A DNA stretch of 64,000 nucleotides from Schizochytrium sp. TIO01 (taxonomy: Eukaryota > Sar > Bigyra > Thraustochytrida > Thraustochytriidae). Both the position numbers and the translations under genes were made by a program. Positions 1-64,000 of the stretch are shown here, piece after piece. The DNA is taken from NCBI GenBank assembly GCA_004764695.1, contig SMSO01000034.1, forward strand, positions 4,410,501-4,474,500, written 5' to 3'. The notes beneath the pieces are model-generated. The model searched no databases, was not told the origin of the DNA, and saw only the letters and a program-made list of their open reading frames with translations. Every line of letters starts with the position of its first letter. Positions within the stretch are counted from its first letter, which is position 1.

Positions 1-1112
1 TAGAAAGAAGGGAAGAGTTGAAGATGTTTGCTTATGAGCACACAATAAGTTTCGCAAACCCCCTCACGTAAACTTTGATAAGTATAATCTCAATTAGAAT
101 TGGCAATTGAGTTCGCGATAGTTAAACCTTCTCTCCCCGCGATACAGCACCAAGCGCTGCAAATCTGTGTAGTTGTAGCTGACAAGTTGAGCTCCGTTTC
201 TCAAGGGTTCGTCCTCCTGATGTACAAGTTTCTCCGCAACTGTTGAAGCCACCACCTCAACACCAACCAAAATGGTTCTCGTGTGCGGCGCCTTGCGCGT
301 CCCCTTCGAGTTAGATCTTATCCGTTTGCCTGGTCCCAAGCTGTGTATGATTCGTTTGTTTTGTTTCTGTCGCTTTACGCTTTTTTGTTTTGAAGTCGAT
401 TTGCTGTACCAATGGTAGGCAGGTGACGACGATTAAACCTCAAAGAACAGACGACCCAAGGAAAGGGTTGGGGCCAGCCAGTTCTTCAAGCAGGGCCGGT
501 CCTGCCGTTTTCCGCCAGGTAGCGGCGCGAGCCTCGAGCAAAAGCGCACGACCGCTGCCGAGTTTACCTTTTGCTGTGCTGCAATACTGAGCTCACTCAA
601 TTGAGTGATCGATTTCTTCTTTCTTTTTCTATCAAATCTTTCTTTTCCATCTCAATTTCTTTTTAATTCTCTTTCTCTCTTCCCTGAAGAAGAGGCGGTT
701 AAAACTTTGAAAATCTTTCTTTTTTCTCTTTCCCTTCGAGTTCTTCCACCTTACAGCGTTCTTTGCAGGGCTCGCGGACCCACAAGAGACCCCGCAGTCG
801 GTTTGTCCCAGAGAACGGAACTTAAATCCAAATTATTCATACTAATTTATTATAGGAATCACTGCTGCGGGGTAAATTGAGGTTTTTAGCTTCCAACAGT
901 ACGTGAGTTCCTCACATAGGAAAGCAAACAAAGAAAGACACTGGCGGAGCCTTTGCCTTTAATAAGGAGAATATACTAAACTAGTATCAGGTTTTATATG
1001 ATTTAAATAGAGTGCTACTTATGATTTGAATTTTGATCCAAGTAATTATACAGAACAAAGAAGGCTTGTAGTTGTAAATGACAATTTTAGGAGCATGTTT
1101 AGATGATGCCTT

Positions 1113-1397
1113 TCGGCAACGGCTGTGACAAGAATCAATCGCGATGCTGCGCCAGAGTTCGTTGTTGACCAAAACTTCAACAGGTAGTTCACTGCCACAG
1201 ACTTCGAAGAGAATGCAATTGTGATGAACATCGCAGCCTTTGACACCTCTCGTAAACTATCTCGATCTTCAAGGCAGCGTCTTATCCCTCACGACAACAT
1301 ATTTTATTTCTTTTTACGAATGAAACCTTGTAGGACGATTCATTCTACACGGACTTTGAGGAGAGCTGCCCCCCCAGTGATGAAGAGAGTTTCGTAG
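1113..1397 (+). pseudogene. Possible short coding relic, unidentified
   Basis: One plus-strand frame reads as protein-like sequence for about 95 codons, from TCG at 1113 to TAG at 1395-1397, interrupted only by TAG at 1185-1187. The stretch after that stop (FTATDFEENAIVMNIAAFD) has mixed, non-repetitive composition, unlike the surrounding A/T-rich DNA. I do not recognise a family. It could equally be a chance open frame. Kept only as a weak pseudogene candidate. Confidence 0.15.
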
Positions 1398-1880
1398 ATG
1401 TGAATTGAGAATTAATAATTGGGAGTCATGCTCAAGCCGGTGTCTATGCGTCTGTTTACAGGTACGCCGGTGATCCATTTCCAAGCAAGCAATTTCCAAC
1501 TCTACTTGGAATGATGCTTATAGACCTCTCGCAGAAGCATGGGCACTAATACAACCACCAACACAAGTGCAACACAACTTGTATAGAACGCAACACCGGC
1601 CTGGCGAGCGTATTTCAATCGAAAGGACAGCTAGAATGTATCGTTGCAAATGTGAATAAATCTCGGCGATCTTGCTCGACGATCAATACGTACGGAGTTA
1701 AACTCGATCCTTGTGAATCCTTAAGATCCGTTCAAGTCTTGTAATTTCCAAAGTTTCCTGAGCATTACCGTGAAACTGTTTAACTGAGTCGTTCCCAGCA
1801 ATTCCAATGGTGAACATCAGTACATCTACATGTAGCTCAAGCAGAGTACCTACAAGGTTTCTGGCAGAGTGCTTGACTGT

Positions 1881-1941
1881 TTGTGCCAGCTCTCGCCCTC
1901 CTAACTATCAGTCCTCGACTCTGTCATGCGAGCTGGCACAA
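1881..1941. repeat. 12-bp perfect inverted repeat (stem-loop)
   Basis: TTGTGCCAGCTC at 1881-1892 is perfectly complementary to GAGCTGGCACAA at 1930-1941, leaving a 37-nt spacer. No gene is adjacent. It could be a structured transcript, a remnant of a mobile-element end, or chance. Nothing else ties it to a function. Confidence 0.6.
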
Positions 1942-3500
1942 TTTCAAAGAGAGCTTAATTTTGGAGCATATTGTACAAAAACACATGACGTGACCCTAGA
2001 GCTTTGTGGTCATCTTTTATTTCCATCCTGCTTCATGATACTCGCCAACAAATTAACTTAGTCCACGCCATAGCTTCTGTTTCTAGTAAATCGCAAACCG
2101 ATCTAAATATTCTGTTTATGGTCCCTGAAGAAGCTTGAGTTTCGCGATACGTACACCCTTATTTTGTACGACTCAGGCGAGACTTCTTTTTTAATTTAAT
2201 TTTAAAAATAAAAATAAAAATAAAACCATGTATATATTCTTTTTTAGTTAAAAATAAATAAAAATAAAAGTCACGGTTCTTATTTTAAAAATGCGCGCCA
2301 TGGAATCACTTTAGAGACACAAACTTTCGCCCTTTTCGAAGACCGAAACGACGTGCAGCTGCGGTATGAGCAGACTCTCCCTATCATTTCCTACATCGCT
2401 CGTCATCTACGTAGATATCCTCCCGTTGGACTATTAGATGAGGAATTTTAGAGTTTCGACCACGCCCCGACCAATACAGTTGTATGTGGATTCATTATTA
2501 GATTTCATCAGAAGGGCAAATCCGAGCTTGAAAATTGTCAAGTGTGGATCTGACGTGCCCTCAAATACATGGTGGCATTATGTTAGGATTGATTAAACAA
2601 CAATATAGGAGAAGGCCGTTGTTTTTTCAATGCAATGTCGCTAGGCTTTAGACTTGGGATTGTCAATAGCTGCAAAACCGCTTCTACTTCAGAAAGGAGA
2701 AATAAATAATCAACTCAGAGACTTCGCCTTTGAACTGAGCCTGACTTGGGTTCGCCATAGGTATGAATGTATCACTTTACGTTCAATAACACGTTATATT
2801 GGTGGGTATTTTGGCTGATACTTTGCGACCTGCTGGATTGCTTTGAACATTCGCAAATCTCCCAAAGACAATTCATCAATGCCTTACTCTCTAAATAAAT
2901 TAGGGTTATTAGACTGGCGATTGTGTTGGCTGTGCCAAAAGCATTGGGAGTCTTTCGAAGCGACTTGGTTATAATGCAAGGCCATACAATTATTCCACAT
3001 AGATTAAGTTTTTTCCGTATGTGTTTTCATCTCTATAATTATACACTGCACCGCCTAATCTAGAGAATGATCAAGATGGTATTCTCTAGTTGCTTGGGTA
3101 CATTTACTAACATTAAATCTTTACAAGTTCCACATCAACAAAGCTACCTGGTACCCCCTCTTTTTATGAATGAAAGGTTTCCAAAGAACAAAATCGCCAG
3201 AACTTGAAAGCTTGTTTGGAAAAGATCTCAAAACATATCTATTTAAGACCCTCCTTGCCTATAGGTATGTACAGGACAATAAATTTGCATCTCTCTTATT
3301 TCGGAAAGTCCAAATCTGCTCAAGAATGCTTCCCAGTCCAAGAAGTATTTTAAATGACATTTTATATTCTTTCCCAAGAGTGTCTATATTTTATTAGCAA
3401 CTAGTGTGCTTTCTGAATTTGTTATATAGGCAAATTACCTTTTACCGTACTTGTCTACTCAGCTTTATAATATGCTTGCCACGTTTTAAATCTATTTTTT

Positions 3501-3585
3501 CAACAAAACAGCACAGAACAGCACAGAACAGAACAGAACAGCACAGAACAAAAACAAAACAAAACAAAACAAAACAAAACAAAAC
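3501..3585. repeat. Pentanucleotide satellite, AACAG then AACAA units
   Basis: A tract of CAGAA/ACAGC-type units grades into about seven AAAAC units, ending about 310 bp upstream of the 7TM gene start. It is an ordinary microsatellite with an internal unit switch. Confidence 0.8.
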
Positions 3586-3898
3586 GGATCTATGTGACAA
3601 AAGGCTTGGGTATCAATGTACTCTCACGAGTTAGTCTCTCTGGGGAACTAGCATCAGGATCACAACATGCTAGGTTCACTCCTTTAGGCTCGGCGCGAAG
3701 ACTTCACTCTAATAGTCTGGGAGCTTCTTCTCTGGGGCGGGAAACAAGTTTTCATATCGGAGGCGGTGGTTTCTACAAAAAAACAGGAAACACAACAACA
3801 AAAGCTGCAAAGCTAATGCAAGGGATTATAAGCGCGATTTTGCAAACTGCAGTACACCAGCAATCGATGAAAGCACATTGTTTTTTACTGTATAAGCG

Positions 3899-4894
3899 AT
3901 GTCAAACACCCCAAGCATCTTACTAAACAAAGCGTACGAGGATGTTGACACATACAGAATGCTTACAAGCACGACAAACACGTCCACAACGTTATACGAA
4001 AATATAAATGCACCCTATAGTTTTTGGTCTATCTGGAAATTGTCAATTGCTGTGACAGTCATTGCATTAATTGGCTCAACTTACTATACTGTTATTATAG
4101 TTCTCACTTTAACTCGAAGGCAATCACAAAGGCCATTGCATCGCCGTATAGCGCAAATCATGTTTTGCCAGGTCCTAGCAGCTTTGATTGGTAGTATTGT
4201 GAACATGCTCTCCCTTTTGCATGGTGACTCATGCAAAATTCTGTCACCTTTGTTTTTCCTAATTTATAGCTTTAGCAAGGCAAGTACTGCGGAGATTGCC
4301 TTCAAACGAGCTATGACGAACCTAAATGAGTACTCTGCAAGATTTCAAAGCATTCTAAAATTGCTCATGCTTTCAATTGTTGGTTCGGCGACATTCTCGG
4401 CTCCGGTATCGTATCTCCTGTGGGAAGGACGACTCGCGTTTTCAGAACAGTTCTGTGTTTCAATTCTTGAAGTTCCGCGGTGGGCTGTTATAGGGACGGC
4501 GTGCGCTGAGGCCAATTTGGCCATGATCTTGATGTTTATCTTTGTTGTGCCTGTCTACAATCATGCAAAGTCGTTCAAACATTCAGCATCGGGAGTCCTC
4601 ATGCTCAGGTTTGCGAAAAGAAATCTAATTCTTGCAGCAGTCTCCAGCCTAAGTACTTTGTCGTTCTATGTTATTTACGCAATAGCAATCAACAAGATAT
4701 CTAGTTCAGAAGATGCACAGATGTGGCTACTTTCCGCCAATTGGGTGACTCCAGCTGATATGCTCATCAATCTTGTCGTCAGCACGTTGCTTTTCTCTAA
4801 GATTTTAAAGCCACGGCTACGTCGAGCTACGGTGCCATCATCTTCTATCAGAAACGAATCATTAAAACCAAAGCCCACGATTGTCAGCACCTGA
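3899..4894 (+). CDS. Seven-transmembrane receptor-like protein
   Basis: A 331-aa single-exon protein starting at ATG 3899. Seven hydrophobic segments are visible at about residues 47-71, 84-107, 112-130, 151-174, 195-220, 242-264 and 278-302, with a 46-residue polar N-terminus and a basic, Ser-rich tail. Cys112 at the top of helix 3 and Cys186 in the second extracellular loop match the usual GPCR disulfide pair. The helix 3 end reads FKRAMTNLNEY rather than DRY, and helix 7 has TPADMLINLV rather than NPxxY, so it is not rhodopsin-class. It is probably a divergent plasma-membrane receptor of a protist family. Ligand and coupling cannot be read from sequence. A 7TM protein that is not a receptor remains possible. 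Confidence 0.7.
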   Translation: MSNTPSILLNKAYEDVDTYRMLTSTTNTSTTLYENINAPYSFWSIWKLSIAVTVIALIGSTYYTVIIVLTLTRRQSQRPLHRRIAQIMFCQVLAALIGSIVNMLSLLHGDSCKILSPLFFLIYSFSKASTAEIAFKRAMTNLNEYSARFQSILKLLMLSIVGSATFSAPVSYLLWEGRLAFSEQFCVSILEVPRWAVIGTACAEANLAMILMFIFVVPVYNHAKSFKHSASGVLMLRFAKRNLILAAVSSLSTLSFYVIYAIAINKISSSEDAQMWLLSANWVTPADMLINLVVSTLLFSKILKPRLRRATVPSSSIRNESLKPKPTIVST

Positions 4895-5244
4895 CGTAGA
4901 CAATTCTTACTTTCTTGATATTGTGTGTTGCTTGAGTGTATCAAGAAGAAATCGATATCTTCACAGAGTACTTATCTGATTAAACGCCAACTTGAATTGA
5001 CTAAAGTTTAAAGTCAATTTCGCGTTGTCCTGGGACAGCAAACAGTTGGTCGAGACTACCATCTCAACTAGATCTGAAATTTGAATGTCTAGTTTTTCCT
5101 TTCTCCTTCGTCCGAGGAAAAAAGTGAGAACAGCACCATATGAAAAAGTAATGCTGTAATTTTCAAAGATGAAGTGTTAAGTTCTTGTCTATAAGAATAG
5201 CCTCTGGCAAACAAAGAAAGGCTAAAAAATAAAAAGTCAAGAAG
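4895..5244. other. Intergenic, nothing seen
   Basis: A/T-rich spacer between the 7TM gene and the ankyrin relic. I see no open frame, repeat or structured element. Confidence 0.5.
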
Positions 5245-6113
5245 GCTGACTTTGATGTACAGGACAACGGAAGAGATTTTCCTGTGATCAAGGCTTGTTT
5301 TTAAACTACAAGGGAGTGGCGAAGGTTCCTATTGAAGCTTGACCTGCAAAGACAGAAAGTTCGCGTTGATGATTGCGTGCTCAAAAGGATAAGCAAACGC
5401 TGTATATCTATTGCTTTGCAAGGGTGTAAACATTGATTTGAAGGACAAATGGGGCTCAACTGCTTTAATCATAGCATGTTTTTCAGAGAAATACATGATT
5501 ACTGAATCCTCACGCTTGAACAGAGAAATGAATTTTGCAATCATAATTCAAAGGGAGAAACTGCTTTACTGCTTTCATGTGGTGCAAAGGATGACCTTGC
5601 AGGTGCTACGCTTCTTGTTGAGAGTGGAGCAGGTTAGAATGCACCAGATGCGCATCTCATAACTACCTAAATTATCTCGCTCAAATTAGGGTCTGTTGAG
5701 CTAGCAACTCTTCTGATTCATAACAGTGCTAATCTGGATTAAAAGACAAAAACGGTTTCACCGCTTTGATGTACGCGTTCCAAAATGATAGATATAAACT
5801 AGCAGCTCAAATAATCAATCATAGTGCCCATCTCAATTTAGATGCGAAGGCGGCCATAGCGCCTTGATGTTAGCATGCATAATTCAAGATCCGTACTAAC
5901 AGAGAGAACATAGCTTAGAGCTGAAAAACATGTTATATACATAAACTAATCCTTGCATTGAGAGTGTGAGAGTGCAGATAAAGAAAATGCGATAGCAATT
6001 GCAAATCATTGCAAGCATTTGGGTATATCCCAATTTCCCAAGTTTGTTAAGAAAGGTGACGTAACGAAACTTGTCATTAAGGACTTGCAACTTCCACGCA
6101 GTGTTTCGGCCTA
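5245..6113 (+). pseudogene. Decayed ankyrin-repeat gene
   Basis: Several ankyrin units can be read in order, but in shifting frames with internal stops. Around 5245 one unit reads ADFDVQDNGRDFPVIKACF. At 5339-5490 there is a near-intact unit (CKGVNIDLKDKWGSTALIIA) with a TAA just before it. After a frame change near 5545 comes NSKGETALLLSCGAKDDLAG, then ELATLLIHNSANLD, a stop, KDKNGFTALMYAFQND, and after another shift GHSALMLACI near 5870. A last open stretch ends VTKLVIKDLQLP and stops at TAG 6111-6113. The xDxxGxTALxxA signature is unmistakable. At least four stops and two or three frameshifts make it non-functional as ankyrin protein. Ankyrin proteins are scaffolds; no partner can be inferred. 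Confidence 0.8.
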
Positions 6114-6819
6114 GCGGCGGTATTCAAAGTTGCGCGATCTCGAGAATTTGTCACATCAAAAGCTTTTCGACTTTGGTGGGAGCCAGGAGGCAGCTTGTCG
6201 TAGAATATTACACCTACAAATGATCCAAAAGTCGCGTTCATGGACGCAAAAACTTATTAAAAATCATAGTTAAGTGTTTCAGATGTGGACGAGTTTGGAA
6301 CCCAACGTTTCTGGTACATTCTCTCCATCCTCTTCAAGCCAGGAATCGTCATGCTTACCACGCCATGCACTTTAGCACTCTGGGTCTGTGTCTGTGGTCC
6401 AGTCATGAAGCAGCATAATAGTTCACATTGGCATTTCTACACAGGTATAATACAAACTCAGCCTCCCAAGACTTAAAAAATGCGTCATGGAATAATATAG
6501 TGATTAATTAGAACATATATACATAAATACATATCAAAATAACGGAACGGATCATGCAGCAGCCCTATTTTACTGTACAAATTGAAATAAAAATAACAAA
6601 TAACTCCAAAGCTTAAATTAAAAAAGCGTGGTACTGGTACTTGTACCACATATACTATATACTTAATTAATTTGTCCGGTAAAATAAATTTTGGGTCTCC
6701 TTGTGAAGCGCATACACCAAAACCAAGACGGTGTCGCTCGAGTAGCGGATGGGCATCTGAGCATCACGTCCTGAAGCTACCGCTGCTTGGGACTGTATAA
6801 AAACACGTAATAGAGCACC
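6114..6819. other. Intergenic, nothing firm seen
   Basis: About 700 bp between the ankyrin relic and the calpain-like gene. It is A/T-rich from 6480 to 6690. A 63-codon frame at 6285-6476 starts with an in-frame ATG, but its composition is unremarkable and I do not support it as a gene. Confidence 0.5.
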
Positions 6820-8685
6820 ATGGCGTCCAAGGCAAGGACGAGTATGGAAGCCCTTGAAGAGGAGCGTGGTATATTAAGTGGTTTGGGCGGTACGAAATGG
6901 CACGATCCATGGTGTGAGCCTGGGATTGCTGCAGGTGATGCTCTATACCACGACTGTTCAGTCCTTCCCCCGGGGAGCTCTGCTCCAGAGCTTGTACGTT
7001 GGTGCAGAATCGGAGATGGCAAAGAAATTTTGGGATGTTGTGTTCCCAAACTTTTCCCAGAGGTAAATAGCTCGTGGGCCCCTGTGCAACAGGGTAGTCT
7101 CGCTAATGCATGGTGGCTGAATGCTGTAGCACTTTTGACTTCTTCTGAATCTGGGCGTTTGGCTCTCAGAAACCTAGTGGTATCGCATGCAAACGCTCGA
7201 GATGGAGGTATCTACACAGTTCGATTTTGGAAACAAGGAGGATGGACCTATGTTCACGTAGATGACCGGATTCCATGTGATGTAGCCGGGCGTCCGTTGT
7301 ATAGCAGAAGCAGGGACCCTAACGAGACCTGGCTTCTCATCATCGAGAAGGCGTATGCAAAGATCCACGGGAGCTATTTAAATCTTGAGAATGGTCGAAC
7401 TATAGAAGCTCTCCGTGATCTTACAGGTGGAGCTGCTTCTTGGATGCCACTTGATGATTGGTATACCTTTTCTGCAATGGTTCCAAAATTACCACAGCTC
7501 AACAAAGACACCGCGAGTGTTAATGATACAGCGTCTACATGCGCTATTATTGTGGGGATGCGTGTGAAACCGTCCACGCGAGACCTTCAACGTCGCAGCG
7601 ATGGTTTGCTCTCGGGGTGGATGTATGGAGTGCGTGGAGGGTTCCAAGATGCGCACGGTAAATCATTGCTAGTTCGATTTCATGACCCATGGCAATTATC
7701 GCAATGGCGTGGCCCATGGAGCAACACTGACCATAATAGCTGGCAAATGCAATCTGATGTGAAAGAAAAACTAAACCCAGATGACGAGTGGCCAGAGGAC
7801 GAATTCCATATGTCATGGGATACGGCATGTAGTCAGTTTGGTTCCGCTCTCGTATGTCAATTTCCCAGAGACCCAGATAGGGATGATTCCTCAACCCGAC
7901 TACGATTTTCAGGTGTCTTTGAAAAAGGTAACCTTGTGAGTGGAGCAGGAGGATCGCCAATAGATGAAGTGAGCTGGCTAACGAATCCAATGGTTGCCTT
8001 TTCGATACACGAACCTACCTATGTAGCAGCTTTGCTTGGGCAAGATGATGACCCACGCGTCCGCGATTTTTTCTGTGCAAAGAAAAACCGTGGGTTTATC
8101 ACAAAAGCGACAACTTCACATAACACAGATGAAGATATTGATGAAGATGGCGATTCAGATAAGGAAAGTACAGGGGGCCCAGGAAGTAAACTTGATTCTC
8201 CGATGCGAGATAGCCAAGGTATCGGAATTGCTATGCTTAAAATTGGTGATGTATCAAGCAAACATCATCGAGCGCAGAGTTTCCACACCTCAAAAGTTGT
8301 GACGCACAGTGGAGAAGATTATCGTACAGATCGTGAGGTTGCTTGCATAGCTAATTTGGGTCCAGGGAAGTATGTAATTGTTCCTAGCACTTTTGCTGCT
8401 CATATTACGGGTAATTTTATTCTTGAAGTTCTTCTTGATAAACCAGCTCGAGCTACTTTTGTACAAACTGTCAGCAAGCCTCTTCTAGACCAATTAAATG
8501 AAGAAGATAATGCAGACAAGAGCGGTTTAGATGAGGACGAGGAAGAAGATGGAATGCGCGGAAGAGGAGGCACGAAGATTAATTTCCATGCTGATCTCCA
8601 ACCCTTTAAAAATGAAGATCTTGCAGATCGTCAGGACCTTGAATTGCATGCGCTTCAGACACGCTTGCAATTGCAAATGTCTTGA
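6820..8685 (+). CDS. Calpain-fold protein lacking the catalytic triad
   Basis: A 621-aa single-exon protein; the start ATG 6820 sits in the context CACCATGG. The N-terminal half follows the calpain (peptidase family C2) protease core. QQGSLANAWWLNAV (from residue 90) aligns with the QGxLGDCWFLAA active-site motif, GWMYGV (266-271) with the GHAYSV His motif, and HDPWQLSQWRGPWS (from 288) with the RNPWGxxEWxGxWS Asn motif. DEFHMSW then matches the segment that ends the core, followed by a domain III/C2-like region. The three catalytic positions hold Ala97 (for Cys), Trp267 (for His) and Asp289 (for Asn), so proteolysis should be impossible. The C-terminal third carries acidic tracts (DEDIDEDGDSDKE, DEDEEEDG). 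Pseudo-calpains in other eukaryotes have scaffold or cytoskeletal roles; its role here is unknown. Confidence 0.85.
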   Translation: MASKARTSMEALEEERGILSGLGGTKWHDPWCEPGIAAGDALYHDCSVLPPGSSAPELVRWCRIGDGKEILGCCVPKLFPEVNSSWAPVQQGSLANAWWLNAVALLTSSESGRLALRNLVVSHANARDGGIYTVRFWKQGGWTYVHVDDRIPCDVAGRPLYSRSRDPNETWLLIIEKAYAKIHGSYLNLENGRTIEALRDLTGGAASWMPLDDWYTFSAMVPKLPQLNKDTASVNDTASTCAIIVGMRVKPSTRDLQRRSDGLLSGWMYGVRGGFQDAHGKSLLVRFHDPWQLSQWRGPWSNTDHNSWQMQSDVKEKLNPDDEWPEDEFHMSWDTACSQFGSALVCQFPRDPDRDDSSTRLRFSGVFEKGNLVSGAGGSPIDEVSWLTNPMVAFSIHEPTYVAALLGQDDDPRVRDFFCAKKNRGFITKATTSHNTDEDIDEDGDSDKESTGGPGSKLDSPMRDSQGIGIAMLKIGDVSSKHHRAQSFHTSKVVTHSGEDYRTDREVACIANLGPGKYVIVPSTFAAHITGNFILEVLLDKPARATFVQTVSKPLLDQLNEEDNADKSGLDEDEEEDGMRGRGGTKINFHADLQPFKNEDLADRQDLELHALQTRLQLQMS

Positions 8686-8920
8686 GTTTCCTCCCGTATA
8701 CTCCTATACATATATCTGTCAGGTGAGAAGATCATAACTAAATTCAAAACTTCTTCAAGAGAGAAATTAAACGAAGGTATTTTAAAGCGCAAAGTTGTAA
8801 TTTCGCCTGCAGGTTGGCAAATAGGTTTAATCAAAAAAAGTGTATTTGTTTATTTTGTTTGTATAGAAGCGGGCATGTTTAAAACAAGGAAGGGGACTGG
8901 TGAGGGGGGGTTGGATTGAA

Positions 8921-9292
8921 CTACATCTTGAGCTTGTGCTCCATGGTCTCATGGAAGTTGCACAAGTACTGGGTGGACATCTCAGGCTCACCGAGCCAGT
9001 CCTCAAAGCGCAGTGTGGAGTCCTTGCCAGTGTAGCTGTCAAGACCAGCGAAAGAGCTCTCAAGGCCCGGGAGGCGGTGAAACTGAGAGTAGAGGCGGTG
9101 GTCTGCTTGGTAGCGCATGGCTGCCGCAATACCCTGCTGTGCGGTCAAGTCGCGCACCCGAGACTGCATCTCCCTTGCACGACGTTCCTTCTGCATCTGC
9201 TCCACAGGGTGAGGAGGTGCGAGGTCGCTTACAGCACTCGGGAGGCCTTCACGAAGAGAGTCATGAGGGGTCGCAAGGACCGGAATTTCCAT
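8921..9292 (-). CDS. Proteasome maturation factor UMP1/POMP
   Basis: A 123-aa protein, ATG at 9290-9292. It aligns along its length with UMP1/POMP (usually about 140 aa). HDSLREGLPSAVSDL matches the N-terminal HDxLRxGFxxVKNEL segment and PPHPVE the conserved SHPLE box. The central helix around AAMRYQADHRLYSQFHRLPG matches the APLKLxMExxxVxxxQRLPxL region. The C-terminus matches GFEDxLNxP...MxxEYKLG, seen here as RFEDWLGEP and METMEHKL-like residues. UMP1 is a chaperone held inside half-proteasomes; it aids beta-subunit maturation and is the first substrate of the new 20S particle. It should act in cytosol and nucleus. A second frame on the opposite strand of this interval is a shadow. Confidence 0.85.
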   Translation of the reverse strand: MEIPVLATPHDSLREGLPSAVSDLAPPHPVEQMQKERRAREMQSRVRDLTAQQGIAAAMRYQADHRLYSQFHRLPGLESSFAGLDSYTGKDSTLRFEDWLGEPEMSTQYLCNFHETMEHKLKM

Positions 9293-10446
9293 AGGGGCCT
9301 ATGTGAATCAAACCGCGAGGCCACAGAAAATGAAAGATTTAACCCAAAGAATATCAGTCAAACACACCATCGAAAGTAGAGTTGCGTACGTTTAGATCCA
9401 TGAGTGTCAGGCCAAAAGACATATATATATGCAGAGGTATGCCCAAGAGAATATGTGAAGATCGCGAAAGGTAAAGTAGATTCATAAAATCGAAAAGTAG
9501 TCACAAAGCAATCATGTCAGTTTCCATCATGTCTAGAGAATGCAGCAAACTCAAACTGAAAGTCCAAAGAGAGAAGCACAAGAAGAAGAGGCCACTAAGG
9601 ATAGTAGACGAGAAAAGGGTGAGAGCTTTGGCACAGGATGGCGATATCCGAAAAAAGCAACCGGCGCCGCATCCATAACAGTATTCTGGAGGTGCCAAGA
9701 GACATCAAGCAGACATTCAAGATTATGCGAATCACAAAGGAGTTCCTATGCTCTAAAGGTCACGTACCTGCATCGTTTTGAAGGGGCAAGGTGTCGTAGA
9801 CGTTGTCCAAGGGGGTTTGATTGTTCTTGCTTCGATCGAGCTTCGCTGGAACTTCGGCGCGGCTTTGCGCCGGACATTATTGTGCCGGTGCCGCCTATTG
9901 AAGAGGAACAGTAGGGCTATATATTGTTAATACTAATAGTTCAAAAATCCTAAGAATTTAAAACAGACATATCTGTTGCATAACATTAGAGACCTGGTAA
10001 GTAATGTCTTCCACATAGGGCTTCGTCATCACTTTGGAAGCATGGCTAAAAAAATCCAAGTATTAAGATAGCTTAGATTATTTCATGGGATTTGGGTTTT
10101 AAAAATAATGCTAGTAAATAAATTTCCCAAAGGATATTCCAAGAACTTGAATATTTGCAAGGGCGTGCTGAAACAAGGGTCCAAAGAAGTGGCCTACACT
10201 AGGACATATGCATTGTAATAAAAAATGTCAAGTTCAAGAATGTCAATCAACTATCAAAAGCATAAAAACATTGTCAGCAACAGGACTATCAATCGCGGTG
10301 AGTCTAGCATAATATTGGAAGATGCCAATGCAATGAGCATCGTGTGTATATGTGGAGAAGAGGAAAACCAAGTTATTAGATCAACGAGAAGAGCTGTTGA
10401 CCATTTCAATTGAAGAGTTGGTTAATTTTGAAGACTCCACCCTCAA
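9293..10446. other. Intergenic with one doubtful small gene
   Basis: Between UMP1 and the TMEM223-like gene. Apart from the small spliced candidate at 9514-9756, a 62-codon ATG frame at 10225-10413 is open but unrecognised. No repeats of note. Confidence 0.4.
9514..9756 (+). CDS. Doubtful small basic protein with one candidate intron
   Basis: From ATG 9514 a Lys/Arg-rich frame (LKLKVQREKHKKKRPLRIVD) runs to a stop at 9676-9678. The stop lies inside a possible 63-nt intron at 9619-9681, with donor AGG/GTGAGA and acceptor CATCCATAACAG. Removing it keeps frame and continues as YSGGAKRHQADIQDYANHKG to TAA at 9754-9756, about 59 aa in all. An alternative reading is the fully open 124-codon frame starting at ATG 9540 and ending PPIEEEQ at 9914. 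I recognise neither product. The overlap of two plausible frames shows that something may be coded here but not which. Confidence 0.25.
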
Positions 10447-11415
10447 TCACTTGCGGCCCTGACGCTTGAGGCGGGCAGCACGAATCTGCTCAAGGGTTGG
10501 AGGCTCTGAGCTCGGGTTTAAGTTTGGGTCACTCTCAGTGTTTGTGTTTGCAATAGCTCCAGGAATAAATCCTCCATATGTGAGTCCTAGACGCGCCATG
10601 ACAGTCCGCCTACGCTCCTCTGCAGCAGCCTCTGGGTCCACGTTTGTAGTTTCTGCCTGGTACGTGTAAAAGTTGGAAAATGTGCCCTTGGAGTCCATAA
10701 GCAGGTTCCAGCTACGTTCAGGCACCTTTACAAGGAAATATCTTTGGTTGTTAGCCGGTGGCGTTACCTCGATGCTGCGAATTGGGTACACAGTGGGGGG
10801 TGAAACGTTACCAAAGAATGTATGCGCCCGAATCTCGACCTCGTTTGAAGAGTCCTTGATTGCTGCTCTAGATATATTGGCCTGTGCGTAGAATCGTGTA
10901 AGAACAGTGCAGACTATGCTGGTCAGGCCTCCAAACAAAATCCAGCCAGGGTTCGTATAGAATCCCATGGCGTCCGGGATCTCGGCTAACATTTCAGGAC
11001 TCGGCGTAAAGCTCGATGCTAGGCCTAGAGCTGGGGCAAAATAAGCATCTGCAGTCAGAGCGGACCAGTACGCAGCTTGAGAGACACTAAAGGCAGCCAT
11101 AAGTCTGATGTGAGTCGCTTGGCTATTCTCGAAGACCTGGACAAAGTTATCAGGATCCACAGACTTTGCAGCTCCACTGCCCTTGCCATGTTTGCCTTTG
11201 GGTTTGTGTGAAAGCGGCTGGTGGTCGTGGCTATGTTCCTCATGACCTTCATTGGTGGTTTTTTGAGTCTCAGCAGAAGCATGGGCGCTTGAGCTAAGGC
11301 TCGACAGAGGTCTGAGACGCAGCGTCAAGCGAAGGTCACCCCTTGAGTTCAACATGAGCTGTGCCATGTTCAGTGTTGCGGAAGCAGGCTTCCGGCTCAC
11401 GAGTGAAGGGAACAT
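10447..11415 (-). CDS. TMEM223-like mitochondrial inner-membrane protein
   Basis: The frame is open further upstream, but the first ATG is at 11413-11415, giving 322 aa. The N-terminus (MFPSLVSRKPAS, rich in Arg and Ser, no acids for about 40 residues) looks like a mitochondrial targeting sequence, followed by a His/Lys-rich linker. Two hydrophobic segments (IRLMAAFSVSQAAYWSALTA; GWILFGGLTSIVCTVLTRFY) bracket a Pro-rich loop. After them comes a beta-rich region with YFLVKVPERSWNLLMDSKG and FSNFYTY. This order matches TMEM223, whose ending has the same LLDKxGxFPN-type motif. TMEM223 is known in animals as a COX1 translation/complex IV assembly factor; that role here is by family only. The basic C-terminal tail is an extension. 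Confidence 0.7.
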   Translation of the reverse strand: MFPSLVSRKPASATLNMAQLMLNSRGDLRLTLRLRPLSSLSSSAHASAETQKTTNEGHEEHSHDHQPLSHKPKGKHGKGSGAAKSVDPDNFVQVFENSQATHIRLMAAFSVSQAAYWSALTADAYFAPALGLASSFTPSPEMLAEIPDAMGFYTNPGWILFGGLTSIVCTVLTRFYAQANISRAAIKDSSNEVEIRAHTFFGNVSPPTVYPIRSIEVTPPANNQRYFLVKVPERSWNLLMDSKGTFSNFYTYQAETTNVDPEAAAEERRRTVMARLGLTYGGFIPGAIANTNTESDPNLNPSSEPPTLEQIRAARLKRQGRK

Positions 11416-12583
11416 TGTTACGTGGGTCGATAGCACGATGCAGCAGGGTCGCCTTTGACCTCCTGATTGCCAACTACAACCGCCACCCTCGAACCTAATT
11501 AAGGTTTGCTCGCACAGTCGCTTTCTCCACGCAGAGTCGCTTTGCCCAGACGCAGCTCATCTCAAATCCCTTATTCCCTTTATTTATTAGTCATTCTCAA
11601 TGATTACAAATTATAAAGGACAGACAATATTAGTAATAGAATCAGCTACCGATTACTGTAATAGCGCCCTGTGTTAGGGCAGCCGCTAATTAGCGAGGAA
11701 TATGGCCGCATACTGACACCTTATGCTAGTTCTAAAAATGTACAAGACAAAGTGGAACAGAACGTTCAAACTTCGTTCTTTATTTATTGTTATCTTGGAA
11801 CGTGGGTTCATTTGGTTAGTATTTGATTAGTAGGGGCGTAGTATGTTGTAGGTAGGTAGTAATAGGAGCCTAGGTACTCATAAGCCTAGAATTTCTTCTT
11901 TTAATTTAAGGAAAATGTTATCATTTTCATTTCTTGAAAGTTGAAAGTTAAAAAAATAAAGGAGGGCTTGGGAAGGTGAATGAGGTGATCGATCTGGAGG
12001 GCAACAGGCCTCGAAAGCGAGCGGTACGCAGCGATGGAGGCGCTCAAACACCTGGAGGAGAGACGTAAGTTGAAGCAAGAGGGCACATAGTAGGTTTGTG
12101 AAGGTTTCCTTTTTTTAGTTTTTCGAGGTGACCAGATGGGGGTTGAAAGAGACGATGAGGGCGGGGCATCGTTAGGGAGCACTGATTATAATTACACTCG
12201 GGCGGAAACAGACGAAACTGTGACGAAGAAGCCCCAAATTGCCTAATAAAAATCAGTGAGAGACCCAACGACACGTAGTCTATGTTTGACATTGATAATT
12301 TCTTTTCAAAAGTTAGTAGAATTCCCTGTGATTGATGATAATCGTGCAAAGTTGTGGCGGTCCTTAAACTTTAGGGAGATAGATCTCCGGGGTCTTGATA
12401 CCGATATTTTCAAGCATGGGGCAGGAATTATATTATCAGCGATGATGCCAATCAAGGTTGAGATTTTGCGTGAGCGTAGAAAAAGTTTTACGGACATACA
12501 GGATATTAGCCTGGTGTGACATGAATAGCGTCAAAAGTTGACCGCATTTGAGAAGTACTAACTACATGTGATTTGATGTTAAT
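11416..12583. other. Intergenic, no supportable gene
   Basis: About 1.2 kb. A plus frame at 12256-12519 (LNFREIDLRGLDTDIFKHGA) reads like protein but has no ATG until its last third, so it could only be an exon or relic. No clear repeats. Confidence 0.45.
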
Positions 12584-14308
12584 ATGGATTCCAATATAGT
12601 CTCTCAGGCCGTCGCGGAGACCTTGGAGGTCGGTGCGAAGGATAATGAGGACTCCATAACGGATGACAGGGATGCAGTCTTTCTGCATGCAAACGGCGGG
12701 GCGCACAACTCACAAACCTACACCAGAGCCAGTAGCGAAGAAATGCCTGAGTTTTTTACATCGTCGAGGAGTACACCATTGTCATCTTCTCCAGCAAGAA
12801 AGCGCTTGCAGAAAGCTCGATTGAATGGTCAAAGCGGAGCCACCGGGATATCTCAGGGTTCTTCCATAGACGGCACAGCGAAGAAGGGACCCGCCTCGTC
12901 CCGAGCAACTGTACCAAATCCTGAATTTCTACACAGTGCAACAGGTGCTCTCGAAAGACACCGCGGGGAGATTGAAAGTCTACGTCCAACCTACACGTTG
13001 GAAGAGTTTCGCAACAGTAGCCAAGGATCTGCCAAAGCAGCTGTAAATTCGCTGCTAACATCTGAACGTGTGCTGCGCCCGCTTCGCTCGTTGCTTGTTC
13101 AGGCATACTTGCAAAAGCCTGATCGTTTCTCTATCAATCTTGGAGAGCTCCTGGCCGAGCTTGTAGAGGAAGACGAGATGGCTCGCCGTGATGCTGTTTT
13201 GGACTCTGACAAACAACCCTCCACTCAGAAGAGGGTTGATGAATTGAATTCAGGTAATCACGAGTACTACCTTGCCGTTGACATGCTTGAAGTGGAGCTA
13301 GCTAATACTCTCAGCACTTCATCTCTGTTTCAGCCTGAAGAAGTGACTGCAAAACAACTTGGCTACTTGAATCCAAATTTGAGCCGTGCTAGTGAGGCCG
13401 CTACTTCACCTATGCGCTCACAAAATCTCCGATCATCCAATGGCCTTCAAAGAAAGCTCTCATCAAATTTTAACGGAGACGCTGCTACCGCTGCTACCGC
13501 TGCTACCTCTGCTACCTCTGCTACCTCTGCTACCTCTGCTACCTCTGCTACTGCTGAGTATCTCGTGGAGTCCTTACACTGGTCTGGTCCGCAGCGTGGT
13601 CATAGTAATAGTTCGCGTCGGCGCTCCTCACCCTCAAAAGCGACATCAACGCCACGACCTACCTCAACAACAAAATCACGTCATAGATCGCTAGCGGGGG
13701 GGTCTAATGAGCGACGAAGCCGCTCAGCAACACGTAACACTGGCCGGCGCAAGCCAAATAGCATTACTGCAGATACGAAAAGGAGGCCGTCTAGTAAGGG
13801 CCCGTCCCAACGTCCCGATCCTCTCGCGGAGACCGTATTAATGTGGAAGCATGGGCAAGAAGATCAAATATCTCCCACACAGGATCTCTGTAATGCTCAT
13901 CGCGCGGGTGATCTTGCGTGGAAGCCTCTTCGCGAAATCCATGGCCAAGATTACGAGCTGGATGGATCTATTAATCTGGGCGGAGGCCGCTTTGAGGTAG
14001 ATTCTGATCTACAGGACATGGTCGCAGATGTTGATGAGGCTTTCCTTTCAACTTCAGCACGGCGACGACCCAACACAGCCCAACATCCAAGTGTTGCGCA
14101 ACATCAAAACAATCGTGCTTTTCAGCGCCCAAGCACAACACAATCTGGAAAACAATCCTCACGAGGGGTCAAGTCATCACAACGTGGGGTTAAATCATCC
14201 AAAACCTCCACAAAGAAGCGTTCGACCAATGCCGGACTAGCTCGCTTGCTTCGTGACACGGTCTCAACCCGCGCTCGCCAACAGCAGCAGCAACAAGAGT
14301 ACTATTAG
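12584..14308 (+). CDS. Low-complexity 574-aa protein, unknown function
   Basis: Single-exon frame from ATG 12584 to TAG 14306. I do not recognise a domain. The N-terminal 130 residues are Ser/Thr-rich. Residues about 150-260 are the most ordered part (helical LRPLRSLLVQAYLQKPDRFS and an acidic LLAELVEEDE stretch). An Ala-Thr-Ser tract near residues 300-322 is coded by a hexanucleotide microsatellite. Next comes a strongly basic Arg/Ser region (SSRRRSSPSKATSTPRPTST) and a short conserved-looking segment RPDPLAETVLMWKHG. The C-terminus has repeated VKSSQRGVKSSK units and a poly-Gln tail. Composition suggests a disordered nuclear or cytoskeletal protein; that is inference only. Confidence 0.6.
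   Translation: MDSNIVSQAVAETLEVGAKDNEDSITDDRDAVFLHANGGAHNSQTYTRASSEEMPEFFTSSRSTPLSSSPARKRLQKARLNGQSGATGISQGSSIDGTAKKGPASSRATVPNPEFLHSATGALERHRGEIESLRPTYTLEEFRNSSQGSAKAAVNSLLTSERVLRPLRSLLVQAYLQKPDRFSINLGELLAELVEEDEMARRDAVLDSDKQPSTQKRVDELNSGNHEYYLAVDMLEVELANTLSTSSLFQPEEVTAKQLGYLNPNLSRASEAATSPMRSQNLRSSNGLQRKLSSNFNGDAATAATAATSATSATSATSATSATAEYLVESLHWSGPQRGHSNSSRRRSSPSKATSTPRPTSTTKSRHRSLAGGSNERRSRSATRNTGRRKPNSITADTKRRPSSKGPSQRPDPLAETVLMWKHGQEDQISPTQDLCNAHRAGDLAWKPLREIHGQDYELDGSINLGGGRFEVDSDLQDMVADVDEAFLSTSARRRPNTAQHPSVAQHQNNRAFQRPSTTQSGKQSSRGVKSSQRGVKSSKTSTKKRSTNAGLARLLRDTVSTRARQQQQQQEYY
13483..13553 (+). repeat. In-frame hexanucleotide microsatellite
   Basis: GCTACC and GCTACCTCT units repeat within the 574-aa gene and encode Ala-Thr(-Ser) repeats. 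The repeat preserves the reading frame, so length changes would alter the protein by whole residues. Confidence 0.85.
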
Positions 14309-14927
14309 AAATGAGCAACGCGAGGTGTCCAGGTTAGCCTTTGCGAACTAAGGGTTTTATATCGCCTTCGTTTTGATGTATAACTGGTGGAGGATCATTA
14401 TATACCTTCATGGGCTCGCTTACAAAACAAACTTTAACGTGGGTTTATTATAGCTATGATGATGTCAGTTCTGAGTATGATGATGTCAGCTTAGAGTTTT
14501 GATTTAAATATGGACTAATATATGCTTCGTTGTACACTTCGACAACAGAATCTCATGCCCGCCTTTCCCGTGATCATTTGCATGCAAAAAACTACTCGTC
14601 AATAATAGACACACATTTTCTACAACAACATGATCACGATACAGGAATGTGCAATACCAATACAGGCACAAGAAGAAAGAAACAGTTGGCGCATGAATTC
14701 AGAAAAATGAAAAGAAGAGAAGACCAGTAAATTTTTGATACAGTTACTACATTTGATTTAATTTCACAGATCTTTATCCATAGCTTGTTATGCTGTCTTC
14801 ATTTGAAGGAAACAGAGCATAATCTTGAGCTAACAACATACACATAAGTGCTTTATCTTTCGACATAAGCTTTTTTCTTTTGGACCTGCTACTTCTGAAA
14901 AGATGAAAATAAACTTGCAAAACTACC
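14309..14927. other. Intergenic between convergent genes
   Basis: About 620 bp between convergent genes. A 66-codon frame at 14530-14730 begins without ATG and is not supported. Nothing else seen. Confidence 0.5.
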
Positions 14928-16459
14928 TCATTGCCGTCTTAGTTGCCCAGGGGGCAATGGCGGCTGAATGTTTGAATTAGTAGATTTTGCAAAAAGTTCA
15001 GAAAACAGTGTCAGGCCAGTTACCCATGTCTGACACTCGGCAGGTGAGGGTGCTGCAAATTGAATTGGCATGACTGATTTACGTGCGACATGCAAGCGAA
15101 AGATTGTATCTGCAGGAACATCCATAGCACGTTCCTCGTGTTTCCCACCACAGAATATTGCTCTGATTTCCCGGAGGGGGAGACGAAATGTGTTTTCTTC
15201 TTCCCATGCACGCCGCATAGAAGACACTGGCATTCCTCGTTTAGAATACTGGTCAGTTGAAGATGCTAGGTCATCAAATTCGAGTGTCCAACAAAGTGTG
15301 TCGAGTTGGGCGCTTAACCGAACGAACACTTCTGTGCATAAATGTGAGTCGTTCTGCGTTGCACCTCTAGATAGAACAGCTAACATACGAGCTCCTTGAC
15401 GTAGGGTGTTAGTAAGCTCTAGGTGTTCTTCTAAAATAGGTGATAATAGCTTGTTGATCTCTTGTGCGGAACTATTATTTGGCCCTTCAACAAGAAGAGG
15501 ACGCTCAATAAATCTGGCTCGGTCACTTCCTTGGGTCGCCATCTTCCGACCCATAAAAGTGCTCTGCGCGATCGCGAGCTGAAGAAGATGGATCAAGATC
15601 AGCCTCATCTCCTGCGCGAAGTTTTTTCAAATATGCTAACACATGTTTCTCTTCACTTTCAAGCTGGGCTAGCCGTTCCATGACGAGTTGATGAGCATGA
15701 TCCACACGATGTACTTGTGATGAACTAATTGATGACACAGATAACCCGTTAACTGTGACAAAATCCTCGTCTAGAATATCTTCGGAATCGTCCAAACCAG
15801 CAGCTATTGTGGACGAGAAAGAACCTACATTTCTCGGCCGTGTCTGTGCCGCTGTGAGGGTACGCATGCTCTCAACTAAAGAATCAATGCTTTCGTCGCT
15901 AGTATGATGATGCACGGTAACTTTTGGTCCCTGTTGTCCATAATAACCCGCCTCCATCTCGACGTCTTGCCATCTAAAGCTGCCTGTTTGTGACAATGTT
16001 GAAACAGATGGCCTTCTTGTATTTCCTCGATACTCCGGCATGGTCGCTGCCCTCAAGACGCTACTAATTGACAAGTTTGAAGCTTTCTCAGAGGTGCTGG
16101 CCGGTGACTTTGAAGCCAATCTCGGAAATCACAGACTCGGCAGTGCCTTGAGCAGCTTGCGTGGACCTTGCTGAGTATAATGCGTGAAGTTTACTCTGAC
16201 TCGCCCTTATGTCATCGCCTACTACTTTTGACGTTTCTTCGCTGGAACTTTCGTCACTCTCCTTGTCATCATCATCTCCAAGCCTTTCCTGGGGAGCAGG
16301 AGGTGGAGTCCTTCTAGGTCTTTTATCGTGATATCGAAGACCCCGCACTCTGTCAAAGAGCTCACCTCTGCGTTGGAGGCGCTGCCCATGCTGTTCAAGC
16401 TCTCGCTCAAAACGTTGCGCCAAGGCTACTCGTGCAGCCACGGCGTTATCCCCGCTCAT
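14928..16459 (-). CDS. PH-like domain protein split over three frames
   Basis: ATG at 16457-16459 opens a frame (123 codons, acidic and coiled-coil-like) that stops at 16088. A second frame, readable only from about 16125, carries on to a stop at 15523. A third runs from about 15545 to 14928. Each step is a +1 shift over a short overlap, so one gene is more likely than three. The last part contains RLPLREIRAIFCGG, then FRLHVARK and FAAPSPAECQTWVTGLTLF, the pattern of PLC-type PH domains (I-R-I-G ... F.....S.E....WV.GL). The middle part has a heptad-like ERLAQLESEEKHVLAYLKKL. PH domains bind phosphoinositides or proteins at membranes. Breaks may be assembly indels, short introns (a GTAAAC donor lies near 16193) or real damage. 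A separate downstream gene from the ATG at 15540-15542 is also possible. Confidence 0.5.
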
Positions 16460-17629
16460 GAAGACAAGACTGGCTGAAGGGAAATGCCAAGGGGATTTGA
16501 TTCAGGTTTTGCTGCTCGATGATTTGCTCGGCTCGTGTTATTCGCTGTATAACAAAGTATCGCTTAACAAGAGAGAGGAACAATAGCACGTGGACGTTTC
16601 ATTGCCTCAAAAAGGCGGTACACACATATAAAGGTCACTGGTGACTTCAATGAGGAGTCTCTAAGTTTGCTTTAAAAGCGAGGAGATAGAAAGCGCGTAC
16701 TGACGATTACCTCTGATTCTGTATTGTGATTTCAAATTAAAAATTAAAGAATGTTCAGAGTACATCTAAATTGTTGTATCCTCTTTAGAAATCCAAGTTG
16801 GCATCACTAAAGATTGTTGGTACTAAAAATCTTTGCAGAACAATGTAGTATAGTCTAGTATCAAGGGTATTGGTATTGATAAGCATGAGCACTTGGGGCA
16901 TGCTTAGTATGTAGGTTGGTGACCTATAGTGCTATAAATACGGTTCAGCTACCAGAACAGGTCCGGTTCTGACTTCGTACTTTTTGCTACCCGTATGACA
17001 CTGCACAAAATTTATTTTCCTTAAAGAAGGAAAAGCTAAATCTGAATCTTAAAAAAAAGGCAGTCGATTGACGTTCAAGGAGTTCATAATAAAATTAAAG
17101 CTCGTCTTATTCATCTATGCTATTCAAATAACTCATTACTCGTGAAACGTTTGAGATTGTACGTTCAATTAAAATAGTAAGCAGTCATTGCGTTTAAAGA
17201 AATTTTTGAAGAGTGATGATACAGAAATCCGGTTAAACCTCACACGCGAGACAGGGCGAGCGTCAGAATCAGACAGAAGAATTGCTCTGATACGCCTGGA
17301 TAACGCAGATATCACAAGACGTAAAATTAGCAAAAAGGATAACTAGTCATGGGTTTGTAGTGAAAACGGAGATATCCTGCAGGGTGAGCACAGGATAAAA
17401 GCTTCAGCATGCTCGAAATTGGAACTGAGTTCATACCGAGGCGAAGTATACGTAAAAGTCAATTGGGATAAGGTCATGCGGGAAAAGTTTGGCGAAAACG
17501 TGATTGACAGCAGCTGCAAAGTGCTATATGATGGTGAATAGCACAACCCGACCCTTAAAATGCAGAATAAAAAGCTTTTGCTGTTGTCAAAATCAGAGGT
17601 CACGAAAGGGGGTTTTGGATTTCTCCCAA
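16460..17629. other. Intergenic holding a structured RNA candidate
   Basis: About 1.2 kb between two minus-strand genes. No protein-coding signal. The structured element at 16880-16985 is listed separately. Confidence 0.5.
16880..16985 (+). ncRNA. Candidate structured, Pol III-like small RNA
   Basis: Three hairpins follow each other: a 7-bp stem TAAGCAT/ATGCTTA (16880-16886 with 16900-16906), a GTAGGT/ACCTAT stem with a TGGTG loop (16911-16927), and CAGAAC/GTTCTG (16953-16958 with 16966-16971). A run of five T at 16981-16985 follows, as in a Pol III terminator. An alternative long-range stem AGCACT/AGTGCT (16888-16893 with 16928-16933) encloses the second hairpin. Segments resemble the 3' half of 5S rRNA in order (AAGC, CTTGGG, TTAGTA, TGGTGACC, AATACGG), but spacing is about five bases longer on each side and no 5' half is evident. 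GGTTCAGCTAC at 16942 partly fits a B box. It could be a 5S-derived element, an unknown small RNA, or chance. Confidence 0.35.
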
Positions 17630-18985
17630 CTAATCCGAATCTTCTCCAGTAGGTTCCTCGATGTCGGTCGCAGAATCGGCAACGTCGGTATCACTGTCAG
17701 AATACTCATATTTATGAATAACACGGTCAGTGTCATCAAAGAGCTCACTAAACACTAGAATAGCAAAGTGAACAAGAAAGGCTGAACGAAGAGCAAGCAA
17801 GGTCTCGATGGTCAATTTACGGCGAGTCTCAATATCAAGGCCTTCCGAGACAAAGCTAAGAATGTTGCGAATACTCTTGGACGAAGATTTACGACGAGCA
17901 TTCTTTTTCGCGTTTCGCGAGTAATACCCCTGAAGGGAGTTCACAGACTGACTGTCGACGAGGACGTTGCTTGGGTTTCCATGAGCATCGTGGATCTCAA
18001 TGACCTTCTGCTCGGTAGTTTTGGAAAGATCGTCATCACGGTCTTCCTCACTGCCACTGCTGTTCGCACTGCTAGGGGATTTGGCGAATTTGTTAGCCCT
18101 GGATGTGGATGTGGAGTAGAGATTGTCACTGGAGGAGTTCGATACTTTGACTTTTAGGAGGCTGGGCATCTCACTGGACGCAGTATTCTCAGGTGCAGTC
18201 AAGTCTTCGTTTGACTCAGATTCAGGTTCCGAGGAGCTGAAAGCCTCACCCCGGGGTGAGGAAGGGCTCATCATGGTTGTTGTCTTCATATTGCTGTTAT
18301 AGTTCTGCGGGCTACTGGGCGCCATTTGCTCATCAGACTCAGAGCGAAAGCCGAGCATGTTACCAAATTCATTCCAGATGGCCGAGCCAGTGTTACTGGA
18401 CTCACTGATGGCTGCATACCGGTAGCACTCGATGTCGAATGTGTTATTAACCTCCATGAGCAGACCTACAGGAATTTCATTACCACCACCGTGCTTGCTG
18501 AGAACGTCTTCAACAAGAAGCGGGAGAGCCTTCTCGTCGTAGACTACATTGATGTCAAAAAGTTCGTGACAGCACTTCTCCATGAGCTTCCGTACGATTT
18601 TGTTTTTGTTGTAGGCAGAAATGTTCTGTGGTGCCACAACGGAGTGTAGCATGCGTGCTCTGGAGACGACCTTTTCGCGAGCATTCATAATGAGTGCCCT
18701 ACGTCCAGGGTCTGACAGTTGCAGCCATGTCTTGACTACGCGTTCTTTCTCACGCTGCCAGCTTTCGTAGAGGTCTGCCGATAGTTCTTCTGTTCCAGCG
18801 CGCCTCTTGAACTCGCGAATCCTGCTTCTAACGCGTGCAATCTCAAGTTCTGCCTCCTTCTTCGAAAGCAGAGTCGGTGCCTCTGCGGAGCTCATGAGTG
18901 AGGTTAAAGAGGCATTCGATTCAAGCGACCTCAGCGACCGTGTTTCTGTGCCAGACTCCGCTGCGCGGGAGTTGTCTTGTCCCAT
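17630..18985 (-). CDS. 451-aa protein with N-myristoylation signal, unknown
   Basis: ATG at 18983-18985; single exon. The N-terminus MGQDNSRA fits the N-myristoylation consensus (Gly2, Ser6), suggesting membrane attachment. Residues about 40-200 are helical and charged (RVRSRIREFKRRAGTEEL; KERVVKTWLQLSDPGRRALI; MEKCCHELFDINVVYDEKAL) and look like a folded domain I do not recognise. A Ser/Glu/Asp-rich disordered linker (about 215-340) follows, then a basic patch (NAKKNARRKSSSKSIRN), a conserved-looking hydrophobic helix TLLALRSAFLVHFAILVFSE and an acidic tail. The basic and acidic segments may be regulated by phosphorylation; this is inference. No function can be assigned. Confidence 0.65.
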   Translation of the reverse strand: MGQDNSRAAESGTETRSLRSLESNASLTSLMSSAEAPTLLSKKEAELEIARVRSRIREFKRRAGTEELSADLYESWQREKERVVKTWLQLSDPGRRALIMNAREKVVSRARMLHSVVAPQNISAYNKNKIVRKLMEKCCHELFDINVVYDEKALPLLVEDVLSKHGGGNEIPVGLLMEVNNTFDIECYRYAAISESSNTGSAIWNEFGNMLGFRSESDEQMAPSSPQNYNSNMKTTTMMSPSSPRGEAFSSSEPESESNEDLTAPENTASSEMPSLLKVKVSNSSSDNLYSTSTSRANKFAKSPSSANSSGSEEDRDDDLSKTTEQKVIEIHDAHGNPSNVLVDSQSVNSLQGYYSRNAKKNARRKSSSKSIRNILSFVSEGLDIETRRKLTIETLLALRSAFLVHFAILVFSELFDDTDRVIHKYEYSDSDTDVADSATDIEEPTGEDSD

Positions 18986-19685
18986 TATTGCACTTCACAG
19001 TCGTCAAGCAGCGATATGCTCTTGCTTGTGCGTTTGCTGCGTGTGACACACGAGCTCTGGCGGCTCGAAGAAGGAAGACCAATCTCCTCTCCTCTACGGC
19101 GGGCTCCAACTTCTTCAAGTTCAAGTTCTGCTCGCGCTCCTTTCCTTCTTTTTCCTTTTCAACTTTTTCTTTTTTTTTTTTTAAATATAAAAAGCAAAAG
19201 AAATAGTCACAGAAAAAGTTCCTTTCTTTCCTATTATTTCCAATTTAGAAAGTCTTTCACTTCCAACCTTTATTTATATTCTACACCATATTCGTAGTAT
19301 AATATGTTTATACTCAAACCTAAACTTTAAATTCAAAATAATAGGAGTTATAAGTAAAGAGAAGAAATGAAAAGTAAAGAAACATAAAGTCCCTCCTTTC
19401 CAATACTACATCATTAAGTACCATTTTGCAGTAGACACCATGTTTAATTAATTAATTAAATTAAAAAAAGATAAAAGACAAAGATAAAAAGCTTCCTCTC
19501 CATAAAGTTTCTTAAAATGTTAAAACATAAAATCAACAATATCAGCTAATTGATTGCAAAAAGGTCTCAAGGGAAAGAGGTGAAAAAGAAAATGGCTTCC
19601 TAGGACCAGCTACGCATTTACTACTCCCCAAGGCTAGCTCGTTTGGAAAGCTCCTTTCAAGGCACTCGAGAAAGGCCTTTAGGAG

Positions 19686-19745
19686 CCTAAACTAACTAAC
19701 TAATTAGCTAGCTAGCTAACTAACTAACTAACTAACTAACTAACA
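19686..19745. repeat. CTAA tetranucleotide satellite
   Basis: Runs of CTAA/ACTA units interrupted by a short TTAGCTAGCTAG palindromic core. Unit length four, about 14 units. It does not match a telomere repeat. Confidence 0.85.
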
Positions 19746-21039
19746 GAGAAAAGAAATGGAAGGAGATAGAGACAAGAAGGCGTGGACACTATATACGAGA
19801 ACGGTGTATTTCGTGGCCCTCGAGGAAAGAAGGCACTCTTCTCATGCGCCTCTGTCTATTTCTTCTGAGAAGTCTCTTGCCGCGATTCTGGATTTATGCT
19901 CTCTCCCCCAATCTCTCGCCAATTAAGGTCGCTGGCCCGAGGCGAAGCTGGTTTGGAGACAAAGGCGCGAGATTTCGTGTAGCTTGGCTGGCTACTTTGT
20001 GCCTGGGAAGACGCTCGCTTTCTTCGCTTTCCTCAAGCAAGGCTCCCGAATTCTTTGAGTGAGCAGCAATTTGTCAATGCTCTTTCCATTTCATTTGTTT
20101 TTTCGACTTCAAGTTTTTATTTTTAGAGTGAGTGTATTCTATTTTACAAAAACTTTTATTTTATCAAAACACATATATATATTATTATTATTATTTTTTA
20201 TTTTTTTTAAAAAAAGGTTTCTCGCTATCTCCTTGCTAAAAAGAATGTTTTATAGTACCAGGCTATGTACCAGCTAGGTAAAACTTGGCAGGCATCAAGG
20301 AAAAGGCGGTAGTACCTGTCTAATAGCAGATAGCACCTGATTAGGTAATAAAGCCGCAAAGACGGAAGATTGCTCTTTTCGTCGATTTTGTCAATTAAAA
20401 GAAAAAGAAAAAAGGGTTTTTCCAAAATTAGAAATTGTATTTGTGATAATGCAATGCCCTCTTGAAGGCTTCAAGGACACCTTAGTTAGTAGTAAGTTCT
20501 CGATAAGCAAGGTCGAGCTTGAGCTGGGTTTTGTACAATCAAAGAAAGCTGTCTTCTTCTATAGAGTCTTTATAGTTCGTTACAGTGTAGGTGTGTAAAG
20601 TAAAAGCAAGTGAATACATGAAAACATGAATGAATGCTGTAACGAAATAGCCCAACGCAATTGATGGACCATCGTCCAATTCAAGAACAAACCACCTCTG
20701 GCAGGCTGTCAATACATCGATGAATTTATAATAGCTCTTAGGATATAGATGCCCTGATTTTTGGCGCATTCCTCAGTGCTCAGCGAACTTAAGTGGGAAG
20801 ATGTTCAAGAACTTGAAGGCGAGCTTCATGAACGATGCATGGAAACAACACATGAATGACTATAAGTGAATGAACGTATATAAGCAAAGCTGCTCATTAC
20901 ATTTTCACTCTAGGTGTCACTAACCCATTGTCGTCTCGGTGTTCCTGACTCTTCTATTCTCCTATTTCTTGAAATAAACGATAAATAGCATTCTGAGTTA
21001 CAGCAGTCATCGGTTTCCGAGTCTGTCTTGATCCATGGT

Positions 21040-21150
21040 CACGATTCATGATCATCACATTTTCAAGTTGATCATTTACAGATTGATCATCGCTTATAGG
21101 TTGATTGATCTTCATTTATAGATAGATCAATCATTTATAAGTACCTAGCT
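21040..21150. repeat. Degenerate repeat with TTGATCATTTATAG core
   Basis: A unit of about 20-27 bp containing TTGATC and ATTTATAG recurs four or five times with variation. Each unit carries a GATC palindrome. No gene nearby. Confidence 0.6.
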
Positions 21151-21731
21151 TGTAATATCTACCTACCATTTATGGCTAGCAGTGTGTAGGTCTGTCAGTT
21201 TGGAAGGAGAGCCGAGAGGCGAAAGGGAGCGCCACTGAAAGAACAAATTGGGAAGTGATGGAAATGCAAATCATCATTCGATTTTCATGTTCGGGGTTGT
21301 GAGAAGTTCACCAATGATTCATCGATTCATTGATTCATTCAATCATTGATTCATTCAATCATTGATTCATTCACTCTCTCACGAGTCAAACCTGGTACGG
21401 TGACCCTCTATCCATCCATCCATCGATTTACCCATGATTCCACCGACATTCATGTTTGATTCATCATTTTCAAACCATTCTTGATTCATGATTGCAAAGA
21501 ATGAAAGCTCAACAGCGTCCATACAATCTATTGTCTTCGACTCATCTCAATTTACTTTCCTTTCGAAGCCAGTCACTAAATGCATAGAGCGAGAAAGAGA
21601 AAGAGAAAGAGAAAGGAAAAGGTAAGTGGAAAAGAATGATTTCTTAGCTCCCATGAGAAGAGGAGACGATACCCAGTACTTGCTAACTTGCTTAGCTAAC
21701 TGCTATTCCTTCTCAGAAAGCTATTCGTTCA

Positions 21732-21733
21732 TT

Positions 21734-21825
<92 letters not shown>

Positions 21826-21842
21826 TCATTCTTTCTTTCTTC
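21732..21842. repeat. TTTC tetranucleotide satellite, about 110 bp
   Basis: About 27 TTTC units with one interrupting A near 21829. A strand-asymmetric polypyrimidine tract; one strand translates as a Ser-Phe-Leu repeat that is not a gene. Confidence 0.95.
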
Positions 21843-24496
21843 TTTGTCTGTTAGTTTGTTGGTTAGTAACAATAGACATGTGAACAAGCTCGATCTAACT
21901 CGAATCATTCATTCTCAATCCGTTCCTGCTCGAGCTAATAGGCCGTCTTATGAGAGCCATGAAGTTCGTTCCACAAGTCTACGTGTGGAGTATCCATGAC
22001 GACCTTCTTCGCAGCAGCAACAGCATTCCAATCTAAGACCTAAAAGACCAAGACTCGATAAAAGCTTGAAAACGACTTCTTAATTCATTACATAGGTAGG
22101 TAGTGGGCGCTCAACTGAAAAGTAAATCTACGAGGGTGTTCAAATGAGTCAAATGAGCAGGAGGAGCCATCGCTTTCGCAGAATTTGAAGGCAGAGATTT
22201 AGATCGAGCTCAGAATCGTGAGGATCTCCGTTGGCAGTTAGTTCGTTCTGAGGTTAACCATTCCATCGCCCTGTGGTCCAATCAATCAGAACAACTGCAA
22301 TCCGTTAACTCCCTCTATCAATTCGCTAGCTCACTCTTTCGGGAGCGGGTTGAAGCCTCGTTTCTGTTGACTCTGCGTAGCAGTTAGCTATCGCCAGCTA
22401 TAGTTCTAACAATATTTGTCCATCGTTGATTGAAGTTGGCCAATCGATAGCTTGCCGTGCCGCCATACTTGTCGTCGGCTGGATATCTTCGAGCTCGCAA
22501 ATAGCTTTGAGGGAGAGACCCACATCCAACTTGCTTGAACTTACTTCTTCAAGGCCATGCCTTCCCTCATTCCACGGCATAGCTCGAAATAGTTGCACAA
22601 GTAAAGCACCTGCAAGTGCGCAATGGCGCTGAAGACAGGAAAAGACTACCTACCTTTTATCATCTCAATTATTATTTTAGTTTACCTTATTCTGTTTATT
22701 GATCGTTTGTTTAGCGATCATCATCACAGCTATTTTAGAAAAATAAAATTAAAGAGGACATATATAGAGATTAGATTTGCTGCCTTCATCATACGGTTAG
22801 TTAGTAGTAGCTGCTAACTAACTCACTAACTAACTAACTTTTCACTCACTAACAAACTGACTAACTGACTAAACCAAAGGCCGTAAGTCGAAGAAAGCGC
22901 CATCTCGCAGCCTTTGCAGGTGCGCCGTGAACAGGAGCACAACAGCGGCGGCGGTTTTGGCAGCACTCGTGCCTGTGCCAAGGCTTAAAATTGGCTCCGG
23001 GAGAGGAGCACGGAAGACGAGGCGTCATCGAAGTGAAAAGTGAAAAGGCGATTGTTTCTACGGTGGTTGGCCATGAGAGAGAGAGGGAGAGAGCGGCACT
23101 TTTCCACGCTCTTCCGAGATGCCATATTGATGGTAATAATAGTGATGATGATGATGGTGAAGATGGCGGATTTCTTGGTTTTGATGAGACTCTTTGTCGA
23201 GGTTCAACTTATGGTTGAAAACTAACTCGGCCAACAGCCAACAAACATACGGTTGCATGGAATGAGGAGGTACCGGGGCCTGGCGAGTTTATGAGACTGG
23301 CAGGCCAAACTGATTGCTCGCAGAGCTCAGATGACCCTTATTGATGACCTCAGCTCGTTACACGAAAGCCAAAATCATTTTTTTCCACATTGTTTTCTTC
23401 TTTTTCGTTTTCACCGCGTGGAAACAAGAAAGGTCATTAAAAGTTATTGATATATATAACTATTTTTAGGTTACTCTTGTCAGGCCTACCGTGACCATTA
23501 AAAAAACAAATTAAAAAACTTGAAGTTTAATATATCGTTATTAAAAAATGTTTATCTTTTAAGATAAAGACTCTCTCGAACCATTTGCCATACTCCTTTC
23601 TACCACTGCTTCATAATATTAGGTTTCAACCTTTTTTACATTTTAAAAAAAGTGTTTAAAATAAATTTACAAAAATAAAAGAAAGAAAAAAGAGTCTTCG
23701 CTTGATCTAAGAAGGAGGCGAACAAAGAGCTTTGTTACACATATTAGTAGTAGTACCTGATTGTCTCGTTTTTCCCTTTAGCTCGATTCGTTGAAATAAC
23801 CACAATTCGAAGTTCACAACTGATAAAAAGACGCGCTCAAAGACCGGGTAATGCAAAGGAAAGAGCAACTAATTCCGCGCCGCCACAGTAGGTCGGGACC
23901 TAGGCAGCTAACTCGCTGCGCCGAGGGACTGAGTCCATGGACGCTGCCAGGGCGCCGCTGCGCCGGACGAAGCGCAGGTACTCCAGCTGCAACCTGAGGA
24001 GAGGACCTCGCGATGATTGTCTTTGCGTCCATTTCTCAATTCCATTCGTTTTTCCATAATAAATGGTGGTTTCTTCGCTCTTCGAAATTAGTTTATTCGT
24101 ACTCCACACGAGCTCGTCTCGCCGCGGATAAGCCGTCCAGCGATCGCGATGCTGTGCTGTGCTGAGTGTCGTGGGTTTACACGCACGCACGCACGCACGC
24201 ACCTGGTTTGTTTGCAGCTAGCTGCCTGAACACGCATGGCACGCGGTCGCCAGAGCGAGCTTGCAGTTCGAAATTAGGAATTCCATTCTGGAGGCGAAAG
24301 CAGAAAGGTCGAGTGACGCTCGCTCGCAGGCAACGAACGGCTCATTGGACACGCCAACAACAACTCTGTCTCCCGCCACTAGTACCTAGCCCGCTCTGTG
24401 GCCTGTGAACGGAGGTCGTCGTTTCGTGGAATCCGCTGAGTCGTTTTTGATGGAGTTGTTCTTGATACTTCGCTTCTCCGTGTCGTTCTCTCGATT

Positions 24497-24616
24497 TGGG
24501 GTTTGAATTTGGATTTGAATTTGGATTTGAACTTTGATTTGAATTTGGATTTGGATTTGGATTTGAATTTGGATTTGGATTTGGATTTGAATTTGGATTT
24601 GAATTTGGATTTGGAT
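24497..24616. repeat. GAATTTGGATTT hexanucleotide repeat
   Basis: Mixed GGATTT and GAATTT hexamers, about 20 copies in irregular order. The minus strand reads as Asn-Pro-Asn-Ser repeats, a by-product of the hexamer and not a protein. Confidence 0.9.
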
Positions 24617-27600
24617 TCAAATTCGTAAACTTTGAAATTTGAAATTTGAATTTCGAATTTATTAATTTGAACAAACCTCGAATAGTCAATCCTGGACTTT
24701 CGAGACTAGAAGCTCTTGGGTGTCGCGCACGCTAAGACGCTGGCTGCGGACCGCGCGGGAGTGCTGCAGCGGCCGGCGGATTGCTTGAGCCTACTACCGG
24801 GACCCCAGCTTGAAGCTTTTCTGGAGCTCCAGGCCGAAGCGGCAGTACCCGTGGGAACCACCCCAGCGGCAGTGGGACGAAGGAGGAGTCCTCCAACGAG
24901 GAAAACTTTAGGTATTTCAAATCAATCAAACCAGCACCGGCGTCGCAGCCTACGAGACCGCAGCGGTTGCCACGCCACGTCAGCAGCGATCCCGAAGCAG
25001 CTCCGAGCCTCGCAGCGTCAACTCAGCCCAGCTCAACACCCAGCCCCAGAGCCGAGCGGAGTGGCCCATGCAGCGGGGAGAATTTTGGGAAACCAGCTAG
25101 AAATCCAAGGCCGAAACCGGTAGCTCAAATACCGCCAAAACTGCGATCGCCGTGTGGGCTTACGCTGAGAAAAGCTGACTGGGCCGACCTTACACCGGGA
25201 GGAGACCAGCTTCTGTGGCAGCGACCTCAAGGTCAGCGCTGCGGAGGTTCTGCACAAGCTAGGGGCGGCGTTCTTCTTCAAGTTGAACCAACCTTCAACT
25301 CCAGCTCGTCGGTCCAGGGGCTTTCGAAAACTTGAGTTGAAGTTGGGGCTGGCGGCCAGATCTGGTCCACGACTGGCGGTGCTGCCGCATGGGTCACACG
25401 GCATGCCCCAGGCCGCGCTCCTGGTGAGGCGTCGGCCATTCGCAGCGGGTTGCCGGGAAAAAGAAAGGGAGTCAGGCTAGCAGAGGAAAGAAGAGAAAGA
25501 GCATTCTACAACCTAACCTAACCAATGCTTTCTAGTTCGCCCAAGTGACCCTTTCACTTAGGTACTAGTAGGTTAGAAGATCTTTATTTTCAAGTTCTTC
25601 AAGTGAAGAAAAAAGAAGAAAGGAAAAGAATAAAAGACATCTGATCATAGTGTTCCTATAAGGCCTACTATAAAGTTTAGGTTTTAAGTTTGAAAAGGAA
25701 ATGGCCAGAGGGAACCAGACACTCCAAAGTGCGAACGAGGAACTGGAGATAAAGAGCATTAAACTTGAAAATCCAGTTACTACTCAGTATATCTAGTTTA
25801 CTGATATTCTTTTTTGTTTTGCAAAACATGGGGAATCAATCAGCGGATTTATAGACACCTCAATACTGTATCCTGGCGGACCCGAAGGCTCATGCCTTTC
25901 TTATTTTTCTTGTTTCTAGGACTGGCAAGTGTCTCGAATAAGGATGACAGATACACCCTGGCATTTGGCGATAACAATAAGTAAGCCTGGTGCTTCCTGA
26001 GAGATAAGGAAAGGAAGAGAAAAAAGAAGAGAAAACGCACGAAAACTAGTACTACTACCTACCCAAAAGTGCTCACCCTCAGGCTTCTTCTTCTCAAATC
26101 TTAAAGCACCTTTTCGAGATCTTCAGCCAATTTGAAGTTCTTGAAGTTCAAGTTCATGCTATTCGTCTTCTTGCACACTCTCAACCCAAGTTCTGGCGGC
26201 TCGAGTTCGAGGCTTGGAAGTTACCTCTCTGTTATATCGTGGGGGTTATATAAGTGCAGAAAGCCTAAATCCAGCTTTAGGCTGATTCGGCAACACCACG
26301 TGAAAAAGATAGCGGTATACACCAAAAAGACTCTCCAGGCTGCTCTTCCACCTGCGCAATATTGTTGCTCTCCGTCAACGGCATGCTGTCACTGGAGAGC
26401 GCAGATGAGGATATTCTATTTCACAGCACGATCATTGGCAACGATGATCAAGATCGAAGACGTGATTGAGAATTGATTAGTAATTTGAGGTATTATCTTC
26501 AACAGTTGCTCCGTGGTTTCTTTCAAGAGCTGGTATTTTCATCCAACGTGCTTAGGTTCTGCTAGTTTATGCAGTTCCGAATGATATGTGCAAAGGTCCG
26601 TATGCTCTGTTTCGATAGCTCTGTGGGAGCTCCTACATCCAGATTGGGACTTTGGCACAGCTCCGCAATTTTGGACGGATTGGCCTATCCAGGCTTCCTG
26701 CTGTTCGAGAGATCTTTGCAGTGGGATATTGCTATCCTTACGGCACGGGGTTCTCTTGTAAATAAAAAATATGGTGCAAGGTTATTTCAACTTTTGCAAA
26801 AGAGAAAAAAGTTACAAATAATACAGAAGAAAAAATGAACGTGTAGGACCAATCAATCAATCAATGGTAGTCTAAAGTTGCTCATGGAGAGGAAAGCCGC
26901 CACCTCTGGTATTAGCTCTAATTGTCCACGAAGCTGAGTTGTTTCTGCACTGCTGCAGCCGCGTGAGGGAACTCGACTAGGATATGGCAGTCCTAACGAG
27001 CAAGAACGATCTTATCGGGCTTCAGCGTTTCAATGCTGTACCACGAATCGGTGCATTCTTTTTTACCTTATTTGAAATAAAATTAAGTATTCCTTTCCTT
27101 TTCTCTTTTTTTTTTTTTATTATTTTTTTAAAACTAATAATAATTAGTAAAACATGGTTGTAATATTTGCAAGCGTTGTGGAGGGTACCAATAGTTGCAT
27201 AAATAGGAATCGAAGGATAAATACATATTCTTACGTGTGGCAGCGTTGATATCCATTGTTGGTATGAAGCCAAGGAAATGGAGAAGATCAGCCTTGAGCA
27301 CTATTCGAGCCGGGCAATGCTTTGAACGGTCAGAACCTGGGCCATTTTAGACGCATGGAATATTCCTAAACTTCTTTACTAAAAACAGATATTGTTCCTG
27401 TTCTCTATCATTATATATATGATTCAGAAAAAATAGTCTTCGAAATTAAAATGCAAACTGGGTAGTAAGCTTTTTAAATAAATCGCATTCGCGCGTGCGC
27501 CTCAATCTATTTCAGGACAGTGCTGTCCATTGCACTATATGCAAAGATAGAGTGGATTTATCAAATTTTCGTAAATCTAAGCACGAGTGAATTATCTTGT

Positions 27601-30037
27601 ATCCGCAAGAGCGATTAGGCGCATAGCTATGCAGAGGAAACGCGGAGTTTGGGTACCAAGATGTTGAAATCCATCTGGTTGTTTTTTTTACTTCTTCGAT
27701 TGTTCATGTTATATATTTACAAAAGTTAAAACTTAATAAAACAAACTACAAAAAAGTGAAAACAACCTCTGTGAAATCTGAATAGAAGCTGTCAGGCGTT
27801 CATTCATCTGAGTCACCGCAAGAGGTATCAAAGCTGGCACAGCACGAAATGGTCACTACTAGCACAAGACCAAGGGCCAATAGAAATGGCCGTCATTTGT
27901 TAGAGCCAAGATCCCTTCTTGCAACGGCCAGTCCCCCTTTCGCTGGATTATGAAAGGGCTTCAAGCTCCTTCAAGTTTCTTTCGAAGTTCGCACAACAAC
28001 TCTTCTAACTATCAGCCGCACTGATGCAATATAGAAGTAGTCTGTAGCTCTAGCGCTTTAATTGAAAACCAACTGATTTTTATGTAGGTCAATAGCAAAA
28101 ATGAATAGGCACTTGAGTACTAAAAAGCTGGAAAAAGAAGTTGCTTCGATCAAGTTTCTGAAAGGAACTTCTTTTCATGGAGGGCCTTCCTGGAGTTGGG
28201 TTTGGTATGTTCGCACCACCCTCTGCCCTCTATAGTTCCACGCACCTGCTTCCCGGTGCTAGCAGTCGCTATTTAGTTCTATGGGGAGGAGTTCAGTATT
28301 TCTTTGGGATTCATTCCTTCATTCTTTGAGATTATGGCGATGCCAGAAGAAACTTGTGTGAAGCTTCTTCGGCGGAGGAGGAAAGTCAATGGAAAGCTTC
28401 GCGTGCGCTCTTTGTTTTCAAGCGAAGTTGAGCTTTGGGTTACCATTGATCGATTATAAGCGATGAGCTTGCTTGTGATCGATCGCCTCACTTCTCTTCG
28501 CTTCTCCACACTCCGCTTTCGAAACTAAGACTTACGCGCTAAGTATGTCTAACTAACTACTCCTACTGCAACATCGCAACATCTTTGTTCATGCTTCTCT
28601 CGCTACGATTCCTTTTTCTTCTTTTCTTTTCAAATATTTATTTTAAAAAGTAAATTAAAAAGTAAAAAGAAAAAAAGTAAATCAAATCTTAAAACATAAA
28701 ACTTAAAACATTTAATTTTAAAATTTGCTTCCCAGACTTTTTAATGTTAAAAATTAACAGAAACATTAAGCGTGAATGGAAAAACGAGGGCCTGTATATA
28801 AAAGACAGGAAAGCCGGCGGCACGCGTCGATGCCGGCGAGGTTTTCGAGGTTCTCCCACTCCAAGCAGCCAGGATACCCAGAGCTCCTGCTCTGCAAAGC
28901 TGACGGAAAGCCGTGTGCACCCGAGTGCAGCCTCGCCCCGCCAGCTCAGCGCCAGGCACGCGAATCGCTGCGGTCTCTTGGCGGAATTGAAGCCACAGAA
29001 ATGCAAAATACCCTCACGTGCATGCATGCGACCTGCTGCACTTACTATAGCGCTACGATAGAGAGTCTTAGCAGCTCTATCGCCCGGTAGATGACTACTA
29101 CAGTCAGCCAACAAGAGACATAACGAAGATGTCTCTGGCCTGTGATTGTATGGCGCCGGAGCAATGGCAATAGGAAACAGGGCTCAAGAGGTTGAACTTG
29201 TGGTGGTGCTGGGCTCCACAGTGAGGCAAGTCATGGGGAAGGGGATGGGCACGAAGAACGTGAACTCGCAAAGGTCTGGCTCTGGCAAGTACAGCTAGTG
29301 GAGACTGTAGCGGTGTCGCGGCTACTGTATTTCATGGTTTTCGATTGATTGAAGACAAACTGCAGGAGCGATCTCGAGAGGGACTCAGCGAAGGCGTACC
29401 GCTTTGATTGAGAGTGATACGTAATGGGAATATTACAAGATGATGCCTTCGAAGGTTTTGAGGTTGGCTAGAGAAACCCTGGCGCTGCAAGAAATGACAA
29501 CCGAAAAGTTGAAACCATTGACGATTATTGTTACAGAATTGTGGCAGGACCGGGACCCCGCCTACTGGCTCCCAGGTTCGGCGAAGCTCGTGTCACCAAA
29601 CTGTGGCGATTTGAATTTGGCTGCCAGAAAGCACTGTTAGATGCAAAGCTGGCCTTGGAGAGCGCATAATGCCGAGTGCTAGAATCTGTAAAAACTAATT
29701 ACTTGCTCGAGTTTGAATTTCTGACAAGAAAGATAAAGGAACACCGAAGGCCAGGCCATCCACGAACCAGAAACGACAACATTGTCACAACAACAGAGGA
29801 CTAAGACTAGTTTTGGTAGGACAATACTACCATGCAATTCGGAGATACCAAAGAGGAAGGTAGTAGTAGTAGTAGTAGTGGTTCAGAAACAAGAAACAAG
29901 CCGTAGCAGTGGCAATAGTCGGTACCTAGTCAGAATTAGTAGAAATATATTGATTTACTTCGATTTATTCAACCAGAAAGCTCTACCAAAATTGATAGAA
30001 GCTCACGCCGTTCTGAACTAAACTCTTCTTAGTGATC

Positions 30038-31030
30038 TCAACGGACTGCGCGCTGACTTAGGCCTGGGAAAAGGCGCATCATTACAGTTTGTGAGAGTCT
30101 ACGAATTCCATATGCTTGACCTGCAAGAAGTACAACAAGCGCACCATAATCGCCTAAACCTAAATAATCACGCATTTTCGCAGCAATCCAAGATGTAATT
30201 GCTGCGTAAACAACATAAATTGCTCGAAAGGTATGATGCTGGATATAGTAAGCAGGAACTAGTCGCACCAAATAATCTGCCATGTAGGCATCGGCACCAA
30301 TGAGAATGCGGAGACGATTCGCCGCAACATCGTCTAGAATTATCATTGCAGCTTGGTCCGGTGTATGCAGACCAAGTTTGTCAAAAAGACTGATTGCGTT
30401 CTCACGTTCCATTTTGGCATAGTATCCAGCATTCTTCATAATGTTGGTACTTGTAAACCCAGGATGAACGCAGTGTACCTTGATTTGCGGGCAGTAGCGA
30501 GAACATTCCGCAGCGGTGGCTTCAGTCCATCCGCGTACGGCAAATTTAGCAGCATGATAAGCTGAATTGTCTTCATTTGAGTAGTAACCGTATACGGAGC
30601 ACATGGCAACTAAATGAGCATCCTTTTCTGCTTTAAGCAGTGGAAAGAAAATTCGTGAGCAATTCACCACTGAGTGAAAATCAATATCCAGTACACGATC
30701 GTACTGTTCCTTACTAGTCTCTTCAAATGTGCCCAAGCCTGCAATACCGGCATTATTGATTAGTACCGAAATACGTTTGTGCGCCTCGACGGCCTCATCT
30801 CGATACCGTTCTAATTCCTTGACATTCCGAACATCTAAGACATGCGTTGACACTGGGCACAGGTCTCCAATATCTTGGCGGGTTCTCTCGAGATCATCCG
30901 CATTGTAGTCAGCAAGTGCTAGACCTGCGCACCCATTCTTCGCTAAAAGTAAGGCCATGGACCTGCCCATTCCACTCGCTGCACCAGTGATTGCCACCAC
31001 ATGATTTTGATACTTTCCCTTAATACCCAT
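30038..31030 (-). CDS. Short-chain dehydrogenase, array copy 1 (Asn-to-Asp)
   Basis: A 330-aa classical SDR starting at ATG 31028-31030. TGAASGMG (15-22) is the dinucleotide-binding turn. Asp41 after LALA at the end of strand 2 suggests NAD(H) preference. NNAG is at 92-95, the catalytic Ser is Ser145 and YHAAK gives Tyr158 and Lys162. The tetrad Asn of family members is Asp117 here (LDIDF, coded GAT), while copies 2-4 keep Asn. The C-terminal third is hydrophobic (VVYAAITSWIAAKMRDYLGL) and probably holds the protein on a membrane, as in retinol/steroid dehydrogenase-type SDRs. Substrate unknown. It is one of four same-strand paralogues. Confidence 0.85.
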   Translation of the reverse strand: MGIKGKYQNHVVAITGAASGMGRSMALLLAKNGCAGLALADYNADDLERTRQDIGDLCPVSTHVLDVRNVKELERYRDEAVEAHKRISVLINNAGIAGLGTFEETSKEQYDRVLDIDFHSVVNCSRIFFPLLKAEKDAHLVAMCSVYGYYSNEDNSAYHAAKFAVRGWTEATAAECSRYCPQIKVHCVHPGFTSTNIMKNAGYYAKMERENAISLFDKLGLHTPDQAAMIILDDVAANRLRILIGADAYMADYLVRLVPAYYIQHHTFRAIYVVYAAITSWIAAKMRDYLGLGDYGALVVLLAGQAYGIRRLSQTVMMRLFPGLSQRAVR

Positions 31031-31761
31031 GATTTCTTCGCTGATCGCTCTCTCGCACCCTCTTCTCCCCTCCTTCTATTGCTTTTTGCGGAATTGGCAA
31101 ATCTAGTTTTGCTTCTTCTACATTGTCATACCTAGTCATTTCCCAGATGTAGCTTCACAATCTGACTATTGATTATCTGGACCCACTTAGTGTAGGACTT
31201 GCGGGTGCATATCTTGACATCTTACGAGGACAGATCTTATCTTGCCCAAACAAGTTCAGAATCATAGCTAGAGACAAGATTAGCGACCAAGCCTCAAAGA
31301 CGCAATATCTGCTGCGACACAGACTTGCGCGAACACTGTTAGCCCAATAATATGGTTTTGGTTTGAGTAGGGGAAATCCCGCTTCAGGTAAGAATGACAC
31401 AATGTCAAGATAGCATGAATCTTCATAACTAGATAAATGAATGAATTGTGATGAACACTTCAATTATAATGGACCTTTAAAAGCATAACACAACTTACCT
31501 GGACTTTTCTTCACAAACGAAAAGAAAGTTGTCTTTGGTGGTGGTCGAAAAGTCATTATTGACTGTCGGGCTTGTTCTTTTAGACTTCTCCGCGAGATTG
31601 CAGCAACAACTATGTTGTCCATATTCGACGATAGATACTTTAAAGATATGTTAACTGTTGAATTGAGAGAGATACTTAGAATGTGCGAATTCAAGAAAAG
31701 GGTGCGCTCATGGTGAAATGGAAAGGGATTCATACTTTGGAGCAAAGATTCTTGATGCTCT
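31031..31761. other. Spacer between SDR copies 1 and 2
   Basis: 730 bp, A/T-rich, between copy 1's start and copy 2's stop. It should hold copy 1's promoter and copy 2's 3' end. No frame or repeat supported. Confidence 0.5.
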
Positions 31762-32718
31762 TTACCCAATGAAAATACGAAGAATGCGACGAAGAACCAT
31801 ATATTGCGCAATAACAACAGCCACAAGACTTGTTGCCTCTCCGAGACGTAAATAGTCGCGAAGCTTTGCTGCGAGTGCGGAAGAAAGAGAGCAGTAGATG
31901 ACGCACAAATGCCCAAACCTTGGGTTAGTCAAGTACGTGCCGGGCAAAAGGCGGGCGAGGTAATCCAGCATGTACGCATCAGGACCTACGCGAATTCGGA
32001 ACTGGTTCCGTGCAACACCTTCAAGAATTGTGATAGCTGCTTGGTCTGCATCTGTAAGCCCGATCTGCTTGAACATTTCTAAGGCCTCCTCACGTGTAGC
32101 CTTACTGCTGATGTGGGCATTTTGCACAAGCTGAGTGCGAATAAATCCGGGATGGACAGAATGGACTTTTACCTGAGGACAATTTTGAATACATTCTGCA
32201 ACCAAAGTCTCATTAAACCCGCGGAGAGCAAATTTCGATGTATGATAGCTGGAGTTACCTGCCGATGCAAAATATCCATACATCGAACAGATGTTCACTA
32301 GATGAGATTCCTTCTCCCGCTTCAACAAAGGCAGGAAAATACGAGTCGAGTTCACAACAGCGCCGAAGTTAATATCCATAACTCTGTCGAACTCGTCCTT
32401 TGACTGATCTTCAAAGTCTCCAAGAGTTGCCACACCAGCGTTGTTAATGATCACTGACACGCGACCATGCTTGCGAATAGCGTCATCTCGAAAAGTCTCA
32501 AGGTCACGAACATTGCGAACATCGCATACAGTCGTGCTGACTGGACAAAGATCGCCGATTTCTTTGGCAGTCTCTTCAAGAGCCTTTGCATTAAAATCAG
32601 AAAGCGCAAGACCTCCGCATCCGTTCTTCGCAAGTTGCAACGCCAGCTCGCGTCCTATGCCTTGAGCAGCTCCAGTAATAGCCACGATATGATCTTTATA
32701 TTTTCCTTTGATACCCAT
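31762..32718 (-). CDS. Short-chain dehydrogenase, array copy 2
   Basis: 318 aa, ATG at 32716-32718. The N-terminus MGIKGKYKDH is almost that of copy 1. TGAAQGIG (15-22), Asp41, NNAG (92-95), Asn117, Ser145 and Tyr158/Lys162 (YHTSK) make a complete SDR tetrad, so it should be active. The HPGF motif and a C-terminal hydrophobic segment (ATSLVAVVIAQYMVLRRI) are shared with the other copies. Family enzymes oxidise or reduce alcohols/ketones of lipids, retinoids or steroids; the substrate is unknown. Moderately G+C codon use, like copies 1 and 3. Confidence 0.88.
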   Translation of the reverse strand: MGIKGKYKDHIVAITGAAQGIGRELALQLAKNGCGGLALSDFNAKALEETAKEIGDLCPVSTTVCDVRNVRDLETFRDDAIRKHGRVSVIINNAGVATLGDFEDQSKDEFDRVMDINFGAVVNSTRIFLPLLKREKESHLVNICSMYGYFASAGNSSYHTSKFALRGFNETLVAECIQNCPQVKVHSVHPGFIRTQLVQNAHISSKATREEALEMFKQIGLTDADQAAITILEGVARNQFRIRVGPDAYMLDYLARLLPGTYLTNPRFGHLCVIYCSLSSALAAKLRDYLRLGEATSLVAVVIAQYMVLRRILRIFIG

Positions 32719-34283
32719 CCTGTAGATACCTACGCTCGAATTCGCAATCTACAACCTCAAAGAATCTCTGCTCCACAAAGCTTGAAGTAGTACTATTAGA
32801 AGTACGGGGACTATTCTGTTCTTGTGTGATTCGGTTCTGCTGACGATATTATCTATCTTCATGTTTCCGCGGACGCTGGTTCTCATAAGTGCTAAGATAC
32901 CATCATAGTAAACCAAGTTCGTCAGGACACTCTCTCAATGTGCTCCTCGTTCCGTTTCTTTAGGCGACGTCTCTGGCCCGGTGTAGGACATGCTATCTAG
33001 ATCCAGACCGTGTTTACCGACCTGTCTCCTACTCCTAAAGCAGCCAGCCACCTATTGAGAGGTTTCGCTTAAAAATAAAAAAAAAGATACAGAAAACAGA
33101 AAAAAGATACTTTAAAAGTAGAATCTTAAACATTCTTTGATAAGATAGATACTCTTATCACGAAACAAACACAAGTCAGCTCAATGTTTGTTGCTATCAT
33201 AGCCTCTCCGCTAATGGAAAACAGAAATCCAGGTAGTTTTGAGAAACGCTCATTCAACCAGCATGATGATGGAGGCTTTGCTAGATGGCTTCGGAGTACG
33301 GCGATTTGAGACGAGGAAAGGAAGACGGACCCTCAAAAACTAATGGAACTTCGCTTTTACTTGCCCGGACGCTCCCTGGAAGCTGGTGGAGAATGACGAA
33401 AGGTTGTTCGATCGTGCTGCCTCCACTTTTGTACTTCTCTGGCTTGTCAAAGTGTGGGGAAGATTAAAAAGCAGAAGAATCATGATGAGAACGATGTAAT
33501 GCATGAAATGTAGAGAGATACATAAAGTGTACTACAAATAAGCTCCAAGGAAATAAATGGCTTAGCTTGGAACAACTTTGTCGTCCAAAGGGAGGCTCAA
33601 AAACTAGATCTGAGGTACGGAGCTTCTAGTTCTATGTTCATTTTCTAATGACGATGAAGATGAAACTAAGTTGGAATTGTCGAGAACTGCCAAACCCTCA
33701 ATAAATTTTCCGGGCCTGGGAAACTGTAATATTGGCTTTAATCCATATACCTACTTCTGCGGACGCTATTGCATGCGACGCATTCATTGTGAGCTTCGGA
33801 AAGAGGTGACAACATCTGCGACTTCATAGATTGAAAACTTTCAACCATGTTTTGAAGAAACACAACAACTATTCCCGAAACTTTCCAACGCAACTCGCCA
33901 CTGCCTTGCAATGTATAGTGTCTCGAAGAGCCACTTCAAGGACGCGTAGTCGTCTAGCTATCTCCTGCTTCCCGCTCGAAGGGTTTGCGAATGGTTTTCA
34001 TGCGACAAAAGTAGAAACATTCATTATTGCGCCACCCCTTGCTAAACTAAGGCACTGAAAGAGTAGTATCTCAAAGGCCTAGCTGTTCGTCCGATTTCGA
34101 GATCTTTCAATAGATTATCTACCGTCGAATCTATGTAAAGTCATAATGAATTTGAATGCTTTGTACAAAATACGAAAGGTTCCGTGGTTGCATCTATAGC
34201 GCTACAAACGGATATAAACTTGTCGGACTGAGCTTGGTTCTTCATAAGTTTTGAAAAACTGCAAACAAAGAGTAAATATAAGT
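32719..34283. other. Spacer between SDR copies 2 and 3
   Basis: About 1.6 kb. No supportable gene and no SDR fragment that I can see. A short A-rich stretch at 33070-33130. Confidence 0.5.
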
Positions 34284-35255
34284 TTACTTTGCGGAACTAA
34301 TGATGTATCGAAGTGTGCGCCGGAGAATCTTAAATTGGGCATATAATACTATTAGAAGGCAGGTCAAATCGCCAAGACGAATGTAGTCTCGAACCTTCGC
34401 TGCAACAGCTGATGTGATCCCGCAGTAACGTAAACAAATCTGGCGAAATTGCGAGTTCTTCAAGTATGTCTCAGGGAATAATCGCACGAGGTAATCAAGC
34501 ATGTACGCATCTGGGCCAACCCGTATCCGAAATCTGTTTGCAGCCACACCTTCCAGAATCGTTTTTGCTGCCTGCATGGACGTCGTAAGACCAACGCTAT
34601 CAAACCAACTCAGAGCTTCGTCCTTTGACATTTTGGCATAAACGGGGGCATTCTGAACGAGCGATGTGCGGATATACCCAGGATGTACCACGTGCATTTT
34701 GACTTGAGGGCTGCTCTTTTGGCAATCTACCTCAAGTGATTCAGTGAAGCCTCGTACTGCGAATTTGGATGCATGGTAAGAGATGGCGTTGCTATCCCCT
34801 GCAAAGTACCCATACATAGAGGAGATGTTCACAATGTGCGCATCTTTCTCACGCTTCATGATAGGGAAAAATGTCCGTGAGCAGTCAACGACTGCACCAT
34901 AGTTGATGTCTAAGATGCGATCGAATTGACCTTTCGTCTGCTCTTCAAAGCTACCAACAGAGGTAACACCAGCATTGTTGATCAGTACAGAGACGCGTCC
35001 ATGTTTGTATATTGTTTCATCTCGAAATCGCTCAATCTCAGCTGTGTCGCGGACATCCACCACACATGTAGAAACTGGACACAAGTCACCAATATCGGCG
35101 GCAGTTTTGTCTAGCTCTAGCTCATTATAGTCTGCCAGAGCAAGTCCAGCGCACCCATTCTTAGCGAGTAGAAGTGCCATGTCTCGGCCCATGCCTTGAG
35201 CCGCACCAGTTATCACCACAACATGGTCCTTATACTTCCCAGCCAGACCCATCAT
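34284..35255 (-). CDS. Short-chain dehydrogenase, array copy 3
   Basis: 323 aa. Two tandem ATGs at 35253-35255 and 35250-35252 give Met-Met; the second matches the start of copies 1 and 2. TGAAQGMG, Asp42, NNAG, Asn118, Ser146 and YHASK (Tyr160, Lys164) complete the tetrad. The Ser-to-Tyr spacing is 14 here against 13 in the other copies, from one extra residue in GDSNAISYHASK. The C-terminal membrane-like stretch is LTCLLIVLYAQFKILRRTL. Expected NAD(H)-linked oxidoreductase at a membrane; substrate unknown. Confidence 0.88.
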   Translation of the reverse strand: MMGLAGKYKDHVVVITGAAQGMGRDMALLLAKNGCAGLALADYNELELDKTAADIGDLCPVSTCVVDVRDTAEIERFRDETIYKHGRVSVLINNAGVTSVGSFEEQTKGQFDRILDINYGAVVDCSRTFFPIMKREKDAHIVNISSMYGYFAGDSNAISYHASKFAVRGFTESLEVDCQKSSPQVKMHVVHPGYIRTSLVQNAPVYAKMSKDEALSWFDSVGLTTSMQAAKTILEGVAANRFRIRVGPDAYMLDYLVRLFPETYLKNSQFRQICLRYCGITSAVAAKVRDYIRLGDLTCLLIVLYAQFKILRRTLRYIISSAK

Positions 35256-36897
35256 GAACCTATCCGCTCACCTCCACCTACTCCAGATAGGTTCTGTTTT
35301 AAGTTTGCAATCAATCGCCGATGAAATGCAGAGCAGGTACCGTACCTAGGCACTACCTACTGCTTCCTGCCTTCGATACGATCCATACCGATCGACGCTA
35401 CATCCGTCTAAACAACCGTTATAGTGGTGCCAATGCAGCGTCGACTCGGAGTCCTCCAATGTCAGGTGAAGGTTTGCTGAGTCTTTGCAAAGCAGTTGAC
35501 TTCGTCATGGCAGTTGTACGCTGCAAGCTGGGCAGCACGCGCGAAAGATCCATATCCGCCATGGTTCGCGGCAGGAAAGATTGCACTCGCGCAGAGGCGG
35601 GTTTCCTTCCGTTCGTAGAAAACCGTGACGAGTCAACCAGAATCGGAATCAGTCCCGCGGATAGCTGGCTGGCTGGCTGGCTAGCTAGCTAGCTAGCTCC
35701 TCCGTCGGCTCCAGCCTGTGCATCATCTTCGTCTTTGCGATCCTGCCGCTGCCCAAGCTCTTCGAGGGCTTGGATTTATTTCAAACGCCGCCGCCAAGAA
35801 TCCAAGGCGAGTTTTGAACTGCCCCAGGATACATCGAACTTAATTGATAACTTGCAGGGGCACAGATGATTGATTGCCAAGCCGCCCACCTCTCCGTGCC
35901 TCAGGCTGCCCGGACTGCCACGCTGGCGACGGCGCGCCGCGCCCTCGCCAGGACGTTGCGAGTCTGCGACAGGTTTGAGCGATCGAACGAAATATGAGAT
36001 CAATTATATGGGCCAATTTGGGATCCTCGCTTTGCTTTCTCTCGGCGAAATGCATTGGGCAGTTCTGAGTTCTCGGGGAATCCTTGGTTTCTCCGCCCTG
36101 CTGCAAATGTTCCCAGTTGACCAAAAAAATTGGACGACAAGAACTCTCTCTAATCGAGGATCTGTAAAACGAGGCACATCTTAAGACTGCAACGAACTGA
36201 GGAAGCGCTTGTACAAACGTATGTATATATACACATACACACATCACCCTCATGAACGACCTCGTGCTACGTTGAAAGGAGATGCCCGAGTGAGGCTGGG
36301 CAGTGCAGCTGCGCGCAAGCTAAACTGTTGAAGCCATGATGCACATTCATATCAACAGATCGTGATCTTTGAAAAAAGAAAATAGAAAAAAGTGTAAGAT
36401 CTAGTCAAGGGTGACTCCTCGTCTTGGCAATGTGCACTTCTTCCTTCAAGTTAGTACGGAACTAGGAAGTCCTAATGGTTACCTACTATTTAGTGATTGA
36501 TACAGTTGTTCTATTTTGGAGCTGAGAACTTTGAGATGATCTCGATTCTTGTCTTCACTCAAATGCGATGCCGAAGCGCAATGCCATAGCGATTTCCCAA
36601 AGAAACTAGCCACCAATCGGTGTTCTGGTTCTGGTTTGAAGAAGATAATTTAGTGAGATTAAGATTAAGATTGAGATTGAGCAGCCACAGCAGCTAAAGC
36701 AACTAAAGGCGCTAAAGGCTATGATTGCAGCGACTACGGAAACCCGTGGAATGCACGATCATCAACTTCGAGCGTGCTGTCGAAGTTGAGGGTCGTGCTG
36801 TCGAAGGCGCCAGAAAGCGGAAACGCGGCGAGTTTGCTTGCTTACTTGCTTATTTGGTTGCTTGGTTGCTTGGTTGCTTGCTTACTTACTTACTTAC
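35256..36897. other. Spacer between SDR copies 3 and 4
   Basis: About 1.6 kb, G+C higher from 35400 to 36000. It includes a GGCTGGCTAGCTAGC run at 35660-35697 whose TAGC part is self-complementary. Open frames here lack recognisable content. The copy 4 end abuts a TTAC/TTGC microsatellite. Confidence 0.5.
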
Positions 36898-36902
36898 TTA
36901 CA
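36836..36902. repeat. TTGC/TTAC microsatellite overlapping an SDR stop codon
   Basis: TTGCTTGCTTAC units end as six TTAC units up to 36902. Read on the minus strand these are GTAA units, and the TAA stop of SDR copy 4 (36898-36900) is part of the first unit. Confidence 0.85.
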
Positions 36903-37854
36903 GGCGGCCAGTGAGCGTGCCGACGAGTTTGCGCAGAATGAGGAGCTGGGTAGAAACCACGACAGCAACGCTGGCAGCCTCGCCAAGACCGAGCTTGTCG
37001 CGCAAGAGCGCTGCCGCGTAAGCACTCGTGGTGCAGTACGCGTAGCTCGCCTTGTGAAAGGTGGGGTTGGTGAGGTAGGTGCCGGGCAGGAGGCGCGGGA
37101 GGTAGTCGAGCATGTAGGAGTCCGGGCCAACGCGAATGCGGAACTGGTTCGAGGCGACGGCGCTGAGGATCGTGCGCGAAGCTTGGTCAGAGTTGGTGAG
37201 ACCGATCTCCTTGAACCACTCGAGGGCCTCGTCGCGGGTCATCTTAGAGAGGAGCGAGGCGTTGTTCATGAGCGTGGTGCGCACGTAACCGGGGTGGACG
37301 CAGTGCACCTTGACCTGAGGACAGTTCTGGCTAAACTCGACAGCCATGGCCTCTGTCCAGCCGCGCACAGCAAACTTGGATGCGTGGTAGCTCGAGTCGT
37401 CGGCGCTGACGTAGTAGCCGTACATGGAGGAGATGTTGACGAGGTGGGCCTCCTTCTCCTTCTTGAGCACAGGCAAGAAGACGCGCGAGCAGTCCACGAC
37501 GGCAACAAAGTTGATGTCGATGACACGGTCGAACTGCTCTTTGGACTGCTCTTCAAAGGGTCCCAGAGAGATGACACCTGCGTTGTTGATGAGGACGGAT
37601 ACGCGGCCGTGCTTCTCAACGGCCTCGTCGCGGTAGCGCTCGAGGTCCTCGAGGTTGCGCACATCTAGCACGTGCGTGGAGACTGTGCATTTGTCGCCGA
37701 TGTCTTTGGCAGTCTTGGCCAATTCCTCGCCGTTGAAGTCTGCCAGGGCGAGGCCCTTGCAGCCCCACTTCGCCAGCGTGAGGGCCAGGTCGCGGCCAAT
37801 TCCTTGGGCAGCGCCAGTGATGGCAATCACATCGTTCTTGAACTTGGTCACCAT
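36898..37854 (-). CDS. Short-chain dehydrogenase, array copy 4 (G+C-rich codons)
   Basis: 318 aa, ATG at 37852-37854. TGAAQGIG (13-20), Asp39, NNAG, Asn115, Ser143 and YHASK (Tyr156, Lys160) give a complete classical SDR tetrad. The protein is clearly a sibling of copies 1-3 with the same HPGY and hydrophobic C-terminal region (EAASVAVVVSTQLLILRKLV). It differs sharply in codon use: third positions are mostly G or C (AAG, CTG, GCC, GGC), while the siblings use many A/T-ending codons. This suggests high expression or a different history rather than a different function. A long frame antisense to it is a shadow of this bias. Confidence 0.88.
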   Translation of the reverse strand: MVTKFKNDVIAITGAAQGIGRDLALTLAKWGCKGLALADFNGEELAKTAKDIGDKCTVSTHVLDVRNLEDLERYRDEAVEKHGRVSVLINNAGVISLGPFEEQSKEQFDRVIDINFVAVVDCSRVFLPVLKKEKEAHLVNISSMYGYYVSADDSSYHASKFAVRGWTEAMAVEFSQNCPQVKVHCVHPGYVRTTLMNNASLLSKMTRDEALEWFKEIGLTNSDQASRTILSAVASNQFRIRVGPDSYMLDYLPRLLPGTYLTNPTFHKASYAYCTTSAYAAALLRDKLGLGEAASVAVVVSTQLLILRKLVGTLTGRL

Positions 37855-38255
37855 CTTGCTTTCAAGCTCGCTCCGCTCGTTGAATGACTCACTCGCTCTT
37901 GGCCTCGACTTCTTTTGCGTTCTCAGACGATTCGGGTTTGCTGGAGGTCGCGCTCTGCCCTGACTTCTGCTGCTGCTGCTTCCCTACGAGTTCGCCTAAG
38001 ACTGCTACGCCCTCACGAGCGATCAGGCAGAGACTGCAGAGACCCACCAACGAAGGATCGTTCTCTGCCTCTGAGCGCCCCTGAATCGTGGCTCTTTCGG
38101 GCCCTCTTTCGGGCTCTGGGAATGGTTCTCGCACCCGCCCATTCCGGCGTTCTTCGCGACCTCCTTGCGAGCGAGCGAAGTCCGCCTCGACGAAAGCTGG
38201 CGCCACTGAGAATTGCTCCGCGGTTCGCAACCAATGTGATGTGACAGAAATCAAC

Positions 38256-38328
38256 TTCGACTTCAGAAGATCAAGCTCGACTTCTGAAGATCAAGCTCGA
38301 CTTCTGAAGATCAAGCTCGACTTCTGAA
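38256..38328. repeat. Three tandem 20-bp units
   Basis: GATCAAGCTCGACTTCTGAA occurs three times without change from 38269 to 38328, preceded by a partial, diverged unit. Lies about 400 bp upstream of SDR copy 4. Confidence 0.9.
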
Positions 38329-40096
38329 GCCAACTCTGAGGCCGGCGAAACTGCAGTCTTCGCAGAGCCCCTCAGGTTACCTAGCTCCCGTGACAACAAA
38401 TAACTAACTCGCGACGATTTCGTAGGTTCGTTCGCAGTGATTATTATTGGTATCGTCGCGAGATCGAGGAGCGTATGTCGCGGGCACTGAAACAAATAAA
38501 GTTCAAGCTTCTTCTTCTTCATCTTCTTCTTCGTTCTTCTTCACCTCTTTGGGCCTTCGTTTCGTTTGGTCCTTCAGTCAGTCAGTCGTCGATTGAGCTG
38601 ATTGATTGAGTATGCGACGCTTAGTTAGTAAATTAGTTCGATCGTTCGTATTTTCTTTCTTTTGTTGGGTCTGCTTTGCTCCTGAGAAAGAACCGAAACG
38701 AAGAACTCAAGAAAACCTATAAACTGTTGGGAGGAAGAAGCCCCTCAAATCGACGAGAGGCCTTTGTTGGAGAGCCTGTCTTCGAAGGCCGAGTGGACGG
38801 GCGATCGCTGCGACGATACAATTGCCTCAGCCTGAGCAACCGGTCGGGCCTGATTTGTTTTGATGTTTCCATGCGAGTGAGCGAGCGAGTGAGTTTTGAG
38901 TTCCTACTTGTGACCTTTTTTGGAGTGATTTCGAGCTTTACTTAAAACTTTGTTTTCCTTCCTTGAAAGAAAGAAGAAAAAAAAGGTCGATCGACGCGGA
39001 AGATTGATTGATCTTTAATGAACCTGAAGTTTTCCGACCAGCCTTGTCGGGTTTGGAAAGGATACGAAAAGAACAGGTGCACGCTGGAGGGCGAAGAACT
39101 TTTGTGCGCGAACATCCGCCTCGTTGGGCCAAGCCTGGCGACACCGAGGTTTGCGTTTGTATCTCCAAGAAACACTGCTATCTCGTGTTTTTTTTTGTTT
39201 CTTTTCTTCTTTTTCTTGGTAGGTAGGTATATAGTAAGTAGTATTTCTCTGTATATTATTTTTATATTTTAATATCTTTTAATATTTACATCGTATTAAA
39301 AGTATGGGGGGAATAAAAAATTAAAAAAGCTTTTTAAAAGAAATTAGTTATAAAAAATTAAAAAATCAAAATCAAGATGATGAAAAGATAGAAAGAAGAA
39401 AAAAAAAATCTTCAAGGCGCTATCCACCCCACCATGTGAAGTTTCCTGACAAAGTCGAGTCCATCGATCGCCCCAATACGATGGATGCTCTCAGAGGACC
39501 ATGCCTGTGTCCTGACTATCAATCAGCCTAGGAAGGCCCAATCGCCATCCAGGACGCAGCTTGTAACATCGAAAACGCTCGATCTTCGAAGGACGATTCC
39601 GCCAAGATCATTCGCGGATGCTTCTGCAAAAAGCCTCATAAGCTAGGATATCCTCGAAGATACAGCACTTCTTTCTGCGGGTTCCCCGGCGCTTTGTTTT
39701 ATCTGTCAGGTATAAAAGTCATTCCTTGGAGTCTCTATCCTATCTCTGGTTCACGAAGACCCTCGAACGCAACGAAGATAACTGCATAGCTAAGTACGGT
39801 CCTCTTCGTGAAAACGAGGGCTATCCATCGAAGGCCCCTGCGTCGAGCTTGAGAGTTGAAGCCCTCTTTGAGAAGGTTTCGGTCTGGTCTGGCGGATCTT
39901 CCTTCCTTCATCCTTTCAAGTTGAAGAGGATAGGACTACGAAACTGCGAAGACTGTTGGATCTTGAAGGTGGAACTGGCAGAGCATCTTGAAAGCGGATT
40001 CAAAAGGCGAGTTAGCGTTGAGTTGAAAAGATCGCTCGTGACTCGGGAGATTCGTAAATTGCACAAAGCTCGAAGTCCACGGCAAAGTTTAAGAAC

Positions 40097-40192
40097 TTGA
40101 ACTTGAAGACGAACTTGAAGATGGACTTGAACTTGAACTTGAGGATTGACTTGAACTTAAACTTGAAGATGGACTTGAAGACGGACTTGAAC
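40097..40192. repeat. ACTTGA-type hexamer repeat
   Basis: Variants of GACTTGAACTTGAA and GATGGACTTGAA repeat about 15 times. One strand gives a Leu/Asn/Lys/Asp repeat peptide; a simple-sequence artefact. Confidence 0.85.
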
Positions 40193-42487
40193 TGGGCAGG
40201 ATTACTGTGCGCGAGTGGTCACGAATTGACCGGCTGCAGTCGATCGGCCCGTGCGATAAACACCAAGCTCCCGAAGAGACAATCCTATCCTATCCTATCT
40301 CGTGGAAGAGGACGAAGAGGTTTGGACCAAGCTCAGTGAGCGGCGCAGAGCGAGAGCGATGAAGCAATTGGGATCTTGAGCTCGAAATGTCCTGAACTGA
40401 CACGGGTTTGCATCTGGATTTCGCAGCAGAGCGCCGACAATCAGGCCACAGCGCAAGCAAAGCCTGAGACGCTGGGCACGGCAGCGAGGCCGAGAACCTC
40501 GGGAGCGGAATCAACGAGCAGACCCGCGGGGGTTTAGGCATGCACGCGAAGAGGGTTTGACTGATTGTGTTTGCTCTTTGGCTGGTTGGTTCACCACACC
40601 CGCTGAGAAATAGGAATCGTCGGGCGCCGATGAAAATTGTGCAAGTACAAGTGAAGGTGCCGCTTGAAAAGCTTACTGCGGATCGCAGACAGGCCACACC
40701 ACTCTTTCACTCACTGTCGGGGCTGGAAAGAAAGATATCGTCGATCTCTGGAACGTGGACGATTGATCGGCCAATGCAAAAGGCGCCTTTACGTGCGTAC
40801 CCACGTAGTGAAGACTCGAATGTGTGTGCACGACTTTCAGGGCGACGGCGCTTTAGAAGCCTTGCGTAGATCATATCTCTGTATTCGAGGCGTCGAGTCG
40901 ATCCGGAAATGAGTGCAACCGAACGGAAGTCGAACTGAAAGTGAGTGCACGGGAGGAGGAGGGCGAATACCGCGGCGGCGCCAAAACTTTCTCGAGGAAT
41001 ATCAAATCTGAACAGTCTCATTCCGAACGCTGAGACTGCTTATACTATATATCGCTTTCAGCACCTCGTGCGTAGAAGAAGATACGTACCTAAACTCACC
41101 AAGCATACAGTTTACTTGTTGCGATCATGCCAGTAGTGAAGACTGCGTCTTGGGGCACTTCGTAAGACGCACTTTGTAAGACCAACTGTTTATGCTGGTG
41201 TTCATTTCGCAATCCCCAGTGTTAGTAGCGTGGTGTGATTGCTACGTAGTGGGAGAAGCTTCTTCAAAGTACCAACTCTATGCTTTCGGTTAAAGCGCGG
41301 CAAAGGACAACTCTTTAAGGATAGGTGAAAGACGAATTTTGGTATATATATTGTAGAGAAGAAAACAGCTTGCGGGCTAGATAAGTGCCCATTAAGTCTC
41401 CTCTCAACCTGTGCAAACGCAGACTCTATGCAACAAAGCCCTCTATTGAATCACTCAAGACGGTTCTCGGAGATATCTTTGCAAACTTCTTCTGCTTCTT
41501 CAACCTTGTTCTTCTTCAAGCACAAGTGCTCAACTGGATCTCCACGCAACTTATGATTCTCGACAAATACAGTGAGCCCTGCATACCTGATCGTGCGCTT
41601 TACCATAGCAAATCGAGGTTTGTCCACAAACTGGTACCATGAAACACCGAGGCGTCGTTGATTTCTCCAAGCTTATGAACTAGATGGACCCTATCATATA
41701 TATCCCCCCTAGTCTTGCGAAATCTCCTCGAAAACCTGCAAGCAGCCAAAGCCGCACATGCATAAGGTAATCTCGATCCCATCGAAACTGCGGTGTGCAC
41801 GTTTTTGAACCAGTAGTATTATAGGAAAACGATTTACAGTTCGACTAAGCAACCATCTTAGGTGCAGAATCGTCCACCGAGTCTAGTTACTAGCGCTTAC
41901 TACTACTTTTTTCGTGCAAATTTTACCCAAACTGATAGTCAGAGGTACTGAGTTGACATCTTTTAAGTTGGGTAAAAGCTTCAAGCCAAAACAATTTCTC
42001 AGTGGTGCAAATCTACATCAAAAACTTTCTGTGCCGTCTGCAACCGCGTGGTCAGAGCATTTATTCTCAGCTGCACTAGTTATGCTTGAGCTACATATTA
42101 TCAGGAAACGATTAAAACGTATGTTATGAAACTTGTTGCGACTGGTGAGGTAAATATAACTCTCACTGACATTTTTTATTCTTAGGAAGCAAGTCTGTTA
42201 TTCTCTACATGTTCACTTCTTTCTCGTTTGCTGATCCTTTTTTATCTTTTTTAATTGAAAATGAAGTTTTTAATCTTTTGTATAAAAAGAAAATAACACT
42301 CTAGTGGGACCACACCTTTTAAAATACTATGATTTATGGTATATTATTATTATTGTTATTATTATTATTAACATCTTTGTTAAGAATTGAAGGCTAGGAA
42401 AGAAAATGGCATGGCCAAGGAACCACCAAGCTCCAAACACTACAAAAGAAGCAAACCTCCAATTCAAGCTAGCAAAGTAATTTAACC

Positions 42488-42526
42488 AGACGCTTGGCGT
42501 CTCAGTAAGCGCCCCTCGGGGCGCTT
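42488..42526. other. Two adjacent perfect hairpins before IS607 relic
   Basis: AGACGC-TTG-GCGTCT (42488-42502) is followed four bases later by AAGCGCCCC-TC-GGGGCGCTT (42507-42526). Both stems are perfect and G+C-rich in an A/T-rich neighbourhood. They lie about 100 bp upstream of the serine-recombinase relic. They may be the element's left end or part of a structured RNA; a host origin is possible. Confidence 0.6.
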
Positions 42527-42573
42527 CCCCAAAGGCAATTGCACATACGCAAGTGAAGACGCTGAGCGAATCT

Positions 42574-42783
42574 ATGGCTGCGGCTTGTTCCGGTGGCCGC
42601 GAACAATGCAGCACTGATCGTACCATTACCTACGCCAGAAAGTCCTCCGCCAAGCAGAAAAGGAATTTCAAATGCCCGATTAGTGACCTCCAGCGTGCCT
42701 ATCCAGACGCCCTCGCAGTCTACAAAAACATCGATAGAGGGGCCAACTTCAACCGACCGGGCTTACGCGCCCTACTGGACAAC
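42574..42783 (+). pseudogene. IS607-type serine recombinase (TnpA) fragment
   Basis: The frame from ATG 42574 reads ITYARKSSAKQ, then DLQRAYPDALAVYKNIDRGA and NFNRPGLRALLDN. This is the IS607 TnpA pattern (ITYARVSSAKQ, DLQxxYPxAEVxxDIGSG, NFxRPGLxxLL). GGREQCSTDR just before it corresponds to the end of the MerR-type DNA-binding domain (PGGxRxY). The catalytic Ser is the first or second Ser of ARKSS. The frame then loses similarity and stops at 42846; the HTH and the whole C-terminal half are missing. TnpA is the serine recombinase that moves IS607 elements. It cannot be functional as it stands. Confidence 0.85.
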
Positions 42784-42865
42784 CAAGATTCACCGCAAGC
42801 TTGCACTTTGACTCTTGAAAACAACGGTGCTATTTTTTTAATCTAATTTGAAACCTCAACAAGTT

Positions 42866-43137
42866 AACAAGATATATCAAAATCAAGACAGCTTGAATGA
42901 TGTATCGTTCGTTGGCTTCCTCATTCACAAAGCCGAGCTTTCCTACGATCAGTGGTGTAAACTGATTATTTTCTGAGATTATTGCACTTCGAAAACACGC
43001 GATGAATGTAGTGCCATTGAGGACAGGGCCAGAACATTCAAGATTTCAAATGCCCGAAAGGCAAGCACGTAGCTGATCATGATACCCACACCACCAGCGG
43101 CATCCTTTCGCGATACTTATCTAAGGACATGATTTAA
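42866..43137 (+). pseudogene. TnpB/Fanzor-type nuclease C-terminal relic
   Basis: From about 42914 one frame reads GFLIHKAELSYDQWCKLIIF, a TGA stop, then DYCTSKTRDECSAIEDRART. After a frame change at an 8-bp near-duplication (ATTCAAG/ATTTCAA, 43037-43050) the next frame reads FKCPKGKHVADHDTHTTSGI, LSRYLSKDM and stops at 43135-43137. This is the TnpB end: H-K-A-E, (E)xYTSKTCxxCG, FxCPxCxxVxDRDxHAARNILLR. One zinc-finger Cys and the DRD/Ala-Arg-Asn residues are altered. Only the RuvC/zinc-finger end remains; several hundred codons between TnpA and this point are gone. TnpB and its eukaryotic relative Fanzor are RNA-guided nucleases of such elements. Confidence 0.8.
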
Positions 43138-43151
43138 GAACTGCCTTTGAG

Positions 43152-43181
43152 TCGCGGGTTAGCTTTCATAGTAGCCCGCGA
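43152..43181. other. Hairpin just after the TnpB relic
   Basis: TCGCGGG (43152-43158) pairs with CCCGCGA (43175-43181) around a 16-nt loop, 15 bp beyond the TnpB stop. In IS607/IS200-605 elements the right end and guide-RNA scaffold lie here. The match in position is suggestive; no guide boundary can be seen. Confidence 0.5.
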
Positions 43182-44366
43182 TGGAGGCTTAGCCCAACTG
43201 TGTCACCATAGGAAATGCAAACTTTGCGAATTTTATAGTTTAAACTGTAAGTGTCATATACAAGTAACATATGTGAAAAGGTTAAAACGCCAAGATGATC
43301 GAGAATAAACCAGCTTAGCTCAAATTTTCATCATACCATATATCTCAGATTCAGAATCAAGTTTAAGTTTCAGTTCTGGACATTCTACACCAGTCACAGC
43401 AGCAGTTATTGAACCACCAAAAGAAACCAACATGACTTAGAGAACAAAACGCTCAGGTCACGGCGATGTCATATAGAGCCTAGAGAAACATAGGAAACAT
43501 TACAAGCACGAACACAAGCACAAAACTAAGTCTAAAGCCTGACCACAAGTTCATACAGACGCTATCCGTTGTTACATGCGGTTACAACCGTTGCCATATT
43601 CGACATGCTAGACCAGCACAATTCTGAACAATTAAAATTGGGTTTACAGCCACTCAGTCACGTATCACGCTATACCTTCAGTACGAGTGCCAAATCTTCC
43701 AGAGTTCTGCATCGAGATTGGAAAAAACGACGAAGCAGAGAAACATATCAACATGTACACCTCCAGAAAGTAATTATCGGTTCTTGTCTGAAGGCGAAGG
43801 TGTTAACAGAGCTGTTAGAGTGGAAGCAGAGAAGAGTCACCGATTGTACTCTTGTCGGAATCAGTTACAAAACTCAGAAAGAGAGCTCAATTTAAAGCTA
43901 AATGTCTCCTCGCGCTCCATAGTTGAAGAAGCCACGCATACCAGAAAACCTGCCACCACAACAATTTTGTGATGATAAGTAGGATTTAACCTCAGATTGC
44001 TGCCTAGTATCTCCTATGTTCTCTCACCTTCTCGCGAGCTATCTATTGAGCTCAAGCCAGTATGGAATATGTGCATTAATATCAACATTTCAAAGTTGTT
44101 ACTGAGATAATCTCTACATCTCTACCCTAAACTGAAAGTCTCCTTTGTTCCCCAATTTCCCCACAATAAGAGGCCTATCTATCTCCTGGGCAACCCAAAA
44201 TTTTCCGTATGATTACAATTAAGAATGATCAATTGTGTTGGCATCGTCGGAGCGGTCAATCTAACAAGAGTCAGCAACTGCAAAAGGCTCCTATGCCGTG
44301 GCGGGCATAAGTAGCGACGAGGAGAAGACCCGACGGGAGCGCGAAACTGGATCACTACGGTGCGCT
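43182..44366. other. Intergenic between transposon relic and INPP4-like gene
   Basis: About 1.2 kb. A plus frame near 43340-43550 (SDSESSLSFSSGHSTP, then EKHRKHYKHEHKHKTKSK, with stops) looks like a relic of a Ser- and Lys/His-rich coding segment, not identified. ATG frames at 43569-43972 are unrecognised. Confidence 0.4.
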
Positions 44367-47300
44367 ATGAGGTCCCTTGTGCAAGTTGTTGCTCGTGTGG
44401 ATGCACCATATGTTCCCACAGACGCAGTCCATTTACGCCTTGTAGACCATGGAGGCAGCGAACTGACGGAGAACGAGGTTGGCCAAAGCCGAGGGCTCTC
44501 AGATGAAGGCAAATCGCCAGCAGAAGGTTTTTTCTTTGGAGAGGCAAGAAATCGAAATTGGCGATATAACATCGTCACTCTCACCAACTCCATTCCAGTG
44601 AAGCCTGCGTACAACCCGATTTCGCGAACCTTTGACGTGGTTCTATCATTCGTGGCATCAGAAGCGTCACTTACTGAAGATAGTCCGCACGAGCTGATCT
44701 TTAATTTGTTTGCAGGGTATGGATCTCCATCGGAGACAATTCTTGCACCACCATTGGCACAGTCACGAGTAAAAGTTTCTTCGCTATTAAACGCTGGAGA
44801 AGCAGAGGTAGACCTTAAGTGGAGTCCGGAGGAACGTGCAAAGCTTAGTGTCCAAGACATTTCGAAAGGTGCTAATCAACATGCTTTCGGTCGATTGCAC
44901 ATCTCTATAGTAGAGAAACCTGTTTGGCAGCAGCTCTGTGGGTCAACGCTAGCTCAATACGCAGGTCTCGTCCTGCATCATCCCACAGCACGTTCATTTG
45001 TGAGTTCGTCATTGAAACATTCAAGTTTTGGATTAGATACTCAAACACAGGAGGACCACGAAGTTATCGGCAGTGAAATCGCTTTTGAAACCTCTCTTAG
45101 CTTCACAGTGCCTTCGCAAGTTCTGAGGATGCGCCTTGCACGACTAGTGGAACACTGCCAAAGATGGGGCAAACTCCATTCCGCGGTACATATTGCGAAC
45201 TGCCACTTCGATTCGGAGGCCCTTGCGCTCAAGTATGGCTACCAACGAGTTCGTCTAACACTCACGAGCGCAAGTGACCTCGCGCAGACACAACATGATT
45301 CACCAGCTGGGACTGGAGAAACAAACCCAGTTGCGAAAAAGGCAGCAAATTTCTCTGGTGCATTGCGCGGGATGCTTCAAGGAGCTCAGAAGCGAATGGA
45401 TAGCAACACTGCCGGCTTCACAGCACCATTTCAAAATCCGTTCATGAGCTCATCGAGCAGTTCCCCAGTAGCATCATCTCAACGTTTGTGCAAACCCTTC
45501 GTTCGTGTATCTTTTCAGCATCCAGCAGGGCACCGTGTCAACATCGGTCGGACTGTAGCAGAGATTCGAACTCAAAACCCTGTTTTCCGAAGTTGTTCCC
45601 TTGAAAGCGAATTTGCGTATCTGGATGGACCAAATACTCTTGCTTTCTATGTTCCTCGCAACCCGGATGTTTTGATTATGTTTGAAGTCTTCCATGAACG
45701 TTTTTCAACACTGACTCAAAGGACTACCCACGTACCTATGATGCAAGCCTGTTATCCACTATCTACCTTGCTTGCGATGCAAAGCAATGCTGCATCTGAT
45801 TCAAGCCCAAATATTTCTCTCAATCTCTATGCACATGACCAACAGAGAGATGAGGTATTAGGAACTCTACAAGTGATTGCCAGATCTAATTGTCCTTTTA
45901 ACGATGAGACAGGAGAGCCCGCGCCAAGCTATGTGCCCGGTAATGCATTTTACTTCCACTGGGGTGTGCGCTGGATAGATGACTACCTCCAGCGTCTTAA
46001 TGAAGACGTCGTTACTCTGAACCAATTGCTGAAGGTATGTCAGGAGTCTGAGGAGAATATTACAAACGAACTACAAGCCGACACCCTTTTAACATCATGC
46101 ATGAAACAATCAGTCCACAAAAAGGACTTCAAGGTTGGTGCAATTCCTACAAACCTTCATGCTAGTTTCTGGGTTGTGGAAAGCCGCCGAGCAAAAGGAT
46201 CTGAGACCGCGGTGTCTTCTGCATATCGTGCATCTAATCCTCCACCAGCTCCTCCTCCTCCCCCACCCCTCCTCCTCCTCCACGCCCATCGCGACCTTCG
46301 ACTATGCCCTCTCCACCCTCCTCACCGCCAGCGAGATCACCAGTGCGACAACGTCCACCAGCCCCTGTTCGAGCTAAAGGAGAACCTGACCACGATACAG
46401 CGGACGAGCATGCCTTCCGAGGACCTAGTAAGAGTGTTTCAAGTGGATCTGAAGGTCGCCCAGTCGCACCTCGTCGAAGTGCTCCTTCACGGACTCAAAT
46501 GCAAGAACGCTCGCAATCTGCAGCAGATGTAGATCTAATCGTTGGTGCTCGAAGGAGTGCTCATGCTGCTGCTTTCGCCGCTCGAGCTGAGAATGCACCC
46601 ACTCGGAGCCGCGTACCTGAAGTCTTTGGTATTTTCCCTATAACAACGTGTGGAGCTCCGGCGGCACACTGGCTTGGCTTTAATAGCACTTCAACCTTGC
46701 TTTACGAACGAACACGTCTACATCAACTGAGTCGATCAGCCCAACATGGCTGGGCACCGTTTTTTCCTGACAATATGCCTCATGTGAATACCTCAGCAGC
46801 CGAAGCAGCTGATAGTGTGAAGCAATGGCAAGTTTTGGCAGAATGCTCTCGCAAGCACTTTTTGCGTGAGTCTGTAGTGCTCAGCCAAGCCTTGTCATCG
46901 CTTGTGACTTGCTTCGTTGCAGAGCTTGCTGTGCGTTTGAGCGGGTCCGACATTGCTGTACACCATGTCTCCCAATGGGCAGAATCAGGTGCCGTTGGGG
47001 GTTTGTGGATTCGTCAGCTTTACGAAATAGGCTTCTTGGTAGGGTGGGAAAGCCTCGTCTCATCACAAGGCAAGGAGCTTGGCATGCTTGAAGACGCAAT
47101 TGCTGGTATGGAAGCACTCGAAAAAACAACACGCTTCCATATCATTCCGTATGATGAGATGGTAGATTGTGGTTTCTCTTCGAGAGCATCACAGACACTC
47201 TTTCACAAACCAGGCTGTCAAATTTATGTGCACGTTTCAGATGGCTCTGATTCAAGAGAATCCCCTCGGGGCCTCGGTAGCGGCAATAGTGCTCGAGAGG

Positions 47301-48019
47301 CCTCCGAGATCCAGGTTTACATTGCTGTGCCAACAGCGGAATACCGGGAACTAATCGCCCCAGTGACCTCTGACAAGCTAATGCGAGGTATCGCAGTTGT
47401 CCCTGTGCTCTTCACGCAAGGTATCAATGAAACTCAGACTCTGGCCAATCTTACGACCTTTCTGACTGAAACAGCTGGATCGACGCGTCAGTGGGACCTG
47501 AACCATGCTAGTCTTCGCCGCGTTGAAAAATACTTGGAGAGTTACCGTGACTGGCTTCGTATTTGTGGTTACGGCGTAGCTCGTAATGGTAAAGAACCTG
47601 AGACTCTACGCCTTGCAACAGAAAGCCTTAAATATGCTGTGTTTGCGCAACAACGTTCGTCCAAAGATGTCCAGGTACTTATTTCTGCAGAAAATGCAGT
47701 CCGTGCGCTGAACGGTGGCCGGATCACCTTTTGCAAATCAGGAAAGGACCGAACAGCAATGTCAGTAACACTGGAACAGGCACGCTTGCTACAAGCAACA
47801 CCTCTACCGGAAGGTCAGAACCTGAAGCACATAGACGATCTTGCAGTGGCTAATCTCATGCGAGAGTTTGGAGGCAGAATCGTTGTTGCAGAAAAGAACG
47901 TTGGGCGACCGAAATACTCTTTCAATGCTGCGCAACGCCAGATGTTACCAAGTCAATACCGCCCCCCTACCTCAACAATTCAGGACTTTTACACGTCTGT
48001 ACTCGCTCGCGACTCATGA
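44367..48019 (+). CDS. INPP4-type phosphoinositide 4-phosphatase (one frameshift)
   Basis: The first in-frame ATG is 44367. The first frame carries a C2-like domain (VRLTLTSASDLAQ, KPFVRVSFQHP, NIGRTVAEIRTQNPVF, LIMFEVFHE) and runs into a Pro tract at about 46240-46285. The second frame continues from there to 48019 with the phosphatase domain: CKSGKDRTAMSVTLEQ at 47732 matches the INPP4 CKSAKDRTSMSVTLEQ signature (CX5R), and NVGRPKYSFNAAQRQMLPSQ with YRPP matches the C-terminal INPP4 block. Together about 1,217 codons, longer than human INPP4 (about 920-980). One C too few in the CCT/C tract would restore the frame, so an assembly or homopolymer error is likely. INPP4 enzymes remove the 4-phosphate of PI(3,4)P2 at endosomes and plasma membrane. 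Its 3' end faces the next gene 220 bp away. Confidence 0.82.
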
Positions 48020-48239
48020 TTTGTTATTAGGAATAAAGACCATACGACAACAGCTTACTTTTCAAAACAAATTAGTTTGCTGCCTTGAGACAAAGACTTG
48101 CTAGAAATGAATAATGAACTGAATTAGAATTTTATTTTGTGAAGTAGTACATTCAAAGTGCTGAACAGAAGGTCATGAAGCTAGCTGAGAATTAGAAATA
48201 ACATAAGATGTATCTGAAAGAGAATTCTACAAATTAAAG

Positions 48240-50648
48240 TCACAATGAGAGGTTTGTGGATGCGAAAATAGGGACGGGGATCTGCAAGCCATCTGGATGG
48301 TTTTTCAATACTTTATTTGCAGCTCGGATGTCCCTTTTAACCTGCGAATGTACAAGTTTCCAATCTCGATGAGGAAACCGGATAAAAAAATCTAGCAAAT
48401 CATCATGAACAGCTAGCCCAACTCGCTGCAATCCACGAACAGAAATGAGGCCCTTGTTGTATGCAATCAATGCAGCACCCATATAAGTATCATAAAAGTA
48501 TATATCATGTTCAGCCCAAAAGGATTCGCGCTCATCGCGTTTCACTGTAGAGAGCAAAGAAGGATCGTCGTTTGATTGTACACGATGAATAAAACAAGCC
48601 TTGAGTGTGGGTCCTACAGTTGCGCTTCGTGATAAAACCTCTGCAGCCAGAAGGTCGCCTTGAGCATTGTCGCCAAAAAACAGCAAATCATATTCAGGGT
48701 ATAAACTTGCGAACTGTTCAACACGCTCAATCTTTGTACGGCCGACTGCTTCCCAGTTATGGTTACCGACACGTCGAATGCTAGAGTTGGTGAAACTAAA
48801 AAACCTTTCTGCGCTACTAACATCTGAACCTTCAGCTAAGACAGCAGCTTCGTCAATATCGTCTCCAATAATACCAACAGGTACACTTGCAGATAATACG
48901 GAGGATCTGCGACGAGATCCAGACTTGCGTTTGTGAAACCTTCTTTCTCTTGCATCTTTCCAAGCTGCTGCTATAGCAGCAATCGCAACATCAAATGAGT
49001 CCATCACAAAGTTTCGAATATGCTCAAAGAGCCTTAGCCAGACCGCCAAAGAACCTGTATAAAGAGACCCAGTGAGCATGGTTGGTACAGCATGCATACG
49101 TCCCTCGCGAACGAGTTGACGGAAGCGACGATACGACCCATTCTCAGCAACGTCCTTCCATACATGAGGGCGTGCTGAAACGAAAACAATATTGCCATCA
49201 TTCCATTGAAAAACGCTTTCTTTGGAGACCTCTCCATTCTCTAGCTCGTCTTCATGAGAGGTGTCATTGAGACTTGCAGTAAGGACTAGCTCTTGCTGAG
49301 CAGGAGAAACATAAAATTTCGCCTGAACAACACTTTGGAGATGGGCAATGCTCTCTTTCGTGCTCATATCCATTTCGTAAACTTTGCCACCCTTTTGCCA
49401 AGGAGTGAGTACTGATACTTTTACATAGTCAACATACCCAGCTTCATCGGCCACTGATGATTTATGTGCTTTGTCTTCTTGTAGAACAACTTGGCGCGCA
49501 TGACGGTCGAGCTCTTCATAAAGTGCTAATACGCCAGGATAAAGAGCATGACGAGGGTATCGGGTGTCGGATCCAGCAGGAAACGAACCTCCACTACAGT
49601 AGAGTGTGTCATCAACATCGCTCAAAAGCTTGATTGCGGCAAGGCCTCGATTGTCCTCACGCACATTAGCACCCTCCGCGCGAATATACTTCAAAACTTT
49701 CTTCTGCAGCTTGTGGTCGACAATATCGCTAAAGATAAGCTTGTATAGGTTATTGAAGTCCCCAGTGGAGTCAAGCATGTCTTTGAGCAATGTCAGTTCA
49801 AGGCCTTGAGCTCCCATAAACAAATCTGTAGCCCAGCGCATCTCCTGAGGAATGAAAGGCAGACTTTCTGTGAGCATGAGGCCATGAAGGACAGCTGCTC
49901 GTGAGATAGTTGACAGCTCTGTACTTCTTTCGCTCATGATATAGGACAGGAGGTTGTTCACCTGGCTGGCATTCATCCCATGTCTAAGCAGTTGTGACAT
50001 GTTAACCGTCTCCATGATTTGATTGAGTTCTTCTGGAGTTGCATCTTCCATAACGCGTTTAATGCTCTCTTGACTTTCATCAATTTGTCCTCGCACCCAG
50101 GCTGCTAGCTTTCGCACCTGGCTCGAGAATACAAGTCTATCCAGGACGCGGTCCACATAGACTTGTTTGCTTCTTGCAATGATGTCTTTCTCATCAACTA
50201 CAGCTGGGTCAAACGATGAGCTATCAGTGCGTAGTCGTACGCTTCGACGAACTTGATGAACTACATTATCATCTGACTGAATTCGTGCACTGGAAAGTTG
50301 CCGGTGCGTCATCTCAAGGCGACGCTGAAGTACCTCATTGCCTCCGCGGTATTCCTGGAAAGAAGTGAGCTTGGAGTTGATGTAGCTCTGCACCAAAAAT
50401 GCCGAATACATTGGCACCAAGATGCCAAAAATAAGTCCTAGGCCCAGTGGCGATTTGTTGATGGTAACAAGGTACTGCAAGGGGCTATCGCTAGCCAGTA
50501 ACCCCAGCACGGCGCTGGCCTCCAACACCAACATCCAAAACACAGCCTCTATGCCTGGTCTGTGCCATGGAAAGTTTTCTGTCATAACATAAAAGAGCAC
50601 AATGGCCAACAAGGACGCCAAGCCCTTGTAAAACGGAATATCCATCAT
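48240..50648 (-). CDS. APP1-type (DUF2183) phosphatidate phosphatase-like membrane protein
   Basis: 802 aa; ATG at 50646-50648, with a second ATG directly after. Three hydrophobic segments near the N-terminus (about 8-25, 35-55, 68-90) anchor it in a membrane. The catalytic part has LLSDVDDTLYCSGGSFP with the HAD-type DxDxT motif at Asp344-Thr348, NIVFVSARPHVW (the motif II Ser region), and FFGDNAQGD near residue 656, matching the APP1 GDSGQxD motif. Yeast App1 dephosphorylates phosphatidate and related lipids at actin patches; DUF2183 proteins share the fold. A basic RKSGSRRRSS segment lies between motifs. Membrane anchoring differs from soluble yeast App1. Substrate assignment is by family. 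Confidence 0.78.
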   Translation of the reverse strand: MMDIPFYKGLASLLAIVLFYVMTENFPWHRPGIEAVFWMLVLEASAVLGLLASDSPLQYLVTINKSPLGLGLIFGILVPMYSAFLVQSYINSKLTSFQEYRGGNEVLQRRLEMTHRQLSSARIQSDDNVVHQVRRSVRLRTDSSSFDPAVVDEKDIIARSKQVYVDRVLDRLVFSSQVRKLAAWVRGQIDESQESIKRVMEDATPEELNQIMETVNMSQLLRHGMNASQVNNLLSYIMSERSTELSTISRAAVLHGLMLTESLPFIPQEMRWATDLFMGAQGLELTLLKDMLDSTGDFNNLYKLIFSDIVDHKLQKKVLKYIRAEGANVREDNRGLAAIKLLSDVDDTLYCSGGSFPAGSDTRYPRHALYPGVLALYEELDRHARQVVLQEDKAHKSSVADEAGYVDYVKVSVLTPWQKGGKVYEMDMSTKESIAHLQSVVQAKFYVSPAQQELVLTASLNDTSHEDELENGEVSKESVFQWNDGNIVFVSARPHVWKDVAENGSYRRFRQLVREGRMHAVPTMLTGSLYTGSLAVWLRLFEHIRNFVMDSFDVAIAAIAAAWKDARERRFHKRKSGSRRRSSVLSASVPVGIIGDDIDEAAVLAEGSDVSSAERFFSFTNSSIRRVGNHNWEAVGRTKIERVEQFASLYPEYDLLFFGDNAQGDLLAAEVLSRSATVGPTLKACFIHRVQSNDDPSLLSTVKRDERESFWAEHDIYFYDTYMGAALIAYNKGLISVRGLQRVGLAVHDDLLDFFIRFPHRDWKLVHSQVKRDIRAANKVLKNHPDGLQIPVPIFASTNLSL

Positions 50649-53634
50649 GAACTTTTATGTAGCGACGTTGAGGATCGCCAAGGTGAACGAGGATTGGGTG
50701 ATCTGGTGATTTTGCCCAATGGTAACACAATGTGGAGCTGGTGAAGTACGCACGCTGCTCCTCTTTTCCTAGCTGCAATCAGAGACAAGCGACTAAAGCC
50801 AGCCGCTCACCCGCCCGCGAGCGGCAAAGAGGGTGTGCCTCCAGCTTAAGGCGTACTGTCCCAGGCTTGAGCGGCCGGAACGAAGTAGTTGCAGAGGTAG
50901 GTACTGCATTTCGAAGATCTAATAGTTGTGCACGCGCTGAGTTGACCTCTGCACTAATACCTACGTATAGCTAGCTACCTATTAGTAGACTTTTATGATT
51001 CGTTCGCAAAGAAGGAACAAAAGGAGACGAGCGTGCACTGTGCTTTATTCTCCTCCTTGCGTGCAGGATGCTTGGAAAGAGCTGCAGGGCTTATGCTTTG
51101 ATTTGTCGTTTTCTTTCAGGGTGAATTGTAACAGCTTTGGTTAGAATATGATGAAAGTACATTTTAGGTAGGCCTGAGGATATTGGTAGAAACCTTTTTG
51201 CGGCTGCGTAATGAATAGTAGTACTGGAACGAATCGGAGTCTTGACTACGGAAGTCGTGCGAGACCAGTTTGCAGAACGTCGGATGCGTGCAGATGTAAC
51301 GAAACTGAATATAGAGCAGAGGCATTGAGACACAGGAGGCCGTAAGCAACGAGATTATAAACAACCCGACTTGATCGGCGACTACAAGTTTCATGATCTT
51401 GCTATGCCACAAGTCTTCAAATCTCATTTCCAAATAATACAAACAATTAGGAGTGCTAGAGTGGAAACCGGTAGGTTTGCAGAATATTGAAACAGCTTCG
51501 ACCCAATTGAAACATGTGTTGTTTTCTTCTAGGTTCATTCAAATCAGATCAAAGCTGGTCGGGCCTTACATTTTATACTACCTATTCTAATATTTTAACT
51601 AAAAGTATTGGAAAATTGTAGAACGATGTTCATCAATACGAGGAGGGTGTATAGCTCTTTGAGCTCACATTCTGTTGTGCAAAAGTAATTTTGCTCTACA
51701 ATTGGTACATTTAGCCCATGCAGGCAACCCAACACAGCACTGCTTCATGTTTGCATCTATACTCATATAGATATGTTTCAGAAATGGTACGTATGTGACA
51801 ATATTTGGAGTGCTCACTACTTAAGTTCTTTTAAGACATAGTTGCGCCTCTAAAAAGGCAAGTGGTCCATAAACTTGGACACTCTACTAGATGATCATCC
51901 AGCTTTGAACAGATACCTGGAGTGGGTTGTTGCAGATACACAAATCAGCACAACTCACTGGTGAAAGTACTTTGTTTACAAGCGAAATGCTATGGGGCAT
52001 GTGGTTCCATTCCGATGTGATAACACCTGGAGTTCAAATCCTTCCTTTTATTGTTACAGCCTAAATAACTGCTCTTGAATCATTGAGCATGAGATTTAAT
52101 TGAAGCGTATTTACACCCGAAGTTCATAATTGTTTACTAAGATGTCCAATCTTGGAGAGATTCCATGGATAAGAACTTGCAAACGTTTAGCCTTTAAGGT
52201 TTTAATTGCGAGTATGCTTTGGTGGTCGCTTCCTCCATGCATAGTACTTTTTAGGTATGGGGGCAATAAGTCAGGATTAATTATGTTTGCGGGTCCAAGT
52301 TGTTTACGCATTGGAAAAAGTAGCTATGGACCTTTGAAGGGATTTTTATGGGTTATGCTCCTTTAGTTAAAATTAACCGAAACTAGTAGGCTATCGTTAT
52401 GGGTACACTATATGGTGAAAATGTTCTCGGTCTTGATCGCAATTTGAGTATACCAGTAGAGATGTTACCAGAAACGTCTTTAGATCCACTGTTTGGTAAG
52501 CAGGTGTCCATTTCGGTGGTCTTTGTTAGGGGCAAGCGAATTTCTAGAACTACAATGGAAGTCTGTTCGTCCCCTGATATATGAAGGTTACGTCTTGCTT
52601 CCACCTCTGACGTTAGTGATGCTGGATTGTCTGAAATTAAAACCTGACTAGAACCTATGTGGAATTCGAAGCCTGGAAACACCTTACTTTGCTCCTGTAT
52701 GTTTATTTAACTCAAGCAAAATCTTAAGCCACCAGTGTGATGCCAAAATAATCGCAGTCATATAGCACACTGATGTCTATACCCAAGGGCAAAGTCCGAC
52801 AACCCAGCGTGTACTCAATTCTGTAATTTAGAATGGGAAATTGGCAATCAAGCAACAACGAAAGGTAAATTTTTCCTCGAGCTAATGCATTGTAGCCTTG
52901 TGTTGTAAGGCATGTCTGATAGGCCAATCTATAGCATTAGCACTTTTGTGCTGCTCCTTATAATGTTATAATTTCAAGGTCTGGGCGTGTGCAGTGGCCA
53001 GGGTGGCATAACATAGATTGCTAGCAAGCTGGCTGGCTGGTCGGCTGGCTACCGCCAACCGCTTCAGAAGCACGCGGGTGCAGCTATATCTCGGATTAGT
53101 ATATACTAGATGGTTTACTTACACTTCCACGAGACTAGTCTTCATGATGAAGTGATTGGAGGAAACAATGTCTCTTACTCGACAAGATCTCCACTCCGAG
53201 GGTTCCAACAATCAATCATCAGAGGACCCAATGCCAGCTGTCCTGTCCGCCAATATGTCGGGCTGCGTCATTCATAGACCTAAAAGAGCACCTCCCGCTG
53301 AAAGGCAAATGATTTAGATATGCGTAAATCGCTCCTCCGGTGCAGACATTCGTTGCTCCCCCTGATAGAATGATAAACGTGAAGTGTTTAACAATTAATT
53401 CCTACCCACTTGGCATATCGTGCTTTTGCAAGGCCATTTATGAATTGGCTCTGCCGACTCTTCACATTTTCTCCTATTTACAATGAGTTACGTCATCTCC
53501 TCATTGCAGTAGTAATAAACATTACCTCCCTACCTACCTGATGCAAGGACAGTCAGTATCAATGCAAGCAATGGATGACGGAAGTGGCGAAAGCGACGCG
53601 AAGCATTTCACGCGAGAAACCCGTCTTTTCATAG

Positions 53635-53649
53635 CCCCCCCCCCCCCCC
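53635..53649. repeat. Run of 15 C
   Basis: Uninterrupted poly-C, likely unstable in replication and sequencing; length in the assembly may not be exact. Confidence 0.95.
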
Positions 53650-55017
53650 TATAGCACATCTAGAGGCCGTTGACTCTCCAAAGAGTGGTCGGTTTGATCG
53701 CCACGAGTGGTCACGGTCTTCGATCATGCTGCAGCTAACAAGAACGTGACGATTGTGGACACGAATCACCCAAGTATTTATTCCCAAGTTCCTCCTGCAA
53801 GAACCTCCCGATCTCGCCACCACTCCTTGCGAATTCTTCTCCTTCTTCTCGATGCGGCCTGCTATGATCTTCAAGAGTCGAGCAGCCAGCTGTCAGGTAT
53901 CCTAGTTATCACCTGGCCTCTCGACTTCCATTGCCTCACTTATTATGTGTGTCATAAAGATCTTCTTATGCTGGTGCTGATCCCATTTTTATGTCCTATC
54001 CACATGACGCTAGAGGCGCTCCATATGGCGCAATCATCTCAAAGCCAGAAGAGCATTGATAACCAAGTTCCCGTCACTTGATCTAAAGCACAGTAGCAAC
54101 GGCTCGAGCTCAAGACAGTCCCCAACCAGTCGAGAAGGGTTTCATAGGCTGGCAACTCGACTGACGTTGAGTAGCAAGTTGATGATGCGAAAGATTTGGT
54201 CTGGAGCAGTAACCCATAAGCCTTCCATTGGAATGGAGGTAGGTCGCTTTTATTTCCTAAGAGTACCTACTATTCAAATATAAATAAATGAAAAACAGAG
54301 TAAAAGCGGACACAAACTGTGAACTAAGAATACCCGTTTTAACCATTTTGCAAAGACAACAGTCGAAGGTTGCCACCTGCCCAGCGTGTCACTCATGCCA
54401 ACTCTCTAACTTCTCAAGCCCTTTATCCGTCTTGAGCGTGGTCAACAGTTTGAGCGACATGACGAGAAATACACCAGTTTGTGGATGAAGTAGATATGTA
54501 TCAATTGTTTCATCTCTTTTTATCCCACTCCATTTTCTACCTCAAGCTATGTCCCATAGCATAAAACCTGCATCGGAAGAACAGAGAATGTCAGAGAAAC
54601 TCAACCATTGAAACGAGCCAACTTGAAACTTCGAGGGTTCTAAAGAAAGTTCGATTGTTCGAAGCAGACTGTCAAATACACCTCAAACACCAAGTCATTC
54701 TTGTTGTCTTTCAATCGATCACTAAAAAAGAGACGATCGCTAGTGAGTACCTAAGGGTAACCCTAGCAAAGAGCTGGGCTGGCGGCGCACCTCGAGATAC
54801 TGGCTGGTCTGCAAAGGCTTCGACTTAAGGTTGTCATGTATGTAATTCAACCTTTGCACATCAAAACGCCGCAGTTCTGACATGAGAACCTGACGAGCAA
54901 GCGAGCAATTAGTGTAAGGAAAGAGCAGAAGATAGAAGCTCCGCGAATGAGAATCGAGGGGCGGCAGAAGAAAAGAGGTGAAAATCAGAGGAAGAAACCC
55001 GGAAAAGAAAACAGTTT

Positions 55018-55048
55018 TTCTTTGTTTGTTTGTTTGTTTGTTTATTTA

Positions 55049-55083
<35 letters not shown>

Positions 55084-55085
55084 TT
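55018..55085. repeat. GTTT/GATT tetranucleotide repeat
   Basis: About seven TTTG units, two TTTA units, then about eight TTGA units, ending in a T run. Confidence 0.9.
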
Positions 55086-55863
55086 TTGCATAAATTGAAA
55101 GTTATGGTACCTTGTGAAAGAACTTCTTCCGCGCGGCGTGAACACTCTGGTAACCAAAACTCCTCGTTATCAGGTGCACCCTCCAAACGCGCCACAATGG
55201 AGCTCGAAGAGCTTGGGACAGAGCTTCTGCCAGCCGAGCGCAGTCTCCGTTCTAAAGTTCTTGAAACCCAAACTTTATTTCTCTTTACTCATAAAACAGC
55301 TTAATTAAAACAGCTTAATTAAAACTAAAAACCGATGATCATAAAACAAAAAATAAAACAAAAAAGTCTCTCCTTTCTCTTCCCAATTATTTTCGACTCG
55401 GGCAAAAACCCTCTGCATACTCCCGTATTTATATTTTAACTTTCTCCGTAACAATTTCCTCTCTGCTTATCAGCTTCACCGAAACTTCTTCACCTTTTTT
55501 TGTACTTTTCCCCCCTGCTTATCCGGATATTCCACCCTTCTTTCATAGCGTGTGCCTGCAAAAAACATACAAATACAAGTACTACACGACCCGGGAGTTG
55601 TCAGTAGTTTCTAAAGCTACTGACCTACGAGTTCATAAGAGTCATGATAAAGCAGGCGGAGTTTGGGAGGCGAGTCGAGTCGAGTTGAGACGAGCAGACC
55701 ATCAACCCAAAGACCGCGACGGAGACCAACGCTGCTCGCTACCTTCTCTGCGAATCGCATCGTGGGGTGGTTCCGAGTCGTCGCTGTAGAGGCTCGCCTC
55801 GTATAGCTGGAGGCCTTTGCAACGCACGGTTTGCTTTTGTAGGTCGTGGGCGGCCCGCTGGCG

Positions 55864-57171
55864 ATGCCCTTGTCCGTGGCGTCTGTGAACGAGCTATTAC
55901 ATTTTACTTCAGTTTTGACGGGACATTCCTTTGTGAACGACCAAGAAAGCGGCGCACAAAATCAAATCCAGGAGCACCACAGCTTAGGTTCAGGCAAGAT
56001 GATGAACGAAGTGATTACCTCGGAGCCTGACTTGCTAAAATGCAACACAATGCTGCTCTCCCTGGTGATTTTCCTTTTCCTCACGGGTGCAGGGCTCTCG
56101 TACACACTTGAAGTCGGCTGGAAGGGCGCCAAACTAGCTGCAGGAGTTGCAAACCGCCGCCGACTTCGTGTGAAGGTCCTTGCCTACGAGTGGTGGCTTG
56201 CGTTCCTTATTCACGCGATCCCATACAGATGGCTCTCTCAAATTTGGGGTCGTCTTACGCAGATGTCGCTTCCGAGGGGCATCAAGCAGATGGTTTACAT
56301 GGCATGGGCAAAGACCTTTAACTGCAACCTCGACGAAATGGCTCGCCCTCTGGAGGAGTATGACTCTCTACGTGAGTTTTTTCTACGCCCTCTCAAGCCT
56401 GGCGTGCGCCCTGTGGACCAGACTCCCGATTGCCTCGTGTCTCCGGTTGACGGCAAGGTACTTCACGTCGGAGCGGTGGCTTTGGATCGGGTCGGAGACC
56501 TCGTCCTTGAGCAAGTTAAGGGTATTCGGTACCATATCGAGAACTTTATTGGACCTCTTCCAGCTGGCTTCAACCAGAAACTCTGGGATGAGTCTATGGA
56601 GCGTGCCCTGGCAGACTTTGAGGCAATGTCAATGGCCAGCGAGATCAGTACTGTAGAGGCAATTGCTAAGAGTGGCCACGCTCTTCGAGTTATTGTTATT
56701 TATTTGGGACCTGGCGACTACCACCACTTTCACGCCCCTACGGAGTGGAATGTCCTGCAGCGCCGCCACTTCCCCGGCAACCTCTTGCCAGTCAAGCCCT
56801 GGGCTGCTCGCAACATCCCGGAGCTCTACTGCACCAACGAGCGCGTAGTTCTCAATGGACGCTGGAGACACGGATTCCTTAGCTTCTCTGCTGTGGGCGC
56901 TTTGAACGTGGGTTCTATTGATATTGCTTGCGAGCCAGACCTTGTGACAAACCAGGCAACCAAATGGCCCTTTCACTGCCCCCGTTCCACCTGCTCAGAG
57001 AAGAATTACGAGGAGGGTCAGACTTATTCCCCTTCGCGTGGAGACCGCATGGGCGCATTTAACTTGGGTTCAACTGTTGTAATTATTGCAGAGACCCCTG
57101 CTGACTATGACTTCACAGTGCATGAAGGTGATGTGGTGCGTATGGGCGAACTCATTGCGAAGCCTTTCTGA
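55864..57171 (+). CDS. Phosphatidylserine decarboxylase proenzyme
   Basis: The frame opens earlier, but the first ATG is 55864, giving 435 aa. A membrane segment (MLLSLVIFLFLTGAGLSYTL) lies near residue 65. SPVDGKVLHVG holds the conserved Asp, PGDYHHFHAP the His motif, and RRHFPGNLLPVKP, RVVLNG and GALNVGSI are family blocks. LGST near the C-terminus (Ser403 from this ATG) is the self-cleavage site: the chain splits between Gly and Ser to give the pyruvoyl cofactor. Product: phosphatidylethanolamine from phosphatidylserine, normally at the mitochondrial inner membrane (type I) or endomembranes. Start uncertain: an in-frame TTTTGTAG just upstream (55834-55841) could be an intron acceptor, so a 5' exon with a targeting signal may be missing. 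Confidence 0.9.
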   Translation: MPLSVASVNELLHFTSVLTGHSFVNDQESGAQNQIQEHHSLGSGKMMNEVITSEPDLLKCNTMLLSLVIFLFLTGAGLSYTLEVGWKGAKLAAGVANRRRLRVKVLAYEWWLAFLIHAIPYRWLSQIWGRLTQMSLPRGIKQMVYMAWAKTFNCNLDEMARPLEEYDSLREFFLRPLKPGVRPVDQTPDCLVSPVDGKVLHVGAVALDRVGDLVLEQVKGIRYHIENFIGPLPAGFNQKLWDESMERALADFEAMSMASEISTVEAIAKSGHALRVIVIYLGPGDYHHFHAPTEWNVLQRRHFPGNLLPVKPWAARNIPELYCTNERVVLNGRWRHGFLSFSAVGALNVGSIDIACEPDLVTNQATKWPFHCPRSTCSEKNYEEGQTYSPSRGDRMGAFNLGSTVVIIAETPADYDFTVHEGDVVRMGELIAKPF

Positions 57172-58148
57172 TTATAAAAGCTTCTCGTGCTTCCCATTAC
57201 CAAATAAATAACAAGGCCGAGGATTTCCCAAATAATAAGCCTTTATATATATAGAGAGAAAACAAAAACAAAAAGCAGCGTGGCATCTCACTGAGTATTA
57301 GCCATTTCAAAGTACGCACAAACAAAACAAAAGTCACTATAAATCACAACACGCTCGTAATTTGCTTGAGACCATCCCTCCAGTATATCTTCTCCGCGTC
57401 AAGGTGGCAACGTTTTTTCGTTTCAAAGGTTTTCATAGAAGAGTAGAAAGTTCCACTCAGTGGAAAGGGACTAAACAACCACGGTACAATGTTCTTTTTT
57501 CGTGGAATAAGGTTATACAATTACGTATCAAAAACTCTCGAATGCTCTCAGTCGTCGTCTGCAAAACTACCGAGTTGTCTTTAGAATGTTGCTAGCTTAC
57601 GACGACCCTTCTATATGCCTCTTTCGGCGTGTTATCCTTGATCTTTCGCGGCTGTAGTGCAGACAGTAGATTAGTAAAAAGAAAAAAACTTCTTTTAATT
57701 CTTTCTATTTTTAGGTTCACCTACACATCCTCTCAAGTTGTTCACTTATTTCGCTGTTCGTTTGGTCGTAGTCTTGAAATGATTCCTACAATAGGGTTGC
57801 CGAGGCCCCACGTTTTCCTACCACAAGTTAATTTTTCTTCTCCTTGATGGTGGGGGGGCTTCATCTATCCACCGATTTTCCTTATCAATCGATTTTACTC
57901 TTTAACATAAAAAACAAATAAAAAAATGTTTTACTTTCATTCCTGGAGGGAAGAGGTGTAAATGGACAGAGAGTGAAGAAGTGCTGTAGAATGCTCTGCT
58001 CAAAGCTCTCGCTTTGGTAGATATTTGCATGCAAGATCTAATGCCATAGGTCTTCGTGCCTCTCGCCCTGCATCGCAGTGGCCACCAAACAGTGCCTAGG
58101 TCTCCATTAAGGTAGGGAAGCAAGCTGGACTTCCTTTGCAAATGAATG

Positions 58149-58149
<1 letters not shown>

Positions 58150-58194
<45 letters not shown>

Positions 58195-58195
58195 T
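58150..58195. repeat. GAAA tetranucleotide satellite
   Basis: Eleven GAAA units without interruption. The complement of the TTTC tract seen at 21.7 kb. Confidence 0.95.
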
Positions 58196-58886
58196 CTTTC
58201 ACAACGCTTCTACAGGTAGAGGGATTACACGTGCGTGCCCAAATGATGGGTGTCTTCGCAGCTTGGATCTCATGAAATGCGCAGCCAACTTGGCATTGCC
58301 GCGCCAATAGAAAGCTGGGGTCAGACATATTCTCGGTGCTGGTGTCTTCGAAGGCTCGAGCGATTTCCAATGAATTCGTTTTCGCAAACTTCCTGGACAT
58401 CGTAACACTGATTAAGCTCATGTAGAATTCATTCCTCTGTTCGCTGCTGCTCGCGGTCTTCGCGGCCCATCAGTGGCAGCAGAATCCTCGCAGGAAATGG
58501 CATTCAGGCACCTGCAGACTTTGCGTGGTACCCAAGTATGCAGAAGAGACTCTCGATGATTAGCTAGCTACCTCATGACCAAAATGGAATGTCAATTTGC
58601 GTTGACGTTGAAATTCATTGCCTATTCTGTGGTGAGGCTTGCGTCACCGTCGATGCCGCGTAGGTGTTTGTTTGATCGATTGTGGATTTGACACGCACAG
58701 CGGTGAGCTCCTCTTTGACGAAACCCTGAGCCTGGCCACGCGCGATGATTTATTCCCTGGTTGCATTCTTGTGCGGACAGGCTACTTGAACTGGTGAATG
58801 CTGTGGATGATTAGATTACACTTTAAGACGTTTGGCATCACTACAGCACAAGTTGGAGAGAACACGATGGAGGTGAGCACGAGGAC

Positions 58887-58912
58887 TCGCTCGCTCGCTC
58901 GCTCGCTCGCTC
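58887..58912. repeat. CGCT tetranucleotide tract
   Basis: About six CGCT units; short G+C-rich microsatellite. Confidence 0.85.
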
Positions 58913-59512
58913 AACTTGCCTGTATCGTCCCATTTGTTGTCAGCAACATCAAAACATTCACACTGCCTCGTTCAAGTTGTGTGCAGTATCACCCGCGATT
59001 TAAGGAATGGTGACGACGGACAGTCTTCGAAGCTCACTTAAAATTAACTCACTCTTCGGGTTTGACGATTGATCAAAAACATTCCCTGAGAGTCGCCAAT
59101 CTCTGTAATTTCACTTCTCCTCAGTCTTGATTCATTTCTCGAATCGTTTCCTTCTAGATGAGCAGATAGGTAAGTAAGTACCTTGGAACTTGGACTCTGT
59201 TGTCATCGCAAGGCAGGTAAGTCTAGGTAGGTATGCAATCGCGAGGAGGTCTTTACCTCCCACGTACCAATTGCGAACATGAAGACGGCTTGGAGAGCTG
59301 GCAAGTCCAAGTCAAGGCCCCTGAGTACTTGCTTATCCACTCACCACCTGCTTTCATATTTACATGTGCACGTATTCACGTCCTGTCTGCAGGTGTTGCT
59401 GATTCTTTATTCCTCGCTCCAATTACATTTCAGGAAATAGGAAATACCTCGCTCATTGAATTAAGTGAAATGAGGAATGAAGCCAAGAAATAAGGAAGTC
59501 AATGTCTAAGGT

Positions 59513-59600
59513 CTAAAGCACTAAAGCACTAAAGCACTAAAGCACTAAAGCACTAAAGCACTAAAGCACTAAAGCACTAAAGCACTAGAGCACTAAAGCA
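59513..59600. repeat. Eleven tandem copies of CTAAAGCA
   Basis: Exactly 88 bp, eleven 8-bp units, ten identical and one CTAGAGCA variant near the right end. Near-identity suggests recent expansion. Direct tandem, no spacers, so not a CRISPR array. Confidence 0.95.
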
Positions 59601-60237
59601 AATGATGCGTGAATAATGAAATAAATACCTACTATAACAAACTAAGTAGGCAGGTAGGTATGCCTATCTGAATAGAATAGTACGTACATGAATAACAAGA
59701 CTAAGAAAGCAACACTCCATAGTAATGATATGGCGATCACTACACTCCTCCTCTTCGAAACCTCGATCAATCGCGCAATCCAGGGAGGAAGAAACCCGCA
59801 CTCTTCGCGAGAACCGCCGCACTGAGGCCTGAGGAGGTCTGAGGGGGGGCGGCAGCGAGGGAGAGGGGGTCTGTGGACGTGGGGAAGCAGCAGTATTGAG
59901 GCTTGCAGGGTCGACAGGAAGGGCCAAGAAGTGAAAGCCTACAGACAAGAAGTACTGTTTTCTCATTGCGTCGGTACCTGGACACACGTAGACTCCGTAA
60001 GCACTGCAGGTCTAGTGTACCTTCCCTGCATAACACAAGCTAAGATAGCGTGCTGGCGGAGTGTATTTGCGGGGTCTACTTAAGGAGCGAGTCGAGTTAT
60101 TTCTGGCATTGGGTTTTGTCCATATTTTGCGAAAAGCAAGAATCATAATTGCGACCCTGTTAAAGGGGCTGACACCGACAACCAAAGGACTAGCGCCTAT
60201 TGCGTTGATTGAAAAAACTTGTTCACGCTAGCTGACC

Positions 60238-61530
60238 ATGACAGGGAGCAATAATCCAACCGTGACAAATAATTCTGCCAAGTTTGGTGCGGAGAGCAGT
60301 GTTGTGTTTCAGAGTGCTGTAGAGCATGTTCGCAAGGCAAAATCTATGAAGAGCTCGGACTCAGACAAACTGCAGTTCTATTCGCTATTCAAGCAAGCTA
60401 CGGAAGGGGATTGCCGCTCACCAGCTCCGTCACGATTCAGTGTGGTTCAGTATGCAAAGTGGAAAGCTTGGCATGACCTTCGCGGCATGTCCAAAATCAG
60501 AGCCATGCAGACATATGTCGCACTTGTGCAAACTCTTGATGCTAGCTTCAAGAGCGAGACTGGCATGCCACTGAACAAAATGCACATGGTAAACAACGCA
60601 TACAGCAAAAGCAGTTCCGTGGTATCACCAAGCAAACATTCGGACTTGTCGGAGCCTTTAAAACCTGCACCCAACTCCTCGCCATCTGCATTCTTGCTAA
60701 CAGTTGTCGCGGGTCTTGCTGTCAGCGCCATAGGTGTCTGTGGCTTCCTCATGAGTACATTGAGCCCAACAGCTTTAACCTTTTTAATGCTTATTGTTGC
60801 AGGGCTAATGGGCATCGTGGGGGCCTTTGCAGCCCTTCTCGATACGAACGGTCTCATTGCGCTGTACCCTAATATTATGCAACGCATTCTTTTGGACAAA
60901 ACACTTGTGGAAGTCATTTTGGAGGGCACGATTATGACCCGCATCCGCAATTTCATGACAGAAGTTTATCCACTCATTTATTGCAAGACAGAAGAGGACC
61001 GCCTTGAGGTCCTGTCTAACATGTCGGATCGTACTCGGAAGCTCATGACCACACGTGGAGTTGTCAACTTGCTTCCGGCGTGGCAACAGCGCCTTACTCT
61101 TTCGAGTCAAGAATATAATCGCCAACAAACTAAGTTGCACTCTACTGAAGCATTTCGCCCTGCTGTGGATGTCCAGCCCGATGGCCAGCGCCGTCCTAAT
61201 GAGAGTAAACCACGTCTTGAACAACAGGTGAAGCTCGCAAGCAAACTTTTAACACGATCAATCCAAGATCGGGCATCGGCATGGATTCTCAATTCTGTCA
61301 ACCCTCAAATCTGCAAGGGCCTATCTCTTGCCCTAGCTGGTTCTGTTTTGTTCCGGTTGCGTTCTAATGCCCAACACCGGCGCGCCCTTTTGTCTTATTT
61401 TAGCCACAAATCCTTTGCAAGTTCTGCTATAGGCGCTGTCGTCTTTGCCGTGTTTGCTATTTTGCATCAGCTTGCTCGCCGTTACCACCTTCGTCGTCAA
61501 TTGCAGCTACAAGTGCAACACCGCAAATAA
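60238..61530 (+). CDS. Membrane-anchored acyl-CoA-binding protein
   Basis: 430 aa from ATG 60238. Residues about 18-100 form an ACBP domain: FQSAVEHVRKAKS, DKLQFYSLFKQATEGDC, and VVQYAKWKAWHDLRGMSKIR with MQTYVALV, matching the LxFYxLYKQATxGD and KWxAWxxLxGMSxxxAMxxYI blocks. Two close hydrophobic segments follow (LLTVVAGLAVSAIGVCGFLM; LTFLMLIVAGLMGIVGAFAA), then a soluble charged region and two more near the C-terminus (LALAGSVLFRL; AIGAVVFAVFAIL) with a basic tail. Soluble ACBPs are about 90 aa; membrane forms such as ACBD5 tether peroxisomes and the ER. Expected to bind long-chain acyl-CoA at an endomembrane. The organelle cannot be told from sequence. Confidence 0.85.
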   Translation: MTGSNNPTVTNNSAKFGAESSVVFQSAVEHVRKAKSMKSSDSDKLQFYSLFKQATEGDCRSPAPSRFSVVQYAKWKAWHDLRGMSKIRAMQTYVALVQTLDASFKSETGMPLNKMHMVNNAYSKSSSVVSPSKHSDLSEPLKPAPNSSPSAFLLTVVAGLAVSAIGVCGFLMSTLSPTALTFLMLIVAGLMGIVGAFAALLDTNGLIALYPNIMQRILLDKTLVEVILEGTIMTRIRNFMTEVYPLIYCKTEEDRLEVLSNMSDRTRKLMTTRGVVNLLPAWQQRLTLSSQEYNRQQTKLHSTEAFRPAVDVQPDGQRRPNESKPRLEQQVKLASKLLTRSIQDRASAWILNSVNPQICKGLSLALAGSVLFRLRSNAQHRRALLSYFSHKSFASSAIGAVVFAVFAILHQLARRYHLRRQLQLQVQHRK

Positions 61531-62756
61531 TTAAACTTACATGAGATCAACGTTCTCCCATGTGTACACTGAAAGCCTTTGCTGCTTCATCCGGTGAGCA
61601 TGATCCACTTCTCTATCTATCACAACTATATAGTAAGTTATCATGACATCGAAAACTCCTTTAGACAATTTCTCTTTTTATTTTCTCTCTTTCTTATATC
61701 CCTAAGTTCTCAAAATTTGTTTCTTCTCACTCCTAAGTAAGCTTTTGGTCTATAAATACATCAGTTGCTCTATTCATGCGAAGTATACTTCTACATACAT
61801 TAGACAAAAATATTCGATTCAATATTAAGAACCATTTTACACGATTGTGATCCAGTCAGAGTTATACCTTCTGACTCTTCGCAAGATATTTCAGCCCCGT
61901 GTTTTTCTATCTTTAAATTCGTTTTTGAGGCAACTCGACCCTTTCATGATAGTTTTTGGCCAGTAAAATGATGAGGGGGCTCGCTAGTCAGAGAAAACTT
62001 ACTGCGCAGACATTTTTTCATTTCTCAATGTGTTCGGTATATGCTGCAATAATGGGACTGTTGTTTCAAAAATCTAAAGAAAGGACAAGTAAATTTAGGT
62101 TTACGGTTGCCACCTTGTGACTACTGGCTTTCAAAGCTCTGCGATCCTGGAACATAATAACAAAGATAAATGAATAGGCCAAGATAAGATCGGGTAAGAG
62201 GAGAGGGGACAAAACACAGTCAAAACAATTGTGAAGATCAGCTTGTGTCACAAGGCTGTATAGTTTAAACTAGTACATTTTTTTTCAAATTATTCTTTCA
62301 AGCTGGGTATTCCGCGCGCAAAATAGTTAAAGAAAGAATGCTCTTGCCTGGTGTCCAGTAATTAGACAATCAGACATATCATTGGCGCTCAAGCGAGTCT
62401 AGTGTCATATCCATCAATAGCTCGTTCTGAAAATCATTAGAAACTTTCAGTTTGAGTTAAACTGTGATAAATAGACTGCTTCTACTTGACTCTTACGCCT
62501 CATACAAGGATGGTAATGGCCCATTGATAAAACTTGGAGCTTTGCTAGAATTTCGCGCTCAAGTGTTTAGCGTAACAAAAGAAGTTTTTCCATTTTGTTC
62601 ACTCCCAACCGCTTTTACACAAACCCATGACGTTGTTTGTAGTTTTTTGTTTTTTTATATTTAATATGTTCTCTTTTCTTTTCTTACCAATTTTTCCGTA
62701 TGGAAATGTCAAGAACTTATGGCGGCCGCTTTCACACCTGCTTATTGTATATAATA
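61531..62756. other. Intergenic, nothing seen
   Basis: 1.2 kb A/T-rich spacer between two convergent genes. No supported frame, repeat or structured element. Confidence 0.5.
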
Positions 62757-64000
62757 TCAGAATGATACTCGTCCAGAGTGGTTATTGCTATGGAAAATAT
62801 AGCTCGGCTTTGCTGCAGCAGAAACAGTTTCGCGCTGCAATGATGCCCTTGGGTGCACTATGTCCCCGTTTGCACACGAATGAAGCACCGCCATTCTCGA
62901 CACTTGCGATGTTAACTCCGGAGAGTTTTTCTTTCTCATGGTCTCAATCCCGGATGCGTCTCTTGTCTGGTGAAGATAGCCTTCATCCTGGCGCGGCTGG
63001 TGAGATTTGAGTTTCTTATTATGCTCTGTGGCAGGCTCTGCTACGTATGCAGTGGCTTGCTTTCGTGGCCGACCATGCGAAGTGAACAAAGTAGTCTCAG
63101 AATCAGCACTAGAAGATCCTTGCCCAGAATGTGAAGATGTTGTCGCGTTCTTGGTAGAGGTTGAGGTTGAGGTAGCACTTCCTAACGATGTGGGTGCGTA
63201 CCGTTTTCTATTACCATGGGGCGTGAGATCTTTAGCTACCACGGAAAACCTTTTGGGGTTGACCTTCTCGGCAGATTGAGAGACCTTACCAGATGATCGA
63301 CGGTGTTCGTTCGTTGATCTCCTTCCACGTGAAAATAATGGAGAAGCAGAAGGGCGAAGCTTTTTGTTGTGTACAGATGCAGGTTCCGCAACAAAGATCT
63401 CTCGCGGTTTAACTGCACGTCGACTTGAGGTAACAACGGCAGGAGAGGCAGTTTCTGGCTTGTTGAGCGTTGAGGGCCTTGATACTTTACCGAAATGATT
63501 TTTGTCCTTTGCTTCTTCATTTCTTTCAGTAGAGGGGCTTGCAAGGGCAGAAAAGGTCTCTGAAGAGCGCCGCGTAAGCTTAGGCTTTTTCAATTTCCTT
63601 TCTTTGGTAGTACTAGACGGGGTCGAGTGCTCCCGAAGCTTCTTGTTGTGAACTGTGGCGGGCTCGGCAACAAAAATATCTCGAGGTTTCACAGGTCTCC
63701 TTCCTACTTTCTCAATAGTTGATGATGGTACTGGTGCCGGGGTTTGTTGTGTAGAAGAAGAAGAAGAAGAAGATGGATTCTCTTTCCCAGTATCTCTCAA
63801 GGCTTCCTCGTAGCGTCGTTTCTTACCTACAGAAGGGGTATGCAATTTTTCAGGAGTCAAATCTGTGGACTCAGTCTTTGCATTGTGCGCAAAATTATTG
63901 CAACTAGCTGGTCGTACAGAACGAGCAGATAATCTGGAGGATGCTGGGGTTGACCCGCCCCGAAGCTTTTTGTTCAGAGTAGTTGCAGGCTCCGCGACGT
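62757..64000 (-). CDS. Partial basic protein with repeated VAEPA-NKKL motif
   Basis: The minus-strand frame is open from the stop at 62757 to the window edge, so the N-terminus lies outside. I recognise no known domain. Four copies of one motif occur: VAEPATTLNKKLR (63962-64000), KPRDIFVAEPATVHNKKLR (about 63640-63695), KPREIFVAEPASVHNKKLR (about 63355-63410) and YVAEPATEHNKKLK (about 63015-63055). Between them the protein is Ser/Thr/Lys-rich and disordered, with a Ser tract coded by a GAA-complement repeat near 63757. The motif with its invariant VAEPA and NKKL is probably a short binding element in a disordered scaffold. Basic composition hints at a nuclear or microtubule-linked protein, as inference. 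Confidence 0.65.
   Translation of the reverse strand, partial: VAEPATTLNKKLRGGSTPASSRLSARSVRPASCNNFAHNAKTESTDLTPEKLHTPSVGKKRRYEEALRDTGKENPSSSSSSSTQQTPAPVPSSTIEKVGRRPVKPRDIFVAEPATVHNKKLREHSTPSSTTKERKLKKPKLTRRSSETFSALASPSTERNEEAKDKNHFGKVSRPSTLNKPETASPAVVTSSRRAVKPREIFVAEPASVHNKKLRPSASPLFSRGRRSTNEHRRSSGKVSQSAEKVNPKRFSVVAKDLTPHGNRKRYAPTSLGSATSTSTSTKNATTSSHSGQGSSSADSETTLFTSHGRPRKQATAYVAEPATEHNKKLKSHQPRQDEGYLHQTRDASGIETMRKKNSPELTSQVSRMAVLHSCANGDIVHPRASLQRETVSAAAKPSYIFHSNNHSGRVSF

Follow-up and report, generated by a model that had tools for sequence, protein, structure and literature searches.

The window, by which we mean the whole 64,000-nucleotide stretch of Schizochytrium sp. TIO01 DNA analyzed here, has a G+C content of about 45% (0.375-0.532 per 2 kb) and contains, as sequence comparison shows, a decayed, internally deleted IS607-type element with a Fanzor2-type tnpB end. 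The whole element, a non-autonomous IS607-derived member of a short family, was placed at about 42307..43253 on the forward strand by alignment with 39 other copies; the interval 42488..43181 proposed in an earlier note was too short. Its right end reads GTAAGTG and closes with the TG dinucleotide taken as the core (43252..43253, +). The left end is blurred (about 42307, ±40 bp or more), has 9 mismatches to the 21-nt left-end consensus, and is too decayed for a core to be read. Pairwise alignments to the window copy begin at 42314 or later, and their right limit reaches up to 43271.

Remnants of two genes are found within the element. The tnpA remnant (42406..42789, +) comprises the helix-turn-helix part and the first part of the serine-recombinase domain, and intact TnpA from a full-length copy of the same genome (L029) aligns to it from the start methionine (46% over 141 columns, E 2e-31, tblastn). 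The tnpB remnant (42782..43134, +) retains the 3′ part of a Fanzor2-type gene, namely the end of RuvC, the zinc finger, and the region of the last RuvC aspartate, and is interrupted by stops and one frameshift; intact L029 TnpB aligns to it in two segments (E 5e-15, tblastn). Both E-values are those of a tiny search, the subject being the 961-nt stretch alone. The two remnants meet at a deletion junction (42780..42786, +), where about 1.2 kb has been lost relative to the full-length copies and which is shared by the 31 most complete of 40 copies. The right end (43126..43253, +) contains a predicted guide RNA scaffold with stem-loops and a 5-nt pseudoknot (CUUAG/CUAAG).

The serine-recombinase and TnpB-type motifs named in the earlier note are present, with the peptide ITYARKSSAKQ...NFNRPGLRALLD in the open frame 42481-42846, DYCTSKT in the frame 42977-43072, and CPKGKHVADHD in the frame 43021-43137, and both remnants align to intact L029 TnpA and TnpB as just described. 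The profile check proposed there came out only in part: the Resolvase model PF00239 matched a window piece below threshold (E=0.01, 16.4 bits, cut-off 23.3), and a profile search of three shorter window pieces gave no TnpB match. Because profiles alone are weak on the decayed copy, its IS607 identity rests on the intact relatives in the same genome, which match strongly and thereby support the reading of the earlier note, a eukaryotic genome in which an IS607-type element has a Fanzor end.

Downstream of the element, a 755-codon open frame without a Pfam match above cut-off occurs at 44265-46532. Two loci of the same genome carry frames, 2044 and 1647 codons long, for a PfaD-type PUFA synthase.

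A short family with one internal deletion

A search with the DNA of 42480-43190 gave 43 matches in the 64,063,054-base genome, distributed over 40 copies with the window copy included. This is a lower bound (at least 40 short copies), the best 40 of 184 first-look candidates having been scored. The best further match has an E-value of 6.4e-122, and the other copies are 67-79% identical. Thirty-eight of the 39 other copies align across the junction, and the remaining one (L087) starts after it. In the multiple alignment, which covers 31 of the 40 copies (the nine left out include L087), all 31 run through the same junction, the window copy among them.

The short consensus is 961 bp long and lacks positions of about 517-1711 of the 2204-bp L029 element, which bears out the claim of the earlier note that the middle of both genes is deleted. 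A further loss of about 32 nt affects the helix-turn-helix region of tnpA, and because of these two losses the short form cannot encode a whole TnpA or TnpB. The element is indeed decayed, as had been proposed; that it is a full-length element which decayed individually did not hold, since the family was already deleted when it was spreading.

Identity of the 31 copies to the consensus is 80.5-88.1% (median 85.1), and their pairwise identity (median 74.5%) is close to the star expectation. A 22-mer specific to the short form was found at 91 sites with at most 3 mismatches, versus 1 for a reversed-pattern control. Its best match to the 21 full-length loci has 5 mismatches, and it recovers 32 of the 40 known copies. 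At least three of the 91 sites fall in longer relics (C7:185187, C33:1195957, and C32:1280213), and two lie 75 bp apart within one copy. The short family would thus have roughly 100 copies, an estimate from one 22-mer pattern and not a count. It appears to represent one old burst of a non-autonomous derivative, with copies about 15% from the consensus.

With regard to the parent of the family, a decayed longer copy (L088), which is 67% identical to L029, has TG at its right end and shares its tnpA start with the window copy, and for these two reasons it stands nearest the parent. Judged by the sequences, the lineage nearest the parent (TG) thus differs from the one that is intact today (AG).

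Full-length relatives and their genes

A search with the L029 element, with the best 40 of 199 candidates scored, identified 20 young copies at 89-100% identity, L029 included. Seventeen of them reach both ends within 10 bp, and three of these 17 carry a 295-bp insertion; among the 20, one lacks the left end and two lack the right end. Two further near-full copies are 85 and 81% identical; below these, the longest relics have 67-71% identity. The tnpA and tnpB frames are both open in eight copies, so that the earlier note was right to expect intact relatives elsewhere in the genome, and the search for full-length copies that it had proposed was successful. Two isolated ends of the young lineage were also observed, a right end at G000:C30:8395848-8396029 (element positions 2026-2205, 91%) and a left end at G000:C31:6447570-6447752 (positions 26-208, 89%), which are possibly solo ends or another short derivative.

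TnpA matches the IS607-family model NF033518 (144.9 bits, cut-off 110) and Resolvase PF00239 above cut-off, and HTH_17/MerR models, for the N-terminal DNA-binding domain, match below their cut-offs. TnpB matches the Cas12f1-like TNB and HTH_OrfB_IS605 models above cut-off and the NCBIfam model guided_TnpB slightly below it (94.4 bits, cut-off 100). Its best relative of solved structure is mimivirus L79 (PDB 9b0l, E 2.5e-18). Residues D222, P223, G224, E370, R406, and D407 are invariant with seven cyanobacterial relatives, to which the host protein is 32-35% identical over the aligned part. In the available text of PMC10711439, the Fanzor signature is defined as DPG in RuvC-I and an alternative RuvC-II glutamate that precedes the zinc finger by six residues. 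By sequence, the host protein has both of these features, which are invariant in the cyanobacterial comparison along with the last RuvC aspartate, and it is encoded with an IS607 TnpA, as in Fanzor2. The full-length partner accordingly carries a gene for a predicted RNA-guided DNA-cutting enzyme (Fanzor2).

In five pairs of copies, dN/dS of tnpB alone is 0.22, 0.27, 0.29, 0.31, and 0.54; for tnpA, which offers few changes to count, every pair has a dN smaller than dS. The genes of the young copies thus evolve under purifying selection. In a TnpB tree of 57 rows, drawn with a midpoint root for display only, the host protein falls among Fanzor-type rows, on a branch with 100/100 support versus 5 canonical rows; its own branch is long and its placement is flagged as unsure. 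With TnpA as a single query, two loci were recovered from genome contigs, both cyanobacterial, and viral contigs yielded nothing; a TnpB alignment as query recovered 46 loci from the latter. A near bacterial source is not supported, since matches over more than 60 residues to the cyanobacterial relatives all stay at or below 45% identity and the host sits on the long branch of unsure placement just mentioned.

It was also observed that in Fanzor-type IS607 elements the tnpB frame (+1 of tnpA) is open over most of tnpA (L029:1262-3247; cyanobacterial and viral loci L091-L195). In L029 tnpA, the +1 frame contains 0 stops versus 3.3 expected from synonymous shuffles. Twenty-two cyanobacterial tnpA genes with Fanzor-type tnpB have 32 such stops versus 115.7 expected (17 of 22 at P<0.02), 21 other IS607 tnpA genes have 370 versus 360.2 (1 of 21), and 23 tnpA genes from viral contigs, a set that includes two not of Fanzor type (L188 and L195), have 113 versus 189.2 (8 of 23). 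Stops in the +2 frame number 242 versus 278.3 expected in the 22 Fanzor-type genes and 485 versus 478.5 in the 21 others. The genes are related, so that these counts are not independent. The pattern suggests that an N-terminal part of TnpB/Fanzor2, or a fusion, may be encoded across tnpA. In the host copies, the part of the tnpB frame that lies over tnpA has dN/dS values of 1.08, 0.97, 0.72, and 0.32, with one of the five pairs undefined, and because of these values a protein from this part looks little constrained.

Seven young copies with different flanks share an identical tnpA nonsense codon (7 of 7 checked). Because one nonsense codon is common to seven copies at different sites, TnpA probably works in trans. 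Five of the seven (L033, L035, L037, L047, and L048) also carry the same 295-bp insertion within tnpA, which contains CCTAA repeats. The possibility that this insertion is a spliceosomal intron was rejected, as it has no GT at the insertion point.

Element ends, core dinucleotides, and the right-end RNA

In the young lineage, AG is found at all 18 right ends (CTAAGAG in 17 and CTAGGAG in one), and CAG lies left of the element in 15 of 19 readable left ends, with L029, L036, L040, and L046 lacking it. In all 17 copies scored for it, the right end is followed by A or T, and the target therefore looks like CAGW. The first bases after the left CAG were seen to vary among near-alike young copies (L030, L032, L033, L034, L035, L037, L039, L047, and L048). 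For the short family, left ends with up to 6 mismatches to the consensus are preceded by TG in 18 of 26 copies. Among 20 right ends with up to 3 mismatches, 15 show TG; here the scoring consensus itself ends in TG and thus favors it. From these counts, each lineage has a matching dinucleotide at both junctions, AG in the young and TG in the short one. IS607 itself uses a GG core according to the available text of PMC6188088.

One young copy (L042) sits precisely inside an old short copy. Its flanks, when joined, give 16 matches through the junction to the 40 short loci, and in the alignment of one of these (L078) to the joined flanks AG is present once, with no other bases duplicated at the site. 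Apart from the 2-bp core, no target duplication was evident, either at L042 or in the short family. As in IS607, crossover would thus occur at a matching dinucleotide, here AG or TG and not GG, with no further target duplication. L039 is flanked by two copies of a 13-nt stretch (AG and 11 bases), one on each side, and the corresponding repeats span five bases (AG and 3) at L030 and L033 and four at L032; these repeats are not explained by a clean 2-bp crossover.

With regard to the right-end RNA, the last ~120 nt of L029, L033, and the short consensus fold with z of -5.35, -6.53, and -4.77, respectively. The right ends of L046 (-1.14) and L088 (-0.34) fold little or no better than shuffles. 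For the right end of the window copy (z -3.19), 199 of 200 shuffles folded less well. A CUUAG loop can pair with CUAAG just inside the core, with 4 of the 5 pairs left in the window copy. In the available text of PMC10711439, IS607 right-end RNAs are described with a pseudoknot between a loop and five bases adjoining the guide. Among 11 right ends, 92.0% of cells are paired versus 40-47% with slid partners, yet shuffles give 92.3%, and the pseudoknot is paired in 54 of 55 cells. Two features of this test favor structure: a consensus is among its rows, and the structure was derived from the first row. Covariation support in the same 11 right ends is no higher than in shuffles. Because shuffles pair equally well, the pairing reflects conserved sequence and not compensatory change, and covariation was dropped as proof of a selected RNA.

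The short family has therefore lost both proteins and kept the predicted right-end RNA with its pseudoknot. The right end may have been retained solely because TnpA needs it as a DNA end, with the guide-RNA structure as a passive leftover. This reading is somewhat favored, as right-end DNA is expected to be necessary for IS607 movement anyway, the right end is conserved within the short family no better than the rest, pair counts and covariation do not exceed those of shuffles, and L046 and L088 fold poorly. Against it stands the short consensus, which retains a 12-bp hairpin, further stem-loops, and the 5-bp pseudoknot at the z given above.

Origin of the short family and comparison with known systems

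The window copy is best explained as one member of an old non-autonomous IS607 family that was mobilized in trans by full-length TnpA, a reading to which we assign a probability of about 0.87. A TG-core IS607 element encoding TnpA and Fanzor2 (TnpB) would have lost about 1.2 kb, from the middle of tnpA to the 3′ part of tnpB, with both ends kept through the deletion. TnpA from full-length copies would then have excised and inserted the short form in trans, presumably via a circular intermediate and by serine-recombinase crossover at the 2-bp core, with no further target duplication. About 100 short copies would have arisen in this way and then diverged by about 15% each, and an AG-core sister lineage would have stayed intact and moved recently. 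More speculatively, the retained right end might still have served as a guide RNA for Fanzor2 made elsewhere. The observations that carry this reading are the shared deletion, the order of the copy number, the star-like divergence, the same dinucleotide at both junctions, the intact and selected paralogues, and one precise AG insertion.

Spread by another transposase, by retroposition, or by segmental duplication is improbable. In favor of such a route, TnpA action on the short form is itself only deduced, and the left tips of young copies are more variable than the rest of the element. However, the short family has the ends of the full-length lineage, matching dinucleotides at its two junctions, and flanks that vary among copies, and its right ends show no tail. 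Ordinary decay, with every short copy truncated independently from a full-length element, is highly improbable and is refuted for the bulk of the family: in-place decay does happen, as longer relics at 67-85% exist, but the 31 aligned copies have one junction, and the same ~32-nt loss in the helix-turn-helix region is seen in their consensus.

A far-reaching extension of mobilization in trans would be a split RNA-guided transposon system in a eukaryotic nucleus. In such a system, about 100 protein-less short elements with their own guide RNAs, expressed when young, would borrow TnpA to move and Fanzor2 from a few full-length copies to cut empty sites, so that they are copied back or favored, and the right-end RNA would act in trans. 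We regard this as a tentative and rather unlikely proposal. This genome combines recently moved Fanzor2 elements with open genes, a decayed sister of another core, and about 100 protein-less copies with guide ends, and thus allows one to ask directly whether copies without proteins persist or spread with the help of a Fanzor2 nuclease.

MITEs and other non-autonomous deletion derivatives are short, reach high copy number, and depend on a full-length partner. The short family likewise has its partner's ends, a shared internal deletion, and many copies. Unlike MITEs in the strict sense, it has neither terminal inverted repeats, its ends being unrelated by eye, nor target duplication, and it keeps a guide-RNA-like end. 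In Anabaena, IS607 elements and MITEs occur together, and the available text of PMC3542288 describes the MITEs as having no evident similarity to the IS inverted repeats there. TnpB-only bacterial elements have been suggested as possible non-autonomous derivatives of IS607 or IS200/IS605 (PMC3627910, available text). Like the short family, they are IS607-related and lack a working tnpA; they encode TnpB, whereas the short family has lost both genes.

In the open-licence literature, no paper title was found on non-autonomous or miniature IS607 derivatives in eukaryotes or on an abundant IS607 deletion derivative that keeps a guide-RNA end, and no paper on IS607 together with a thraustochytrid. 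Two papers on viral transposons or MITEs do mention IS607 (PMC6004678, PMC4495683). IS607 with Fanzor2 in eukaryotes is known.

The Fanzor2 or "pro-Fanzor" TnpB of cyanobacterial IS607 elements (Yoon et al. 2023, PMC10711439, available text) and mimivirus L79 share the DPG and glutamate with the host TnpB. Cyanobacterial IS607 Fanzor-type systems also have right-end RNA stem-loops and a guide-adjoining pseudoknot, which in the host are predicted. The host differs from the cyanobacterial Fanzor-type proteins in its low identity (32-35%) and long branch, and its core is AG or TG, not GG. Eukaryotic and viral IS607 elements with Fanzor2 were already described, namely ACa-1/-2, ISvMimi, ISvAR158, and ISvNY2A (Bao and Jurka 2013, PMC3627910). 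In the available text of that source, they resemble the host elements in encoding an IS607 TnpA and a Fanzor2-type TnpB, in lacking terminal inverted repeats and target duplication, and in residing in a eukaryotic host or virus. Unlike ACa-1/-2 and the ISv elements as described there, the host has 20 young copies, a TG lineage, and about 100 copies of a deletion derivative.
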